A stretch of 64,000 bases of DNA from positions 270,001 through 334,000 of the forward strand of contig CAUYUJ010015749.1 in assembly GCA_963575745.1 (NCBI GenBank), given 5' to 3'. The position numbers were made by a program, and so were the translations under genes. Below are positions 1 to 64,000 of this stretch, one piece after another (position 1 is the stretch's first letter; each line of letters opens with the position of its first letter). This DNA is from Prorocentrum cordatum (Eukaryota; Sar; Dinophyceae; Prorocentrales; Prorocentraceae). The notes beneath the pieces are model-generated. The model was not told the origin of the DNA. It did not search any database and worked only from the letters and a program-made list of their open reading frames with translations.

Positions 1-1010
1 ACATCGATGGTTTTCCAAGGGTTTTCGGAAGGATTTTGGCATTTTGTTTTTTCCGGTTGCACGGCGCTCCACGACGGCCCGGGAGATCTCCAGGTCCGCC
101 CCCCCAGCAGCCCCAGGGGCCCCCAAGACGAGCCCAATGCGGCCCCGGAGAGCCCAAGGCTGGCCCAAGAAGCGCCCGCGACAGCCCACGAAGGCTCCAA
201 AACAAACCCAAGAAGGGCCCGAGAGAGGGGCCGCGTGCCGAACACCCAGGGCCCCTGCCTCAACAGTGACCCGGGAGGCCCCAGGCGGCCCCCAAGAGTC
301 CTCCAACATGGCTCCAAACGCTTCCAAAAGCACTCCCACGAGGGCCCCAGCAGGCCAAACATTGTTTTTTTCAATAGTTTTGGAGGGTTGGCCTTCTGAT
401 CTCGGCGGCTGTCCGACGCTCCTAGGCGGCCCAGGAGACCTCCGAGACCGCTCCCAAACAGCTCCAGAAGCGCCCAAGGCCGCCCCGAGGCGGTCCCGGA
501 GGGCCCAAGGCTGGCCCAAGAAGCGCCCAGGGCCGCCCACGAGGGCCCCAAACAGGCCCGAAAGGTGTCCAAGAGACGGACCGCGCTCGGAAAACCCAGG
601 GCTTCCGCTTCAAGAGAGCCCCATGGGGGCTTCAGATAGCTCCCAAGAGGCTTCAAACATGGCTCAGGACGCCTCCAGGAGCACCCCCCAAGAGGGTCCC
701 AACAGGCCACAATCGTTAGTTTTTCTTAGGAATTGGAGGATCTTGGCCTTCTTGTCTGTTCGGCTTTCCGACGCTCCAATGGGGCCCAGCGCGCCTCCAG
801 GTCCGCTCCCAAACAGCCCTGGGCGGGCCCTGGAAGCCCCAGGGAGCCCGCGAGACCGGCCCTGCGCAACCCAAGAGTTCCTCGGCAGGATAGTCAGGGA
901 GGGGGGGAGAGCGGGGGGGCCTCTGGCGCCCCGTGCTCCAGGAACGCTCCTCCGGAACATGGCGTGCGAACGATGAGGATCGGGGATCCCAATAAGCAAA
1001 AATCGTAGAT
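1..1010 (+). repeat. ~350-bp higher-order repeat, GCCCAAGA family
   Basis: Three consecutive units begin with a T-rich block of about 60 bp (near 1, 360 and 710; a fourth T-rich block lies near 1000), each followed by about 290 bp of degenerate 8-12-bp words of the type GCCCAAGA / GGCCCCNAGAG. Relatives lie at 1640-2060, 2320-3010 and 4085-4600, and in reverse orientation at 43440-44740. Open frames across it are proline/arginine-rich and open in several frames, so I do not call genes here. Confidence 0.75.
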
Positions 1011-1077
1011 TTCCTTTGGGGAAACTGATATTTTTGGCGTGTTTGCCTTTTGGGCGTCCACTGCGCCAGGGGGCGCC

Positions 1078-1410
1078 AGGTGCGACAGGTGCGCCCGCAG
1101 GGGACAGGGAGGCCTCAAAGTGGGCCGCGTAGGACGTACCTCTGCTGGGCCTCCCAGGAACTTACGAAAGTGGCGACAGTTGCCAGATCGCAGCCCCGCA
1201 GGGGACAGGGAGGCCTCAAAGTGGTCCGCGTAGGACGTACCTCCGCTGGGCCTCCCAGGAACCCACGAAAGTGGCGACAGTTGCGCAGATCGCAGCCCCG
1301 CAGGGGACAGGGAGGCCTCAAAGTGGTCCGCGTAGGACGTACCTCCGCTGGGCCTCCCAAGAGCCCACGAAAGTGGCGACAGTTGCGCAGATCGGAGCCC
1401 AGCAGGGCAC
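1078..1410 (+). repeat. ~102-bp satellite, short array
   Basis: About three copies of a ~102-bp unit containing GGTCCGCGTAGGACGTAC and GTGGCGACAGTTGCGCAG. The word AGGACGTAC recurs at 1131, 1232 and 1334. The unit is homologous to the longer array at 8320-9140 (shared GATCGCAGCCCC, TCCGCGT.GGACG and CTCCGCTGG). Confidence 0.85.
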
Positions 1411-1458
1411 CGCGAACACAGGAGAGAAGAAGGAGGAGAGGGCGGGAGGTGGATACCA

Positions 1459-1515
1459 CAGTGCTCTATTCAAAACGAGTACCCAACACAAGGAGGGTAG
1501 GGAAAAAAGGGAATT
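1459..1515 (-). mobile_element. Left-end block of the compound satellite element, diverged
   Basis: Read on the - strand this stretch carries GTGTTGGGTACTCGTTTTGA, close to the left block of the elements at 54860, 57117 and 61608. A pyrimidine-rich tract and then the 102-bp satellite follow in the same order as in those copies. No right block was found near 960-1080, so this copy looks truncated. Confidence 0.6.
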
Positions 1516-1529
1516 CCCAGAATTCCAGT

Positions 1530-1596
1530 TTGTTGTGTTTTTTTTGTTATTGTTCTCTCTCTCTCTCTGTTTTTGTTTTTTTGTTGTTGTTTTTTC

Positions 1597-1627
<31 letters not shown>

Positions 1628-1630
1628 GTG
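1530..1630. repeat. T-rich tract, (CT)n and (TA)n microsatellites
   Basis: Poly-T, then a CT run, then about 14 TA dinucleotides. Similar T/CT/TA successions occur at 2245-2327. Confidence 0.9.
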
Positions 1631-1639
1631 GGACTCTGA

Positions 1640-2060
1640 CTCGGAGATCCCGCACATCCCCTGACATTTGGCCAGTACCGCGCCTCCCGGCTTCCCGGGG
1701 GACCCCCAAGACGCACAAAGACAGCCCAAGACGACCCTAAGGAGCCCCCAGAGCGTAAAGAACGGCCCAACACGCTCCCGCGCAGCCCGAGACACGGCTC
1801 TCCAGGCCTACAGGAGGCCTCCAGAACCCCCAGGGGGTCCGGAAGAACCAACACCCCTGAGGAGCTGGGCTAACAAAACCCACGAGGCACAAACAAAACA
1901 CAGCGCCGAACGACGCCGAGGAACTGGAAAAAATGGACATCCCACAATTCCTGTTTCTTGTTTTTCAAGTTTGGCCCCCGGTCTACTCTCGCACAACACA
2001 CCACAATTCAGACCCCGTCACCTCCACCAAAAAACCCAGGAAGCATTTGAGGGCCCCAGA
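1640..2060 (+). repeat. GCCCAAGA-family repeat unit
   Basis: Degenerate words such as GCCCAAGACGACCC, ending in an AT-richer block near 1940-1970. Same family as 1-1010. From 2060 to 2220 I see nothing recognisable. Confidence 0.6.
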
Positions 2061-2223
2061 TCGTTGAATACCGTAAGGAAATGAATTAATGATTTCTGCG
2101 TTTCCGCATTTCCCTTCTATACGGTTCCGAGGCTTGCGCAGGGCCTCCAAGGGAGTCCCTGGACGCAGGAAGCGACCAAAATGAGATTACATGAGTTGGC
2201 CGATCAAGCCTAGCTAGATCTTG

Positions 2224-2295
2224 AGCGCGCGCGAAGCGCGCGCGATGTTTTTTTTTTTTTTTTTTTTTTGTTTTTTTTTGTTTTTTTTTTTTTTC

Positions 2296-2326
<31 letters not shown>

Positions 2327-2327
2327 A
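2224..2327. repeat. GC hairpin followed by T, CT and TA tracts
   Basis: A perfect hairpin GCGCGCGCG-AA-GCGCGCGC is followed by two poly-T runs, CT and TA repeats. Related hairpins lie at 4071 (degraded) and 5812. Confidence 0.85.
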
Positions 2328-3010
2328 TGGATAGGGGGTCCTGGGCACCCCAAAGTGCACTGATCTATCTTCTGGTCGTTTCGGGCTCGGCGGGGGGCGC
2401 CAAACAACGTCAAAGGGGGCAAGAGGGCGCCAAGATGGCCCAAGAACGCTTTAAGAGAGCCCAAGACCGCACAAGAGCGTTTCAGAATTGGTCCAACATG
2501 GCTTAAAGACAGCCCGAGAGTGCTTCAAGACGGCCAAGATGCTCTCAAAAGGACTCCCACGAGGCACTCAGGAGGCGAACAAAGTGTTATTTTCGATGGT
2601 TTTTGAAGGTTTTTCGTGTTCTCGCTGTTTCGTGTTTCCGACTGTCCAAGACAGCCCACGAGGGCCCAGAAATCAGCTCAACGCGGCCCAAGAGACACCC
2701 AAAAAGGGCGCCACGACGGCGCAAGAGAGCCCCAAGACGGCCCAAGCGCGCCCCCCAAGACGGCCCACGAGGCGCTCAAGATCGCCCAAGAGGGCCCCAA
2801 GACGGCCCCAAGAGGGGCTCAAGAGGGGGAACACGAACCGACAATTCGAGCCTTCCGCCCCAAGAGGCCTCCAGGAGGCCCCAAGAGGCCCCCAACAGAG
2901 CCCAAGAGGCCCCCCAGAGGCCCCCTAGGTGCCCCACGAGGCCCCAGAGGCCCCAAAGAGGCCGCAACAGAGGCCCCAAGAGCACCCCAAACGGCCTCCA
3001 AAACATACCG
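2328..3010 (+). repeat. GCCCAAGA-family higher-order repeat
   Basis: Opens with GGTCCTGGGCACCCCAAAG, continues through CGTCAAAGGGGGC into degenerate GCCCAAGA words, with a T-rich block at 2585-2640. The opening ~110 bp is shared with 4095-4200. Confidence 0.75.
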
Positions 3011-3029
3011 GTGCATAGCAAAGGACCGC

Positions 3030-3650
3030 CTAGCCTAACGTGGCATCGCAGCGTTGCATGACATGGCATGGCACGGCACAGCACGACATAGCTAACCGTG
3101 TCAATGCATATCACAGTATGGTTCAGCATACCATCGTATTGCATTCCATAGCAGTGTTTAGCTGAGCCTCACACTGCAAGTCACGACGTAACATTGCCCA
3201 GCATGGCATGGCATCTCATGACGCACCGTGGCGTACTACGGCATTCCAATGCGCATACATTACTCGAACAGCACCGTACTGCTCTGCGCAAGAGTAAACC
3301 GTGACCATACAAATATCACACCCCCGTTGTTGCTCTTACTGTCGTCCTGTTTATTTTAGCCTAGCAGTTCATTGCATTGCATTGAATAGCACGGTATGCC
3401 GTGTCTGTGCATACCGTGTAACGCGGTAGCATCGTTCCTCATAGGAAACATCGCATGATATGGCTCAGCGTATCATCCAACATATTACCATAGCATTTCA
3501 CAGCACAGCATGGCATGGCATGCAATGCGCACTGTACGGTATATCATGTTATTGCATTGCATATTGCATAGTGGCATTGCGCTTTATAGCGTAGCATGGC
3601 ATATCATGGCGTTCCATAGCATAGTGCAACATGGCGCTGTAGCGCTGCAT
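3030..3650. repeat. Degenerate GCATGGCA short-word repeat
   Basis: About 600 bp of loosely repeated 5-bp-phased words (GCATGGCATGGCACGGCAC). A similar GCATTGC field is at 22310-22800. No gene seen. Confidence 0.7.
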
Positions 3651-4070
3651 TTTTCCTGGCCCATAGCTTGGCGACAGATCACCGGTCGACCGGTCGATGA
3701 GAGCGGAGGAGGAGGAATAAGGAAGGGGCAGAAGGAAACATATGATGTTGACTTGCATTTGCATCTAAGGGGTAAATCGGCCAGCAGGGCCCAGGCCACT
3801 CCAGTGGGGATAGGGATCGGTTAAACGATGCTCAGTTTGCCTCCTCCTGCTGCTCCTCGAGCCGACGGTCGGGGAGCGCGTTGTCGGCGCGCGCCCCGCG
3901 GGCTCGGAGGAGCAATGCTTTGTGGTGCAGAGTGCCGCGAGGGTCGCTCCTAGCCGCAGGGGAAAAATAAGTGCTCCGCAGCCACGCTCATAGCATAATG
4001 CACAATGGCGCTGTAGCGCTGTATTCTTCCTGGCCCACAGCTTGGCGACAGATCGCCGGTCGACCAGTTA
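3590..4070 (+). repeat. Pair of ~85-bp direct repeats
   Basis: The copies at about 3608-3700 and 3988-4068 share GGCGCTGTAGCGCTG, TTCCTGGCCCA and AGCTTGGCGACAGATC, then CCGGTCGACC. The 290 bp between them is AT/GC-mixed with no gene recognised. Confidence 0.85.
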
Positions 4071-4084
4071 AGCGCGCGCGAAGA

Positions 4085-4610
4085 GCATGCGTGGTTCTAG
4101 GGTCCTGGGGCCCCCAAAGTGCACTGATGTGTTTTCCGGCCGTTTCGGGCCCAGCGAAGGGCGCCAAAAAACATCAAAGGGGGCCGAGAGACGTTCAAGA
4201 GGGCGCCAAGATGGCCCAAGAGCGCTCCAAGAGAGCCCAAGACTGCACGAGAGCGTTTGAACATGTGTCCAAGAGGCCTCCAAGAGGGCCCAAGAGAGCT
4301 CCGAGAGACGTCCCGAGAGAGCCCGAAGAGGCCCAAATCATTGATGTGCATTGGTTTGTTCGATGATTTTCGCTTTCTCGCGTCCTCGAGCTTCCAATGT
4401 TCGAAGAAGGTCGAAGACGCCCTCAAGACCGCCCCAAGACCGCCGAAGACGCCCCAAAAGAGCGCCAAGACGGCTCCAGAGAACCTGCAAATTGCACACG
4501 AGGAGCCCCAGACGGCCCAAGAGGCCCCAGGATAGGCCCAAAATGGACCACAGAGCGGGAGCGGGAGGCCCCAGGGCGCTCGAAGACGGCCCAGATGGCC
4601 CGGGCCTCCC
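4085..4610 (+). repeat. GCCCAAGA-family higher-order repeat
   Basis: Starts GGTCCTGGGGCCCCCAAAG, with the T-rich block at 4350-4400. Its first part is the sister of 2328-2450. Confidence 0.75.
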
Positions 4611-4689
4611 CTTTCTGTCCCTCCTTCCCTCCCACCCCCTCCTCCATTACCTCCTCTCTCCTCTTCTTCCCCTCACCCCTCAGTTTTCG

Positions 4690-5190
4690 TGCTTCTCCCT
4701 CCTCTCCTGGGACGGCCCCGCCAGAGCGCCAGACAGGCCCCGCCTGAGCGAGCGGGGCATCGCTATACCCTATCATTTCACAAGTTGCTTTGCCCGTCAC
4801 ACCCCTCAAGGGCGGCCCCGGCAGAGCGAGAGGGGTGTTGCTATAGCATATACAGTCCCTGTTACGTTTTGCTCTTCCCACCGCACCCGAAGTAGTTCCG
4901 TTAGAGCGCACGGGATGTGGTTATACCATAGTTTTCCTCAGGTTTCGTGCTCTTCCCTCCCCTCCTGGGCAAGCCCCGCCAGAGCGCCAGGGAAACCCCC
5001 GTTAGAGAGAGCAGGACATCCCTACACCATACTCTTTCACGCGGCTTTTGCTCCTCCCACCCTTGCAAGGCGGACCCGCCCGAGCGAGCGGGGTGTGGCT
5101 ATACCATACAATAGTTTAGGTTTCGTGCCCCTCCCCCACCTCCTGAAAGGCCTCGCCAGAGCGCGAAGAAGGTACCGCCAGAGGCCCCGT
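4690..5190 (+). repeat. ~250-bp satellite with sub-units
   Basis: GCCCCGCCAGAGCGCCAG recurs at about 4725 and 4974. GAGCGAG..GGGGTGT.GCTATA recurs near 4830 and 5085. Sub-units alternate CCGCCAGAGCG blocks with TATACCAT and TTTTGCTC.TCCCACC blocks. Confidence 0.75.
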
Positions 5191-5199
5191 CAGAGCTCC

Positions 5200-5800
5200 A
5201 CGCAACCCCATACATGGGACTTGCCAGGCAAATCATTGAGCATCCCCCGTGACCCCGAGCCTTCTGTTCCCACGGGTGCGATTATCGCCGGCATGAGGTT
5301 TGGCGTCCAGCACAAAGAAGTTTCCCCACTCCCGTGGACGGACTCGACAGCAACTGATTGCAGAGAAGGGCACAGATGACGAGGGCATCTGCGCGCGCCC
5401 TCTGCAAATATCCGACAGCTGAACGACCGCTGTGAACGAGAAGCTTGGAGCACAAGGAAGAGGAAAATAACAACGCGCTCCCACGCGCGCGCAACGAGGC
5501 CCCGAGCCAACCCCAACATCAGGAACCTTCAGATGTCTGCGTGATCGGGCATGGGGAGATTGAGCAGATGTGCGAAATCATTGAATGTTGCGACGGGGCA
5601 GAGCGGAAATGAAAGTGGAGAAACAAACGCAGTTCGATAAACCAAACGAAGGCGGCAGCGAGATTGTGAGGTGCGCGGGAACGTGGCGCCCCGCGTTCAG
5701 ACTACGCGTTTTTTTGCGTCTATGACATGGACCCGAGAACGCTGGAACTCGTCGTTGTGGCCACAGCGGGGTTTACAACGGCACCCGTGGCTCATCTGCG
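5200..5800. other. No gene or repeat recognised
   Basis: About 600 bp of mixed unique-looking sequence. Open frames on either strand are short, lack GC3 bias and resemble nothing I know. Confidence 0.5.
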
Positions 5801-5804
5801 ACTA

Positions 5805-5842
5805 GAACCTAAGCGCGCGCGTAGCGCGCGCGTGGTTCTAGT
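5805..5842. repeat. Palindromic hairpin with AGAACC/GGTTCT ends
   Basis: AGAACC and GGTTCT flank CGCGCGCG-TA-GCGCGCGCG, making a ~36-nt palindrome. The degraded hairpin at 4071 is also followed by TGGTTCTAG. Confidence 0.8.
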
Positions 5843-6270
5843 AAACATAATGTAAGAGGACTGCGTTTAGGAATACACCCGGTATTTTCTAGGAACACAA
5901 GATGCATACAAGAGGAAACCAGTAGAAAAACGCAGGAACACAATTGGAGTGCAGTCGGGATCCAAAAGGAAAACCACAGGAATGCAACATGAAACCTATA
6001 TGAATTTAAAGGAATACGTCGGAAGACCATAGGAGTACAATAGGACTACACAAGGACAGCAATAGAGCAAGACGGGTGTATTATACAATCGGAGTCCCTT
6101 GAACATGTCTCGGCACCGCGCAGTAGCAACTACAGTACAATAGGAATCCCCTGAGAAACACAAAACAGTTGGGACACACTACAACATGAAACACCATATC
6201 ATTCCAGTATGAAAACAACATAAAATTGAATCTGGTCGAAGTACAATGGGAACTCGAGAGGATCCCACTA
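5843..6270 (-). repeat. Degenerate GGATTCCAATAGG repeat
   Basis: On the + strand AGGAATACAATAGG-like words recur every 15-20 bp. The reverse complement matches the field at 53100-53640. Confidence 0.6.
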
Positions 6271-6439
6271 GAAATCAAATTGACACGAAGGTGACGTGTG
6301 AAACATTCCTCTAGCGCTTCCCGAATACAGTCGTTTTACAGGCAGTAAGCAGGAAGAGTAAACGAAGGTGACTTTTGGCGCGACACGAAGGCGACATCCC
6401 TAGTACTACTACCACTGAGACTAAGACTGCTACTACTAC

Positions 6440-6665
6440 CACTGCATACGATTTTGCAGTATACTATGGCTGCGACAACCCATACCCCAACAAGGTGCAC
6501 AACTACGGATCGTAGTGCGAACATGATATGCCAATTGGTACCAACAAATTGGTACCAACATATCCCGACAAGGTGCACCACTGCTATACATAAGGATATG
6601 ACAATTGGTACCAGCATTACTATTCATATTTATACGGCCCATCGTATTACGACTGCGACAACGAC
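6440..6665. repeat. AT-rich degenerate repeat with ATTGGTACCA words
   Basis: CAATTGGTACCAAC occurs three times (near 6534, 6549 and 6601) and CAAGGTGCAC twice. No gene seen. Confidence 0.6.
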
Positions 6666-6863
6666 TAACTATCATAGAGTTGTTGTTCTTCGCTCCGTAC
6701 GAGTACTGGTATTAGTATGTTTTTTTGGAGTAGGACTACTGTCGTGGCCTCCCGTGGCTACAGAAGGCCACGACGCCCGACCGATTCTTTCCGGCAGTCC
6801 ACATGTTCGACCCTAAACATGTGTACAGATGTGTAGGGCCCTTACGCGCAAGTTTTTTCAGGG

Positions 6864-7007
6864 AACTTTCGGAGGTCCGCGCGGATTCCTTGGATCTGCG
6901 TTGGGCCCCCGTGGCGGTGCCTCCGGCGTCGCCCCTGGCACGCTCCGTGCGCAAGAGGAAGGAGGTCCAGCGCCGATCCAAGAAATCCGCGCGGACCTCC
7001 GAAAGTT
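6864..7007. mobile_element. Small TIR element, family A
   Basis: A 37-bp left arm (CTTTCGGAGGTCCGCGCGGA, then a rightward GGATCTGCG) is mirrored by a right arm at 6971-7007 with a few mismatches. Length ~144 bp and non-coding. Other members: 15005-15062, 46897-46979 and a half copy at 60864-60900. This looks like a MITE. Confidence 0.85.
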
Positions 7008-7289
7008 GACGTCTATATATATGCAGGTTGTTCTTCTGCCAGCCCAGCGACTTGGAGGCACTCCACACCCGGATGACGCGCGGACAGGACATCGGGGACA
7101 GGTCGCCACGCCGCGCTCCAGAAGCGACTCAGGGGTCCTCCCGAGACTCCCCGAAACAGGGGGCCTAGAGCGCTCAAAGATCGCGCAGCGCCAAGGGTCA
7201 GAGGAACATGATGTCATAATCAGAGTGAGGGGGCCGAACGGTCATTCATTGTCCCTGGGTGCGTGGCTGAAGTGAGAATCCGTGGTGAG

Positions 7290-7388
7290 GATTATGTTTG
7301 TCGTTGTTGTTGTCTTTTGTTGTTGTTGGTGATGTTGTTGTTGTTGTTGTTGGTGTTGTTATGGTTGTTGTTGTTGTTGTTTGTTGTC
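7290..7388. repeat. (GTT)n microsatellite
   Basis: About 100 bp of imperfect GTT, directly abutting the 11-bp array that follows. Confidence 0.9.
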
Positions 7389-8100
7389 GTCGTCCCACCC
7401 GCGACCCACCCGCGACCCACCCCGCGACCCACCCCGCGACACACCCGGCGACCTACCCGCGACCCACCCCGCGGCCCACCCCACGACACACCCGGCGACC
7501 CACCCCGCGACCCACCACGCGACCCACCCCGCGACCCAACCCGCGACCCACCCGTGACCCACCCATCGACCCACCCACGACCCACCCCGCGACCCACCCC
7601 GCGACCCACCCGCGACCCACCGCGCGACCCACCCCGCGACCCAACCCGCGACCCACCCGCGACCCAACCCGCGACCCACTTGCGATCCACCGCGACCCAC
7701 CCGCGACCCACCCCGCGACACACACCCCGCGACCCCCCGCGACCCACCCCGCGACCCACCACACGACCCAACCCACGACCCAACCCGCCACCCACCCCGC
7801 GACCGACCCGCGACCCGCGACCCACCGCGACCCACCCCCGCCACCCCGCGACCACCCGCGACACCCACCCCCGACCCACCCCGCGACCCACCCCGCGACC
7901 CACCCGTGACCCCACCCGCGACCCACCATGACCCACTCATCGACCCATTTGCGACCCACCCGCGCGACCCACCCCGCGACCCACCCCGCCCCGACCCCCG
8001 ACCCCGACCCATCCGCGACCCACTCGCGACCCACCCGCGACCCATTTGCGATCCACCCGCGACCCACCCCGCGACCCACCCGCGACCCACCCGCGACCGA
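7389..8100 (+). repeat. 11-bp tandem array (GCGACCCACCC)n
   Basis: About 65 units of 10-11 bp, with variants (CCATTTGCG, CCACCACGC, CCCATCGAC). All six frames stay open through much of it, giving meaningless Thr/Pro/Arg-rich or Gly/Ser/Val-rich ORFs. From 8100 to 8320 I see nothing recognisable. Confidence 0.95.
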
Positions 8101-8319
8101 TCCACATTGGTTCGAAGAAAGGATCGGCGCCACCGTCGGGCTCCTCGTTGCATAATTTGGGGAACGTCGGCGCCTGCGGCGGGCTTTTCCAGAGTCTCGC
8201 AGACTGCCGACGTCCCCACCGCCCCCGCACTCTGATCCACATTTGCGGGGTGCTATGTAATCGTACGGTCCAAGATTTCTAAGGTTCCCAAGATTTCACA
8301 TTGTTCATGATGTTCAGCA

Positions 8320-9140
8320 CTGGCGTAGGTCCGCGCGGGACGTCGCTCCGCAGGACCCTCCATGGCAGCCCGCGAAAGCGGCGACAGTTTCGCAGGACGC
8401 AGCCCCCCAGGGATGGCGAGGTCTAATTTCGGTCCGCGTGGGACGCAACTCCGCTGGAACCCCCAGCAGCCCTCGAACGTGGCGACATCTTCGCCGATCG
8501 CAGCCCCCCAGGGATGGCGAGGTCTGATTTAGAGCCGTGTTGGACGTCACTCCGCTGGAACCCCTGGCAGCCCTTGGAAGTGGCGATCGTTTCTTGTATC
8601 GCAGCCCCCCAGGGACGGCGAGGTCTAATTTGGTTCTGCGTGGGACGTCGCTCCGCTATACCGCTATACCCCCCGACGGCCTCTAAAAGCGACGACCGTT
8701 TCGCAGATCGCAGCCCCCCCCAGGGATGACGAGGTTTTGTTTTGAGTCCCTTGTGGGTCGGCACTCCGCTTGACCCATTAGCACACTAGCAGCCATCGAA
8801 AGTGGCGACAGTTTCGCAGATCGCAGCCCCCCAGGTGTGGCGAGGTTTAGTGTAGGTCCCCGTGGGACGTCGCTCCGCTGGACCCCCTCAGCAGCCTGCG
8901 ACAGTTTGGCTGGACGCAGCCTCCCAGGGATGGCGAGGTGTAGTGTCGGTCCGCGTGGAACGGCGCTCCGTTGGTCTCCCCAGCAGCCCGCGAACGTGGC
9001 GACAGTTTCGTTTATCGCAGCCCCCCCGATGGTGGCGAGATCTAATTTACGTCCGCTTGGGACGTCAATGCGCTTGACCTCCCAATAGCATTCAAAAGTG
9101 GCGACCGTCTCGCAGATCGCAGCCCCCAAAGGGAACCCCC
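8320..9140 (+). repeat. ~102-bp satellite array, ~8 copies
   Basis: Units carry GATCGCAGCCCCCCAGGGAT, GG.CCGCGTGGGACG, CTCCGCTGGA and AGTGGCGACAGTTTCGCAG. CTCCGCTGGAA recurs at 8449 and 8550. Homologous to 1078-1410. Confidence 0.9.
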
Positions 9141-9293
9141 AGGCAGGACGGCGAGGTGAGGTTGGAGGCAGGGTAGCAGGCAGGAGCCCAACGCAGGATG
9201 GCTTGGAACAAATATGGGACGTTGAGGGTATGAAGAACACCCAAGGCATGTAGGAGAAATGTTGGGAGTCCTCGGATTCCTGTCTAGTTCTTT

Positions 9294-10397
9294 GTGTGCC
9301 CCTGGGTCCCTCCGCACATATCGTGGGCCCTGGAGACGTGCGGACAGTCCACCCAGGAGTCCGCGGCGCGGCGGCGGGTAGTCGACAGCGGCTTCAAGAT
9401 TAGGGGCGGCCTCGAGCATGCGCCTCACGGCCAACGCCTCGGGGTTGGGATCTACTGCTCCCCGCTGATCGAAAAGGCAGCGCAGTACGCGGAGGGGCCT
9501 CTGATCGTCGACGGCGTTCCGTACACGCTGGTCTTCCAGTGCCGTGTCCGGCCGTCGAAGTATGAGAAGCGGGAGAGCAATGTGTGGCTCGTTGAGAGTG
9601 CTGACGACATCCGGGCGTGCGGCATATTGCTCCGGAGGTCTTATTTCGTGGACGATCGAGAGATCCGCTACTGTTCAAATAATCCGTACCGGCCTGTGTC
9701 AGGCAAGTGGAGATTCTACGAATTGTTGCGGCATGCCCGCACGGTGAAGGAAGCTCGCGCTTTGGGCAGGAGTTATTTGGACCTCCATAAGGACTTACTC
9801 AAAGGTCGCCTTACGCTGCGGGGTTCAGATTGCAATGCGATCAAGGAAACCTATTCCAAGTCAAAGCGCGACCTGCACGGGCGATTGCTCGGCCTTGGTA
9901 TGCCGAAGCGACACAAGGCGAGTGGGCCCAGCGAGTGGCTTCCACGAATGATGTCCGGCAGGAAGCGCGGTCATCCACGCGGCCAGATCCAAACGCCAAG
10001 TGTCGCAGATAGCAGGGCCAGCGCTTCAGGATCGGCTGGCGTCCGACTTCACGATCGTGAGCCAGTCGATCGCGAAACTCCCGCCGTCGTCGTACGACCA
10101 GACGGGGGTTCGGACGTGCCGCTGACTTTGCACTCTGCTCTCAAAGGGATCGGCTCCGAGGCCAACCATGGTAAGCTCAGCCGTGAGATCCCAGGACCGC
10201 GCGACGACAAGGGTAGAAAACACAAGAAGGAAAAGAAGAGCAAGAAGGACAAGAAACACAAGACAGGCAGGAAGGACAAGAAGAAGAGGAAGCACAGTGA
10301 TGAAGCGAAAGATGCAGAAATTCGAACAGACTCCATGGAGCGGTTGCGAGAAGCTCTTGACTTGCTAGCGACCAGGCTCCAGGCAGGCGCTTGCTAG
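9294..10397 (+). CDS. ADP-ribosyltransferase (PARP-like) domain protein
   Basis: An uninterrupted 367-codon frame with ordinary complexity. Residues ~33-110 carry the signature of the PARP/ART fold: HAPHGQRL followed by GVGIYCSPLIEKAAQYA, the counterpart of the PARP G.GIYFA...SA.Y motif, and then a strand YTLVFQCRVRP. This family transfers ADP-ribose from NAD to protein or nucleic-acid targets. The compact HG..GIYCSP form is one I associate with uncharacterised fungal and protist proteins. Residues ~305-340 are a lysine-rich tail (KKEKKSKKDKKH), a likely nuclear or RNA-binding extension. A short hydrophobic helix (SMERLREALDLLATRL) ends the protein. The first ~28 residues are not family-like. 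Coding may really begin at an intron acceptor near 9380, so the start is unsure. I cannot assign the third catalytic residue. It is flanked upstream by the 102-bp satellite. Confidence 0.7.
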   Translation: MCPWVPPHISWALETCGQSTQESAARRRVVDSGFKIRGGLEHAPHGQRLGVGIYCSPLIEKAAQYAEGPLIVDGVPYTLVFQCRVRPSKYEKRESNVWLVESADDIRACGILLRRSYFVDDREIRYCSNNPYRPVSGKWRFYELLRHARTVKEARALGRSYLDLHKDLLKGRLTLRGSDCNAIKETYSKSKRDLHGRLLGLGMPKRHKASGPSEWLPRMMSGRKRGHPRGQIQTPSVADSRASASGSAGVRLHDREPVDRETPAVVVRPDGGSDVPLTLHSALKGIGSEANHGKLSREIPGPRDDKGRKHKKEKKSKKDKKHKTGRKDKKKRKHSDEAKDAEIRTDSMERLREALDLLATRLQAGAC

Positions 10398-10399
10398 CG

Positions 10400-10565
10400 T
10401 CTCCTGACAAGCTTTCTGGAGCTTGCTTCTGGCAGGGATGTATTTCTCTTTGCAGTCACAGGTGCCCGCTGCATGGACGAGAGAAACAAAAAGCTTCGAA
10501 TGTGAACATGTGTCACAAGCAAGTGTTTTCCAGCGTGGACCCCGAACAGTGATCCCTTGAGTTCT
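10400..10565. other. Downstream flank of the ART gene
   Basis: Unique-looking sequence after the TAG stop. Probably 3' UTR. No poly(A) signal or further gene recognised. Confidence 0.4.
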
Positions 10566-10569
10566 GGCA

Positions 10570-10825
10570 TTGTAAACTATGTTGTGCAAGCTACATCGTG
10601 CAATTCGTGTTGTGTAAGCTATGTGGCACAAGTTATGTGGTGTAGCCTATGTGGTGCAAGTCGTGTGGTGCAAGCTCTATACAGTGCGAGCTATGTGTTG
10701 CAAGTTGTGTGTACCAAGATTTGTGGTGTAAGCTATGTGGTGAACGCTACGTGGTGCATGCTACGTGGTGCAAGTTATGACGTGCAAGCTCAGTGGTACA
10801 ATCTAGGTGGTGCAAGATATCCAGC
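10570..10825 (+). repeat. 14-bp degenerate repeat GTGGTGCAAGCTAT
   Basis: About 18 units of GTGGTGCAAGCTAT with substitutions. The reverse complement (ATAGATTGCACCAC) fills 23035-23235, 24570-24765 and 26040-26190. Confidence 0.85.
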
Positions 10826-10934
10826 TGCTTGCGGCAAGTCCCGCCACCGTGCCAGCCCGGCGTTCTGGGTGGCGACTGTTCGAGGGGGCACGGGAGTCCG
10901 TCATGTGAGACACTTCGTGTCTCCAGGGTTGAGG

Positions 10935-11191
10935 AGCCGTGATAATGATGAGGGTGATGGTGATGGTGAAGATGATAATAGTGGTGGTGATGATGACGAC
11001 AATCGTGATGATGATGATGATGTTGATGATGATAATGAAGTGAAGATAACGTCGATGATGTTGATTATGCTGATGGATATGATGATGCTGCTGATGATGA
11101 TTGGGATGCTGATGGTGGTGATGATGATTGCAATGTCGATGAGGATGATGATGAAGATGATGATGAAGATGATGATGCCGATGCATCTGAC

Positions 11192-11234
<43 letters not shown>

Positions 11235-11235
11235 T

Positions 11236-11279
<44 letters not shown>

Positions 11280-11283
11280 GTGA
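10935..11283. repeat. (GAT)n microsatellite
   Basis: Imperfect GAT/GGT becoming pure GATGAT near 11190-11280. The Met/Asp/His-rich ORFs across it are artefacts of the repeat. Confidence 0.95.
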
Positions 11284-11299
11284 CGGAAGAACACGGGAC

Positions 11300-11420
11300 C
11301 ATCTTCACCGACATTGGCGCGTAAGTTGCCCGCGTAAGGTCGTGCGTCAGCTTTCTGGTTGCCAATTTAGCGTGTCACGCTGGCGGCCCGCGCAAGCCGC
11401 GGCATGAGGTCCCTATGTCA
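11300..11420 (+). repeat. Dispersed repeat CGACATTGGCGCGTAAG, copy 1
   Basis: About 110 bp shared with 13740-13860: CGACATTGGCGCGTAAG, TGCCCGCGTAAG, CGCTGGCGGCCCGCG and TATGTC. Both copies directly follow a GAT/ATC microsatellite, so the tract and the repeat probably spread as one unit. Confidence 0.8.
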
Positions 11421-11423
11421 TTT

Positions 11424-11635
11424 GTCGCCGCGTCGTTTGTTCCGACGCGCGGCCTTGCGTCTTGGGGAGGGCGCCGCGGGCACCAGGGCAGACACCGCCT
11501 CGGACGCAGGGCTTCCCGTGGGGTTTGCCGCGGCGCCGGCTGTGTCTTCTTCGGCGCGGGACGCAGGGCTTGCCGTGGGTCTGCCGTGGTGTCGGCGTCG
11601 TCCACCCGGGCGCGTCGAGGACACGGCGCGGCGAC
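11424..11635. mobile_element. Small TIR element, family B, copy 1
   Basis: Left arm GTCGCCGCGTCGTTTGTTCC and right arm (reverse complement) GTCGCCGCGCCGTGTCCTCG. Interior shares CGGCCTTGCGTCTTGGGGAG with copy 2 at 15509-15725. ~212 bp, non-coding. Confidence 0.8.
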
Positions 11636-11728
11636 ATCTCGCGCAAGACCGGTTTGGTTTCGTCCCTCATGTCTCCGTCGTCGTCGTCGTCGTAGTCGTC
11701 GTCGTCGTCGTCGTGACGGCCGCCCCTG

Positions 11729-11935
11729 TGATGGGCATGTTTTCCACCACCACCACAAGTTGGATGGGGGGAGGGATGAGGAGGAGGAGGAGGAGGAGGA
11801 GGAGGAGGAGGAGGAGGACGAAGAGGAGGAGGAGGAGGAGGAGGAGGAGGAGGAGGAGGAGGAGGAGGACCCCCTCCCCCTCCAACTTCTGGTGGTGGTG
11901 GTGGTGGGTGGAAGCCCCTGTGTCCGGGGAGGCCC
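11729..11935. mobile_element. Inverted-repeat-flanked (GGA)n unit
   Basis: CATGTTTTCCACCACCACCA at the left and GGTGGTGGTGGTGGGTGGAA at the right enclose ~100 bp of GGA repeats. GTTGGA/TCCAAC lies just inside both arms. A cousin with the same arm logic around CTC repeats is at 47757-48090. A short (GTC)n run precedes it at 11680-11715. Confidence 0.65.
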
Positions 11936-12136
11936 GCGCGCGCACCTCCGCGCCCCTGCCTCCGGCGCGCGCGCCTCTCGCCCCGAGCCGCCGGTGCGCG
12001 CCCCCTCGGCCCACGAGCGCCGCGCTCCCACGCGGCGTGCCGCCTGGCGGCCACGCGCCAGACCCAGGCCAGCTCGCGTGGCGAAGCAGGCACGACGGAG
12101 CAACAGCGCACACCCATAGCCAAAGGGGGGGTCGGA

Positions 12137-12226
12137 GAGGGGTATGGGTGCGCGCTGTCGGAGGGGGGTCCCCGCTCGAACGGAAGGGTTCCCCAGGGTC
12201 CGACAACCCGCACCCATACCCATAGC
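12137..12226. repeat. Inverted repeat GGGTATGGGTGCG
   Basis: GGGGTATGGGTGCG...TGTCGGA at 12137-12162 is mirrored by TCCGACAACCCGCACCCATA at 12199-12226. The spacer GGTCCCCGCTCGAACGGAAG resembles 49197-49215. Confidence 0.7.
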
Positions 12227-12239
12227 CAGTCCTCCTCCT

Positions 12240-12895
12240 AACGACCCCCATATGTATATGGGTGTGTGTGTGTGTGTTGTTCGTTCGTCACTGTTCGGCC
12301 TCCGGGTGGCCTCGCCGGGCCTCGGGACCGACGAAAAGCGACTCGGGATGAAGAGCCGGCCGGCCCTGAGAAAAAGGTCGGGACTTCCAGGGGCCCTGTA
12401 CTGAAAAAGTCAGGGCGTCGCATGGCTGGGGAGTGACAATTCGCCTTTGTGACCTTGCAGGGATCCTTTTGATTCCCCCGACTCGATTCGATTCGATTTC
12501 GATCGATCCCGATTCCGGGTCGAATCAGGGTTCTCCCCGGCTGTGGCTTGCGCGCATGGATTTGGCCCCCGCGGCGCCCCCCTCAAGCCGCATACCAGAG
12601 TTATCCAAGGGACACCCTTGCATCCTTGCCTCCTCGTTCCATCCTGGGCTGGGCCACTGTCGTTGGCCGCGCCCCGCTCCACAAGCTTCGAAAGGGGCGT
12701 CCAAGGCCCTTGCATGCCTGTCGCGCATTCTTACTATACGGGCTGACTGTATATACCAGATCCATATCCATATAACTGGCATCACCTGATCTCGATGCCG
12801 ATCCCAGGGCTTCCCTAGGCTTCTGAGGGCGCATCCATCGGAATGGCACCGTCTTTGGGCTTGTCAGCCTTGGGGGTAGGGGTGAGGTCGAGGCA
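12240..12895. other. No gene recognised
   Basis: Contains a short (TG)n at 12260-12278 and a (CGATT)n-like stretch near 12480-12510. No frame shows coding bias. Confidence 0.5.
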
Positions 12896-12899
12896 TGCG

Positions 12900-13090
12900 G
12901 CATGTTACACAGGTCACTCTTGCTCAGGGGTCACTCCTGCGAGCAGGCGGACAACAAAAATGAACCCGCCGCGAGCCAGATTCGGGGAAAGCCTCCCACT
13001 GCATGGGCGCAATGCTTGGCATTGCTCGGCATTGCTTGGCACTGCTTGGCACTCCTGCTCAGGGGTCGCTCTTGCGCCCAGGCGGGCAAC
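12900..13090 (+). repeat. Dispersed repeat, inverted partner at 16632-16740
   Basis: CACTCTTGCTCAGGGGTC is repeated within the region. CACTGCATGGGCGCAATGCT followed by GGCATTGCTCGGCATTGC is found again on the - strand at 16632-16690. Confidence 0.75.
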
Positions 13091-13123
13091 AACCCCAGCA
13101 AAAACTCTTGCGCGCAGCCGGCC

Positions 13124-13624
13124 ATGCGGCTCTTCGTGCCCCTGGCCGTGGCCGGCGCGCTGCCGGGCGTCGCCCCGGCGGGCGCCGAGCGCCGCGAGGC
13201 TGGGCCGCCGCGCGGCCGCCGCGCCGCGGCGCCGTCGTTGAACGTCCACGTCAAGGCTCTGGGAACGCACCATCACATCAGAAGAATTCCCACCACATCA
13301 AAAGGACCCAGCTCCCTCCCTCTATCCCTATCTCTCCCTCTATCCCGCCCACTATCCCTCGCTCTATCCCTCTATCCCTCTATCCCTCCCTCTGCCCTCC
13401 CTCCCTTTATCCCTCCTGCTCCTCCTGCTCCTCCTCCTCCTGCTCCTTCTCCTCCTCCTCCTCCTTCTCCTCCTCCTCCTCATCCTCCTCCTTCTCCTCC
13501 TCCTCTCCCCCTCCCCCTCCCCACCCCCTCCCCCCCTCCCCCTCCGCCTCCTCCGCCTCCTCCTCCTCCTCCTCTTTCCTCCTCCTCCTCCTCCTCCTCC
13601 TCCTCCTCCTCCTCCTCCTCCTCC

Positions 13625-13691
<67 letters not shown>

Positions 13692-14974
13692 TCTCCCTCT
13701 GGCCTCCCAACTGGGCGACGCAGAAAAGGGGTCGACTGCGCCGACATTGGCGCGTAAGCTGCCCGCGTAAGCTCGCGCGTAAGCGCCCTCGTGTCCAGTA
13801 ACGCGTGCCGCGCTGGCGGCCCGCGTGGGCCACCGCGTAAGGTCGCTATGTCTCTCGCGTAAGACCCGTTTTTGATCGTCGCTCGAATGGGGTCCGAGTA
13901 GATGGGGTCGGAGGGTCGCTCCGCATTCGGCTACACCTGCGGGTGCCCCTTCGCCAGAGGGACCTTTGGTGCGGGCCCAGAGGGGCCCTCCCCCCGTGGC
14001 CCCCTGCTCTGGTTTGCGAGCCAGGATTAGGCCGTGGCCTCCTAAAGCCGCGCACCAGAGGTCACTCTTGCTCAGGATCACTCTAGTGCGCAGTCCACAC
14101 TTCGCCGACGCATCGAGGATGCGGCTCGATGCGGAGCCCGATGTTCTGCATGCTGACGCCGCCGATATATCGCCAAATTCGCCGATGCATCGGCGGTGCA
14201 TCGCCGCTGCGGCGCGATCCTCCAGCCCCATCTACTCGGACCCCATCTGGGAGGCCTTTAAAGGCGGATGCCGCCCTGGCGAGGGTGGCCATCGAGCTCA
14301 ACAGCAAGCTCACCGAGCTGTGCCCGACCAACGGCATCACCTTTGGCCCCGGGGGCTGTTGCGACCCGCACAACACGCTGTACATGACCGCCTACGAGCA
14401 GGGGGCGCAGGCGCACAACTACTCGTCGGTTGGGGAGTCGCTGCAGAACGTTGCCAGGCTCTTTGTGGCGCCGTGCAGCACGACGCTGCGACCGCCCTAC
14501 GTCAGTGGCACCTACGTCCTGTGGGACCTGGATTACGCCCACTGCCTTGACTCGCTGGCGGGCGCGACGGTGAGTGAGCTGCGGGGCCTGGCCCTGAAGT
14601 CTCAGCGGGTGCCCGGGTGGGTCATGGACTTGCCAGAGCCCGCCCGCACGCAGAAGGCCACCTGTGTGAGCTTGTATGGCTCGCCGAACGTCTTCTTCCA
14701 GTATGAGCCGCACATCAGCATCGGCTACGTCGACAACGATTGCAAGGGCTATGAGGGGGGCCTGGCAGCGGCAGTCCAGGCCGCCTATGCAGCGGTCCCT
14801 GCAGCCAAGACCGCCGTCGCCATCATGGAAGAGATCGGCTACGCGGTGTCTGGGCCTTATGGCACGGTACCGCAGGGAGGCGAGCTCGGATCTGTCAAGC
14901 TCCTTGGCACTGAGAGTGCCGCTTGGCAGGCTGGCGAGGGTAGTACCAGGCTGCTGAGAGAGTACCTACTCTAA
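13124..14974 (+). CDS. Secreted 2H-phosphoesterase-like protein, two exons
   Basis: Proposed exons are 13124-13255 and 14264-14974, joined by a GC-AG intron (AAG|GCTCTG ... TTTAAAG|GCGGAT) and giving 280 residues. Exon 1 starts with a signal-peptide-like MRLFVPLAVAGALPGVAPAG and ends in a strand LNVHVK. Exon 2 continues in frame. Two H-x-(T/S) motifs, PHNTLYMTAY (His80) and PHISIGYV (His194), each on a beta strand, are the defining pair of the 2H phosphoesterase superfamily (2'-5' RNA ligase and cyclic phosphodiesterase-like enzymes). The upstream helix ALARVAIELNSKL and the CPTNGITFGPGG loop also fit. Codons are strongly GC3-biased, and the TAA stop is followed by a family-A TIR element. Substrate is unknown: RNA or nucleotide 2',3'-cyclic phosphates are usual for the family, but the signal peptide points to a secreted or endomembrane protein. 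The donor site is inferred. Confidence 0.7.
13300..13690. repeat. CCCTCTAT, (CTC)n and (ATC)n tracts inside the intron
   Basis: (TATCCCTC)n, then ~220 bp of CTC, then ~23 ATC. Lies in the proposed intron of the 2H gene and opens long Ser/Pro ORFs that are not genes. Confidence 0.95.
13740..13860 (+). repeat. Dispersed repeat CGACATTGGCGCGTAAG, copy 2
   Basis: Sister of 11300-11420, again immediately downstream of the trinucleotide tract. Confidence 0.8.
13887..14246. mobile_element. TIR element, GATGGGG family, copy 1 (intronic)
   Basis: Left arm at 13887-13924 (ATGGGGTCCGAGTAGATGGG) and right arm at 14209-14246 are ~38-bp inverted repeats with few mismatches. The right end lies 16 bp before the proposed splice acceptor at 14263. 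The interior shares GATGC-rich words (CGATGCATCGGCGGTGCATC) with copy 2 at 17761-17987. Confidence 0.8.
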
Positions 14975-15004
14975 GACGATAGCACTGCATAAATATACAC
15001 GTGT

Positions 15005-15062
15005 GACGGTCCGCGCGGATTTCTCGGGTCGGCGCCGATCCGAGAAATCCGCACGGACCGTC
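15005..15062. mobile_element. Small TIR element, family A, minimal copy
   Basis: Two 26-bp arms (GACGGTCCGCGCGGATTTCT...) with one or two mismatches and a ~6-bp loop. It is essentially only the two ends of the family. Lies ~30 bp after the stop codon of the 2H gene. Confidence 0.9.
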
Positions 15063-15194
15063 GACGATCTATGTTCGTGCAGTTTTTTCTCAGCATACCA
15101 CAGGGAAGCTTCGTGAGCTCCAACACGATGCCGCTCGAGCATTGGGCCCTTTTCTTCACCACCCATGTAGGTCACACCCCCTCATCACCCGCCC

Positions 15195-15410
15195 GAGCAG
15201 CTCGCAGTGGTCGTTGGCTCCAGGCCGCGGCTACAGTGCCCGGTGCACTCCGCCCTGTCGCCGGGGGCGACCGCACCCAGAGGTTCCGTAAGCTCCAGCT
15301 CGATGCAGCTCGCAGTGAGTGTTGGCTCCAGGCCGAGGCTGCTGTGCCAGGTGCTCTAAGGCCTGCCGCCTCGGGGCGACCGCACCTAGGGCGGACGCGG
15401 ACTCGGAGAG
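15195..15410 (+). repeat. Two ~110-bp direct repeats
   Basis: GCAGCTCGCAGTG, GTTGGCTCCAGGCCG and GGGGCGACCGCACC each occur twice about 110 bp apart. Confidence 0.8.
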
Positions 15411-15508
15411 GAGGCTGGGGCCTCGCCGCGTCAGCGTGCCGCGAGGGCCCGCCAGCCCGCCCGTGAGAAAGAAGCAGCGCGTCCCAGTTTGGAGGGCAAA
15501 GCCTACCT

Positions 15509-15725
15509 GTTGCGGCGCCGTTTGTTCCGATGCGCGGCCTTGCGTCTTGGGGAGGGCGCCGCGGGCGCCAGGGCAAACACCACCTCGGGCGCGGTGGGCT
15601 CGCCGTGGGCTTTTCCGCGTGGCGGCCTCGTCTCCTTGGGGGGCGGGACGCACTGCTTGTTGTGGGTTTGGCGTGTCGGCGTCTTCCATTTGGGAGCGCG
15701 TTCAGAACAAACGGCGCGGCGGCAC
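15509..15725. mobile_element. Small TIR element, family B, copy 2
   Basis: Left GGCGCCGTTTGTTCCGATGC and right (reverse complement) GCGCCGTTTGTTCTGAACGC form TIRs. Interior matches copy 1 at 11424-11635. Confidence 0.85.
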
Positions 15726-15729
15726 TTGC

Positions 15730-16101
15730 TTCTAGAAGGCCAATACCTGGGGCCTATGCCGAATACCGTTTTCACTTTCTAGCCACAGGCGTCTGTAGAC
15801 ACATCGGATGTCGTTGCACATGTAAACGCATCCGCTGTGGATACGTCGTAAGACAACGCGGCCGTTGTTCGGGGCAGCACGAGGTCGGAAGAAGGGCACG
15901 TCCGTCCACGGCACGTACCTGTTCCAGAGCAGGTCCCACGTGGCACTGAGAGTCCCAGTCCAAGTCGCAGGCGGCGGCTCGAGGGGCAGTCGGCCCCTGC
16001 CTGGCCAGGGGCTGGTCAAGAGGGCGCGCGGAGGAGGCAGGGCCAGGCAGATCACCGAACGCGTTCCACAACTCGCAGAGAGCCTACTCGCAAACGTCCG
16101 G

Positions 16102-16140
<39 letters not shown>

Positions 16141-16600
16141 GTCTGCATCGATGTAGTATGTCGTAAAGCCCCCGCTGTGGACCCAGGCCATTTGCGAGTA
16201 CTTGCTTCCTTTGCGGGTAGTAGTGGAACGCGCTCATTCAAGGCCCGACGACCAACTGGCATCCAGCGGCCCTGCGAAATTCTGCATCTCCAGCACAGCT
16301 TCGGCCGGCGCCCGTCGCCGCCTCGTCGCCACCCGGTGCATCGGCTGGCGTTTCGGGGCTTGCGCGCGGTGGGCAGCAGGCGCTCGTCGCCAGCCCCCCC
16401 GCGCGCTGGCTGACGTCTGCGGGTGTTCGTCCGGTCGGCCTGCGCCCCCTCAGCGGCAACGCCAAGTTCGAGACTTTGTCTTTTCCCCAGTCAGGCTTGC
16501 CTGAGGGGTTCTTGCTTGGTTCAGGGTTGGTGCCTCGGGACCCTACTGTGCCCGATCCCCGGAGACTCCTCCGGTTCCTCGGGTTCCCAGGGTTCCTCTC
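15730..16600. other. No gene recognised; (CA)n at 16102-16138
   Basis: Mixed sequence with one CA dinucleotide run. Short open frames lack coding bias. Near 16560-16630 a 10-14-bp GGTTCCTCGGGTTCC repeat occurs. Confidence 0.45.
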
Positions 16601-16631
16601 GTTCCGGGTTCCTCGGGTTCCTAGGGTTTTT

Positions 16632-16740
16632 CGGCAATGCCAAGCAATGCCAGGCAATGCCAAGCACTGCGCCCATGCAGTAGGAAGCTTCTCCCTAATT
16701 AGGGTCGCGTCGGGTTCCTTCTCCATGCTCGGGGGGCGAT
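16632..16740 (-). repeat. Inverted copy of the 12960-13060 repeat
   Basis: The reverse complement contains CACTGCATGGGCGCAG and GCTTGGCATTGC. 16740-17280 holds nothing I can name. Confidence 0.75.
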
Positions 16741-17281
16741 CCGCCTGAGGCGTCAGCAGACGGCGTCGCGGCAACGCCATCACAAGCAAGGTGGGCGCCT
16801 GCCTCGCACATCTCGGGCGGGCCGTGTGGGATCGCTGTGGCATTCGAGACGTCGGGGCCCTCCAAACCAGGGCAGTGCCGACCAGGACTCTGGATATCCC
16901 ACCCGGACAGCACGACCAGAGGAGAGCCGTTCGCCGTTCGGCCCGCGGCTGCAGTTTTCTCGGGCGCGCCACTGTCCTGGTTTATCCGAGTCCCCGTCTG
17001 TGGCTTTGGGAGGCCGGTGACGTGCTCGTCCTGCCTTGGTCCGGCACAAAATTGGGCCCACTGCCGATGGCGTTGTTCACGTGAGCGACGTAAAGAATCG
17101 GAATCGCGCAAGCTGCACACGTGAGGGCCCGCTTCAACTGCTTGTGGTGTGCGTGGCCTGGGTAAGCCCTCGCGTGGGGCCTCCATGCCCCTCACCTGCC
17201 GAGTTGTGCGCTCTGGAGACGGTCTGGGGACATACGGGGACATCTCGGGGCCATCTAGGGCATCTTGGACACTAACATTAA

Positions 17282-17433
17282 GTCGGGCTTGTCCCTCTAC
17301 AGGAGGAGTATTCAAAAATAGGCAAAAATAGTATGGGGACGTTTTTTAAAAACTATTTTGGAATATTCCTTGAGTGCTTTTGACTATTTTTTCATTTTCG
17401 TTCAAAATTTCCCTGTAGGGGGACAGGCCCGAC
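17282..17433. mobile_element. AT-rich TIR element, family C
   Basis: GTCGGGCTTGTCCCTCTACA at the left mirrors GTCGGGCCTGTCCCCCTACA (reverse complement of 17414-17433). The ~110-bp core is AT-rich, unlike the GC-rich surroundings. CTAACA occurs just outside both ends, a possible target-site duplication. Confidence 0.85.
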
Positions 17434-17439
17434 CTAACA

Positions 17440-17760
17440 CTGACGAAACGCGGCCCCCCAGCCCCGACCCCTGGGGAGGGTCTAGCCCCTCCACTCTGAA
17501 GGCGCACTGACCACCTCACGCCCAGAGGGCCGTCGGGATCTTGTCTGAGCTTCCTGCGTTCGTTTGAGACGCGTGCTCGTAACATGCACGTGGTTGGACA
17601 GGCTTCGTGCTCGGCGCAGGAGGCAGCGTGTGCGAAGTTTGCTAGAACGGCCCCAGGCGCTTTATGCATGCTCCGGGGGTATCTGAAGGTCGCCTGGAGT
17701 TCTCCAGATACCCCAAAAGGATCCGACATCAGAGCGCCAGAGACGGGGTCACATTAATCC
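17440..17760. other. No gene recognised
   Basis: Unique-looking sequence between two TIR elements. No supported frame. Confidence 0.5.
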
Positions 17761-17987
17761 AGGCCTCCCAGATGGGGTCGGGTAGATGGGGTTGGAGGAT
17801 GGCGCCGCATCGCCGATGCGTCGGCGATGCGGCTCGGTGTGGAGCCCTGTTTTCTCCACGCGGACGTCGCTGCCGCATCTCTGACGTCGCGGGTGCATCG
17901 CCAATGTATCGGCGATGCATCGCCGATGCACCGCCAGTGCAGTGCGATCTTCCGACCCCATCTGCTGCGACCACGTCTAGAAGGCCT
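17761..17987. mobile_element. TIR element, GATGGGG family, copy 2
   Basis: AGGCCTCCCAGATGGGGTCG at the left mirrors AGGCCTTCTAGACGTGGTCG at the right. Both arms carry AGATGGGGT. The interior is made of CGATGC/GCATCG words that can fold back. Confidence 0.85.
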
Positions 17988-18309
17988 CTCAGCAGACGGG
18001 GGCACGGGGGGCCCGATTTCCACGTCTGGCTATGCCCCTCGGCATCGCTCGGGCGTGTGCATTTTTTTCTCGGCGAGAACCCTCGAGGACCATCCTGGAC
18101 CATCGAGCAAAAAAAACACGCACAACACCGAACAATGCACGGGAAATGGACGTCCGAGCGACGGCAAGTGCCCCTGTTTAGGGGGCCTTGGGCTCTGTAG
18201 ACGGGGGCATGATTCACGGGGGCATGCTGAAAAGCCTATGCTTCCGCTTGGGGGGGCCCTGACGAAATGCCCTCGACCCTCGATCCTCGCCCCCCTTCCT
18301 CCGTGAAGC

Positions 18310-18400
18310 AATACGCGGCCAGGTGGTCGAGCTCGGCACCAGCGACCGCAACGGCGCTCGGGGAGGGCCAGGGCCGTCTGCGCTGCACGCTTGCCCTCGA
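18310..18400 (+). CDS. Possible exon fragment, unknown protein
   Basis: A short GC3-rich stretch after a CCTCCGTGAAG acceptor-like site reads GQVVELGTSDRNGARGG in the GC3-consistent frame. Too short to place in a family. It may be chance in GC-rich DNA. Confidence 0.25.
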
Positions 18401-18599
18401 GCGCGCGGGCGCGTGCGCGCCGGGAGCGCGCGCACAGGGGGACTGTTCTGTTGTCCTCTGGCGAGTGACAGCCGCTACCCAGGCCCCCCCCCCCTGCGCC
18501 GGGTAGCGGCAGCGATCGTACGTTCTGGGGGGAGGGTGAGGACCCCCCCCCAACACGTGCGCATACTACGGCGATCGCAGCGCGCACCCACTCCGACGT

Positions 18600-19240
18600 G
18601 CCTCACCCCGCCCAAGCTTCACCGTTACCCGCCACCCCCCACTTGGGTATTGACCGCCGCCCGGAGATAATGACAACATTGGGAATAAGCAATGCCAGGA
18701 CAGGAGGAGCAGAAGGCAGTTGTGATTGAGGCAACGACTGAATCAGATAAGCCGTTGATCTTACCAGCTGGGAGAACTGGCTACACCTCAGAGCGGAAGC
18801 CGCGATGACGATCTTCCGCCATGTTTGTGGAATGGCTGCCAGTATAACAGATGGCTTGAGAGCAAGCGATCTGAAATGGGAAGTTGACTTCCTCTTGGCG
18901 GTAAAGGAGCGTTCACCGAGTGTTTGAGATAAAGGGCAGGTTACTCTGAAGAACCACGCCAGATAAGCAATGCCCACGCCAGTAAAATTGTATGAAAAGG
19001 TCCACCCCAGATTCGAATGAAAGCTGTATGTAGCGACAACATTGAAGTACTGCCGCATGAGAGGGATTTTGATGGCTTGAAGCCCCCTGCACCCCACGTT
19101 CCCTGCGGACGGGACGTCGTTTGTCATGCAGGAAGAATTCTTGCCAGCATCCACTTACAGTCCCGCCGCAAGAGGGGGATCCGGATGGGCTCGAAGCCGC
19201 CTGCACCCCACGTCGAAGTCGAATTTGAAGCATTCGAAGT
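18600..19240 (-). other. AT-richer stretch with a 183-codon open frame
   Basis: The frame 19154 to 18603 is free of simple repeats but has no GC3 bias and no motif I recognise. The DNA also holds a direct repeat (GGCT.GAAGC..CCTGCACCCC near 19073 and 19189). Probably an old mobile-element fragment. Confidence 0.3.
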
Positions 19241-19735
19241 CATAATACAAACACATGCAACATTGAGTTCGCCCAGCTCTTCTCACGCACTGTGGCTGGA
19301 TGAAGGGGCCACCAACAGGGCGATAAGGAGACTGTGTGCGTGACGCATAAAGCCTGCGTGCTCGTGCCCTTGCCCGTGCCCTGGTGGGGGCCAGGTGTGC
19401 TCGAGCCCCGCACCTGTGTTCATAAAGAAGTCTTACAGCCAAAAACCCTAATGAGGACGCGCGACTTTGCTCAGGGTACCCTTGCGTCCTTGCTCTTCCT
19501 TGCTCTTGCGTCCTTGAGGTTTTCGTCGTCCGCCGCCCCAGAAATCCCAACTTCGGCTTCTAATGGTCTTGCGTCCTTGCCGCGCGTCCTTATTAGGGTT
19601 TTTGACTGTGTGCCACCACTGGAAAGGAGACTTAGATGGTACCCTGCCGCGAAGCGGAGGGAGCAGGAGGAGGAGAAGGAGGAGGCGGACCAGGACTGAC
19701 GCTTCGAGCCGTCGCCCCCGTGGCCTACCCAAGGG
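19240..19735. other. No gene recognised; TTGCGTCCTTG repeats
   Basis: TTGCGTCCTTG-like words repeat near 19470-19590. Otherwise nothing identified. Confidence 0.5.
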
Positions 19736-19737
19736 AC

Positions 19738-19790
19738 AAGAAGGAGGAGGAGGAGGAGGAGGAGGAGGAGGAGGAGGAGGAGGAGGGATG
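19738..19790. repeat. (GGA)n microsatellite
   Basis: About 17 GGA units. Confidence 0.95.
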
Positions 19791-20000
19791 TCACTGGAGG
19801 CCTCCAGAGGCCTCCGCAGGCCCACCATCGGGGGCAAGAGGGCGCCCACAAGCCTCGGCCCTCGAGCTCGGAGCGAGAACGCCCCGCCCGGAAGGGGGAC
19901 CGCCCTCCGCCCGTGCAGACACCGCTCGATTCTGACAGCTTCTGCTCGTGCGCCCTTGCGGAGGTCTCGAGCGGGAGCCCCGTTCTGAAAGTCACCGCCC

Positions 20001-20148
20001 ACCAAACCACCCCAACCCAACCCGAAGGCCCCAATTCGCCCTCCATTTCCAGTTGGGGGGGGTCGGGGAACGTTGAGAAAACACACATGAAGCTCGTACC
20101 CCCCCAACCCGAAATTCGGGTCTTCGGGTTGGGTTGGGGTGGTTTGGT
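20001..20148. mobile_element. Inverted-repeat element with G-quadruplex-type arms
   Basis: A perfect 27-bp inverted repeat: 20001-20027 begins ACCAAACCACCCCAACCCAA, and 20122-20148 is its exact complement (CTTCGGGTTGGGTTGGGG...). GGGTTGGGTTGGGG is a G-quadruplex pattern present on opposite strands at the two ends. A second palindrome CCCGAAATTCGGG lies just inside. Confidence 0.85.
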
Positions 20149-20154
20149 AGGTAG

Positions 20155-20430
20155 TCAGAAAGGAACCGCCCCACCATCCGCGTGAGTGCTGCAGGAAGGC
20201 GGATGTCTGGACATGAGAGGAAGTCTCAGCCCAGTCTTCTGAAGGAGCCCCTCTCCATCCGTGAAGCGGGTGGGAAGGTGTAAGACGAGTGTGCGCGGCG
20301 CCGAGGGGAGAGAGCCCGATGTTGAAACCAGACCACCCACCATCGATGCAATTGTGAGAACTCTAGATTCCGTAAACGGTGAGAACATCTCAGGAAAGGC
20401 GCCCGGCCCGCCCTGATCACGACGGGTGAG
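20155..20430 (-). pseudogene. Possible LINE endonuclease fragment
   Basis: The - strand frame contains SRVLTIASMVGGLV and later FTDGEGLLQKTG, which loosely resemble the beta strand and GEGL region of dinoflagellate LINE endonuclease domains. No catalytic motif is visible. The inverted-repeat element at 20001-20148 adjoins it. Confidence 0.25.
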
Positions 20431-20689
20431 TTTTTTTTTACCAGCAGAGGGCATGCAGGAACACTCTTCCTCCTCCTGTGTCTCCTCTCGTCTCCTTCTC
20501 TTTTCCTGCCTCTTCTCCTCCTCCTGACTCCCTCGTCGTCCTGCGTCCCCATCCTTCTCCTTACCCCTCCTTTGTTGGATCCTGGTCCGTCCAGAAAGCT
20601 CCTGGCCGCACGACCAGGCGCGTCGGCAGGGCGGGCCACCGCTTATGGCCCTGAACGTTGGACCCCCCGACAGCTGCAAGGACGTGGGG

Positions 20690-21120
20690 CGGGTGGGTCG
20701 GCTTCAGGACGTGCTCTCGCCGTAGCGCCGCGCACATTGTTTGATCCGCGGGTCGAGAGCGCACCTCTTCCGGTCGAAGCTAAGCGGGCCGCGCGAAGTA
20801 GCGCCGCGCACATTCGTCCTCAAAATTTCCGGCGGCTGCAAGGATGGAAGGCGGACCGTTTTCGACATGCTGCCAGTGCGTTAGCGACGCGCTCCGTGCA
20901 TTTCAAGCTGTCTACCATCTCGCGGACGCAGGGCGGTTCCGAAGTATGGTTCGTTCTTTGGCGCCGCGCGCATGCGCCGTAAAAGCTTCCGACTCGTACA
21001 AAGATGGAGGGCGGCTCCTTTTTGAAACGAAGCTCTCGCTGAACATGTTCCAAGGATATGTTCCTGTTGAAGAGGTGTAAGATTGCGCCACAGTTTCACG
21101 GGTGAAGGGCGACTCCTTAG
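20690..21120 (+). repeat. Degenerate ~80-bp repeat
   Basis: GCAAGGATGGAAGGCGGACC (20836), GCGGACGCAGGGCGGTTCC (20919) and CAAAGATGGAGGGCGGCTCC (20999) recur at ~80 bp. AGCGCCGCGCACATT is repeated at 20731 and 20800. Confidence 0.6.
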
Positions 21121-21517
21121 TCAACGTGTTATGTCTTTTGAGACGTTTTGAGAGTGTTGGCCAAAAGTGTAGAGTACGGTGGGGGGGTCGGTTAAGGAAT
21201 GTGCCCAGGAGGCTTCGGGCCCTTGGGGATTCCTTATCTGATGAGGGCCGCGGTAAGATCCATGGCTAAGCCTCAATATGTGGGTGTTCCATTGGGGAGG
21301 AGGCGGAGGAGGAGGAGGAGGAGGAGGAGGAGGGCCTTCTTGGAGCCCTCTTAGGGCGCCTTGGGGGCCTCTCTGCGCCGTCTTCGGGCCTCCCTCGGGC
21401 CGTCGTCAGGGCACCCGGGGCCGTCTCGGGGCGGCACCGGCCGGCCCCACGCGCGCGGGCGCCGCCCCGTCGCGTGCCGGCTCTCGCGGCCGGCCGAGCG
21501 CCGCCGGTCGGGCGCAG

Positions 21518-21605
21518 GCGCCTTTTTCTTCATGCCGAACCCGAAGTACCACTGGGAGCCCAGCGACATTGTCGTGCGGGAGGACCAGCGCCTGCGGCGC
21601 CGCCC
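21518..21605 (+). CDS. Candidate internal exon, unknown protein
   Basis: After a GGGCGCAG acceptor the frame reads AFFFMPNPKYHWEPSDIVV and continues to about 21605, with nearly every third base G or C. It begins in phase 1. The amino-acid composition (aromatics, PKYHWEP) is normal protein, unlike the surrounding repeat frames. The donor is not clear (a GT or GC near 21600-21620). Family unknown. The acceptor is preceded by GC-rich sequence and the exon is followed by a CTC-rich tract. Confidence 0.45.
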
Positions 21606-21689
21606 CGCCCCCCGGGGGGGTGGAGCCACGCCGTGCTCACGGAGAGTCTGGCGCGCTCGTCCAGCACAGTCCAGCGCGGTCCCCCCCCC

Positions 21690-22010
21690 CCTCGCTCATC
21701 GCTCCTCCTGCCTCCTACCTCCTCCATCCTCCTCCTCCTCCTCCTCTCCTCCCTCCTCCTCCTCCTCCTCCTCCTCCTCCTCTTTCTGCCCTCCTCCTCC
21801 TCCTCCTCCTCCTCCTCCTCCTCTTTCTGCCCTCCTCCTCCTCGTCCTCCTTCACCTTCTCCTCCCTCCCTTCTTTCCTCCCCCTGCCTCTCCCTCAATT
21901 TCCTATCCCCTCTCTGTCGCTCTCTCTCTCTCTCTTTCTCCTCTCTCTCCTCCTCCTCCGTTTCCCCTCCCCCCTTTCCCTCCTCCCTCGCCCTCTCCCC
22001 CTCCTCCACG
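21690..22010. repeat. (CTC)n-rich pyrimidine tract
   Basis: About 300 bp of CTC, CTCTCT and CCCT. Presumably intronic. 22010-22310 holds nothing recognised. Confidence 0.95.
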
Positions 22011-22309
22011 CTGCCTCAGTCACGCAGTTATCGGCAGAGATGTATGGAAGTGGTTTTACTCCTTGGCGATGTTCAGCAGTAGCGAGTTGATTCATCAAGT
22101 GACATTCGCATGCGTTTTTGTTCGCAAAGCGGTGCTGCAGGGTGCGTGGAAGATGACGTATCCGACGACGGAGTTGCGTTCAGCCGTTTTGTTTGTGTCA
22201 CGATCTGTCTGTGCGGCTTCGGTATTCTCCAGTTCGGTTACGATCGTCACTCCAATTGCCTGATTATTCGGCGATGTCCACGGTTCTTTGGTTTTGTTTT
22301 GTTTGTTCT

Positions 22310-22800
22310 TCGTTCTAATGTTTTTCGCATTGCATTGTTGACCTTTGCGTTGCATTGCTTCCCAGTGCAGTGCCTTGTTTCGCATCACGTGGCATGGCCA
22401 TTATGTGTGTCTGCATTACGTTGCTTTGCAGCTGCTTCTACATCTCGCCGCGTTGCATTGTTGTGCACTGTATTCGCAGCATTGCGTGAATACAGTCTAG
22501 ACTTGCGTTGTATCGCAGTAGTTCTCGGTATTGCGCGTCGCAATCTCGCTGCACTGCAATGCAGTTCCAGTACGTTCGATGACCTGCAATGCGCTGCACT
22601 GCACTCCAAATCAGCGCAACTCAACACAGAGCACTTCGTATCACAACAGCGCCACGCAAAGCTCAGCGAATCAAAGAGAATCAAGCAAGGGAAGGCAATT
22701 CAGTGTAGGCGGACCACGTTGCAATGTGAGACAAGGCAAGGCGAACCCAGACAGCGCAGTTCGAAAACAGCGCAACTCAGAGCCGAGACCTGAGACATCG
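22310..22800. repeat. Degenerate GCATTGC short-word repeat
   Basis: GCATTGCATTG, CACTGCAATGCA and CAACTCAACAC words drift along ~480 bp. Resembles 3030-3650. Confidence 0.6.
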
Positions 22801-23034
22801 TGCCTACGTTTCTCCATATCGGGGGCCTTTCCATCGCATCCATCGGTAATTCATTGGGTCCGCCGGGGTCTGGCCTGGTCGGCGGCCGTCGGCGCCTCGT
22901 GCACTGGCTGAGCCGCGCCGAGGCTTCGCCGGGTGGGCGCCCGTGGGCCTCTTAGCGGGCGCCCCCTTGCGCAGGCTGGGTCCGCCGAGGTTTCGCCCGG
23001 TGGGCGCCAGCGTGGGGTGTTCACCGCATACGTA

Positions 23035-23235
23035 GCTTGCATCACACAGGTTGCACCGCACAGCTTGCACCATGCGATGCCACATAGCTTGCAACACAGT
23101 GCGCCAGCTGGCCTGCACCACAAAAACATCGCACAAAGCTTGCACCACACAGATTGCGCTGAGATTGCGCTGCACAGATTGCACCACATCGGTTGCAACA
23201 TGTGGATTGCACCGCACAGATGCACCACATATATC
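23035..23235 (-). repeat. 14-bp repeat (ATAGATTGCACCAC), reverse orientation
   Basis: TTGCACCACACAGATTGCAC-type units, reverse complement of 10570-10825. Confidence 0.8.
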
Positions 23236-23239
23236 ACGC

Positions 23240-24090
23240 ATCCACATGGCAATCGCGCATTAATTGGGATCCTCGCTGGCAAACATTTCAGCATGAGCTT
23301 GTTCCAAGCGTCACCTTTTCAGGTGTTTAACGTGTCGCTTGTCTTCAGGGTGCCTTGGGCTTGCACCCAGCAGAAAGAATCGCCTTAGCCAGAGACGCAA
23401 GAGGCTCACCTGTACAGCATAAAGGCTTAGAGTTGCCACAGTTCATGGCATTGCAGATATGTTGGCGCGCAGTTTTGTAATCCATCTGCCCTGGACTGTT
23501 TGCGTGAAAAGGACGTTTTGCGGCACGCAGCACAACGGCGCAGCGGATCCACCCATACATTTGTTTCGAGTCTTCTGCGAGCGCCTCTGTCATGCGTCTC
23601 GCGGCGAGCGCTTCGCCTCGCTGCAGAGAGGAACGCCAGGAAGTTGATTGCAATCCAATGCAATAACCACTTCCAGGCCCTCGATTCGCCCAGAACCCAG
23701 GCTTGCACGGGGCATGCAGCTTGGCAGCTTAGAAAGTTGCAGGCGCCGAATCACCCTGGAGCCCGCGTGCCAATAAATTGGTTCGCATCGAAGCAGCCAA
23801 TCAAGCAGTCTTGCGTCCGGGCGCTTTGGGCCTGCGCGTGGGGAAAGGGCACAGAGAGTCTGTCCTCGCGCACATACCCATGGCTTGAATCTCCCGTCCC
23901 TCGTCCAGCTCTCCGTGCAGGTTCGTCGCCTGGTGGATACACCCAGACTTCCTCGACGAGCTCAGGAAGTGGGTCGGCGAGTGCAATGTCCAACGGAGCC
24001 CAGCCAGTTGTGATTCCTTTGCTGACTCCAGGCCACCGCCCTTCAGGGCTACGGTCCTTCATCCTCTCATCTTCGCCTGAATGATGTTCT
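23240..24090. other. No gene recognised
   Basis: Unique-looking sequence of average GC. The 194-codon + frame from 23500 has no family signature or codon bias. Confidence 0.45.
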
Positions 24091-24099
24091 CTCCTGAAC

Positions 24100-24365
24100 C
24101 TAAACTTTCTCTCCTTCTCTCTTTCTCTCTCTTTCTTTCTCTCTCCTGCCCATTCCTCTTTCTGTCTCGCTCTCCCAATCTCGTTCTCTCTCTGTCCTTC
24201 TCTCTCTCTCTCATTCTCTTTGGTTGTTATACATACACACATATATATAGAGATTCCAGCCTCTCTTAGTAGATCCGCCCTTTCTCTCTCTCTCTCTCTC
24301 TCTTTCTTCTTGGTCTATGCCCATCTGTCTCACACCTCTCTCCCTCCCTCCCTCTCCCGCTCTCT
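24100..24365. repeat. (CT)n-rich microsatellite region
   Basis: CTCTCTTTCT runs with a short (CA/TA)n at 24230-24250. A (CGCCG)n patch follows at 24460-24500. Confidence 0.9.
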
Positions 24366-24569
24366 CGTCATTTCTCTGTCTAATGTTCCCCAAGCAATGG
24401 TTGCACTCAGGGGTTCTTGCTTCTGGCCTAAACAACTGTGCCGTGTATTCGGTCTGGCCGCGCCGCCGTCGCCGCCCCGTCGCCGCCTCGTCGCCGCCCG
24501 TCATTTGGGCCGAGTCTTCGGTCTGGCGGCTATGTGGCCGCCGTCGCCTCCCCGCCGCCTTCTTGCTTA

Positions 24570-24765
24570 TATTGCACCGCATAGATTGCTCAGTATAGAT
24601 CGCACTCCATATATCGTACCACATAGGCTGCACCACATATATGTCATCGCACATATTGCACCACATATTGCCCCACACGTATTCCACCATATAGATTGCA
24701 CCACATAGATTGCACAACATGGATTGCATAGCATAGATTGCCCAACATACATTGCACAACCTATA
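24570..24765 (-). repeat. 14-bp repeat (ATAGATTGCACCAC), reverse orientation
   Basis: ATTGCACCACATAG units recur with point changes. Confidence 0.85.
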
Positions 24766-24889
24766 TTATCTTCCCTAGAAAGAAAGTAGATTATACCCCC
24801 AAAAAACTTATCGGTCCCCCCTGGGGATTTGCAGTTTACATATGACTCTGCCCCATCGTCCATCCTAAATATGAATTCACACCGTCCCA

Positions 24890-25640
24890 GGGGGGCTGGT
24901 ATCCCTTCACCCGCCATCCGATGCAAAACATGCAATGCGACACGCGCGTTTATCAAGATTCATCAGTTTTTGAGAATCCCTTGCAAAACATATAGACGAA
25001 GTGCACACGCGCGCGTTGTCGCGCGCGCGTGCGGAAATCCTTCTAAAACCTTCGGTTTCGTAAGGATTTCAACGTCGAGTGCCCCAAAAATATATAAAAA
25101 ACAACGGGTTTCGCAACATGGATGTTCAAAGAAAGCTTGCGCGCGCTCTTACGAATTCTGAAGAAACCATCGGTGTTTCACGATTTTAAGAAAATGCTGC
25201 CAAACGGGCTTCGCGCGCGCATGTCGACATTGTTCGAACGCCCTTGCGCGCGTGCCGTCGCGAGAATCCTTTGCAACAAATGGGACGAATTGCGCCCGCG
25301 CGTCGACGCCCGCGCATGCCGAAATATGTCAAACACCTTCGGTTCCGTCACGATTTCAAAACCGAGTTCCCAAACAACATAGAATAACACATGGTTTCGC
25401 AACATCAGTTTTGAAAAAAGTGTGCGCTCGGGTTCTTGCGAAGTCTTAAGACAACTATAGGTTCCTCAACATTTTCATGGAATTCTGCTAAGCGGGCCTC
25501 TGGCGCCGCATGCCGAAATCATTCGCACGCCCTTGCGCGCGTGCTGGGGGGGGGCACGATCCGTGTCAATGATACCATTCGGTGCGCTCTCGCGCGTCGG
25601 CCGCGCGCGCATGTCGAACTCTTTCCAAAACCTTCCTCAC
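24890..25640 (+). repeat. Degenerate ~290-bp satellite
   Basis: ACCTTCGGTTTCGTAAGGAT (25048) and ACCTTCGGTTCCGTCACGAT (25337) begin homologous units ~289 bp apart, with half-units at 25168 and 25455. GGTTTCGCAACAT and GCGCGCGC blocks are phased within them. Confidence 0.7.
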
Positions 25641-25870
25641 CGACGCGAGGACGCCGTCACTGTCGCCGGCGTGGTCAGAATCGGCGCCCGCACTGGCCGC
25701 GCCGTCGTCGTCGTCAACATCGTCACCAGCATCGCTACCGTCATCATCGGGTTTACCGCTGTCGACGTTGCCATGATTCTGCGCCTGCCCAAGTCGCCGA
25801 TTCGCACTGAAGTGCCCGCTGGCATGTGCCCAGCGGTCAGCGCCACCGCGGCCGCGTCGGTCGCACCAGA
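25640..25870 (-). other. Acidic Asp/Gly/Ala-rich open frame
   Basis: The - strand frame reads NHGNVDSGKPDDDGSDAGDD and onward. It could be an acidic linker exon or simply a decayed (GAC)n tract. No family can be named. Confidence 0.2.
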
Positions 25871-26039
25871 CTAGATGGCCGCTGCGCGCGCGTGCTTGGG
25901 TTGGCGCGGCCGCAGGGATGCACCAGCCATCTCCAAGCATGCATCGCAATCGCCACCGCATGGGTTTTGTAAACTTATTTGCGGATGGGTGGGCGGGGTG
26001 TTTGCAAAAACACGGGGTGAGTCTTTCGTTTGTTAAAAA

Positions 26040-26190
26040 CAATCGCACAACATAGAGTGCACCAAACTAGGTTGCACCACGTAGGCGGCACGACGTGGAT
26101 CGCGCAAAACATAGATTGCACCACGTAGATCCAACCACAGATTGCACCGCGTAGATTGCACCTTTGATGTTGCATCACATAGGTTGGGGT
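26040..26190 (-). repeat. 14-bp repeat (ATAGATTGCACCAC), reverse orientation
   Basis: ATAGATTGCACCACGTAGAT units, fourth array of the family. Confidence 0.8.
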
Positions 26191-26369
26191 CTACGCTGGC
26201 TGACATTCTGTCATTTAGAGATACCATCGCTCTCTTGCTCTGTCCCTCTCTCTCTCTCTCTTTCTCTTTCTCCCTTTGTAGCCCTCTGTCTCCCTGACAG
26301 TTTCATCGTTTGGTGCTGCGGCCCTCAATCGTTGTTGCTTCTCTGGGATCGCCTTCATATGTTTCTTTA

Positions 26370-27050
26370 ACCGCTGCTGGTCATCAACATGGGACCCGCA
26401 TGTTTCGATCGTGCCCTCATCGTGCTCTTGCTCGTTCCCTGCTCGTGCTTTTCTCGTTGGGGAGTCCGTTCCCACTGTTACCGCCATATCACCACGTTGT
26501 CTTATGTATGTCGTTTCTATGTCTTGTTTCCCGCTGATGTTATTCGAGCATTTTGGATCCCCTAATTCCTTGCCGTCCTTTTCTCCTCTTTCGGCGATAC
26601 GATGTGCGGCCAATTCCGAATGTAGCTCACAGTTGTTGCAGTCCGTGCCAGGGCGAACGGAGAGGCACCGCGTCCCCCAGCAGGTGTTGATGAACGATCA
26701 GCGTTCAGGATGTTTCACTGTATGCGCACTTAATTTCTGCAAGCGGTGCTCCTTCGCTACGATGCGTGACTCAGCGTCTCGCTGCAGATCTAGGAGCGCA
26801 GTTTTTCCCGAGCGCGTCCCTAACCATTCTCTCTGGAAAGCTCCCTATGTTGGTATTGGCCGTGTGCACCGAAGGCTTGGGCCGCACTTCAGATCCGTTA
26901 CCCAGCCATCTTTGAAAGCATGTTCTTGCCATCTAGAGAGCGTGTGTATGTGCTCATCACTCATAGCCGATTGGGATGGGAGGCGTGTCGAATTACGAGG
27001 AAGGTCATCGCAGACGTTGACCTGGACGGTACTACACAGAATACGCTGAC
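26370..27050 (-). other. Possible mobile-element coding fragment
   Basis: The - strand holds protein-like pieces (SALSRWQEHAF-type region near 26900-26940; TLIVHQHLLGDAVPLRSPWH near 26650-26700) separated by stops and frame changes. No motif identifies the family. It lies upstream of a LINE relic but on the opposite strand. Confidence 0.25.
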
Positions 27051-27289
27051 CAAACACATGGAGGAATGGTGAAAGGCTTGTGAAAGTGGTAATTGACCAC
27101 AGCGGAGCCTGAGAGAACAGAACAAGCAATGTACCAGTACAATCACGGCCACAACAGGAGGAGGAGGGCGTGAGGGCGTGGTGTACGCAAGCATGTCAAC
27201 AGCGATTTCCCCATAGCTTCGTTACGCCATTTTCTAGGTACTGCGTCGAGCCCGCCCCTGTCAATGACTCCGGCAACTCACGACGTGAC

Positions 27290-30130
27290 ACGTGAGGGCA
27301 CGAAGATACACAGACAGAGCGAGGACGAAACAACAGATAACCAACACCTGAATCTCCAGGTCTTCGCCTTGAACGCCAGAGGCCTTATTAACGATGACCG
27401 CATCGATGAGCTTCTGGCGGACTTTAGGGGACAAGAGGTGGGACATTTGATTTGGTTACCGAAGCCTGGAGGCGACAAGATGCAGAGCTTTGGAAACTTC
27501 AAGTATGTTCCAATCAGCGAGTTAGTGGCGTAAGACATCAGAGATTCCACGCACGTCGTACGAGCTGTATTTTCATATCTTCCGCATTGTACATATAATG
27601 ACGCACATGTAAAGGGTGCACAACATTGTCTGCCATAAAGCAAGACACCGAGAAAGAAGACACTTCTAGTGTTTAGTGGGGATTTTAATGCACAGATTGG
27701 AAGGAGGTTGGAAGACGACTGCGACAATGAAACTGGGCCATGCGCAATTGGCGCAGAAACTTGGAGTGGACATTGGCCCAAATAGTGGTGCATGCAGCAT
27801 GGCGTCAGCGTTACATGCATTTTCCTTTCACAACTGCCACACAAAAGCGAATCACTCATAATTCTACCAACGGGCAACCGCGACATGTGAATTCTGTTTG
27901 GGTTCATAATCGCATGCGCCGGTACGTGACCAAGTCTGGGTCCAGCGACATTCTCGATATTGGTTCAGACCCCAGGCCTGTACAAGCTTGCTTGCGACTG
28001 CCGCCTAAATCAGCAAGCAAACACAGACGACAGCGTCCGCGGCATCATACCACAGACTTGTGTGACACATGGTTTGACGCAACATGCCGGCGAGCATTTT
28101 GCCAAGGTGACCTACGGAGTGGAGAAGCATCGACGACGCGAACGCCCAGATAGAGTCTCTTTTGATGCATGCCAAGGAGTTGTTCGCAGCGGATATCACA
28201 CAGAACCATCTCTAACCAACGACGTGGCCGATCTTCGACGGCTAATACAAGATCGGCGGTCGACCTCACACCGAGCTCAGCAAGCAGATCCGCGGCAGGG
28301 TACAGACCACCGAAGCAGCAGAGCGCAGACAGCACATCAAGCAGATCCTGGGAGACTTCGCAGGGCTGAGGCGCATCAGAGAAACGGAATCACGGAGGAG
28401 AAAGACACTGATCAACGAGATGGCCGACAAGAGCGGGATGGAGCGCACGGGCCGCAAAGAGATCGTACGTGTTCTTGTTCCGGAGTTATATGCCGACCTC
28501 CTATGCGGCGACCCAGGATTACACCGAATAGGCGACAGCACCTGGGGACCAACAGTAGTATTGCGTTCCGCCTTTCTCAAAGAAGGAGCGCGTGCATGCA
28601 TGCACACACTTCGAAATGGGGAGAAGATTAGAAATTACAGGTATTGTGTCGGAAATGTTCAAGTACGGCGGTGTTCATGTGCGACGTGTTGTTTCTCGAT
28701 CTGTACAAGGAGATCCTCAAGCCGAATGTCCTGACCCCAGCTCCATGGAAAAGGCCGGCGACACCACGTAGCCATCCAATTATGGACCAATTTCCGCAAT
28801 ACCAATATTATATAATATTTGTTCGGCTCTTTTACGGAAGGTTGGAGAAGATCTTGGGCCCGGGCAATCAAGCCGGATTCAGAAGAGATGCTCCGACGAT
28901 CATGCATTCCAGAGAACGGACGAGTTGCAGCAGATGGTTTGGTTCTGCGCGTTCGACATCCAGAGAGTTGCCGATACTGCTAAACACGGCGTTGTGCGGG
29001 ATGCTTTCCGCAGGCAGCACCTCCCAGAGCCTTAGATTTTTGAGTCGCTTTGTATGCAGATCAGCGTGGCAAGGTGCGCAAGGATGTTTTTAGTAACAAG
29101 TCCGGCATACAGCGTAGGACAAAACAGGGGGATCCATTATTTTCTTTACTATTCAATGTGTTGTTGGAGCATTCTATTTGCCCTTGGAAGCGGTGGGCCA
29201 AAAAGAAGTGCGGTTTGCAAACGGACGTCCGTGATAAAAACCCACTCACAAACTCACGTTTCGCTGATGATGTGCCGGCATTGGGGACCGCGCTACACCA
29301 GATCAAGAGGAGGTCGTTCGGCATCAAATAAGAGACCTCCACATTGGGATTGTCTTTACACCCGGACCACACAGATGTATATACAAATGCGCACATGCAA
29401 TCTGGGAAACCAGCCAACGAGACCGCACATATCGACGACATTACTGTTGACATAGTTGCACGACGCGCGTCCATCAATTACTTGGGGCGTCTGGTTTTTT
29501 TGTGACACTCCGCACGAGTGGGAGTCCTGAGTCAGGAGTTCGCTTCTCGATATCATGGGAAGCCTGTGCTATATACAAGCAAGAGCTGACCAATCGCGCA
29601 TACCCCCCTACGGCCTACGGGACCGCATTCGTTTGTTCAACGGGGCGCTGACGCCTGCACTGCTCAATGGACATGAAGTTTGGCCTGTGACACGCAAGGC
29701 CGAACATCAAATCACAAGTGTGCAGCGGCAGCTGCTTAGGCACAGTTTGGGGACAGAGCGGGAAGTCTCCCCCGGGCGCACTTTGGTGCGCATTCTGAAG
29801 AGTTCGGTTTCGCAGACACTGGCAGCAACCCGATGTCAGAAGGTGGGTCTGTGTCCTCAGACACTTCGGGGCCACGCGGATGGAACCTTGGCTGGATTTT
29901 GTCAAGAGAGCGTCGTACATTGTCGACGACCATTGCAAGCATCCAGTGCCGAATTTTGGGCACACCAACAGAGACGCGCAACCGGGTGCGCCCGTTTACC
30001 GAGACCGCGTGCCCCATACGCTTGCTGTCTGAGAGGACGCGTTGTAGGGACTGGAATGCGGGCCGCATCGCATCGCATCGAATCGCGTCCTTCTGCCTGG
30101 CAGAAGCAGGTCGTTCCTCCAAATCATGAG
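27290..30130 (+). pseudogene. LINE-type retroelement, endonuclease-RT, inactivated
   Basis: Order on the + strand: an APE-type endonuclease start (LQVFALNARGL, 27355); the endonuclease motif GDFNAQIGRR (27680); a diverged linker; RT motif B-like GIQRRTKQGDPLFSLLFNVL (29105); the RT active-site box SRFADDVPAL (29255); and the thumb/C-terminal signature YGLRDRIRLFNGALTPALLN (29600), then QRQLLRHSLGTE. Such elements nick DNA and copy their RNA at the nick. Several frameshifts and stops (for example near 27535, 27745, 28150, 29085 and 29330) break every domain, so it is dead. The FADD box and the LFN.TPALLNG region suit RTE/jockey-like LINEs, which lack RNase H. The protein-like sequence fades out around 29900-30130. 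Confidence 0.8.
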
Positions 30131-30519
30131 CGGGCGTGCGCGTGCAGGTCTTGCGACGCAGATTATGCATCTACGCCGACCCTGGCCAGGATTATCGAGT
30201 ATCGGCGTGGATGTCTTTCTGGCCAAGCTAGGAGCCAGGTGGGCTTGTACACCGATCCTGGGCCAGGATGGGCCTGCCCTGGATCGCTGTGGGTGTACAG
30301 TCGGCGTCTTTCGACCAAGATCTGTTCGAAATTCGCCTCTCGGATCCCGTCAGGTGCCCTATCTGGCCTGTCATCCGAGCCACTCGCTCCTGCACTATCA
30401 CCTCGCTCCTCCTCCTATTCCATCCATATTATTTCCGCTGCTCCCTCTTTCGCGCCTCCTCATTGTCCTTCCTTCTTGCCTTCTCGCTCCCTTTCCTCCT
30501 GCCTCCTCTTGGGTCCTCT

Positions 30520-30592
30520 CTTCCTGATCCTCCTCCTCCTCCTCCTTCTCCTCCTCCTCCTCATCATCATCATTATCATCATCATCCTCCTT
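30520..30592. repeat. (CTC)n(ATC)n tract
   Basis: CTC and then ATC repeats immediately upstream of the RNase H module. May act as an intron pyrimidine tract or be a remnant of a composite insertion. Confidence 0.9.
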
Positions 30593-30612
30593 CCCCTCGG
30601 AGTGCCACAGTG

Positions 30613-32374
30613 TCAGAGTTTCAGCAGATGGAGCCGTGTCACAGGGCTCGTCACATCAGAGGTCCTCTCACCGCGGTTGTGCATTATCTTCTCGATGCAG
30701 GGTGGGAGATCCCTCAGCCAGCCCTTTGGTATCAAGCAGCTGACACCGACGGGCGCCAAGAAGGATGGAAGTTCGACGGGCCAGAATTTCAAGGCAGTGA
30801 TCAAGCAGTGGAGTTGCTGGACGCTTTTGCTCGTTCGATACAGCAGAGGCAATGGCGACAGGCAGCTGCTTCTACTTTCTGTGGAGGTGGCATGGAAGAT
30901 GGAGTCGACAATTTCAGTTTGAGGAAGCAGTTGTTTCGACTGGAGCAGATTCCCAAAGTGGGGCGTCGGTTGGCACATTTGTTACTTACCATAGTTGTCG
31001 GGGGAGCTTGGCCAGCAACGCGTAAAGCAGAGGCTGGGTACAAAGTTCCCGCAGTGTGTTCAAGATGTGGAGAAGGCCCAGAGACGCCCAAGCACCGTTT
31101 CTGGGCATGTCGGTGCAATTCAGGTTCAGCAGCATATGACTTATCTCGAGACATCTGCCACAAAGCGCTGACGCAAGGAGATAGTATGGAGTGCTACTGG
31201 TATCGAGGGCTTCTTCCCTCGCATCTCACAGCTGTGGACCCTCCTCCGAGTGAGGAGTGCTGGCAGGTCAGCCACAACGACGACCTCAATCAGCACTACT
31301 TCGGCGAGGGTTCCGAGCTGGAGCCCCTTCTGATTCATGGCGATGCTTCAGGCGGCTGCGATACTCATGATCCTCGACTTCGTCGGATTGGGTTAGCTGT
31401 ATCGGCCGTAGGAGAAGAGCCTGGACCAGATTCCAAATTTGTTTTCGGACCACTGCCTGGATCCAGGCAAACGGTTCCAAGAGGTGAACTACTTGCCTTG
31501 CTCCTAGGGGTACGGTGGTCCTCAGGTTGCATTGTTTTCATTACGGACAATGAGGAGGTGTGCCGAGGATGGTGGTCTCAACTGTTCCTCAAGCCCCAGG
31601 GTGCCAACGCCGACCTCTGGCGCGACCTTGGCGCGGAGCTCCGTGCCCAGGATCGACACCATACGCAGGTAGCGGTGGTCAAGGTCCCGTCCCACGTCTC
31701 GGGCGAGGAGGTGGTCGACCGCGGCCTCGTCAGCCGCTTTGTGGCTGGCAACGTCTTCGTCGACGAGCTGGCCGCCGTGGCGGCGCGAGCTGCGCGTGTG
31801 CCCGAGGATCAGAGGGCGAGAGTGCACAGAGTGGAGCATGAGATTAGCCTCATTCGGCAGAGACTTCTGAGAGCTACGCTCGACGCCGCCGCTCAGGATG
31901 AGAAAAAGAAGGCCCCCAGGTCTGCTCGCCTTCCAGCCAGGGCCCCTCCTCCTGCCCCTGCCACGGTGGCCCTTTTTTGCTCGGCCCATCGTATCTCGGA
32001 GTGCGGAAAAAATGTTTAGTCTGCCGAGGGTCCACGACGGTGGCAGCGACAAAGGAGTTTCTTGGGTCGCCCTGTTTTCAACTCGAGTTGCAGACTACGG
32101 GGGTTTTCAGGGTGCCTCGGGGGGAGCGTTTACATCTCGCTGGAGGATGGGTTCACCCGTCTCACAAGACGATGTATAATGAAGTGTTGTCTCTCTGGTA
32201 TTGTGCGGCGTGCGGTTCCTACCATCAGCAGCAGCTCCGAGGTTTGGCTGATGAGTGTAAGGCCCCACCCAAAGCCCCACTTACCAAGAATCGGCGAGAA
32301 TATCTCGACCGAATTTCCAGAGGTCTTATGCCCAAAGTTCTCAGCAAAGCTGAGAAGGCGGCTAGATCCTCCTA
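30613..32374 (+). pseudogene. Retroelement 3' module: zinc knuckle, RNase H, zinc ribbon
   Basis: A ~470-codon open stretch to 32019, then a frame change. It starts after a TTTCAG acceptor-like site. Visible parts: a connector (GPLTAVVHYLLDAGWEIPQP); a CSRCGEGPETPKHRFWAC zinc-binding motif (31056); and RNase H with its acidic residues, Asp in HGDASGG (31337), Glu in RGELLAL (31482), Asp in FITDNEE (31540) and Asp in NVFVDELAA (31752). RNase H removes RNA from the RNA:DNA hybrid during retrotransposition. After a frameshift near 32000 a C-terminal domain has WYCAACGSYHQQQ and a later Cys, ending at 32374. No RT precedes it here, so it is the 3' end of a 5'-truncated YVDD-type element, distinct from the LINE at 27290-30130. 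The core is well preserved, implying a fairly recent insertion. Confidence 0.85.
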
Positions 32375-32399
32375 ATCCTTTAATTGAACTCGCTTCGCG

Positions 32400-32860
32400 A
32401 TCGGTCTTATCTTATCTTATCTTACCTCCTCCTCCTCCCTCCCCCTCCCCGGCTCTTCTTTCCTACTCCATCTTTCTCCCTTCCTCCTCCTTCTGTTCTT
32501 GCTCTGCCCGCTCCTCCTTCTTCCTTCTCCCTCATCCCTATCCTTGCTCCTTCTCCCTCTTCTCCCCGCTCATCCCTCCCCTCTCGTCGACACTCCACCC
32601 CATCTTTCTCATCATGCCTCCTCCCTCTTCCTCGATTCCATCCGACGAGGAGGAGGGCGTCGACGACGACGACGATGAAGACGACGGCGACGCCAGAAAC
32701 GACACAAGTCGACGGTGTGTGGCTGCGTCGACGACGACGGCGGCGGCGGCGGCGGCGGGGGCGGCGGCGGCGACGACGACGTCGACAACGACGGCATTCA
32801 CGTCGACGACGAGGGTGCAGCCGCCGCGCAGGCCACAGGCGTCTCGAGGAGCCGCCGCAG
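32400..32860. repeat. TTATC, CTC and GAC/GGC triplet tracts
   Basis: (TCTTA)n, ~200 bp of CTC/TTC, then (GACGAC)n and (GGC)n. Long Arg/Ser/Asp-rich ORFs here are artefacts. Confidence 0.9.
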
Positions 32861-32889
32861 CCCTGGGGCAGGGCGCCAACGTAGGCTCC

Positions 32890-33070
32890 GTGCCGCCGCC
32901 CCGGGGCGGCCTCCTCGCCGCCCCCGTCGGCGTCCTCGACGTCTTCGTCGTCCTCGTCGTCCTCGGCGTCCTCGGCGGCCTCGGCGGCCTGGTGGTCCTC
33001 GGCGCCCTCGGCGCCGTCGTCCTCGTCGTGTGCGCCGTCGTCCCCGCCGTCGCCCTGGCCGCCGCCGATG
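32890..33070. repeat. (CGTCCTCGGCG)-type triplet-derived repeat
   Basis: GTCCTCGGCGTCCTCGGCGG words, a decayed GTC/CGG triplet tract. Confidence 0.7.
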
Positions 33071-33159
33071 TCAGCATCTCCGCCCGGTCCGCGTCCTGCC
33101 GCCCGCTGCCGCCTCGAGGTTCCAGGGTGCCGGCCTGCCGCCCTCCTCCTCGAGACTCG

Positions 33160-33292
33160 AGGATCGAGCAGGAGGATCGAGGATCGAGGAGGATCGAGGA
33201 CCGAGGAGGATCGAGGAGGATCGAGGTCGAGGATCGAGGTCGAGGATCGAGGAGGATCGAGGATCGAGGAGGATCGAGGATCGAGGAGGTGG
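33160..33292 (+). repeat. GATCGAGGAG tandem repeat
   Basis: Units of 7 and 10 bp (GATCGAG, GAGGATCGAG) alternate for ~130 bp. Similar GGGATCGAGG units occur at 38618-38645. Confidence 0.9.
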
Positions 33293-33469
33293 ATCCGCCG
33301 CCGCGTGCGCCAGCGCAGCGGCCATGGCAATGGCATGTCCTCGTCTTCTGCGGTCTTAGCGAGCGCAGGTACTGGGGGTGCCTCTACCGCGGCCGCGCTG
33401 CCTGCCGCGCGCGCGCGGTGGCCCTTCCTGCGATTGCACGGCCGAGTCTATGGGCGCGGGGGCTGCGAG

Positions 33470-33980
33470 ATCGCGGCGGCCCCCCCACTTTTCTGGGCAA
33501 GCGAGTGCGGACGTCACGCAATTTCCTGGGCTGCGCGAGCGGCTCGCCGTCCATCTCCTGCCTGCCTCGCCGCCTCATGTACCTTCTGGTGCTCGGTTGG
33601 ACGCTGCGGCGACAGGTGAACGCGCCCGTCGAAGAAATGATGGCCGAGGCTGGGCGCTTGGCCTGGCAATGGCGGTTCGAGCGGCAGTCGGCTTGCATCG
33701 AAGCACGCGACAAGGCCAAGCAGGCCGAAGCGGCCTTCGCCGACCGACGCGGGCACCCATCTCGAAGAGGCCCATGCCGTTCATGCTGGTGCCGAGGAGA
33801 AAAAGGGTCATCTCAATGATAAGGATGCCAATAATACGAAGAAGATGGACGCATCCTCCGTGAGCCCCGCGGGCGACGCTGGACACCCTCGCAGCGATCA
33901 GGGCCGCGCAAGTGAAGCGCCGCCTGCGCGACCTGCCACGCCATCCGGTCCTGGCCTTGGCCCCGCCCGTGAGGCACATT
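33470..33980 (+). pseudogene. Retroelement upstream (gag-like) ORF fragment
   Basis: Protein-like frames run SADVTQFPGLRERLAVHLLP (33505), then VEEMMAEAGRLA (33628) and DKAKQAEAAFADR (33709), then after a frame change AEEKKGHLNDKDANNTKK (33800) to a stop at 33980. The helical, Ala/Glu/Lys-rich style followed by a Pro/Ser/Gly-rich tail is what I associate with the ORF upstream of RT in dinoflagellate retroelements. At least two frameshifts. Function in the live element is presumed RNA binding. Confidence 0.5.
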
Positions 33981-34109
33981 GAAAATGGCCCACCGTGCAA
34001 GATGATGGCTGGCGCATCTGAAAGTCCACCCATGGGGGGGTGTAACTTGCGGACCGCGCGGGGGGCTTCCCACGGCCCCTCACGCTCGCCTGCCTTGCGC
34101 GTCTCGTCG

Positions 34110-34114
34110 TTGCG

Positions 34115-34151
<37 letters not shown>

Positions 34152-34196
34152 GCTGTTGTTGTTGCTGTTGTTGTTGTTTTTGTTGTTGCTGTTGTT
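34110..34196. repeat. (GTT)n microsatellite
   Basis: About 29 GTT units with single changes. Confidence 0.95.
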
Positions 34197-34339
34197 GAAT
34201 TCTCACTTTTGAAAAATAATTATTGTTGATCCCCCCCACCAGTGCATACTATTTTTTCTCAATCAAAGTGTGCCCCTCGACGCTCGCACCCTGTTTTTTG
34301 ACAGGGAAAGTCTTCCTGGTCAAACTGGCCCCCTGGCCC

Positions 34340-34860
34340 CCGGGTTACAACAACAACGGCTCCCGCTTGAGACTTCCTTACGATTTAGCCAAGACCCCCG
34401 CTCCCGCCCGAGATTTCCTTACATTTTATTCAGGAATCGCGCTCTCGCTTGGGACTTCCTTACAATTTATGCAGGAATCGCTCTCCCGGCGCTCTGGAGT
34501 CGCGCTCTCGCTGGAGACTTGCTTGCAACATACTGAAGAATGGCCTTGCGTGGGAATTTCTTGCAATTTGCCCAAGCGCCGCGCTCCCGACACCCAGTCA
34601 CCCAGGAGTCGCGCCCGTTGTGGCCCCATGTGCATGCCCTTCGTGGCCCCGCTGTCGCCATTTGTGCCCCCCTCACTGTCCTACGTGGCCCAGTTGCTAC
34701 CCTCAGTGGCCCCATAGTTGCCTTCTGTGGCCCCGCATTATCTGCACTTCGTGGCCCCCGCTCGTTCGCGCTCTTCGTGGCCCCATTCCCTTCGTGTCCC
34801 CGCTGTCGCCCTTCGTGGCCTACTTCGTGCCTTCGTGGCCCTGCTGTCGTTCTCTCTCGC
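34340..34860. repeat. Degenerate repeats ACTTCCTTACAATTT and CTTCGTGGCCCC
   Basis: First half: CTCGCT.GGGACTTCCTTACA words every ~55 bp. Second half: CTTCGTGGCCCCGCTGTCGCC words every ~20-30 bp. Confidence 0.65.
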
Positions 34861-34867
34861 TCTCGCT

Positions 34868-34912
34868 TTCGTTCGTCGTCGCCGTCGTCGTCGTCGTCGC
34901 CGTCGTCTTCGA

Positions 34913-34945
<33 letters not shown>

Positions 34946-34952
34946 GGTCGGT
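34868..34952. repeat. (GTC)n microsatellite
   Basis: About 25 GTC/CGT units. A second TTATTGTTG tract lies at 35185-35258. Confidence 0.95.
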
Positions 34953-35259
34953 CCCCTGTCCGTCCCTCTTGGGGTCGGGTTGACGGTCCGCGGCCGCCCC
35001 GCCGATCAGCGCTGCCGCTGGCCAGGCCGACGGTCCGCGGCCGCCCCGCCGCTTGCCGGGGCCCGGCCTGCAGGGAAGAAAGGTATACCCCCCAAAACGG
35101 GTTCGATCGAAGACGAAGAGGGCGGGTATCGAGGGTTTGGGAAATACGCCTTATTGGGCACTCGAGCATATAAGGGCGAGCAGTCTGAACATTATGATCA
35201 TTATTGTTATTATTATTGTTGTTGTTGTTGCTGTTGTTGCTGTTGTTGCTGTTGTTCTT

Positions 35260-35853
35260 GAGGGCGTCGCAGATGCACCCATGGGAGGCGGCGAAGATTC
35301 TGCGGGCGCTGGACAGCGCGGTGGTGGGCAGAAGCCAGTCCCAGACGAAGCTGGCGATGATCTACTAGCTGAGCTTGAGCGCCGTGAGCTGGCGGAGCTT
35401 CGCAAGCGCTCCGCTGGCGAGCGCAGGCCCGCAGTCCCCGAGAGGTTGGATGCCCCCCTGGTCGCGATGTTCCATGCCCGAGCGCATATCAAGCACAAGG
35501 AGGCCACCTATGCGAATGATACGTGGGACAGTGACTCCGCGCACCTTGCAGCCCCCGGCCTGTTCAGAGCACGCCGTTCGTTTGACGTGCCCGGGGGGCG
35601 AATGCAAAGCGTCTGCGTTTCAGCTTGCGCGCCGCCCACCGATGGTGCCGGGAATGTCGGACAAGGTCAGAGTTGTTTTTTTCTTTCGGAGATGCAGACT
35701 CAGCAGCGCACCTCGACTGTTGGAGGTGTTTGCCTGTTCTCAGGCACGGTGGCTTCCGGGTTGAAACTCGCGGGTTTGCATGGATTTGTTGAATTTATTT
35801 GGGCGCTCGAGTGTCCCTGGGTCTTCCTTGAAGACAAATTTGGAGCCCCTTGA
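35260..35853 (+). pseudogene. Retroelement ORF segment, uncharacterised
   Basis: Open from the (GTT)n tract to the TGA at 35851. It has a convincing protein texture: DEAGDDLLAELERRELAELR (35345), VPERLDAPLVAMFHARAHIK (35437), then a Cys-rich portion. A coiled-coil-like helix is evident. It lies between the gag-like fragment and the RT region of the same strand, so I read it as the middle of that element's N-terminal region. No catalytic motif seen. Confidence 0.4.
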
Positions 35854-36379
35854 GTAGCGCCATTCTGGCGTCTGCGAAGTTGCTTCGGGCGTGGCGGTCG
35901 AACCTCGCGAGGCCAATCTCACTTGTGATATAGGAATCGGAAGTTATGGAGCGCGCTGCGGTGTCGCGTGACGTTCGGCCGTGCCTCGCCGCGCGCGCAG
36001 ACTGGAGCTTTGCTTTTTTGCGTTTGATGTCTCTCCCGCGTTTTCCGCCAGTGGCCCTTCTTGAGTTTCATTGGCCCATGCGCGCGCAAGGGTTCTCGGA
36101 AGCTCGCCAAAGGCGGTCGACTGCTGCAGAGGCGCTGCTCAGCTGCAGCGCCGGCCTGGATTGGCCTGCGCCGGGCGGGCGCAGGGGCGAAGCGGCAGTT
36201 GCGCAGGGGCAGATCCTACCCAAGAGGAAGAGTCAGGGAACAAGATTCGTCGCGCCCCTGCCTCGCTTTGTGGGCGATGGTCTCGCCCCGCCCGCGCGAT
36301 TTTGCAGCTGCCCCCAAGCGCGGGAGCGCCGCCCTGGTCACCGCGCTCGGGGGCCTCCTCCGCGCGCGCGGTGACGAGG

Positions 36380-37970
36380 TTGGCCGCCGCGTTGAGCGGC
36401 TCGCCGATGCTCGGTAAGCTGATGTTTGGATCGGGCCGTTGGAAGAGCTCCCGTCTGACCCCGGGGAGCTTGAAATGGCCCATCATCCCCGCGCGCGCGT
36501 GGGCCGCGGCTCGACAAGCCAACCGCATCGGGGCCCAGGCCTGGTTAATCAATGGTTTGGTCGGGGGCACTGAGCATCTTCATGGGTGGTTGCGTTCTGA
36601 CTCCAAGGGGGGCGTTGACACGTTGGCCCCCCCCCTCTGGAATTGCCCAGACACCCAGAGAGCTGCCAAATCGCCGCGAGGCTTCTTGGGCTTCTTCCTG
36701 GGCGCCCGCCGCTCGGCAGGCTGAAGGCCCGAAGTTAGCCACGGGGCCCCCCCGCCCCTTGCCGAACTGGTGGCGCTGGAGGCCCGCAGCGTCGACGGCC
36801 GGGATGTCGCTGCTGCCTGCAAATGTTGTTTCTGATGCTGCGATTGGGGTTGATGGGCGGCCGCCTAGAGGCCTCCCCCAACTCCCGCGAAGAGGCCATT
36901 GGCTACCTTGTCAAATGGCATTGCGCATGGCCTTGGCCCCCCCCCCGCAAGTGCACTGGCGTTTTCGTTGCCCCCCAAGACTTCCACCATTAAATGGACT
37001 ATCGCGAAATGCCCCATCCCGCGCCGCATGCGCGCCCGCATCAGGGGAGACCGGATTCATAAGTGGACTGATAGTCGCGTCGCCCATCGGGGCGCAGCCG
37101 TGGAAAACTCGTCGGCCCTGAGGGCTGCTATGCCCAGGGAAGGGATCCACGAGCGTGCCTGCGCGGAGTTGTTTTGTCGATGTTTGCCTTTTGGGATATG
37201 GGAAAATCGTCCGACGCCGTAGATCCGAGCAAGCTGGTGAACTTGGCGCAGGTTGTCGACTACTCCCCCATGCTCCACTATGTGGGCCTCCTGGTCCACG
37301 CCTCCCCCATGCTTCTCGGGGTCCACTTTCTGGTGCCGGGAGCGAGGCAGGCTGGCCGGTCTTCTCTTGCAGGCCGCTTTCAATCGGCACCCTGGGTTCA
37401 GTGCTATGTGCGTGATGTTTGGAGGCAGCTCGCCGCCGGGCATCGCGCGCGCCCATGTCAGCCTACGTCGATGACTTGACCCAGTGCGTCCCAGGTTCTG
37501 TTCGAGATATTGCGTCAAAGCTGTTGCCAGCGCCTCGAGAACTGCGTGGGCTGTTCAAGAAGCGTGGGCACAACATGTCATGCAAGTTCTGTGTACCTTT
37601 GTGCCCTCGCAAAGACTGGACGCCCATTTCAAGCTCTCTGCGACGAACTAGATGTTCCGTTCCGCCCCAGTGAATGTGCGAAGGGTATGGGAATTGGAGC
37701 TTCCGCGTGGACGAGAAGGACGATGTGGATGATGAGACACAGGAAGGATGAAGCTAAACGCCAATCTAAGAAGCTGACTTCGCTTGCCCATGCCAGCCCT
37801 CGCGCGAGGAATAGTTTCAAGCCAGGGGATGCTGCCGTACCAGAGGAACAAAAATAGTGAGCGTAACAAGGTGGCTGAGAACCGCCTCCTTGTGACGAAG
37901 AGGATTAGTGTTGTCTCCCGGCCTTTTTTTTCTCCTCGCGCGCCAGAGGGCCCGCGAGGATCGCATTAGC
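36380..37970 (+). pseudogene. YVDD-type reverse transcriptase, frameshifted
   Basis: Protein-like pieces in shifting frames: GSLKWPIIPARAWAAARQAN (36470), then FWDMGKSSDAVDPSKLV (37190), the RT palm start where D..K..D resembles the A motif. GRFQSAPWVQCYV (37373) follows, then the catalytic box SAYVDDLTQCVPGSVRD (37457). Downstream KGMGIGASAWTRRT (37683) and the basic helix KRQSKKLTSLA (37757) are the region after the palm. The open piece ends at 37969. The enzyme would copy the element's RNA into DNA. Frameshifts near 37180, 37450, 37620 and 37840 inactivate it. The SAYVDD box and lack of a QGDP motif set it apart from the FADD LINEs in this window. It matches the RNase H module at 30613-32374 in style, which suggests two copies of one family in head-to-tail order with different truncations. 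Confidence 0.7.
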
Positions 37971-37979
37971 AGAGGGCAC

Positions 37980-38545
37980 CAGAGAGCGAAAGGGCCCAGC
38001 TCGATGAATATCCGTAAGCAGAGGCGTACCGAACACGACCATTCTGTCTCCAACAGCTTTGGTGCGTAGATTTTGTTAGTTGTTGCCCTCGGTCTTGGGT
38101 CTTCTGAGGCTGTTGGGGGCCGCCCCTGGGGAATCCGAGTGGGCATCCATAATTCGGCCGTGCGCATCCGATGCACTCTTTAGCTGAATTCAAAAGAGTT
38201 TTTCTTTCTGTCGGAGATGTGGGAGTGTTGCGGTCAGCCTTGCGCAAAAGCTGACCCAACCTTGCCTTCCCGAGCCGCCTGCGACCAGCAGACGCAGCCT
38301 CAACAGGCCAGCGGAAGGTAAGCCCCCTAAGTGCGGCGTGACCTTCCCAAGCCTGTAACTGATTGGTGCCAGTGCCGACTTTGCACTCGGTCACCCCTCT
38401 TTGCTGGAATCACTGGAGTCCTTCCTGCTTGTCGTCTACCTCCTCCTTCCCTTCCCCTCCTCCTCCCCTTCTTCCTGTTCCTTCTCCCTCGTCCATATTC
38501 CCTCGCGCGCGCGCGCGCTCCTGTGCGCGCAGGAGTAGGATAACG
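37980..38545. other. No gene recognised
   Basis: Unique-looking flank of the retroelement with a CTC-rich patch at 38440-38500 and a short (CG)n at 38505-38530. Confidence 0.45.
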
Positions 38546-38547
38546 AA

Positions 38548-38640
38548 CGAGAAAGACGAGGCGGAGGAGGAGGAGGAGGAACAGCAGGAGGAGGAGGAGG
38601 AAGAGGAGGAGGAGGGATCGGGGATCGAGGGATCGGGGAT
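38548..38640. repeat. (GGA)n tract with GGGATCGAG repeats
   Basis: GGA repeats followed by two GGGATCGAGG units. Confidence 0.9.
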
Positions 38641-38979
38641 CGAGGTTTCGGGACGTCTTGGCCTCTTGGGACCCCTGGAGACCTCCAGGATGGAAGAGGG
38701 ACTGAAGCCGGGGAGGGAAGAGGTGGCCGCCTTCTCCTCATCTTTCCTACTTCCTCGTCCCCCTCGCCCCCCCCCCCTCCCTCAAGCATCGGCTCGAGGT
38801 GTTTCCGTGGCAGGGTGTTGGGTTTCCTCTCGACGTCTTGGGTCGCCCCGTTCGCCCTCTCGCGCCGCCTGGGGGCCCCAGTGCCAGAGCTCGGCGGTGG
38901 CACGCTGTTCAGGCCTCTTTAGCCTGGTTGCCAACAATGGCACGTCGAGGAGCTAAAGGTGCCGCTGTCCCAATGTGCC

Positions 38980-39145
38980 CTCTTGCAAGGGCTCCCACGA
39001 GGGCGCGAAGTTATTCGCGCTTCGCGGTCCTCGTTCCTTCTCCCCCCTCCTCCTCGTCCTCCTTTTCTCCCTTTGGGGGGGCGGCGCGAGGGCGCGAAGT
39101 TATTCGCGCTTCGCGCTTCGCGGAGCGCGAAGCGCGAAGTTGGGA
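38980..39145. repeat. GCGCGAAGTTATTCGCGCTTCGC palindromic repeats
   Basis: GGGCGCGAAGTTATTCGCGC occurs at about 39003 and 39091 (88 bp apart). The second runs into an extended TTCGCGCTTCGCGGAGCGCG palindrome. Confidence 0.8.
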
Positions 39146-39635
39146 GCCCTAGTCTTGGATATCCCAGGGTCCGTTCGGCCTCGTGACAGGTGCTCTGGAG
39201 GCCGTGGGGGCCTCCTTGGGAATCCTGGGGGCACCTCGGTTCAGGGGCACTTCTATCGACACCCGAGCATAGAGTCGAGTAGGCTGGCAGCCACGGCAAG
39301 GAGCGCACTCGTTGCTTGAACTTTGGCTTGCGCAATCACCTCGTATTGCCGAAGTGTTTGCCAAGTGCGCCAGCTTCTGGTATTCATTGCTGCTGGACGG
39401 AGCTGCATTCATTGTATTGGTCTCGTGTGCCCTTGGGCTACCCTACAAGAGTCTTGCGACACAATTGTGGTGGTAGGGTTTTGCTGTTTGGTAGGCACGT
39501 ATTGGATTTGTTTTTCCCTACCTAGGCTCTGCCTAGAAGGGTTCTTACTCTCTAGCTTAAAGGGGCCGGGCAGTGCTACACGCCCCGGGCGGTTCCCCCA
39601 GTCGCCGCCCCGCGGTTCCCCCAGTCCCTTGGGAG

Positions 39636-40882
39636 TTTTAGCCTTAGCTTTAGCTTTAGCTTAGCTTTAGCTTTAGCTTTAGCTTTAGCTTAGCTTTAGC
39701 TTAGCTTCAGCAAAGTGTTAGCTTAGCTTTAGCTTAGTTTTAGCTTAGCTTTAGCTTAGCTTCAGCTTAGTGTTAGCTTAGCTTTAGTAGCTTAGTTTTA
39801 GCTTTAGCTTTAGCTTAGCTTTAGTTTAGCTTTAGCTTAGCTTTAGCTTATATTTAGCTTAGCTTTAGCTTAGCTTCAGCTCAGCTTTAGCTTAGCTTTA
39901 GCTTAGCTTTAGCTTAGCTTTAGATTTAGCTTTAGCTTAGCTTTAGCTTAGCTTTAGCTTAGCTTTAGCTTAGCTTCAGCTCAGCTTCAGCTCAGCTTTA
40001 GCTTAGCTTTAGCTTAGTGTTAGTTTAGCCTTAGCTTAGCTTTAGCTTATATTTAGCTTTAGCTCTAGCTTAGCTTTAGCTTAGCTTTAGCTTAGTGTTA
40101 GCTTAGCTTTAGTTTTGCTTTAGCTTAGCTTTAGCTTAGTGTTAGCTTAGCTTTAGCTTAGCTTTAGCTTAGCTTTAGCTTAGCTTTAGCTTAGCTTTAG
40201 CTTAGCTTTAGCTTAGCTTTAGCTTAGCTTTAGCTTAGCTTTAGCTTAGCTTTAGCTTAGCTTCAGCTTAGTGTTAGCTTAGCTTTAGTTTAGCTTTAGC
40301 TTAGCTTTAGCTTAGCTTCAGCTCAGTGTTGGCTTAGTTTTAGCTTAGTGTTAGCTTGGTGTTAGCTTAGCGTTAGCTTAGCTTTAGCTTAGCTTTAGCT
40401 TAGCTTTAGCTTGGCTTCAGCTTAGCTTCAGCTTAGTTTTAGCTTAGTTTTAGCTTAGCTGTAGCTTAGATTTAGCTTAGCTGTAGCTTAGCTTTAGCTT
40501 AGCTTTAACTTAACTTTAGCTTAGCTTCAGCTTAGCTTTAGCATAGCTTTAGCTTAGCTCCAGCTCAGCCTTAGCTTAGCGTTAGCTTAGTTTTCGCTTA
40601 GCTTCAGCTTAGCTTTAACTTAGCTTTAACTTAGATTTAGCTTAGATTTAGCTTAGCTTTAGCTTATATTTAGCTTCAACGTTAGCTTAGCTTTAGCTTA
40701 GCTTTAGCTTATAGTTAGCTTAGTTTTAGCTTAGCTTCAGCTTAGCTTTAGCTTAGCTTTAGCTTAGTGATAGCTTAGCCTTAGCTTAGCTTTTGCTTAG
40801 CTTTAGCTTAGCTTCAGCTTAGCTTTAGCTTAGCTTTAGCTTAGCTTTAGCTTAGCTTTAGCTTAGCTTTAGCTTAGCTTTA
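39636..40882. repeat. 11-bp array (TTTAGCTTAGC)n, ~1.25 kb
   Basis: About 110 units, mostly TTTAGCTTAGC with TTCAGC, GTTAGC, TTTAGT and TATTTAGC variants. Homogeneous between 40140 and 40260, more diverged toward the middle right. AT-rich inside GC-rich DNA. No significant ORF in any frame. Ends abruptly at both sides. Confidence 0.98.
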
Positions 40883-40884
40883 CT

Positions 40885-41370
40885 GTTGCTACTAGTGCTG
40901 CTTTCCTAGGGGCTCCAACTCCTAGGTAGGGTCGCACCGGGATAATCTTCCTCAAATGTTCTTGTTCACGCTCGCGGTGGTTCCCCACGTGCGGAAAGAT
41001 CGAGGAGCCTCAAACATGGTGAAGGTATCTTCTGCGTCAGGCGCTGCTGTCCTACACGCTTCTCTATGACAGAGTGGCGATCGGGTGGCATCTTCGTTCA
41101 TTTGTTGCGGGGTGTTGTTGGCGATGTTGTTCGCAGCCTCGCCATCCAGTGCTCGCAGTGCTCGTCCTCGTGCTCGCATCGGGCCTGGAGTTCGGGGGAG
41201 GCGTGTGAATATCGCTACGCGAAGGCCGTAATCTCCTCCTCCGCCAAGGTTGCTCGCCTGAACGGCGGATCGCCCTGGAGGGGCAGCGTGAGCGCCCGTT
41301 CTAGAGGCCACTCGGGCCCTGTAGCGGTTCCATATCGAGGATGTTTGTTACAAAGACGACGCTCGGAAGT
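40885..41370. other. No gene recognised
   Basis: Unique-looking sequence. Opposed ~100-codon frames lack decisive codon bias. Confidence 0.4.
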
Positions 41371-41684
41371 CACCTAGTTGCACGGCTGGCGTGAGGAGTC
41401 GATTTCAGGAGTTGTTTTGCCTTGCTTTGCCCTGCCTTGCCTCCTCTCGCGTTCCTCATCCTCCTCTTTGTGTGCCAGGCCACGGGGGCGCTCCGCCAGC
41501 GGCGTCAGTGGACCCGCGCGCGATCGCAGCCGCACGCGGGCAGGCAAGAGCGTCCAGGCATCGCTGGACTGCGACGCCAGCCTGCCCGCAGCACACAGTT
41601 CTCGAGCGAGATGCGGCAAGCCAACCACCACCTCCCCCACCACAAATCCTATGCTTCCCCTCCTCGTCATAGAACCTCAAGGTT

Positions 41685-41880
41685 CCTCCTCCTCCTCCTC
41701 CTCCTCCTCCTCCTCCTCCTCCTCCTCCTCCTCCCCTCCTCCTCCCCTCCTCCTCCCTCCTCCTCCTCCTCCTCCTCCTCCTCCTCCTCCCCCTGCTCCT
41801 CCTCCTCCTCCTCCTCCTCCTCCTCCTCCTCCTCCTCCTCCTCCTCCTCCTCCTCTCCCTCCTCCTCCTCCCCCTCCTTC
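41685..41880. repeat. (CTC)n tract before a candidate exon
   Basis: About 190 bp of CTC with CCC interruptions, ending 20 bp before a CGCGCAG acceptor. It could serve as a very long polypyrimidine tract. Confidence 0.95.
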
Positions 41881-41899
41881 CTGTGCGCGCCGCGCGCAG

Positions 41900-42004
41900 G
41901 CTCCCCAGGCGACTTCGGCTACTCCGACGTGCAGAAGCCGGAGGGCTACCTGCACACGTACCGCGACCTGTGCCGCCCGGCGCACCTCGACATGCTCGAG
42001 GACG
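41900..42004 (+). CDS. Candidate internal exon, unknown protein
   Basis: Bounded by CGCGCAG at the left and GACG|GTCGCC at the right: 105 nt, phase 1 at both ends. In the GC3-rich frame (almost every third base G or C) it reads SPGDFGYSDVQKPEGYLHTY and then RDLCRPAHLDMLEDG. Composition is that of a normal globular protein. I do not recognise the family. Both flanks are low-complexity intron-like DNA. Confidence 0.55.
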
Positions 42005-42209
42005 GTCGCCCTTCGGCCTCCTCGTGTCGTGGGACGGCAGAGAGGGGAGGGCTCAGAGGAGGAAAGGCTACCCATACCGCTACCCTGTCCCGTTTCCCTT
42101 TTTCGACCTCCCGAGAGGCCCTCGTCGCCACCGCTGGATTCGCCTCGCGAACGCACCCCAGGAGAGGTCCGGGGAGTAGCGGTAGCGTTGCCTATTGGTT
42201 TCTCCAGAG

Positions 42210-42429
42210 GGGGTCTGGGAGACGGGAGAAAGGGAGGAGCCGGGAGCGGAGGGAGGAAGGAGGAGGGAGGCGGGGGGGAAGGGAGGGAGGGAGGGAAGGA
42301 GGGAGGAGGGACTGAGTAGAGGGGGGGAGTAGAGGGAAGGAGGACCAGGAGGAGGAGGAGGAGGAGGAGGAGGAGGAAATGGGAGGAGGATGGGCAGGAG
42401 GAGGAGGAGGAGGAAGAAGAGGAGGAGCA

Positions 42430-42460
<31 letters not shown>

Positions 42461-42544
42461 AGGAGGAGGAGAGGAGGGGAGGAGGAGGAGGAGAGGAAGA
42501 GGACGAAGAGGAGGAGGAGGAGGAGGACCGAGAGAGATGATGAT

Positions 42545-42618
<74 letters not shown>

Positions 42619-42619
42619 C

Positions 42620-42702
<83 letters not shown>

Positions 42703-42935
42703 ATGCTGGTGATGCTGATGCTGACGCTGATGCTGATGCTGATGTTGCTGATGATGCTGGTGATGCTGATGATGAGGAGGAGGAGAAGGAGTTGGATGTG
42801 GAGGAGGAGGAGGAGGTGGAGGTGGAGGTGGAGATGGAGCTAGAGGAGGAGGAGGAGGAGGAGGAGGAGGAGGAGGAAGAGGAGGAGAATGAGGAGGAGG
42901 AGGAGAAGAAGGAAGGAAGGGAGGGGAGGGGATGG
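42210..42935. repeat. (GGA)n - (GAT)n - (GGA)n block
   Basis: GGA-rich 42210-42535, ~60 GAT units 42538-42700 grading into GCTGAT, then GGA-rich 42775-42935. Poly-Asp, poly-Met and poly-Glu frames are artefacts. Confidence 0.97.
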
Positions 42936-42959
42936 GAGGAGAGGGGAGGATGATGAGCC

Positions 42960-43440
42960 GATGCCTTCTCTGCTTTTCGGCTATGTGGTTTCCGTCCCGC
43001 TGCGCATCTGCCGAGCAAACAGAGGCGGAGAAGCGGAGGCATGATCGAGCATCGGAGCTGGATGGTCGAGATTCCAGGGCCGAGGAGCCGAGGAGGGATG
43101 GGGGCAGGGAGGGGAGGGGGAGGGAGGATTTCATGCTTCTGTCATTTGGTTGTTTCGCTCAAGCCATGGGTGAGCGGGCAGTGGCGCCACGAGTCTTCAT
43201 ACGAGTGCACGCGGAACGGAGCGTTCACTTCTGTGGCCCTTTCTGGAGTCCCCCATGGCTCTTGACTCCGGCAGGGCGTGGCCTTGGGCGATTTCTGGCG
43301 GGTGTCTTCCTCATCAAGCTCCAGGTATATGTTCGGCCTCCCGCCAGAGGCCGAGGGCGTCGGGAGCAGAGGCACCTTGTCGTCAGCAGCTGTTGGCGGA
43401 TTCGGGGAAGTCTCTGGGCTGAATCCGGGCGCTCATCGGG
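42960..43440. other. No gene recognised
   Basis: Average-complexity sequence without a supported frame. Confidence 0.4.
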
Positions 43441-44740
43441 GGTATCTCGGGAACTTCTTTGAGGTTCGCCAGGACCCTTAGGGTTTTTAGTGGTATTTGG
43501 ACCACGCTGGGGTTTCGGAGGCTACTTTGGGTTGTGATGCCCATTGCTCGTTGCGTTTAGGCGTGTCTGTGTCTTGTGTGGCGCGTCGTCGGGGCTCTGT
43601 TTGTGCGCTTCTGGAGTTGTCGGCTGTCTCTCTTCCAGCCTTTCTGGGCCCCGCTTGGAGCTACTTTGGGCGATGTTGCAGCCAACTTGAGGCCTCTGAA
43701 GCCCATAGGGAACGAAGAGAGGAGGAATCCAGAATCAGACAGCTGAGTTAGGAGTTGAGCCTCCTGGGGGCCTCTTGCGGGCTGTCTTCGATCATGCGGG
43801 GCCATTCTTGGGCTGTCTTGGGACCTTGCGGGGTTGTCTTGAAGGCGTTGTGGGGCTTGCCACCTGAGGATTCCCAGTATTGCGCTGTCCTGGGGCACTA
43901 TTGAAGCTCTCCAGGGCCTCTACTGGGATGAATTTGTCAGTCTTCGGAGCATTCCCGGCCCTGGAACCATCTCGGGCAACCTGTGAGCCATCTTCAGGCC
44001 CGATAAGCCCATGCCATGGCAAAACAAAATAATTAGATGGACCGATTTGGTTTTGGGGGCCTTTGGGGGCCATCTCGGGGCCTGCCACCCATTGATCCCC
44101 GCTCCCGGGGTTCTGTTGGGCTCTTTGGGAGCTATCCCGGGGTCTTCGACGCCCTCTTGCAGCTTGTCTGGGCACCATTTAGAGCCATCTTGAGCAATCA
44201 CGGAACCATCATGAGGCTTCGGAGCCCCAGATGAAACAGACAGCACAAATGCAAATCGTTAAGCACGCTAGGTTTTGGAATTATGTTGGCCTCTTTGGTG
44301 ACCTCTAGGTTATCTTGGGGCATGCCGCCCATTGATCCCCATTCCTGGCCGCTCTTGTGCTCTCGGAGCTCCTTTGGGGCGATCCTGGGTCGGTCTTAGA
44401 GATCTTGCGGGCCGCGCCGAGGAGCAACACCATCTCTGATCAGACTTGCCCAGGGGGTGGTTGCCCTGGAGTACCCAGGACCTTGCCGGGGTACTTGTCG
44501 CCTGGGGATCTCCAAGGGCCACCACGCGGGCGCGAATCGGTAGTATATTAGGCTCGCTGGGCCATCGAATTTGTGGCCTTCCGAAGGCCTCCGGAGGCTC
44601 CCGAGGACCTCGAGCAGGCACGCGACCTCGGGAGACGTCCTGGGATTGGAGGAAGTGCCAGATCGAGCATGAGGGTCGAGGATTTTGGACGTTTCCCGAA
44701 TTTTTGGTCCTCTGCATCCGTCTCGGAATTCTGGTCGGAA
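43440..44740 (-). repeat. GCCCAAGA-family higher-order repeat, reverse orientation
   Basis: On the + strand it reads TCTTGGGCTGTCTTGGGACC-type words. The T-rich blocks of the family appear as AAAACAAAATAATTAGATGG near 44020 and AATGCAAATCGTTAAGC near 44250. The - strand is homologous to 1-1010 and 2328-3010. Confidence 0.7.
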
Positions 44741-44784
44741 CGCGCTCCAGGACTGATTTTTGGGCCGATCTCAAGAGAGGGAGC

Positions 44785-44935
44785 ATAACAGGAGAGGAGG
44801 AGGAGGAGGAGGAGGAAGATGAGGAGGAGGAGGAGGAGGAGCAGAGGAGGGGGAGGGAAAGGGGGAGGGGAAGGGGGAGGAGGAGGGGGAGGACAAGGAT
44901 CTGGAAGAGCAGGAGGAGGGACGGAGAGAAGGGAT
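44785..44935. repeat. (GGA)n tract
   Basis: GGA/GGGGGA repeats. Confidence 0.95.
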
Positions 44936-45224
44936 TGGAAAAGAGTCGTCGTGGTTTTCTGGATGTGTGGATGATAGAGGGGATGTGGTATCGATGTTTC
45001 AATGTTCAATTTCGACACTCTGGGGGCCCAGGGCGGTCTGGGAGACTTGGAGAGTTCCAGGGGCTCCCCTCCCTCCGATGGGGGCGATACCAAGTCAGTT
45101 AATCTGAATTCGCATCTCCCTTCTGGTATTCAGAAGGCGGGCCTCGTGGCAGCACGGCACCAGAGGAAGAGGAGGAGGGAGAGACGCATCGTGGATCGAG
45201 ATTTTGGCACGTTTAGGCATCTGG

Positions 45225-45504
45225 TGACGAGGAGGAGTAGGAGGCGGAGGAGGAGAAGGAGGATGGAGATGGAGGCGGGGGCGAAGGCAGAGGCAGAGGG
45301 GCGGAGGCAGAGGAGGAGGAGGAGAAGCAGCAGGATGAGGACGATCACGACAACCGTGACGCTGACGCAGCCGACGACGACGCTGACGATACTTCCTGAC
45401 AGTGACGCTGACGACGACGACGACGACGGCGGCGGAATCGACAACGACGACAGCGACGACGGCGGCGACGGCGACGACGGCGGCGGCGACGGCGGCAACG
45501 GCGG

Positions 45505-45539
<35 letters not shown>

Positions 45540-45560
45540 GCGGCGGCGGCGGCAACGGCA

Positions 45561-45596
<36 letters not shown>

Positions 45597-45621
45597 ACGA
45601 CGGCGATAACGATAACGATGA

Positions 45622-45668
<47 letters not shown>

Positions 45669-46108
45669 ACGACGGCGGCGGCGGCGGCGACGTCGTCGAC
45701 GACGCCGACGGCGACGACGGCGGCGATGGCGGCGACGACGGCGACGGCGGCGACGACGATAACGATAACGATAACGATGACGACGACGACGACGACGTCG
45801 GCGACGGCGGCGGCGGCGCCGACGATGGCGTCGTCGACAACGACGACGGCGGCGACGACGGCGGCGGTGGCGGCGGCGACGACGACGACGGCGACGGCGA
45901 CGACGGCGGCGACGACGATAACGATAACGATGACGACGACGGCGGCGGCGGCGGCGGCGACGATGGCGTCGCGACGACGACGGGACGACGGCGGTGGCGG
46001 CGGCGACGCGACGACGTCGTCGACGACGGCGGGGCGGCGGCGGCGACGACGGCGACGGCGACGACAGCGGCGACGACGATAACGATAACGAAGACGACGA
46101 CGACGACG

Positions 46109-46158
<50 letters not shown>

Positions 46159-46217
46159 AACGGCGGTGGCGGCGGCGGCGGCGGCGGCGACGTCGACGAC
46201 GACGACGGCGACGGCGA

Positions 46218-46249
<32 letters not shown>

Positions 46250-46260
46250 AAGTCGTCGAC

Positions 46261-46297
<37 letters not shown>

Positions 46298-46390
46298 ACG
46301 ATAGCGACGGCGACGACGGCGGCGACGACGACGACGACGGCGGCGACGGCGGCGGCGGCAACGGCGACTGCGAGGGCGACGGCGACGGCG
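45225..46390. repeat. (GGA)n then 1-kb (GAC)(GGC) triplet array
   Basis: GGA-rich 45225-45330, then GAC/GGC/GAT mixtures to 46390 with (GATAAC)n islands at 45604, 45760 and 45918. The triplet phase keeps several frames open for >400 codons (poly-Asp/Gly, Thr/Ala, Arg, Ser/Pro). None is a credible gene. Confidence 0.97.
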
Positions 46391-46417
46391 CACGGCTTCG
46401 CGGCCGCGCGGCGGTAG

Positions 46418-46510
46418 GCCCTCGTGGTCGGTGTGGGCTTGTTCCTGGAGCGGCTGCTCGGCGCGGCGCTGCCAGACGCGCGCCTGTCGGCGGGCTTCCA
46501 CTACCCGGCG
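46418..46510 (+). CDS. Candidate exon, unknown protein
   Basis: Directly after the triplet array and a GCGGTAG acceptor, a phase-0 frame reads ALVVGVGLFLERLLGAALPD and then ARLSAGFHYPARQ, with near-complete GC3. It is amphipathic or weakly hydrophobic at the start. The donor is not obvious (a GC at 46508 is possible). No family recognised. Confidence 0.45.
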
Positions 46511-46539
46511 CGCCAGCGCCGCCGACGCCGGCCACGAAG

Positions 46540-46890
46540 AAAGAACAACAGACTTCAGAGGGAGGACCGATGCTCGTCCTTCAGGGCCCTCGTCTCAATT
46601 GCTGGGTTCTCACTGGCATTCTCGTCAGAGCGCACCTTGGGAAAGGTCCACGGAGTAGCGGTATCGGTGCGTTCCGTTCCCCCAAGCTGCATAAATTCCG
46701 CGGGCGACTTGTGTGCAGCGTACCGCGCTCGCGTCTCCCGAGGCGTCTTCGATGCTCGACCCAGGAAAGGTTCGACCCTCAAGTGCTGGAAAAGTAGGCT
46801 CCGTAGCCATCGCGTGAGGGCGGGGCCCGAAGGGAATCCAACGATGATGCGGTGCACGGGCGCCGTTCTCGCGCTCTCGTACAGGCAACA
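46540..46890. other. No gene recognised
   Basis: Mixed sequence between a candidate exon and a TIR element. Confidence 0.4.
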
Positions 46891-46896
46891 TCCCCT

Positions 46897-46979
46897 GGAG
46901 CTCCGTGGCGACTTCTTGGATCGGCGCTGGGGCGGGGTCCGGCGCCGATCCAGGCCATCCGCGCGGACCTCCGAAAGTT
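46897..46979. mobile_element. Small TIR element, family A
   Basis: Right arm GGATC-type core plus GCGCGGACCTCCGAAAGTTG matches the family. The left arm GGAGCTCCGTGGCGACTTCT is more diverged. ~83 bp. Confidence 0.75.
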
Positions 46980-47224
46980 GTTGTTCGTGCCGCCCTTTGT
47001 TCCCCCAGCGAAGTGCGACGGCAACGACATCGACGGCGGCGGCGAGGCTCAGAGGAGGAAAGGGTACCGATGCCGCCGCTCGCCCTTGGAGAGCCCTCGT
47101 CTCGCCACGGCCAGAGTATCCGATGGCCTTCGGCCCACGCCGCCACTGTGCCCGGGTTGTGGGTATGAAGCACATCTCGTGGGAGGCCTCTCGGGGACCT
47201 CTTGGAGGCAGTTTGCAGGCCTCT

Positions 47225-47410
47225 TGGGACCCCTCCTCCTCCTCCTCCTCCTCCTCCTCCTCCCCTCCTCCTTCTCCTCCTCCTTCCTCCCCCCCCTCTC
47301 CTCCTCCTCCTCCTCCTCCTCCTCCTCCCTCCTCCTCCTCCTCCTCCCCCCTCCTCCTCCTCCTTCTCCTCCTCTCCTCTCCTCCTCCTCCTCCTCCTCC
47401 TCCTCCTCTT

Positions 47411-47441
<31 letters not shown>

Positions 47442-47600
47442 CTCCTCCTCCTCCTCCTCCTCCTCCTCCTCCTCCTCCCTCTCCCTCTCCCACCTATGGC
47501 AGTGGTGGCGGAACATGCCGCCAGATGGGCCGGGCGAAGTCGCCTCCTACGCCCATCGCTTTCTGCCGCGGCGAGCCTAGGGGGGAAGTGAGAGCGGGCC
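47225..47600 (+). repeat. (CTC)n with 3' flank GGCAGTGGTGG, copy 1
   Basis: ~250 bp CTC, then TGGCAGTGGTGGCGGAACAT, GCCAGATGGGCCGGGCGAAG and GCGGCGAGCCTAGGGGGG. The same ~100-bp flank follows the next CTC tract. Confidence 0.85.
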
Positions 47601-47756
47601 GAGGCTCCGAGTACGAACGATTACGCCAAAAAACTGTTGGTCTAAGGCTCCCAGTATGCACGGAGGTGTGAGCCCTCTCGGGCAGAGCCCAGCACCGCTC
47701 TTCCTATTTCTGTGCTCGGCCTCAGGTCTAGCACGCCGATGGCCCGAGGGTTATGG

Positions 47757-48160
47757 GCAAATGTTCCACCACCCCTGCCATCTGTAGGACGGGGGAGAAG
47801 GGAGGATGAGGAGGTCCTCCTCCTCCTCCTCCTCCTCCTCCTCTTCCCCTTCCTCCTCCTCCTCCTCCTCCTCCTCCTCCTCCTCCTCTTCCTCCTCCTC
47901 CTCCTCCTCCTCCTCCTCCTCCTCCTCCTCCTCTCCTCCTCCTCCTCCTCCCCCTCCTGCTCCTCCTCTCCCCCTCCTCTCCTCCTCCTCCTCCTCCTCC
48001 TCCTCCTCCTCCTCCTCCTCCTCCTCCTCCTCCTCCTCCTCCCTCTCCTCCCTGTGGCAGTGGTGGTGGAGCATGGACCCGCCAGATGGGCCGGGCGAAG
48101 CCGCCTCCTACACCCATCGCCTCCTGCCGCGGCGAGCCTAGGGGGGGAATAGTGAGAGCG
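47757..48160. mobile_element. Inverted-repeat-flanked (CTC)n unit, copy 2
   Basis: ATGTTCCACCACCCCTGCCA at 47761-47780 is the inverted counterpart of TGGCAGTGGTGGTGGAGCAT at 48055-48074, enclosing ~230 bp of CTC. The ~100-bp flank CCAGATGGGCCGGGCGAAGC then repeats that of 47500-47600. This suggests the microsatellite is carried by a small element. Confidence 0.7.
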
Positions 48161-48415
48161 GGCAGGCCTCCGCAGGTGGCGGCGGGGCTTCTCGGGAGCC
48201 CGCGCGCCCTGTGAGGAGCTCTCGAAGCCTCTCCAAAGCCGGAGGGCTTCTGATCGGCTAAACGTCAGAGTGACCGTTCGCCGGAGTGACCTTTGGTGCG
48301 GGCTCACTGTGGTCCCCAGATGGGGGGGAAGTGTGAGAGCGGGCAGGCCCCCGCAGAGGGCGGCGGGGCCTCTCGGAAGCCCGCGCGCCCTTTGAGGAGC
48401 TCTCTACAGTGCCGT
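48146..48415 (+). repeat. ~95-bp direct repeat AGAGCGGGCAGGC
   Basis: TGAGAGCGGGCAGGCC..CGCAG..GGCGGCGGGGC occurs at 48152 and 48329. An inverted relative (CGCCACCTGCGGGGGCCTGC) is at 49058-49077. Confidence 0.8.
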
Positions 48416-48419
48416 TTTT

Positions 48420-49740
48420 GATACATGCTCCGCGTGCGGATCATGTAGCAAAAATGCAGGGTTTAGTGCTAAAAACAACGATGAGTTCATGCATACATTC
48501 ATTCATACATTAATCATGTATTAGAATCCCATAATATAAACAAATCCCATGTACTAAAAACTGCCCCGTAAGCCTTCCAAGGCCGGAGGGCTTCTGAGAA
48601 ACCCCGCCGCCTTCTGAGAAGAGCTGCCCCCTGCCCCCTCTCACCTTCCCACCCCCCGGGCGCGCCGAAAAGAAAGATGTCGTCGGAGGCCGCGCAAGGG
48701 GGGGCGATCTAATGGGGGGGCAGCGAGGGCTGCCGAGAAAGCGCACTTTCGGGCCCCGCCCAAAAGGGTGCCTCTAGGGCCCGAAAGATGTTCATTTCTC
48801 CCCTCCCCTATTTGATCGCCCCCCCCCCTTAAGCGAGGCCCAATATCGACACAGCTACTCCCCAGACCTCTCCCAGGGTTCGTCCTCAGCAGAATCTCGA
48901 GGCGAGCCCAGCCTCGGCGACGAGGGCCGCCGAGGAGGCCCAACGAGGCGAGCCGACAAGCGAGCACAAGTCCCCGTCCCCTCTCGCTCCCCCCGGCTTC
49001 TCAGAAGCCCCTAGGCCTACTGGAGAGCCCAGCCTGGGGTTTTCCGAGAAGCCCCGCCGCCACCTGCGGGGGCCTGCCCGCTCTCCCCATGCTGCCTCTC
49101 TGGAAAAGCCCCCCGCCGCAGCGCATCACGAGCTGACAACTGGAACCCCCGTGATGGAGTTCCGTGGGGGGGCTCTGGGCGTGTGTTGGCGGATGGAGGA
49201 CCCCTTTCGAACGGGAACGCCACACCGGGGTCCTACAGCCCGCGCCCATGATTATAGCGCCTTCATGCCCTTGCCCTTCCCAAGATTACTTCCTCCCTAT
49301 CAGGTTGAGGGTCTGAAAGTATGCTGTTCCCGGCGCGTCCCGCCCGTAGCCCGAGCGGCACCTGCACCGGCTTCGACCCGCCTGCGCCCGCTGACTTAAA
49401 AGTGCGCTGTTCCTTGATCAGGGCAGGTGCGGCCGCAGCACACCGCCATCCATTGCCGGTCAGAGCGGCGCCCCAGCGCACACCTGCAGCGCAGTGCCCC
49501 CGCAGCACCTCGACTGCAGTCCGATGTCCGATGTCTAATGCCCGATGTCGGGGAAACATACTCGAGTAAGCCGGAGCTCGGGCTTGCCGACGTTCTTTGC
49601 GCGGGATGCTTGCAGCGGGAGCCCACGTCAAGTCTCAAACGGGGCCTCGTCGTCTTCCGGACGGCCCCGTCGGGCCAGCCCGCGTCCCCCATCGCACGAG
49701 TCTCAACGCCTCCCCGACGCTGCTGTTCCTTTCTCGGAGC
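48420..49740. other. No gene recognised
   Basis: Contains a short AT-rich patch (48440-48560, with CATACATTCATTCATACATT) and GC-rich unique sequence. No supported frame. 49197-49250 is related to the inverted repeat at 12137-12226. Confidence 0.45.
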
Positions 49741-49742
49741 AG

Positions 49743-49808
49743 GTGCGGCCGCAGTACAGCACGCTGCACCTGCAGCTCCGGATCAACTCCGGCGACGCCC
49801 GCCGCCCG
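49743..49808 (+). CDS. Candidate exon, unknown protein
   Basis: After CTTTCTCGGAGCAG, a good polypyrimidine-AG acceptor, a phase-0 GC3-rich frame reads VRPQYSTLHLQLRINSGDAR before dissolving into a GCGGGCGGCCCCCC repeat at 49812-49865. A GC donor near 49802-49808 is possible. Family unknown. The sequence CAGGTGCGGCCGCAG also occurs at 49424, perhaps a partial duplicate. Confidence 0.45.
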
Positions 49809-49899
49809 GGCGCCCCGCCGCGGGCGGCCCGCCGCGGGCGGCCCCCCGCGGGCGGCCCCCCGCGTGCGCAGCGGCTCTCTCGCAGGGGGGCGAAGCTCG

Positions 49900-50500
49900 T
49901 TGGCAGAGGCGGAGGAGGAGGGCTCTCTGCCTCAGCTTTATGTCGGAGGAGGGCTCTCTGCCTCAGCTGCTGCGATACGCCCGTTTAGATGTCGGGGGTG
50001 GACAGGCCTCCCACCCTGACACGTCGATTGAGGAGTTGGCCGTTTTCGGTTCGCGAGAGTTCGTCGCGGCCGTCATTTTTGCGGGTCCAGGTCCGTCGGT
50101 TTCGGTCCCAGGCCGTTTTCGCTAAGGGGAGGTTTACTACAGGGAGGTTTGTCCACCGCCGAAGATACTCAGCACCTGCCGTGCTCAAACCGTCCGTGTC
50201 AATATGTTGCGTGTTGGCTCAGCGACGCTGAGTCAGCGTATGTGCCCACGTTTCGGCGAACGTATCGCGTCAGACCTAAGCTTTCAGCGTACGTGTTGAG
50301 CTCCGTATCATTATGCTGCGTGTTGCGTGTTGCGTATCGGGGCAGTTCAGCTCTCTACTTGTATCCGATGTGTTGCACTTCCAGTTCTGCACGTGCCGTC
50401 GGCCAAATTTGTGCTGCACGCCGCTGGTCGGAACCCTTCTTGGTCTAGTCACTAGAGGATAGCAATATCCTTGATGCTAATGTCTGTCCAACGTAAGAGG
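49900..50500. other. No gene recognised
   Basis: Begins with two copies of GGAGGAGGGCTCTCTGCCTC (49912, 49947). The rest is unique-looking. Confidence 0.5.
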
Positions 50501-50509
50501 AGGATGGTA

Positions 50510-51000
50510 ATGAAGGAAAGGAGGAGGAGGAGGAAGAGGAGGAGGGGGAGGAGGAGAAGGAGGGGGAGGAGGAGGATGGAGGACAATAATTGGGAGGGAA
50601 CGGGAATGGGGAACAGGAGGATGAGGACGACGACGACGACGACGTCGAGGACGAGGCGACTAGGGCCCTCCCGGGCGACACGAGGGCCCTCCAGGGCGAG
50701 GCGGCATCCGTACCTTTTCTTCCGAGCGCGCGCAGGTCGAAGAAGAAACGACCTAATTCTAATATACCCCTGGGTTGTTGAGAGCAGGTATGGTGAAGGC
50801 CTGACGGCCGGTGCCGCCGACCCTGAAAGACGTCGTCGACGACCAGGAGGAGGAGGAGGAGGAGGAGGAGGAGGAGGAGGAGAAGGAGGAGGAGGAGGAG
50901 GAGGAGGAGGAGGAAGAGGCGGAGAAAAGGAGGAGGAGAAGTAGGAGGAGGAGGAGGAGGAGGAGAAGGAGGAGGAGAAAAAGGAGGAAAAGGATCCCCC
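50510..51000. repeat. (GGA)n tracts with a (GAC)n island
   Basis: GGA-rich at 50515-50580 and 50845-51000, GACGAC at 50625-50645. Confidence 0.95.
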
Positions 51001-51269
51001 TGAGACCCCTCCCCCCGGGGAGGATAACCGGAGGAGGAGTGGCGTGGGAGAGGGGAGGGGAAGGGGAGGAGGACCCCCAGGGACGGATGCGTATCGGAGT
51101 CCCCTTCCCCCCTCCCTGGGACTCCTCCCCACCTGGGGAGGAGGACCCGAGGAGGTCTGGCGTGCCGGAGAAGGACCGCCGTGGGAGAGGAGCACCCCAG
51201 AGGCGACGCGAATTTGGCCCCCCCGAGATTCGGTCTTATTACGACCTGAGCGATACTCTACAATCGAGA

Positions 51270-51425
51270 TAGGTCACTTTACAACCAGCAGGGGATCGAA
51301 TTCCATGGTTTACCTTTGAGAACGACCACTTTACAACCAGAGAAGCCCACTTTACAACCAGAACGACTACTTTACAACCCAGACGGGGCTCTTTGCAACC
51401 AGAGCGGCCACTTTACAACCAACCT
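51270..51425 (+). repeat. ~22-bp repeat CACTTTACAACCAGA
   Basis: Seven units of (C/T)ACTTTACAACCAGA plus 6-8 variable bases. The same repeat in reverse orientation lies at 53770-53885. Confidence 0.9.
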
Positions 51426-51439
51426 TCGGAAGCGCGCGC

Positions 51440-51835
51440 GCGGTCTGCAGGGGCTGCTGAAGCTTCTGAGCGTCCGAACGCTCTGCAGAGGTATCTGAGC
51501 GCTTGGACGCTTTGCAGAGGCTTCTGAGCGCCTGGCCGCTTTGCCTGAGCGTTCTGCAGGGTCTCCCGAGCGCCTGAGCGTTCTGCAAAGGCTCATCATC
51601 GCCTGTACGGTCTGCAGAGGCTGCTGAGCGCCTGAGCGCGCTGCAGAGGCTTCTGAGCGCCTGAGCGCCTTACAGAGGCATCTGATCGCCTGAACGTTCT
51701 GCAGAAGCGTCTGAGCGCTTGGGCGTTATGCAGAGGTTTCTGATCACCTGGGCGCTTTGCAGAGGCCTCTGAGCGCTTGGGCGCTTCGCAGAAGCTTCCG
51801 AGCGCCTGCGCGCTCTGAAGACTTTGCAAATCGAG
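51440..51835 (+). repeat. ~29-bp repeat CTGAGCGCCTGAGCG
   Basis: About 13 units of GAGCGCCTGAGCGCT.TGCAGAGGCTTCT with point changes. Confidence 0.9.
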
Positions 51836-51839
51836 AACA

Positions 51840-53080
51840 AACACTGCATGCGATGTCCAAACAAGTCAAATTGAAATCCACATGCACTGGTTAGAATTTA
51901 ACAAACGATTTATTGGGCAGTTTCCGCCCTCTTGAGCACGCATGCTTCCGCAATTGCGCAAACATGCGGTTGTGCGATTGCCAGGCGATGGGGCGCGAGG
52001 ACAAGCATGGCTTATAAGGCAACAAACGCAATAAACAACAAAACCACAATTTTACATTCACTCGCGCTGGCTAGAGTTGTACAAGCGACTTCGTGGCCAC
52101 ATGTTTGCCCTCCTGGGTACGCATGCTTCAACACATGCGAAACATGCAGTTTTGCGATTGCCAGACGATGAAGCGCGAGGGCGAACGTTGTTTGCGATAC
52201 CGAAAACAAATTGGCATCCTCACGCAGTGGTTCGAATATAACCATCGATGTGTTGGCCACATGTCCACATGTTTGGGCACGCGTGCTCGCAATTGCGAAA
52301 CACCCATGATTGTCGTGATTGTCAGACGATGAGGCGCGAGGGCAAACATGGTCCATGATGAAGAACAACATTTTGTAGTCCACATGTATTGGTCAGGATG
52401 TTGACATCGATTTCGTTTCCACATGTCCGCCTCCTTGGGTACGCATGCGACCGCGAATGCGAACACAGACGGCCTCGCTATTGCCAAACGATGAGGCGCG
52501 AGGGCTAAGGTTGTCTGCGAAGCGAACACACACGTTGAAACCCACACGTATCGGCTAGAACTTTACCGTCGATTTTTTGGCAGCATGTCCGCCCTCCTGG
52601 GTACGCATGCTTCCGCACGTATGAGCACATGAGGTTGCTTGTTGTTCCCAGAAGATGAGGAGAGATGACAACCGTGGTTTTGAATGCAAAAAAAACAACC
52701 ATTGGAATTTCACATGTATTTGCTAAAACTGTATCAATGATTTTTTGGTCACATTTCGTTTCCCTGGGTGCGAATGCTTCCCCACATGCGAAACCATACG
52801 GTTGCGTCGTTGCCAGACGATGAGGCGCGAAGGCAAGAGATGTTGACGATGCTAAAAATAGGAATCCCGCATGAACTGTATAGAATGTAACCAACGACTT
52901 TTTGGCCACATGTCCGCTCTCCTGGAGGCGCGCGTGTTCATCTGCGTCTGTCGCTGCGAACGTGTATTGTTTTCTATATTCAGAAGAAGCAGGGTTTGCA
53001 GGCAAAGGTTATGAGGCTTCCACAAAAGCGATGCAGATCTATGGCGTGGGTATACAAACTTAAATCGCCCAGGCCTGTCA
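51840..53080 (+). repeat. ~160-bp satellite, 7 units
   Basis: TTGGCCACATGTCCGCCCTC-like boxes recur near 51917, 52090, 52250, 52415, 52575, 52738 and 52895. ATTGCCAGACGATGAGGCGC boxes recur with the same spacing. Units are 20-30% diverged. AT-richer than surroundings. Confidence 0.85.
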
Positions 53081-53099
53081 CCAACCTGTAGCGGGAGGA

Positions 53100-53640
53100 T
53101 GTCCATTGGATTTCAATGTGGTTCCAAGAGTTCTTTTTTGGATACCACAAGGATAACACTAGAACGCCACTCGGGGCACAATATGAGTCAACGAGGACAG
53201 GTTCCTATTGAGTTATAGTTGGGTCCTGGTGGGATCCCAGTAGTAGTCTTGCATGGATTCGAAAGGAAGGATTCCGATTGGATTCCAGTGCGATGTCCTT
53301 CGTATTCGCCAATATGGTCGTGATGGGATTCCAAAAAAAACGGTTCCCATTTTTTCGGGTGAAAACCCGCAAGAATACCCACCGGGTTTCCATATATTGC
53401 TCCCAGTGCGTTTCCCGCAGCATTCCAATCGATTGTAATCCAATGGGGTTCCAAGCGGGTTCCATCAGGAACGGCCCCAACGGGTTTCAGTAGGAAGCAT
53501 CCCTATCGGATTCCAATAGGACGCTCGCAGGCCCCATACCGAGGAACCTTGTTGGATACCAATGGGATTCATTTGATGCCAACAGGATCCTAGTGGGAAG
53601 GGTGCCAATCGGATTACTGTTTGATCCCGTTCGGAATCCG
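53100..53640 (+). repeat. Degenerate GGATTCCAATGGG repeat
   Basis: TTGGATTCCAGTGCGATG, GGTTCCAAGCGGG and GGATTCCAATAGGACG words every ~20 bp. Antisense relative at 5843-6270. Confidence 0.7.
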
Positions 53641-53769
53641 CCACTTCACAGATTCTCGCTTCAGACGTGTCACTTCACAACCAACACGATTTAGAGAGCA
53701 AAATGTATCTCTAACGTGGACCTACGGAGGTTTTGGAAATTGAAGAACATGTGTCGCTTATGTGCGTTT

Positions 53770-53885
53770 ACTCGCCTGGTTGTAGAGTGGCCTTTCTGGT
53801 TGTAAAGTGCCCTTCTGGGAAAACCCATGCTGGTTGTAAAGTGCCCCATCAGGTTGTAAGTGGCCGTTCCGGTTGCAATGTGACC
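53770..53885 (-). repeat. ~22-bp repeat CACTTTACAACCAGA, reverse orientation
   Basis: GGTTGTAAAGTGCCC units, five copies. Together with 51270-51425 they bracket ~2.4 kb of other satellites as inverted repeats. 53885-54850 contains nothing recognised. Confidence 0.85.
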
Positions 53886-54859
53886 CGCACGCCCCCCCCC
53901 CTGGGACCCCCCCTCCCGCCGGGGACGGGACAAAGGGACGTGGCGTCGCTTTGACGTAATGCGGACGTGAATGGAATTCCCTCAAGCTGCGAACCCGCTC
54001 CCCGAACAAGGAAGGTGCTGTCTCTCTCCCTCGACGGGGGGGGGACGAAAGAAGGCTCCCCGTCGACGGGACCGGACAGACACCCCACACACGCCGACAG
54101 GGTCGGCGGATTTCTGGGCCCCCATGATTCCAATATGCCTTAGGCCGCCTTCCTCCTTGAATCATCGAGTGGTTCCCCCTTTTCCTGCCTCTGTGGATGG
54201 CGGGCGCAAACCGAATCTACGTGCATCGCCTTCCTGCTTCATGCTTCAACGCGCTTCTTCCGAAGGAAGGAAGGAAGGAAACAGTGCTGCTGGAGGTCCC
54301 GCGCCCGTGCCTCTGTAGGGCTGCCGGGCTCGCTCAGTGAAACTACAGCCAGATCAGTCTGCGTAGCGCTTGCGGGGCCGCCCAAGCACGCGAGTGCCTT
54401 CAGGTGTCCAATTCAACAGCTTGGTGGAAGAGCGCCCGTCCTACTGGGCTTGCTGTTGATCGTTCCAGCTGCGGTGACCAGCGCGCCGGAAAAAACCTTC
54501 GGCCCTCCGCGTGGCGCGTATAACCCAGTCTACTCACATGTCTTGCTCAATACTTAAATCGGCCAGCTAATAATGCCCTCGCGGCGTCTGAACGATGCGC
54601 CGCAGCATTTCCTTCTCCTCAGTCTGTAGCCTGCGAGCCCGTTCGGCCGTCATAGTCCAGCATCAGCTGTCGTACAGTAATGGAGGATGACGATTAATAA
54701 ATGACCGGGGGTCGTGTTCACGCGGCGGCGCCCGGGATGACGATTAGAAAAAACCGGCCGCGGGCTGGAAAACTATTTTCTTTAATCGTTCTCCGCAAGT
54801 GAGAAACTTGTGCAGAAATGTCAGAAAACTATGTTTTTAATCGTTCCCCCCTCATTTTT

Positions 54860-56296
54860 CCCAACCATCCTGTGGTGTTGGGTCCTCGTTTTGAAGAGAC
54901 GGTGCCCCGCGTCCTTCTCCTCCTCCTCCTCTCCTCCTCCTCCTCCTCCCCCTCCTCCCTCCCCCTTGCCTCTGCCCTCCGCATGTCTCTGTTTCGGCAC
55001 ATCCCTCACGCGTTCCGTGGCCCCATAGGGAGCTCCACCGACGGCCCCAGTGGCAGGGTACGCATGGCGGCCCCACATTTTGGCGCACCCCTCACACGGT
55101 TCGTGGCCCCATAAGGAGCTCCACCGAAGGCCCCAGTGGCAGGGTCCGCATGGCGGCGCCGCATTTTGGCACACCCCTCACACGGTTCGTGGCCCCTTAG
55201 GCAGCTCCACCGAAGGCCCCAGTGGCAGGGTCCGCATGGCGGCCCCGCATTTTGGCGCACCCCTCACACGGTTCCCCAGTGGCAGGGTCCGCATGGCGGC
55301 CCCGCATTTTGGCGCACCCCTCACACGGTTCGTGGCCCCATAGGGAGCTCCACCGAAGGCCCCAGTGGCAGGGTCCGCATGGCGGCCCCGCATTTTGGCG
55401 CACCCCTCACACGGTTCGTGGCCCCATAGGGAGCTCCACCGAAGGCCCCAGTGGCAGGGTCCGCATGGCGGCCCCGCATTTTGGCGCACCCCTCACACGG
55501 TTCGTGGCCCCATAGGGAGCTCCACCGAAGGCCCCAGTGGCAGGGTCCGCATGGCGGCCCCGCATTTTGGCGCACCCCTCACACGGTTCGTGGCCCCATA
55601 GGGAGCTCCACCGAAGGCCCCAGTGGCAGGGTCCGCATGGCGGCCCCGCATTTTGGCGCACCCCTCACACGGTTCGCCCCACCCGCATAGGGAGCGTGGA
55701 GCTCCACCGAAGGCCCCAGTGGCAGGGTCCGCATGGCGGCCCCGCATTTTGGCGCACCCCTCACACGGTTCGTGGCCCCATAGGGAGCTCCACCGAAGGC
55801 CCCAGTGGCAGGGTCAGCATGGCGGCCCCGCATTTTAGCGCACCCCTTACACGGTTCGTGGCCCCATAGGTAGCTCCACCGAAGGCCCCAGTGGCAGGGT
55901 CCGCATGGCGGCCCCGCATTTTGGCGCACCCCTCACACGGTTCGTGGCCCCATAGGGAGCTCCACCGAAGGCCCCAGTGGCAGGGTCCGCATGGCGGCCC
56001 CGCCCCATTTTGGCGCACCCCTCACACGGTTCGTGGCCCCATAGGGAGCTCCACCGAAGGCCCCAGTGGCAGGGTCCGCATGGCGGCCCCGCCCCATTTT
56101 GGCGCACCCCTCACACGGCTCGTGGCCCCATAGGGAGCTCCATCGAAGGCCCCAGTGGCAGGGTCCGCATGGCGGCCCCGCCCCATTTTGGCGCACCCCT
56201 CACACGGGTCGTGGCCCCAAAGGGAGCTCCACCGAAGATGATGCCCACGATTGCGGTATTAACAATTGCTTATGGTTGGGTCTTTCGCCAGGCTAA
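54860..56296 (+). mobile_element. Compound satellite-carrying element, copy 1
   Basis: Left block CCCAACCATCC, TGTGGTGTTGGG and TCGTTTTGAAGAGAC; a CTC tract 54910-54960; ~14 units of an 86-bp repeat (GTGGCAGGGTCCGCATGGCG ... CACACGGTTCGTGGCCCCAT) from ~54995 to 56235; right block CCCACGATTGC and GGTTGGGTCTTTCGCCAGGC, then TAA. The left end can form a CCCAAC/GTTGGG stem-loop and its CCCAACC pairs with the right-end GGTTGGG. No protein coding. Units are nearly identical, so expansion is recent. It abuts the 3' part of the LINE at 56310-60825. Confidence 0.85.
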
Positions 56297-56299
56297 TGT

Positions 56300-59200
56300 A
56301 TTAATCGTCATCCCGCATTACGGAAGAGGTCACTGTTGCGCTAAAAAGACGCATTATACAGCGCAGCGGGAAATGTTTATTTGTCAATTCCTTCTTGAAC
56401 TTTCCTAATGTAGCCAACCCACGAGAAAGGCGGTGAGTCAGTTCGTCTTCGTGGAAGTTCGCGAACGAAACTTGTGTGCCCAGGTTGTGAGTGTCGCCGT
56501 GGTAAGGAAGCATAACTTCGTGCCCTTCGCCCACCTGAACTGGTTCTTGCCGCGGAACCCCGCGCCAGACTTCCACGTTCGACAATATCTTCGTCTTGCC
56601 CATGTGCAGATTGAGCCCGCACTCGCCCGCCCGCACTCGCCGAGCAGATTGCGCTACCCTCTGCAAGTCGCAGAGCATGTGGTGGATCTGAGCACGAGAC
56701 GACCCCAACCAACAACATGTCATCTGCAAACCGAAAGTTTGTGAGGCACTCGCCCTCGCTGCGAACACCGCGCCTCTCCTGTCTCCACGCGCACTTCACG
56801 TCGCGCATGAAGTTCTCCAAAACCGCGTGGGAGAGAGCGAGGCTTCGCGGATCGCCCTGGCGCGCGCCTCTCTCCAGACTGGAAGCCCAGTTGTTTCGGC
56901 CTGACACCACTTGCGCTGTCTGTCACCTGTACAGACGAGCCAGTGTCTGGATGTCCTGCTCCAGCACAAGTTGGGCGCGCAGACGCTGTCGTGAGAAACT
57001 GAATCAAAAGCTGATTCAAAGCCGACTGCGGCAACCCACTGGCCCCTGCCGGATTCCCGACACTTCTCGTGCAGCAGTGTCAGCGTGAGTGGATGGCCGT
57101 CGCAAGAGAAGTTTTTCCCCAACCATCCTGTGGTGTTGGGTCCTCGTTTTGAAGAGACAGCGCCCCGCGCCCCACCTTTCTCCTCCTTCCTCCTCCTTCC
57201 TCCTTCCTCCTTCCTCCTCCTCCTCCCCCTCCTCCTCCCGCTCCTCCCTCCTCCCCCTCTTCCCTGCGTTTCACCCACCCAGGGCAGCGCTTCGTGGCCC
57301 CATAGGGAGCTCACCGAAGGTCCCAGTGGTACAGCCCGCATGCGGTTCCCCCACCCCGGGCAGTGTTTCGTAGCCCCATAGGGAGCTCCACCGAAGGTCC
57401 CAGTGGCACAGCCCGCATGCGGTTCCCCCACCCAGGGCAGCGTTTCGTGGCCCCATAGAGAGCTCCACCGAAGGTCCCAGTGGCACAGCCCGCATACGGT
57501 TCCCCCGCCCAGGGCAGCGTTTCGTGGCCCCATAGGGGGCTCCACCGAATGTCCCAGTGGCACAGCCCGCACGCGGTTCCCCCTACCCGGCGCAGCGTTT
57601 CGTAGCCCCATAGGGAGTTCCACCGAAGGTCCCAGTGGCACAGCCCGCATGCGGCTCCCCCACCCAGGGGAGCGTTTCGTACCCCCATGGGGAGCTCCGC
57701 CGAAGGTCCCAGTGGCACAGCCCGCACGCGATTCCCTCGCCCAGGGCAGCGTTTCGTGGCCCCATAGGGAGCTCCACCGAATGTCCCAGTGGCACAGCCC
57801 GCATGCCGTTCCCCCGCCCAGGGGAGCGTTTCGTACCCCCATGGGGAGCTCCACCGAATGTCCCAGTGGCACAGCCCGCATGCGATTCCCCCGCCCAGGG
57901 CAGCGTTTCGTGGCCTCATAGGGAGCTCCACCGAAGGTCCAGTGGCACAGCCCGCATGCGGTTCCCCCACCCAGGGCAGCGTTTCGTAGCCCCATAGGGA
58001 GCTCCACCGAATGTCCCAGTGGCACAGCCCGCATGCGGTTCCCTCACCCAGGGCTGCGTTTCGTGGCCCCATAGGGAGCTCCACTGAAGGTCCCAGTGAC
58101 GCAGCTCGCATGCGCCCCCCCCACCCAGTACAGCGTTTCGTGGCCCCATAGGGAGCTCCACCGAAGGTCCCAGTGGCGCAGTTCGCCCCCACCCAGTACA
58201 GCGTTTCGTGGCCTCATACGGGGCTCCCCCGAATGCGATACCGACGATTGCATATGGTTGGGTCCTTCGCCAGGCTAATTTGAAACCAGCTTGGTCCACG
58301 GACTGCTCTGGTGCAAGATATACTTCTAGCCGGCTATGCATTGCCATGCTGAAGAATTCGCGCAGGCTTTGGCAACAATGAGATCGGCCCGTAGTTCTGC
58401 GGTCATTTGGGATCACCTTTTTTGAAAAGTACGGACACCTGACAATATTTCCAAGACGCTAGCGGCTCACCGCAATTTCAAATCACCTCCGTGTACAGGT
58501 CCGCAATAGCTTCCAAGAGGGCTGGTCCTCAGCATTTGAGCATTTCTGCCATTACCCCTTGGCGGTCAGCAGCTTTTCCTATTTTCATCCGCTTCACTTG
58601 CTCCCGGACTTCGTCAACCCTGACTGGAGGTATTTCGAAGGCGGCCATTCTGGCAGATGTTGCGCGCGTCGATGGTGGAGGACATTGCCCTTGAGAGCGC
58701 AGGGATTCGTAGAACGTTACGAATGCATCGGCGATGTCTTGGCGGCGGTCTGTTCCGGTCTGACCCTCTGAATCGAGGACGCTCGGCAGGCGAGTCTTCC
58801 TTCCTCGATTGTAGATGGCACAGACATTTCGCACGCCCCTGCACTCACGTCTCTGGATCTCTTTCTGCAGTTCCTTGCTAACGATTTTGAGCGGTCTGTG
58901 ATCGCCCCCCAGCCTGTCCACGCCTCGCCCCTCGTGTCTCTCCGCAATGAGCTTTCGGATGTTGTAGTTCTGGCTCGGCTTGTCCCTGCCCCTGCCGCGT
59001 TGGTGGTCTGAGCGGATTGCACCGTTGCTCGCTCGATGTCTTCGCATTCTGCTTGTAGGGACTGAGCGCTGGCAGGCCGATCCCGTGCATGACTGGGAAT
59101 AGTTTCGTCCACCTTTGCTGAAAACGCTCTGCCAGAAGGAGGCGGCCACCTGCACTGCGCGGGCGGGCGTTCTCTGCCAACGCTCGCAGTGCGGATCCGG

Positions 59201-60825
59201 ATCTTGAGAGATCTGCATTTGTGGTCCACTCCAACACGCACGCAGTTTGTAATCTCGCAATCCAAAACCATGCCGAGGGCTTCTGATGTCATCTAGAAAA
59301 AATCCATTTAACGGCGGCATCCTGCTTGGAAGTGGGTCCATTGCTTCTCAAATGGCTTATTGAAAAACGTATTTATTACAGCCACATTTTCAGAGCGAGC
59401 CCAGGAAGTCATCCACTCTCCCCTCGGATGTTGTCTTCCAGCCCCATACTCCCCGACAAATTGGTCGACCAGGTGGCTGCCCATGGATCCAACGACGGCG
59501 TTCCAATCCCTTCCAATACTGACTACGAACTTGTTCCTGTCCGCTTCCAGCTAGCAAGCCGACAGGTCGTCATGCACGGCCTCAGCTTCTGCGTTGGCAG
59601 AAAACTATGTGGAAGAGAATGGAGACAATGCGCAAGCGCGTGGCTCCGAACGACACATCAAGCCAACACCCTGTCTGATACAGCCGAAAATGCAATTATC
59701 GAGGACGGCCAAAGCCTGTGAAGTACGATTGCAATCCCGTTTATTCCAGAATCGCTTCCAGCTCCCCAAAAACAACATGTTTATCATCAAGGTCGAATTT
59801 CTCCTCCTTGGTGTCTCGCCATGTTCCGTTCAGCAATATAGCGTCCCAATGCTTCAGGCAATCAGTTTCTGTCAACAAATCTGCAACACGATGCTTCATT
59901 TTTATGGACCCCACTTTCTTACACCACATGACGGTTGAAGAAATGGACATATCTTCACCGCTGGCGTCTCCATTGTTGGGGACGCGCGCAACCGTGAATC
60001 TTGCGAAGATAGACCTTCGATGTAGAAGTGAATCGGGTATGAGAATTTGGCCTCCGACTGGAATTGTTCGCCGACTCTGGCGGCATCGCTTCCTCCTCGC
60101 CGAGCGGGTCGTTGACGGCACCCTCCACCTTAGCGATGCCGATGTCGATGCCGAGATTCTGACCGTTTTCTTCCGTTCATTTTCCGACCCGAAGACGTTT
60201 CACCATCAATATTTTCATTGGGTACATTTCATTCGCTTAAATTAGGTATCAGATGCCGACCTATATAATTTAGCCGAGATCTATCATTACCGAGTCTAAT
60301 TTTACCGAGCCGGGGGGAAGGAAAGCAGTCGCATGTTGAAGTATGCCATAGGAAATGAGAGTGTGAGTGGGCCGAACCAGTTTCCGGAATTATGGAAGTC
60401 GGGCGCCGAGATTTCCGATCTAGTTTCTCCGAGATTTCGTTTCACCGATGTTTTTTTTTAACGAGCGGTGGCTGGTTCATTTTTGCGACCTCTGGTTGTA
60501 CCATTCCCAGCTTTATGAGAGCTCGTTTGTAGTTGCCAAGGGTCTTAGCTCCCCGCCGTTCTGCTGGGCTTCTGGTACTTAACAGTTGCCCACAGACCTC
60601 TCGCCTTACATTTCGGCCTCGTCTCCCCAACAAGGCTGGCGTGGTAGTTTTTCATGCCCCCTGGAGTGCCGAAGTGAACGAAACCAACACTCCCAAAGGC
60701 GTAAGCGTAAACCTCCTCCACGTTTGGTGTATCTTTAACGATCTGCGTGGTTATGCGGTCGACGATCTCCTTCCTCTCACTCTCGTCCTCAAACCCTCCG
60801 ACAACCATAGTGCGACGGAAACGCT
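56300..60825 (-). pseudogene. LINE with RRM-like ORF, endonuclease and RT; interrupted
   Basis: Read on the - strand. 60822-60460: an RRM-like domain (TMVVGGFEDESERKEIVDRI; EEVYAYAFGSVGFVHF), then NYKRALIKLGMVQPE. 60120-59300: degraded endonuclease (WDAILLNGTWRDTKEEKF) with a later EN C-terminus. 59300-58530: connector ending VDEVREQVKRMKIGKAADRQ, the conserved RT entry motif. 58470-58279: VLFKKGDPK and QAGFK. 57112-56960: FSCDGHPLTL and VGFESAFDSVSHD, the RT A motif. 56880: ARQGDP. 56745: FRFADDMLLVGVV, the catalytic box. 56380: KELTNKHFPLRCIMRLFSAT. Stops and frameshifts throughout mean it is dead. The compound element at 57117-58278 splits the RT. Sequence 3' of the thumb is lost at the junction with compound copy 1 near 56300. 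The RRM-like ORF probably binds the element RNA. Confidence 0.85.
57117..58278 (+). mobile_element. Compound satellite-carrying element, copy 2, inside an RT gene
   Basis: Same left block (CCCCAACCATCC ... TCGTTTTGAAGAGAC), a CTC/TCC tract 57175-57260, ~13 units of a 77-bp repeat related to the 86-bp unit (CGTTTCGTGGCCCCATAGGG ... GGTCCCAGTGGCACAGCCCG), and the right block CCGACGATTGC, ATATGGTTGGGTCCTTCGCC and AGGCTAA. On the - strand the LINE frame reads VDQAGFK up to 58279 and resumes NFSCDGHPL at 57112, so this is a clean insertion into RT coding sequence. T-runs lie at both junctions. Confidence 0.9.
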
Positions 60826-60863
60826 CTCCCTCCTCCCACTCTTTCCGACCGATGCTTAATTTG

Positions 60864-60900
60864 CCGGACGTCCGCGCGGATGCTCTGGATCTGCGCTGGA
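60864..60900 (+). mobile_element. Half copy of TIR family A
   Basis: GACGTCCGCGCGGATGCTCT followed by GGATCTGCGCTGGA matches one arm of family A. No second arm found. Adjoins the 5' end of the LINE relic. Confidence 0.6.
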
Positions 60901-60934
60901 CCCCCCCGGCGAGCGGAGCGCGTCAGGGGCGAGG

Positions 60935-61040
60935 AGAAGGAGGAGGAGGAGGAGGAGGAGGTGATGGAGGAAGAATATGATAAGGGAAAGGGAAACAGGA
61001 GGAGGAGGAGGAGGAGGAGGAGAAGGAGGAGAAGGTGGAG

Positions 61041-61137
<97 letters not shown>

Positions 61138-61205
61138 GCAAGGCGGCGACGGCGGCGGCGGCGGCGGCAGCAGCCGACGACGGCGACGTCGACGATGACG
61201 GCGAG
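60935..61205. repeat. (GGA)n, (GAC)n, (GGCGAC)n tracts
   Basis: GGA-rich 60935-61035, then GAC, GGCGAC and GGC runs. Long charged or Ala/Thr frames are artefacts. 61205-61600 holds nothing recognised. Confidence 0.95.
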
Positions 61206-61607
61206 GAGGAGCTGACAACCGTGGCTGCGCTTTGACCCCCGTGGGCCCGCCAAAGCGCGGTCGCACGGGAGCCAGGCCCCGCACTGCCCGCGAACCGCGC
61301 ACCCTCCTCGGCGCCCCCTTGGCGCCTGCGCAGAAGGGAGGGGGGGAGAAGGCCGGAGGAGAAGGCAGACCGGCAACGAATGTTGGCGGCGAGCGAGGGG
61401 GGGAAGTGAGCAGGAGAAGGCCCTCTCAGAAGGCGGCTGGACTTCTCAGAGGCCCTCGCTCCTTCAGCTGTTTGCTGCTTCTTCGGGGAAGGAGTACAAC
61501 ACTTCTAAGAAGGCTCGGGAACTTCCGAGCCTCCTGGGAAGGCCTTCTCTTTTTCACTTCCCCCCCGGGTTTGCTGCCGACGAATTTCAGGAGGTCCACA
61601 CGTATTT

Positions 61608-61698
61608 CCCAACCATCCTGTGGTGTTGGGTCCTCGTTTTGAAGAGACGGTGCCCCGCGTTCCTCTTCTCCTCCTCCTCCCCCCGCCCTCCCTCCTCC

Positions 61699-61784
<86 letters not shown>

Positions 61785-61968
61785 CCACCGAATTCGGCAC
61801 ACCCCTCACACGTTTCGTGGCCCCATAGGGAGCTCCACCGAAGGCCCCAGTGGCAGGGTCCGCATGCCTCCCCACCACCCATTTCGGCACACCCCTCACA
61901 CGTTTCGTGGCCCCATAGGGAGCTCCACCGAAGGCCCCAGTGGCAAGGGTCGCATGCCTCCCCACCAC
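61608..61968 (+). mobile_element. Compound satellite-carrying element, copy 3, cut by a gap
   Basis: Left block (CCCAACCATCC, GTGTTGGGTCCTCG, TTTTGAAGAGACGG), CTC then ~29 ATC units (61697-61783), and two 86-bp-type units (CACACGTTTCGTGGCCCCAT) running into the N gap. The right block is not seen. Confidence 0.85.
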
Positions 61969-62068
61969 NNNNNNNNNNNNNNNNNNNNNNNNNNNNNNNN
62001 NNNNNNNNNNNNNNNNNNNNNNNNNNNNNNNNNNNNNNNNNNNNNNNNNNNNNNNNNNNNNNNNNNNN
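61969..62068. other. 100-N assembly gap
   Basis: Exactly 100 N, the usual placeholder for a gap of unknown size. It falls where a satellite array meets a tetranucleotide repeat, so array length is unknown. Confidence 0.99.
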
Positions 62069-62126
62069 GTGCGTGCGTGCGTGCGTGCGTGCGTGCGTGT
62101 GTCGTGTTTGTTTGTTTGTGTGTGTG

Positions 62127-62178
<52 letters not shown>

Positions 62179-62203
62179 TGTGTCGTGTGTGTGTTTGTGT
62201 GTG

Positions 62204-62234
<31 letters not shown>

Positions 62235-62328
62235 ATGCGTGTGTGTGTGTGTGTTTGCGTGTGTGTGTGTGCGTGTATGTATGCATGCATGCATGCATGT
62301 ATGTATGTATGCATGTATGTGTGTGGGT
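62069..62328. repeat. (GTGC)n/(GT)n/(GTAT)n microsatellite
   Basis: GTGC tetranucleotides with GTTT, GT and GCAT/GTAT variants for ~260 bp. Confidence 0.97.
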
Positions 62329-62447
62329 GGAGCTCGGCCTGGCGGCACGGTTCGAGGGCCCGAGGTGCCCCTCCTTCCCTGCAAGGCGCGAACAACACAT
62401 GTGCCCTCGAGGGCGCTCGCAGGCAGCTGAGCGCTCTGCATGCCCAG

Positions 62448-62579
62448 CGTCCGGGGCGCCGAGGTCTGCGGCGGGCCGGAGCAGCGGGGGGCCGACCTCT
62501 TCAAGCTGCGCGCGCAGCTGCGTCGGGACCCCGAGGCGCCGCGCGGCCCGCGCCACGGCGCATCGGGTGTGCGCCAGAG
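62448..62579 (+). CDS. Candidate exon with canonical donor, unknown protein
   Basis: Acceptor-like TGCATGCCCAG and donor CAGAG|GTGAGC, the best splice donor in the window. In the GC3-rich frame it reads [20 protein letters not shown] and then [16 protein letters not shown]. An in-frame stop at ~62428 means the exon starts after it. An ATG at 62440 (MPSVRGAEV) could instead make this a first exon. A short helix ([12 protein letters not shown]) is predicted. Family unknown. Confidence 0.55.
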
Positions 62580-63075
62580 GTGAGCACGACCCGTGTTCGC
62601 CTTTCGATTGCTCTCAGCAGCGCGGAACCCTTGCGCCGTGTCGCGGTTTGTCAAGGCAGACGCGCGCAGGATGATCAAGTCAGATGAGAGGTCAGCCTCG
62701 CAGTAGGTGGCTCACGGGGTCTATCTATTCATCCCCCACAGCCCCCCCCCTCCGTGACCCACAGGCGTCTTGGGGCCATCAAAGGAAGGGTTAAAGGTGG
62801 ACCTTGACTGTGTCGTACAAACGCCCCACTCACCCACCCACAACTTGTCGGCACAAACTCAACTTGGCGGCGACGATGACGAGGACGATGGCGATGATGG
62901 TGCTGATGACGACGGTGGGGGCGATGTCGACGAAGACGATGGTGATTGTGTTATGGCTGATACAAAAGATGAAAACAACACCTTGTCAAATGGGGTAAAC
63001 GGTAGATGGTTAATTGAAGTACACAGAAGGCATTGATCTCCACGGCACTGCTTGCCCGAATCCATCGGCGTGGAG
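62580..63075. other. Intron-like and retroelement 3' flank; no gene
   Basis: Contains an acidic GATGAC/GACGAT patch at 62868-62945, a decayed triplet tract. Nothing else identified. Confidence 0.45.
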
Positions 63076-63077
63076 TC

Positions 63078-63797
63078 TGTTAGTTTTCAGACATTCCAAG
63101 ACGGAGAATACCCACTCCAAGTTTGGATGCTGCCAACATCATGCGAGCCCGATCCGCCCACTGGTCAGCTGCAGAAGACGTAATCCAACCACTCTTCGAG
63201 GTCACTCTTGGGACGGACGTCCAGAATGCTGGTGGGAGGCTGTGCGCCAGGGCTACCTCGTCACGCAGCGCTTGGTGTCGTGGGTACTCTGCCCACACGT
63301 GACTGAAAGAGGGCACCACATGCCCGCAGTGGTTACAGCTCGAGCCAGTCCGCCGCCTCGTCTCCGAGGTGACGGCACCACATCGATGAATCGCCAAGGG
63401 GGTCCAGTCCGATCCGCCTCCGAGAGGCTCTGCACCCACTTCATATAAGCTTTGCTAGACCCCAAGGATACGCCGACATCGTCAATCTCCTCGGCGTCGT
63501 GTCTCGTCCTGACCACTGTCTGGATGCATCGGATACGGCATATCAGTCTGATGGCATGTTCGGCCGCCAGGGTTCCCGTCCAGAACCTCCAGCGGTCATC
63601 CACCAGGTCGTTGACTGCGTCACGTACATTGAAGTCATCGCTCGGATCCACTTCCAAAAGCAAGCCTTGGGTGGGAGAGAGACGCACGAACTGCAAGCCG
63701 ATTGCCTGCACGTGGTAGGTGATGGACGGCTCGACAAAAGCCGACCAAACCAGATGCTGATGCATGACATTCTTGATCGCAAAAATGACAGCCCAAA
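63078..63797 (-). pseudogene. LINE C-terminal fragment
   Basis: Read on the - strand from 63797: AVIFAIKNVMHQHLVWSAFV, then LVDDRWRFWTGTLAAEHAIR, then after a frameshift near 63330 CNHCGHVVPSFSHVWAE with a following ALRDEVALAHSLPPAFW, and ILRLGMSEN with a stop at ~63080. The C-x2-C...H motif followed by ..HQALR is the zinc-knuckle-like C-terminus of dinoflagellate non-LTR elements, downstream of RT. Its upstream part is replaced by compound-element copy 4 at 63798. Confidence 0.6.
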
Positions 63798-64000
63798 TTA
63801 TCCTGGCGAGGGACCCAACCATGTGCAGTTGTGAGTGACGCAGTTGTGGGTATCGACATCGGTGAACCTCTCTGGGGTCACGACGCGTGTGACGGGTGTG
63901 CCAAAATTGGCACGGGTACGCCATGCGGACGCTGCCACCAGAGCCGTCGGTGGAACACCCTATGGGGCCGCGGAACGTGCAAGGGGTGCGCCGAAATGGG
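63798..64000 (-). mobile_element. Compound satellite-carrying element, copy 4, right end, window-truncated
   Basis: Reverse orientation. The reverse complement reads ...CCACAACTGC, CATGGTTGGGTCCCTCGCCA, GGATAA at the boundary, preceded by diverged 86-bp-type units (GGCGCACCCCTTGCACG, CGGCCCCATAGGGTG). It runs off the window edge. Confidence 0.75.

Follow-up and report, generated by a model that had tools for sequence, protein, structure and literature searches.

A high-copy element with fixed ends and an oriented tandem array in Prorocentrum cordatum, probably a non-autonomous rolling-circle transposon

Copies of the element in the window

The window, a 64,000-nucleotide stretch of a P. cordatum contig, contains two complete copies of the element (copies 1 and 2), a third interrupted by an assembly gap and a fourth in reversed orientation. 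Copy 1 (54860..56296, plus strand, 1437 bp) has an exact left end and a right end with one mismatch. Its left block (54860..54911) starts with CCCAACC, carries a CCCAAC/GTTGGG inverted repeat and is conserved over ∼52 bp. A TCC triplet tract (54912..54958), a tandem array of 86-90 bp units (54992..56237) and a right block (56238..56296) that terminates in ATGGTTGGG...GGCTAA follow on the same strand. Copy 2 (57118..58278, plus strand, 1161 bp), also complete, includes a pyrimidine (CTC/CCTT) tract (57175..57263), an array of 77 bp units (57265..58181) and a right block (58238..58278), all on the plus strand, and lies inside an unrelated repeat of coding-like sequence that runs on the minus strand. 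Only the left part of copy 3 is present (61608..61968, plus strand), with an exact left block, a CAT tract (61699-61784) and an array of 90 bp units (61783-61968), both on the plus strand; no right end was found for this copy, which runs into an N gap (61969-62068). Copy 4 enters the window with its right end and first array units (63798..64000, minus strand; reversed right block at 63798-63822). This copy is complete at 1732 bp, its left end lying beyond the window at C14900:335504-335529 (window coordinates 65504-65529).

In a preliminary description of this DNA, left blocks had been placed at 54860, 57117 and 61608, and right blocks at 56296, 58278 and, reversed, at 63798. All of the right blocks were located, that at 56296 with its one mismatch, and all three left blocks are exact, but the second starts one base later, at 57118, because paralogous empty sites hold a base at the earlier position (C in most). 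The proposed layout of tract and array between the ends was borne out, with arrays of 77-90 bp units. Searching positions 54500-64000 against Rfam gave five matches, all below gathering scores, of which four fall within a microsatellite at 62205-62325.

Ends, abundance and array orientation

The 5′ end consists of CCCAACCAT with the nested inverted repeat, and the 3′ end of ATGGTTGGG plus 16 nt, with terminal CTAA in copies 1 and 2. Subterminal inverted repeats (CCCAACCAT/ATGGTTGGG) are thus present, asymmetric and 9 bp long in the window copies. Note that ends outside the window were retrieved with these same patterns and therefore provide no independent test of the inverted repeats. In the 5′ terminal repeat, the nested CCCAAC and GTTGGG arms stand 11 nt apart. 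For every one of their six pairs, 9 to 12 of 12 end variants have the commonest form. The left-end stem-loop described earlier is a real stem, but its folding energy is ordinary for its composition (z −0.92). A 3′ palindrome was not convincing, as at most three pairs are possible and these are mismatched in many of the 21 variants; folding energies of the 3′ end were no better than those of shuffled sequences. Right ends beside left-anchored ends (n = 20) terminated in CTAA eight times and in CTAG four times (CTRR in 12/20), mostly with T as the next base. The others were ATAA (four) and CTTT, CTAT, GTAA and ATAT (one each).

Allowing up to 2 mismatches, a 26-mer from the left end occurred 32,257 times in the 4.13 Gb source genome (15,992 and 16,265 by strand) and a 25-mer from the right end 21,072 times (10,489 and 10,583). 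A 28-mer from the array core occurred 323,302 times in the same genome, ten times as often as the left end. Reversed-pattern controls for the end and core searches gave 0 matches. At left-anchored loci, a right end on the same strand was found within ∼1.5 kb of 18 of 39 left ends and one on the opposite strand near none of the 39; for all left ends with 1.5 kb of sequence downstream, the corresponding counts were 28 and 4 of 49. These rates are far above the ∼0.4% expected from density alone, based on the counts with 2 or fewer mismatches. Pairing counts were taken from the plain-mismatch analysis because the fuzzy-match setting, which was used for flank base frequencies and neighbour comparisons, missed copy 1's right end (giving its length as 3419) and may have missed others.

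The array core lies in the orientation of the element in all 704 occurrences scored (0 opposite), and at 65 of 68 loci (opposite at 0 of 68). The tandem array is a regular component of the family, not occasional cargo. Adjoining copies formed 175 head-to-tail junctions versus 3 tail-to-tail and 2 head-to-head. One contig (C13534) holds a run of four junctions, with head-to-tail copies at 162572-167457. Neighbours are 75% alike at L061, and also at L012 over a short stretch; these are likely, judging from the sequences, to be separate insertions. Neighbours at L067 are 90% alike over 185 bp, and those at L032/L043 94% alike over 630 bp, values that would suit either tandem amplification or repeated insertion.

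Empty sites, target and host sequence

For copies 1, 2 and 4, the flanks were joined and compared with paralogous sites. With copy 1, 38 of 38 listed non-self places were uninterrupted (40 of 2063 candidates scored). With copy 2, the junction was crossed without the element in 11 of 14 non-self matches (letters read for 9 of the 11), the other three stopping short of the junction, and with copy 4, 13 listed places crossed it (letters read for 9). Because their joined flanks match uninterrupted paralogous sites, these copies are insertions. Empty sites without the whole unit were thus found for three of the four copies and, together with the pairing of ends genome-wide, they support the initial view of a mobile compound element whose fixed ends carry an array.

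In the alignments, filled sites exceeded empty sites by one base for copy 2 and by two bases for copy 4; for copy 1, the joined query exceeded the matched sequence by 0-3 bases in the eight best rows and by as many as 7 elsewhere. No target-site duplication of at least 3 bp was seen at the two junctions read (copies 2 and 4). Among 54 distinct left flanks, T occupies positions −1 and −2 in 85% and 91%, and A directly precedes the left end in 2%; right flanks (n = 51) have T at +1 and +2 in 96% and 86%. These T-rich flanks stand in a window of 59% G+C, and the number of T residues beside insertions varies. The element in copy 2 starts with CCC after a C that most of its empty sites also have. 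Flanks are common to several loci in some cases (L003, L004, L007 and L008).

A plain satellite family that expanded through recombination or segmental duplication, and whose end blocks are mere conserved array borders, would accommodate both these shared flanks and the excess of array cores over left ends. It is contradicted by the empty sites, which were found in three distinct host sequences, and T-run targeting and the regular order and orientation of the parts also speak against it, making it the least probable reading of all.

Copies 2 and 4 lie in repeated coding-like sequence, and copy 1 in a short high-copy repeat. Copy 2 had been described as sitting inside a reverse transcriptase frame. 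Insertion is confirmed by the 11 empty sites, but the half-frames on either side are in different reading frames once joined, and the label was based on motifs. An uninterrupted 170-aa paralogue of the host frame had no match in Pfam, NCBIfam or PDB, and a large protein search with the host pieces of copies 2 and 4 gave 67 candidates, none at E ≤ 0.001. Because profile, structure and protein searches gave no match, the reverse transcriptase label for both hosts stays unproven and was set aside. These hosts also weigh against introner-type elements, i.e. insertions acting as spliced introns, as do the listed flanks, which show no fixed GT or AG at the boundary when read in the orientation of the element. 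Introners are reported for Prorocentrum and other dinoflagellates, and are described as enriched in P. cordatum introns, in the portion of PMC10666404 available; even so, we regard this reading as very improbable.

Candidate enzymes, interpretation and known elements

The genome contains long open frames with Helitron Rep domains (151 matches, 150 of 1615 candidates scored), and none of 14 control genomes gave a match. In 13 groups of Rep loci (our own sorting), with flanks partly covered and mostly upstream, no Rep gene bounded by these ends was found. End blocks do occur in L084 (6 edits), L094 (exact) and L109 (2 edits), but were rejected as Rep-gene ends, since each is wrongly oriented or lies outside the element; partial weak matches to the end blocks in L074 and L077 were discounted. 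Rep motif 2 was readable in 13 of 15 loci and in all 13, which come from best-scoring matches and include copies of one another, it is RGLPHxH and never RGSPHxH. The former is the Helitron form and the latter the Helentron form, according to the available part of PMC4067079. Two Rep families are represented by 9 and 11 listed frames of one length, with 99% likeness in the one pair compared for each, and the boundaries located from these pairs have ends unlike those of the element.

The same Rep genes are central to the proposal that the element is a canonical Helitron derivative mobilised by them. Their motifs, of Helitron type in all 13 readable cases, and near-identical copies agree with it, as do the CTAA and CTAG right ends, mostly followed by T. 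Set against this are the eight of 20 right ends that are not CTRR, a 5′ TC that is not fixed (copy 2 following a C shared by most empty sites), left neighbours that are T and rarely A (against A/T insertion), the absence of a 16-20 nt 3′ palindrome, and the dissimilar 5′ ends of both Rep families with located boundaries. We consider such a derivative unlikely. A cut-and-paste or other DNA transposon that makes no target duplication (for example a Crypton-type tyrosine-recombinase element), with the arrays as passengers, is a little less probable again. It would suit the inverted CCCAACCAT common to both ends, the two junctions lacking duplication and the failure to find a Rep partner in the Rep loci sampled. 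It suits less well the asymmetry of those repeats (terminal on the 5′ side, 16 nt short of the terminus on the 3′ side), the nested inverted repeat in the 5′ repeat, as in DINE-1, and the targeting of T runs with varying numbers of T residues, behaviour reported for Helentrons in the partial account available.

Given its fixed ends, constant order and orientation of parts, T-rich target, uninterrupted paralogous sites and head-to-tail copies, the unit is probably a non-autonomous Helentron/HINE-type (DINE-1) rolling-circle transposon. A Rep/helicase provided in trans would recognise both short ends, each end motif presumably having its role in transposition, and would copy one strand, perhaps by a rolling circle. 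The copy would be joined into a T run with a gain of 1-2 bases (mostly T) and without ordinary target duplication. Between the ends, the microsatellite tract and oriented array would travel with the element, and each insertion would therefore plant a small satellite array. A less likely possibility is that the family represents a separate dinoflagellate lineage of rolling-circle parasites, in which the 5′ end and T-run target are Helentron-like, the 3′ end resembles that of Helitrons (often CTRR|T, without a palindrome) and a Helitron-type Rep acts in trans. It might then be the chief maker and scatterer of satellite DNA here, with ∼32,000 left ends, 320,000 repeat units and about 1% of the 4.1 Gb genome.

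Dinoflagellates have very large genomes whose repeats are poorly classified. In the paper on the P. cordatum genome, the main text never uses the word Helitron. Here, a single family accounts for end blocks numbering in the tens of thousands and satellite units in the hundreds of thousands, and it is easy to find, date and test because it has exact ends and empty sites. It extends the DINE-1/HINE pattern, mostly animal, to a dinoflagellate genome, and offers a test case for the assembly and dispersal of satellite arrays by rolling-circle elements.

Helitron2 of Chlamydomonas has asymmetric terminal inverted repeats and a T-rich target. The present element resembles it in both respects, but no coding element with these ends was seen in the Rep loci sampled. 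With canonical Helitrons it shares CTRR in 12/20 right ends, mostly then T, and the lack of target duplication at the junctions read, but not a fixed 5′ TC, an A|T target or a 16-20 nt palindrome. HINEs share a similar set of features (PMC4067079 and PMC7492417, each as available in part), and published families, in the accounts available, have subterminal inverted repeats of 11-15 bp. Of this set, the element has the nested 5′ repeat, the microsatellite with tandem repeats, and the T-rich target without duplication at the junctions read; a 3′ palindrome is not supported (three pairs at most, 21 variants). The likeness to DINE-1 had been called merely architectural. It now also takes in target, junctions, nested repeat and oriented array, but full HINE membership is not demonstrated, with a 9 bp inverted repeat, an unsupported palindrome and no partner in the part examined.

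In the available part of PMC4067079, Drosophila DINE-1/INE-1 and mite HINE-Mo likewise have subterminal inverted repeats, a microsatellite, central repeats and a T-rich target with a variable number of flanking T residues, and in DINE-1 the terminal repeat contains part of the 5′ inverted repeat. The present inverted repeat measures 9 bp versus 12-15 bp in mite HINEs, the distance from the 3′ repeat to the end is 16 nt versus 38-60 bp, and the 3′ palindrome of DINE-1/HINE-Mo is unsupported here. Differences from Cg_HINE of the Pacific oyster, as far as the available part of PMC7492417 describes it, are the shorter array units (∼77-113 bp versus 140-180 bp), the often more than five units per element, the absence of a clear 3′ palindrome, the related core common to 65 of 68 loci and the dinoflagellate host. 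The same partial source describes for Cg_HINE and bivalve Pearl elements a left flank that combines a terminal repeat, a nested inverted repeat and a microsatellite, a tandem array in one orientation, a short right flank with a complementary repeat, and a T-rich target with empty sites and no target duplication, all as here, and in oyster the autonomous partner is likewise unidentified. Cg_HINE and Drosophila DINE-1 thus appear closest in architecture, and the element, being non-coding, present in very many copies, inserted into T runs and equipped with its own tandem array, seems much like the DINE-1/HINE elements of animals.

Element copies and their insertion sites

Four copies of the element were found in the window (59.1% G+C), of which copy 3 is readable only in part and copy 4 lies only partly inside it. 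Copy 1 spans positions 54860–56296 and copy 2 positions 57118–58278. Copy 3 starts at 61608 and runs into an N gap at 61969. Copy 4 lies in the opposite orientation, reaching from a left end beyond the window (65529) to a right end at 63798. The order given in the preliminary description (left block, triplet tract, tandem array, right block) was present in all four copies over their readable extent, the tract being made up of pyrimidines or triplets.

The copies are insertions, as had been proposed, and uninterrupted paralogous host sites (empty sites) were obtained for copies 1, 2 and 4 using the two flanks of each copy, fused, as the query. For copy 1, whose host is a short abundant repeat, 40 of 2063 first-look candidates were scored, and all 38 non-self places listed cross the junction unbroken at 91% to 96% identity. 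This host repeat is about 208 bp long (window 54677–54859 and 56297–56321), and by eye it has inverted ends near GGATGACGATTAATA and a MITE-like appearance. The joined flanks of copy 2 gave 14 non-self matches, 11 spanning the junction and three stopping short; the letters of nine of the 11 were read, and all were continuous. One copy 2 empty site (contig C2614) carries roughly 0.9 kb of other DNA about 100 bp from the junction, and neither the left nor the right block was found in this extra DNA. For copy 4, 13 of 16 non-self matches span the junction, the others being two pieces of the site on contig C4224 (locus L107) and a short further piece of C17545; letters were read for nine of the 13 and for L107. 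The L107 site (C4224:1085868–1086421) carries ~200 bp of additional sequence, located about 20 bp upstream of the copy 4 junction. This stretch ends in CACAG, after which the host sequence restarts with G, and may represent either an intron or a further insertion.

The nearest empty sites for copy 2 read TTTC|TTGAA or TTC|TTGAA. Relative to the empty sites, the filled site is one base longer at copy 2 and two bases longer at copy 4. Neither of these two junctions shows a duplication of at least three bases. For copy 1 the comparison uses match lengths: relative to the joined query, the eight best matches are 0 to 3 bases short and others up to 7.

Other repeats are also present in the window. 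An 11 bp unit, TTTAGCTTAGC, is repeated in tandem about 112 times at 39637–40882. Two arrays with units of about 101–102 bp lie at 1094–1407 and 8326–9127, and their consensus units share, by eye, a GCGACAGTT(G/T)(C/G)GCAGATCGCAGC-like sequence. Short arrays at 51319–51421 and 53776–53875 appear to be mutual reverse complements (CCACTTTACAACC / GGTTGTAAAGTG).

Abundance, pairing of ends and the tandem array

Genome-wide counts refer to the source genome (4.13 Gb, 21,875 contigs). Allowing up to two mismatches, the left-end 26-mer had 32,257 matches and the right-end 25-mer 21,072, each about equally on both strands, and reversed control patterns of both had none. Pairing was assayed with up to five mismatches in the right end and a reach of ~1.5 kb. 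The left-anchored sample (38 loci: eight chosen by similarity, the other 30 being the first exact matches listed) contained 39 left ends; 18 of these were accompanied by a same-strand right end and none by an opposite-strand one. Of 30 right-anchored loci, nine had a left end upstream in the same orientation, at most 1.5 kb away, and one had a left end in the opposite orientation. The left and right blocks, taken as a pair in the preliminary description, were paired on the same strand for 28 of the 49 left ends, in total, that had 1.5 kb of downstream DNA, versus four on opposite strands; some sampled loci cover one element (e.g. L032 and L043) and are not fully independent. These counts should be considered lower bounds, since elements longer than 1.5 kb, decayed ends and gaps escape detection. 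Block occurrence and pairing exceed chance.

The 28-mer core of the array unit had 323,302 matches genome-wide (control, 0). With up to five mismatches it lies inside 65 of 68 loci, where 704 cores share the direction of the ends and none opposes it. The array is part of the element. The three loci lacking the core are L020 and L024, which by eye diverge early, and L025, where coding-like sequence appears to follow the triplet tract. The spacing of array units differs among elements (77, 86–90 or about 113 bp). The 28 length values for paired elements have a median of about 1.2 kb, which the 1.5 kb reach skews towards short elements; applied to every left end, this median would put the family at an estimated ~1% of the genome.

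Target preference and head-to-tail copies

Of 54 distinct left flanks, 85% have T at position −1 and 91% at −2; T is likewise found at +1 in 96% and +2 in 86% of 51 distinct right flanks. The preference fades beyond about five bases from the ends. Head-to-tail junctions (right end, at most 14 bases, left end) occur at 175 exact places (control, 0), versus three tail-to-tail and two head-to-head, using junction patterns that differ somewhat in length and strictness. Spacers are T-rich in most of the 100 head-to-tail places listed, and contig C13534 has four such junctions spaced 1.5–1.7 kb apart. We attribute the shared orientation to the T-run of a resident element serving as a new target. The low similarity of adjoining copies at L061 (75%) is consistent with separate insertions. 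Those at L032 are 94% alike and those at L067 90% over 185 bp, and both pairs may have arisen by tandem copying.

Rolling-circle reading and known elements

Rolling-circle joining, in which a putative Rep/helicase would join a copy of the element to its target, is the best-supported reading because of a combination of features: the lack of target duplication at the junctions read, the T-run target in which the number of Ts varies, the asymmetry of the inverted repeats and the nesting of a further one at the 5′ end, the microsatellite with its oriented array, and the abundance of Helitron Rep domains in this genome. These domains gave 151 matches (150 scored of 1615 candidates) and none in 14 control genomes. 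Several observations stand against this reading. Motif 2 was readable in 13 of 15 Rep loci scanned, which came from the best-scoring matches and include copies of one another; all 13 have RGLPHxH, given in the available part of PMC4067079 as the Helitron form. Among the 20 right ends located next to left-anchored ends, the Helitron form CTRR is present in 12 (8 CTAA, 4 CTAG) and absent from eight. The 3′ palindrome expected of HINEs and Helitrons is unsupported at the element's right end.

Helitron Rep genes with long open reading frames are numerous among loci matching PF14214 (L078, L081, L084 and others). Two families were listed, with nine frames of 1797 aa and 11 of 1099 aa; one pair compared in each was 99% alike. 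The palindrome TTTTCCCTATCAAATGATAAGGGAAAA lies near the start of the 1099-aa family. All three Rep-domain frames scanned also match the Stc1 model. L084 contains, at 4340–4362, a diverged sister of the element's left end, preceded by GTTTTT and with a perfect 7 bp stem (CCCAACC/GGTTGGG), from which a related family seems to exist.

Also against the rolling-circle reading, 13 groups of Rep loci, their flanks being covered in part and mostly upstream, yielded no Rep gene bounded by the element's ends. Similarly, the oyster study, in its available part, could relate no autonomous element to Cg_HINE (PMC7492417). Among the titles and abstract openings listed from a mostly open-access literature on Helitrons, Helentrons and dinoflagellate repeats (bioRxiv excluded), none describes such a family. 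Helitrons in Symbiodinium are mentioned in one sentence in the accessible text of PMC9087856, and the word Helitron is absent from a 2024 review of dinoflagellate genomics (PMC11453091). HINE-like carriers of satellite arrays are already known from animals; what sets the present variant apart is its host group, its missing 3′ palindrome and the regularity of its array.
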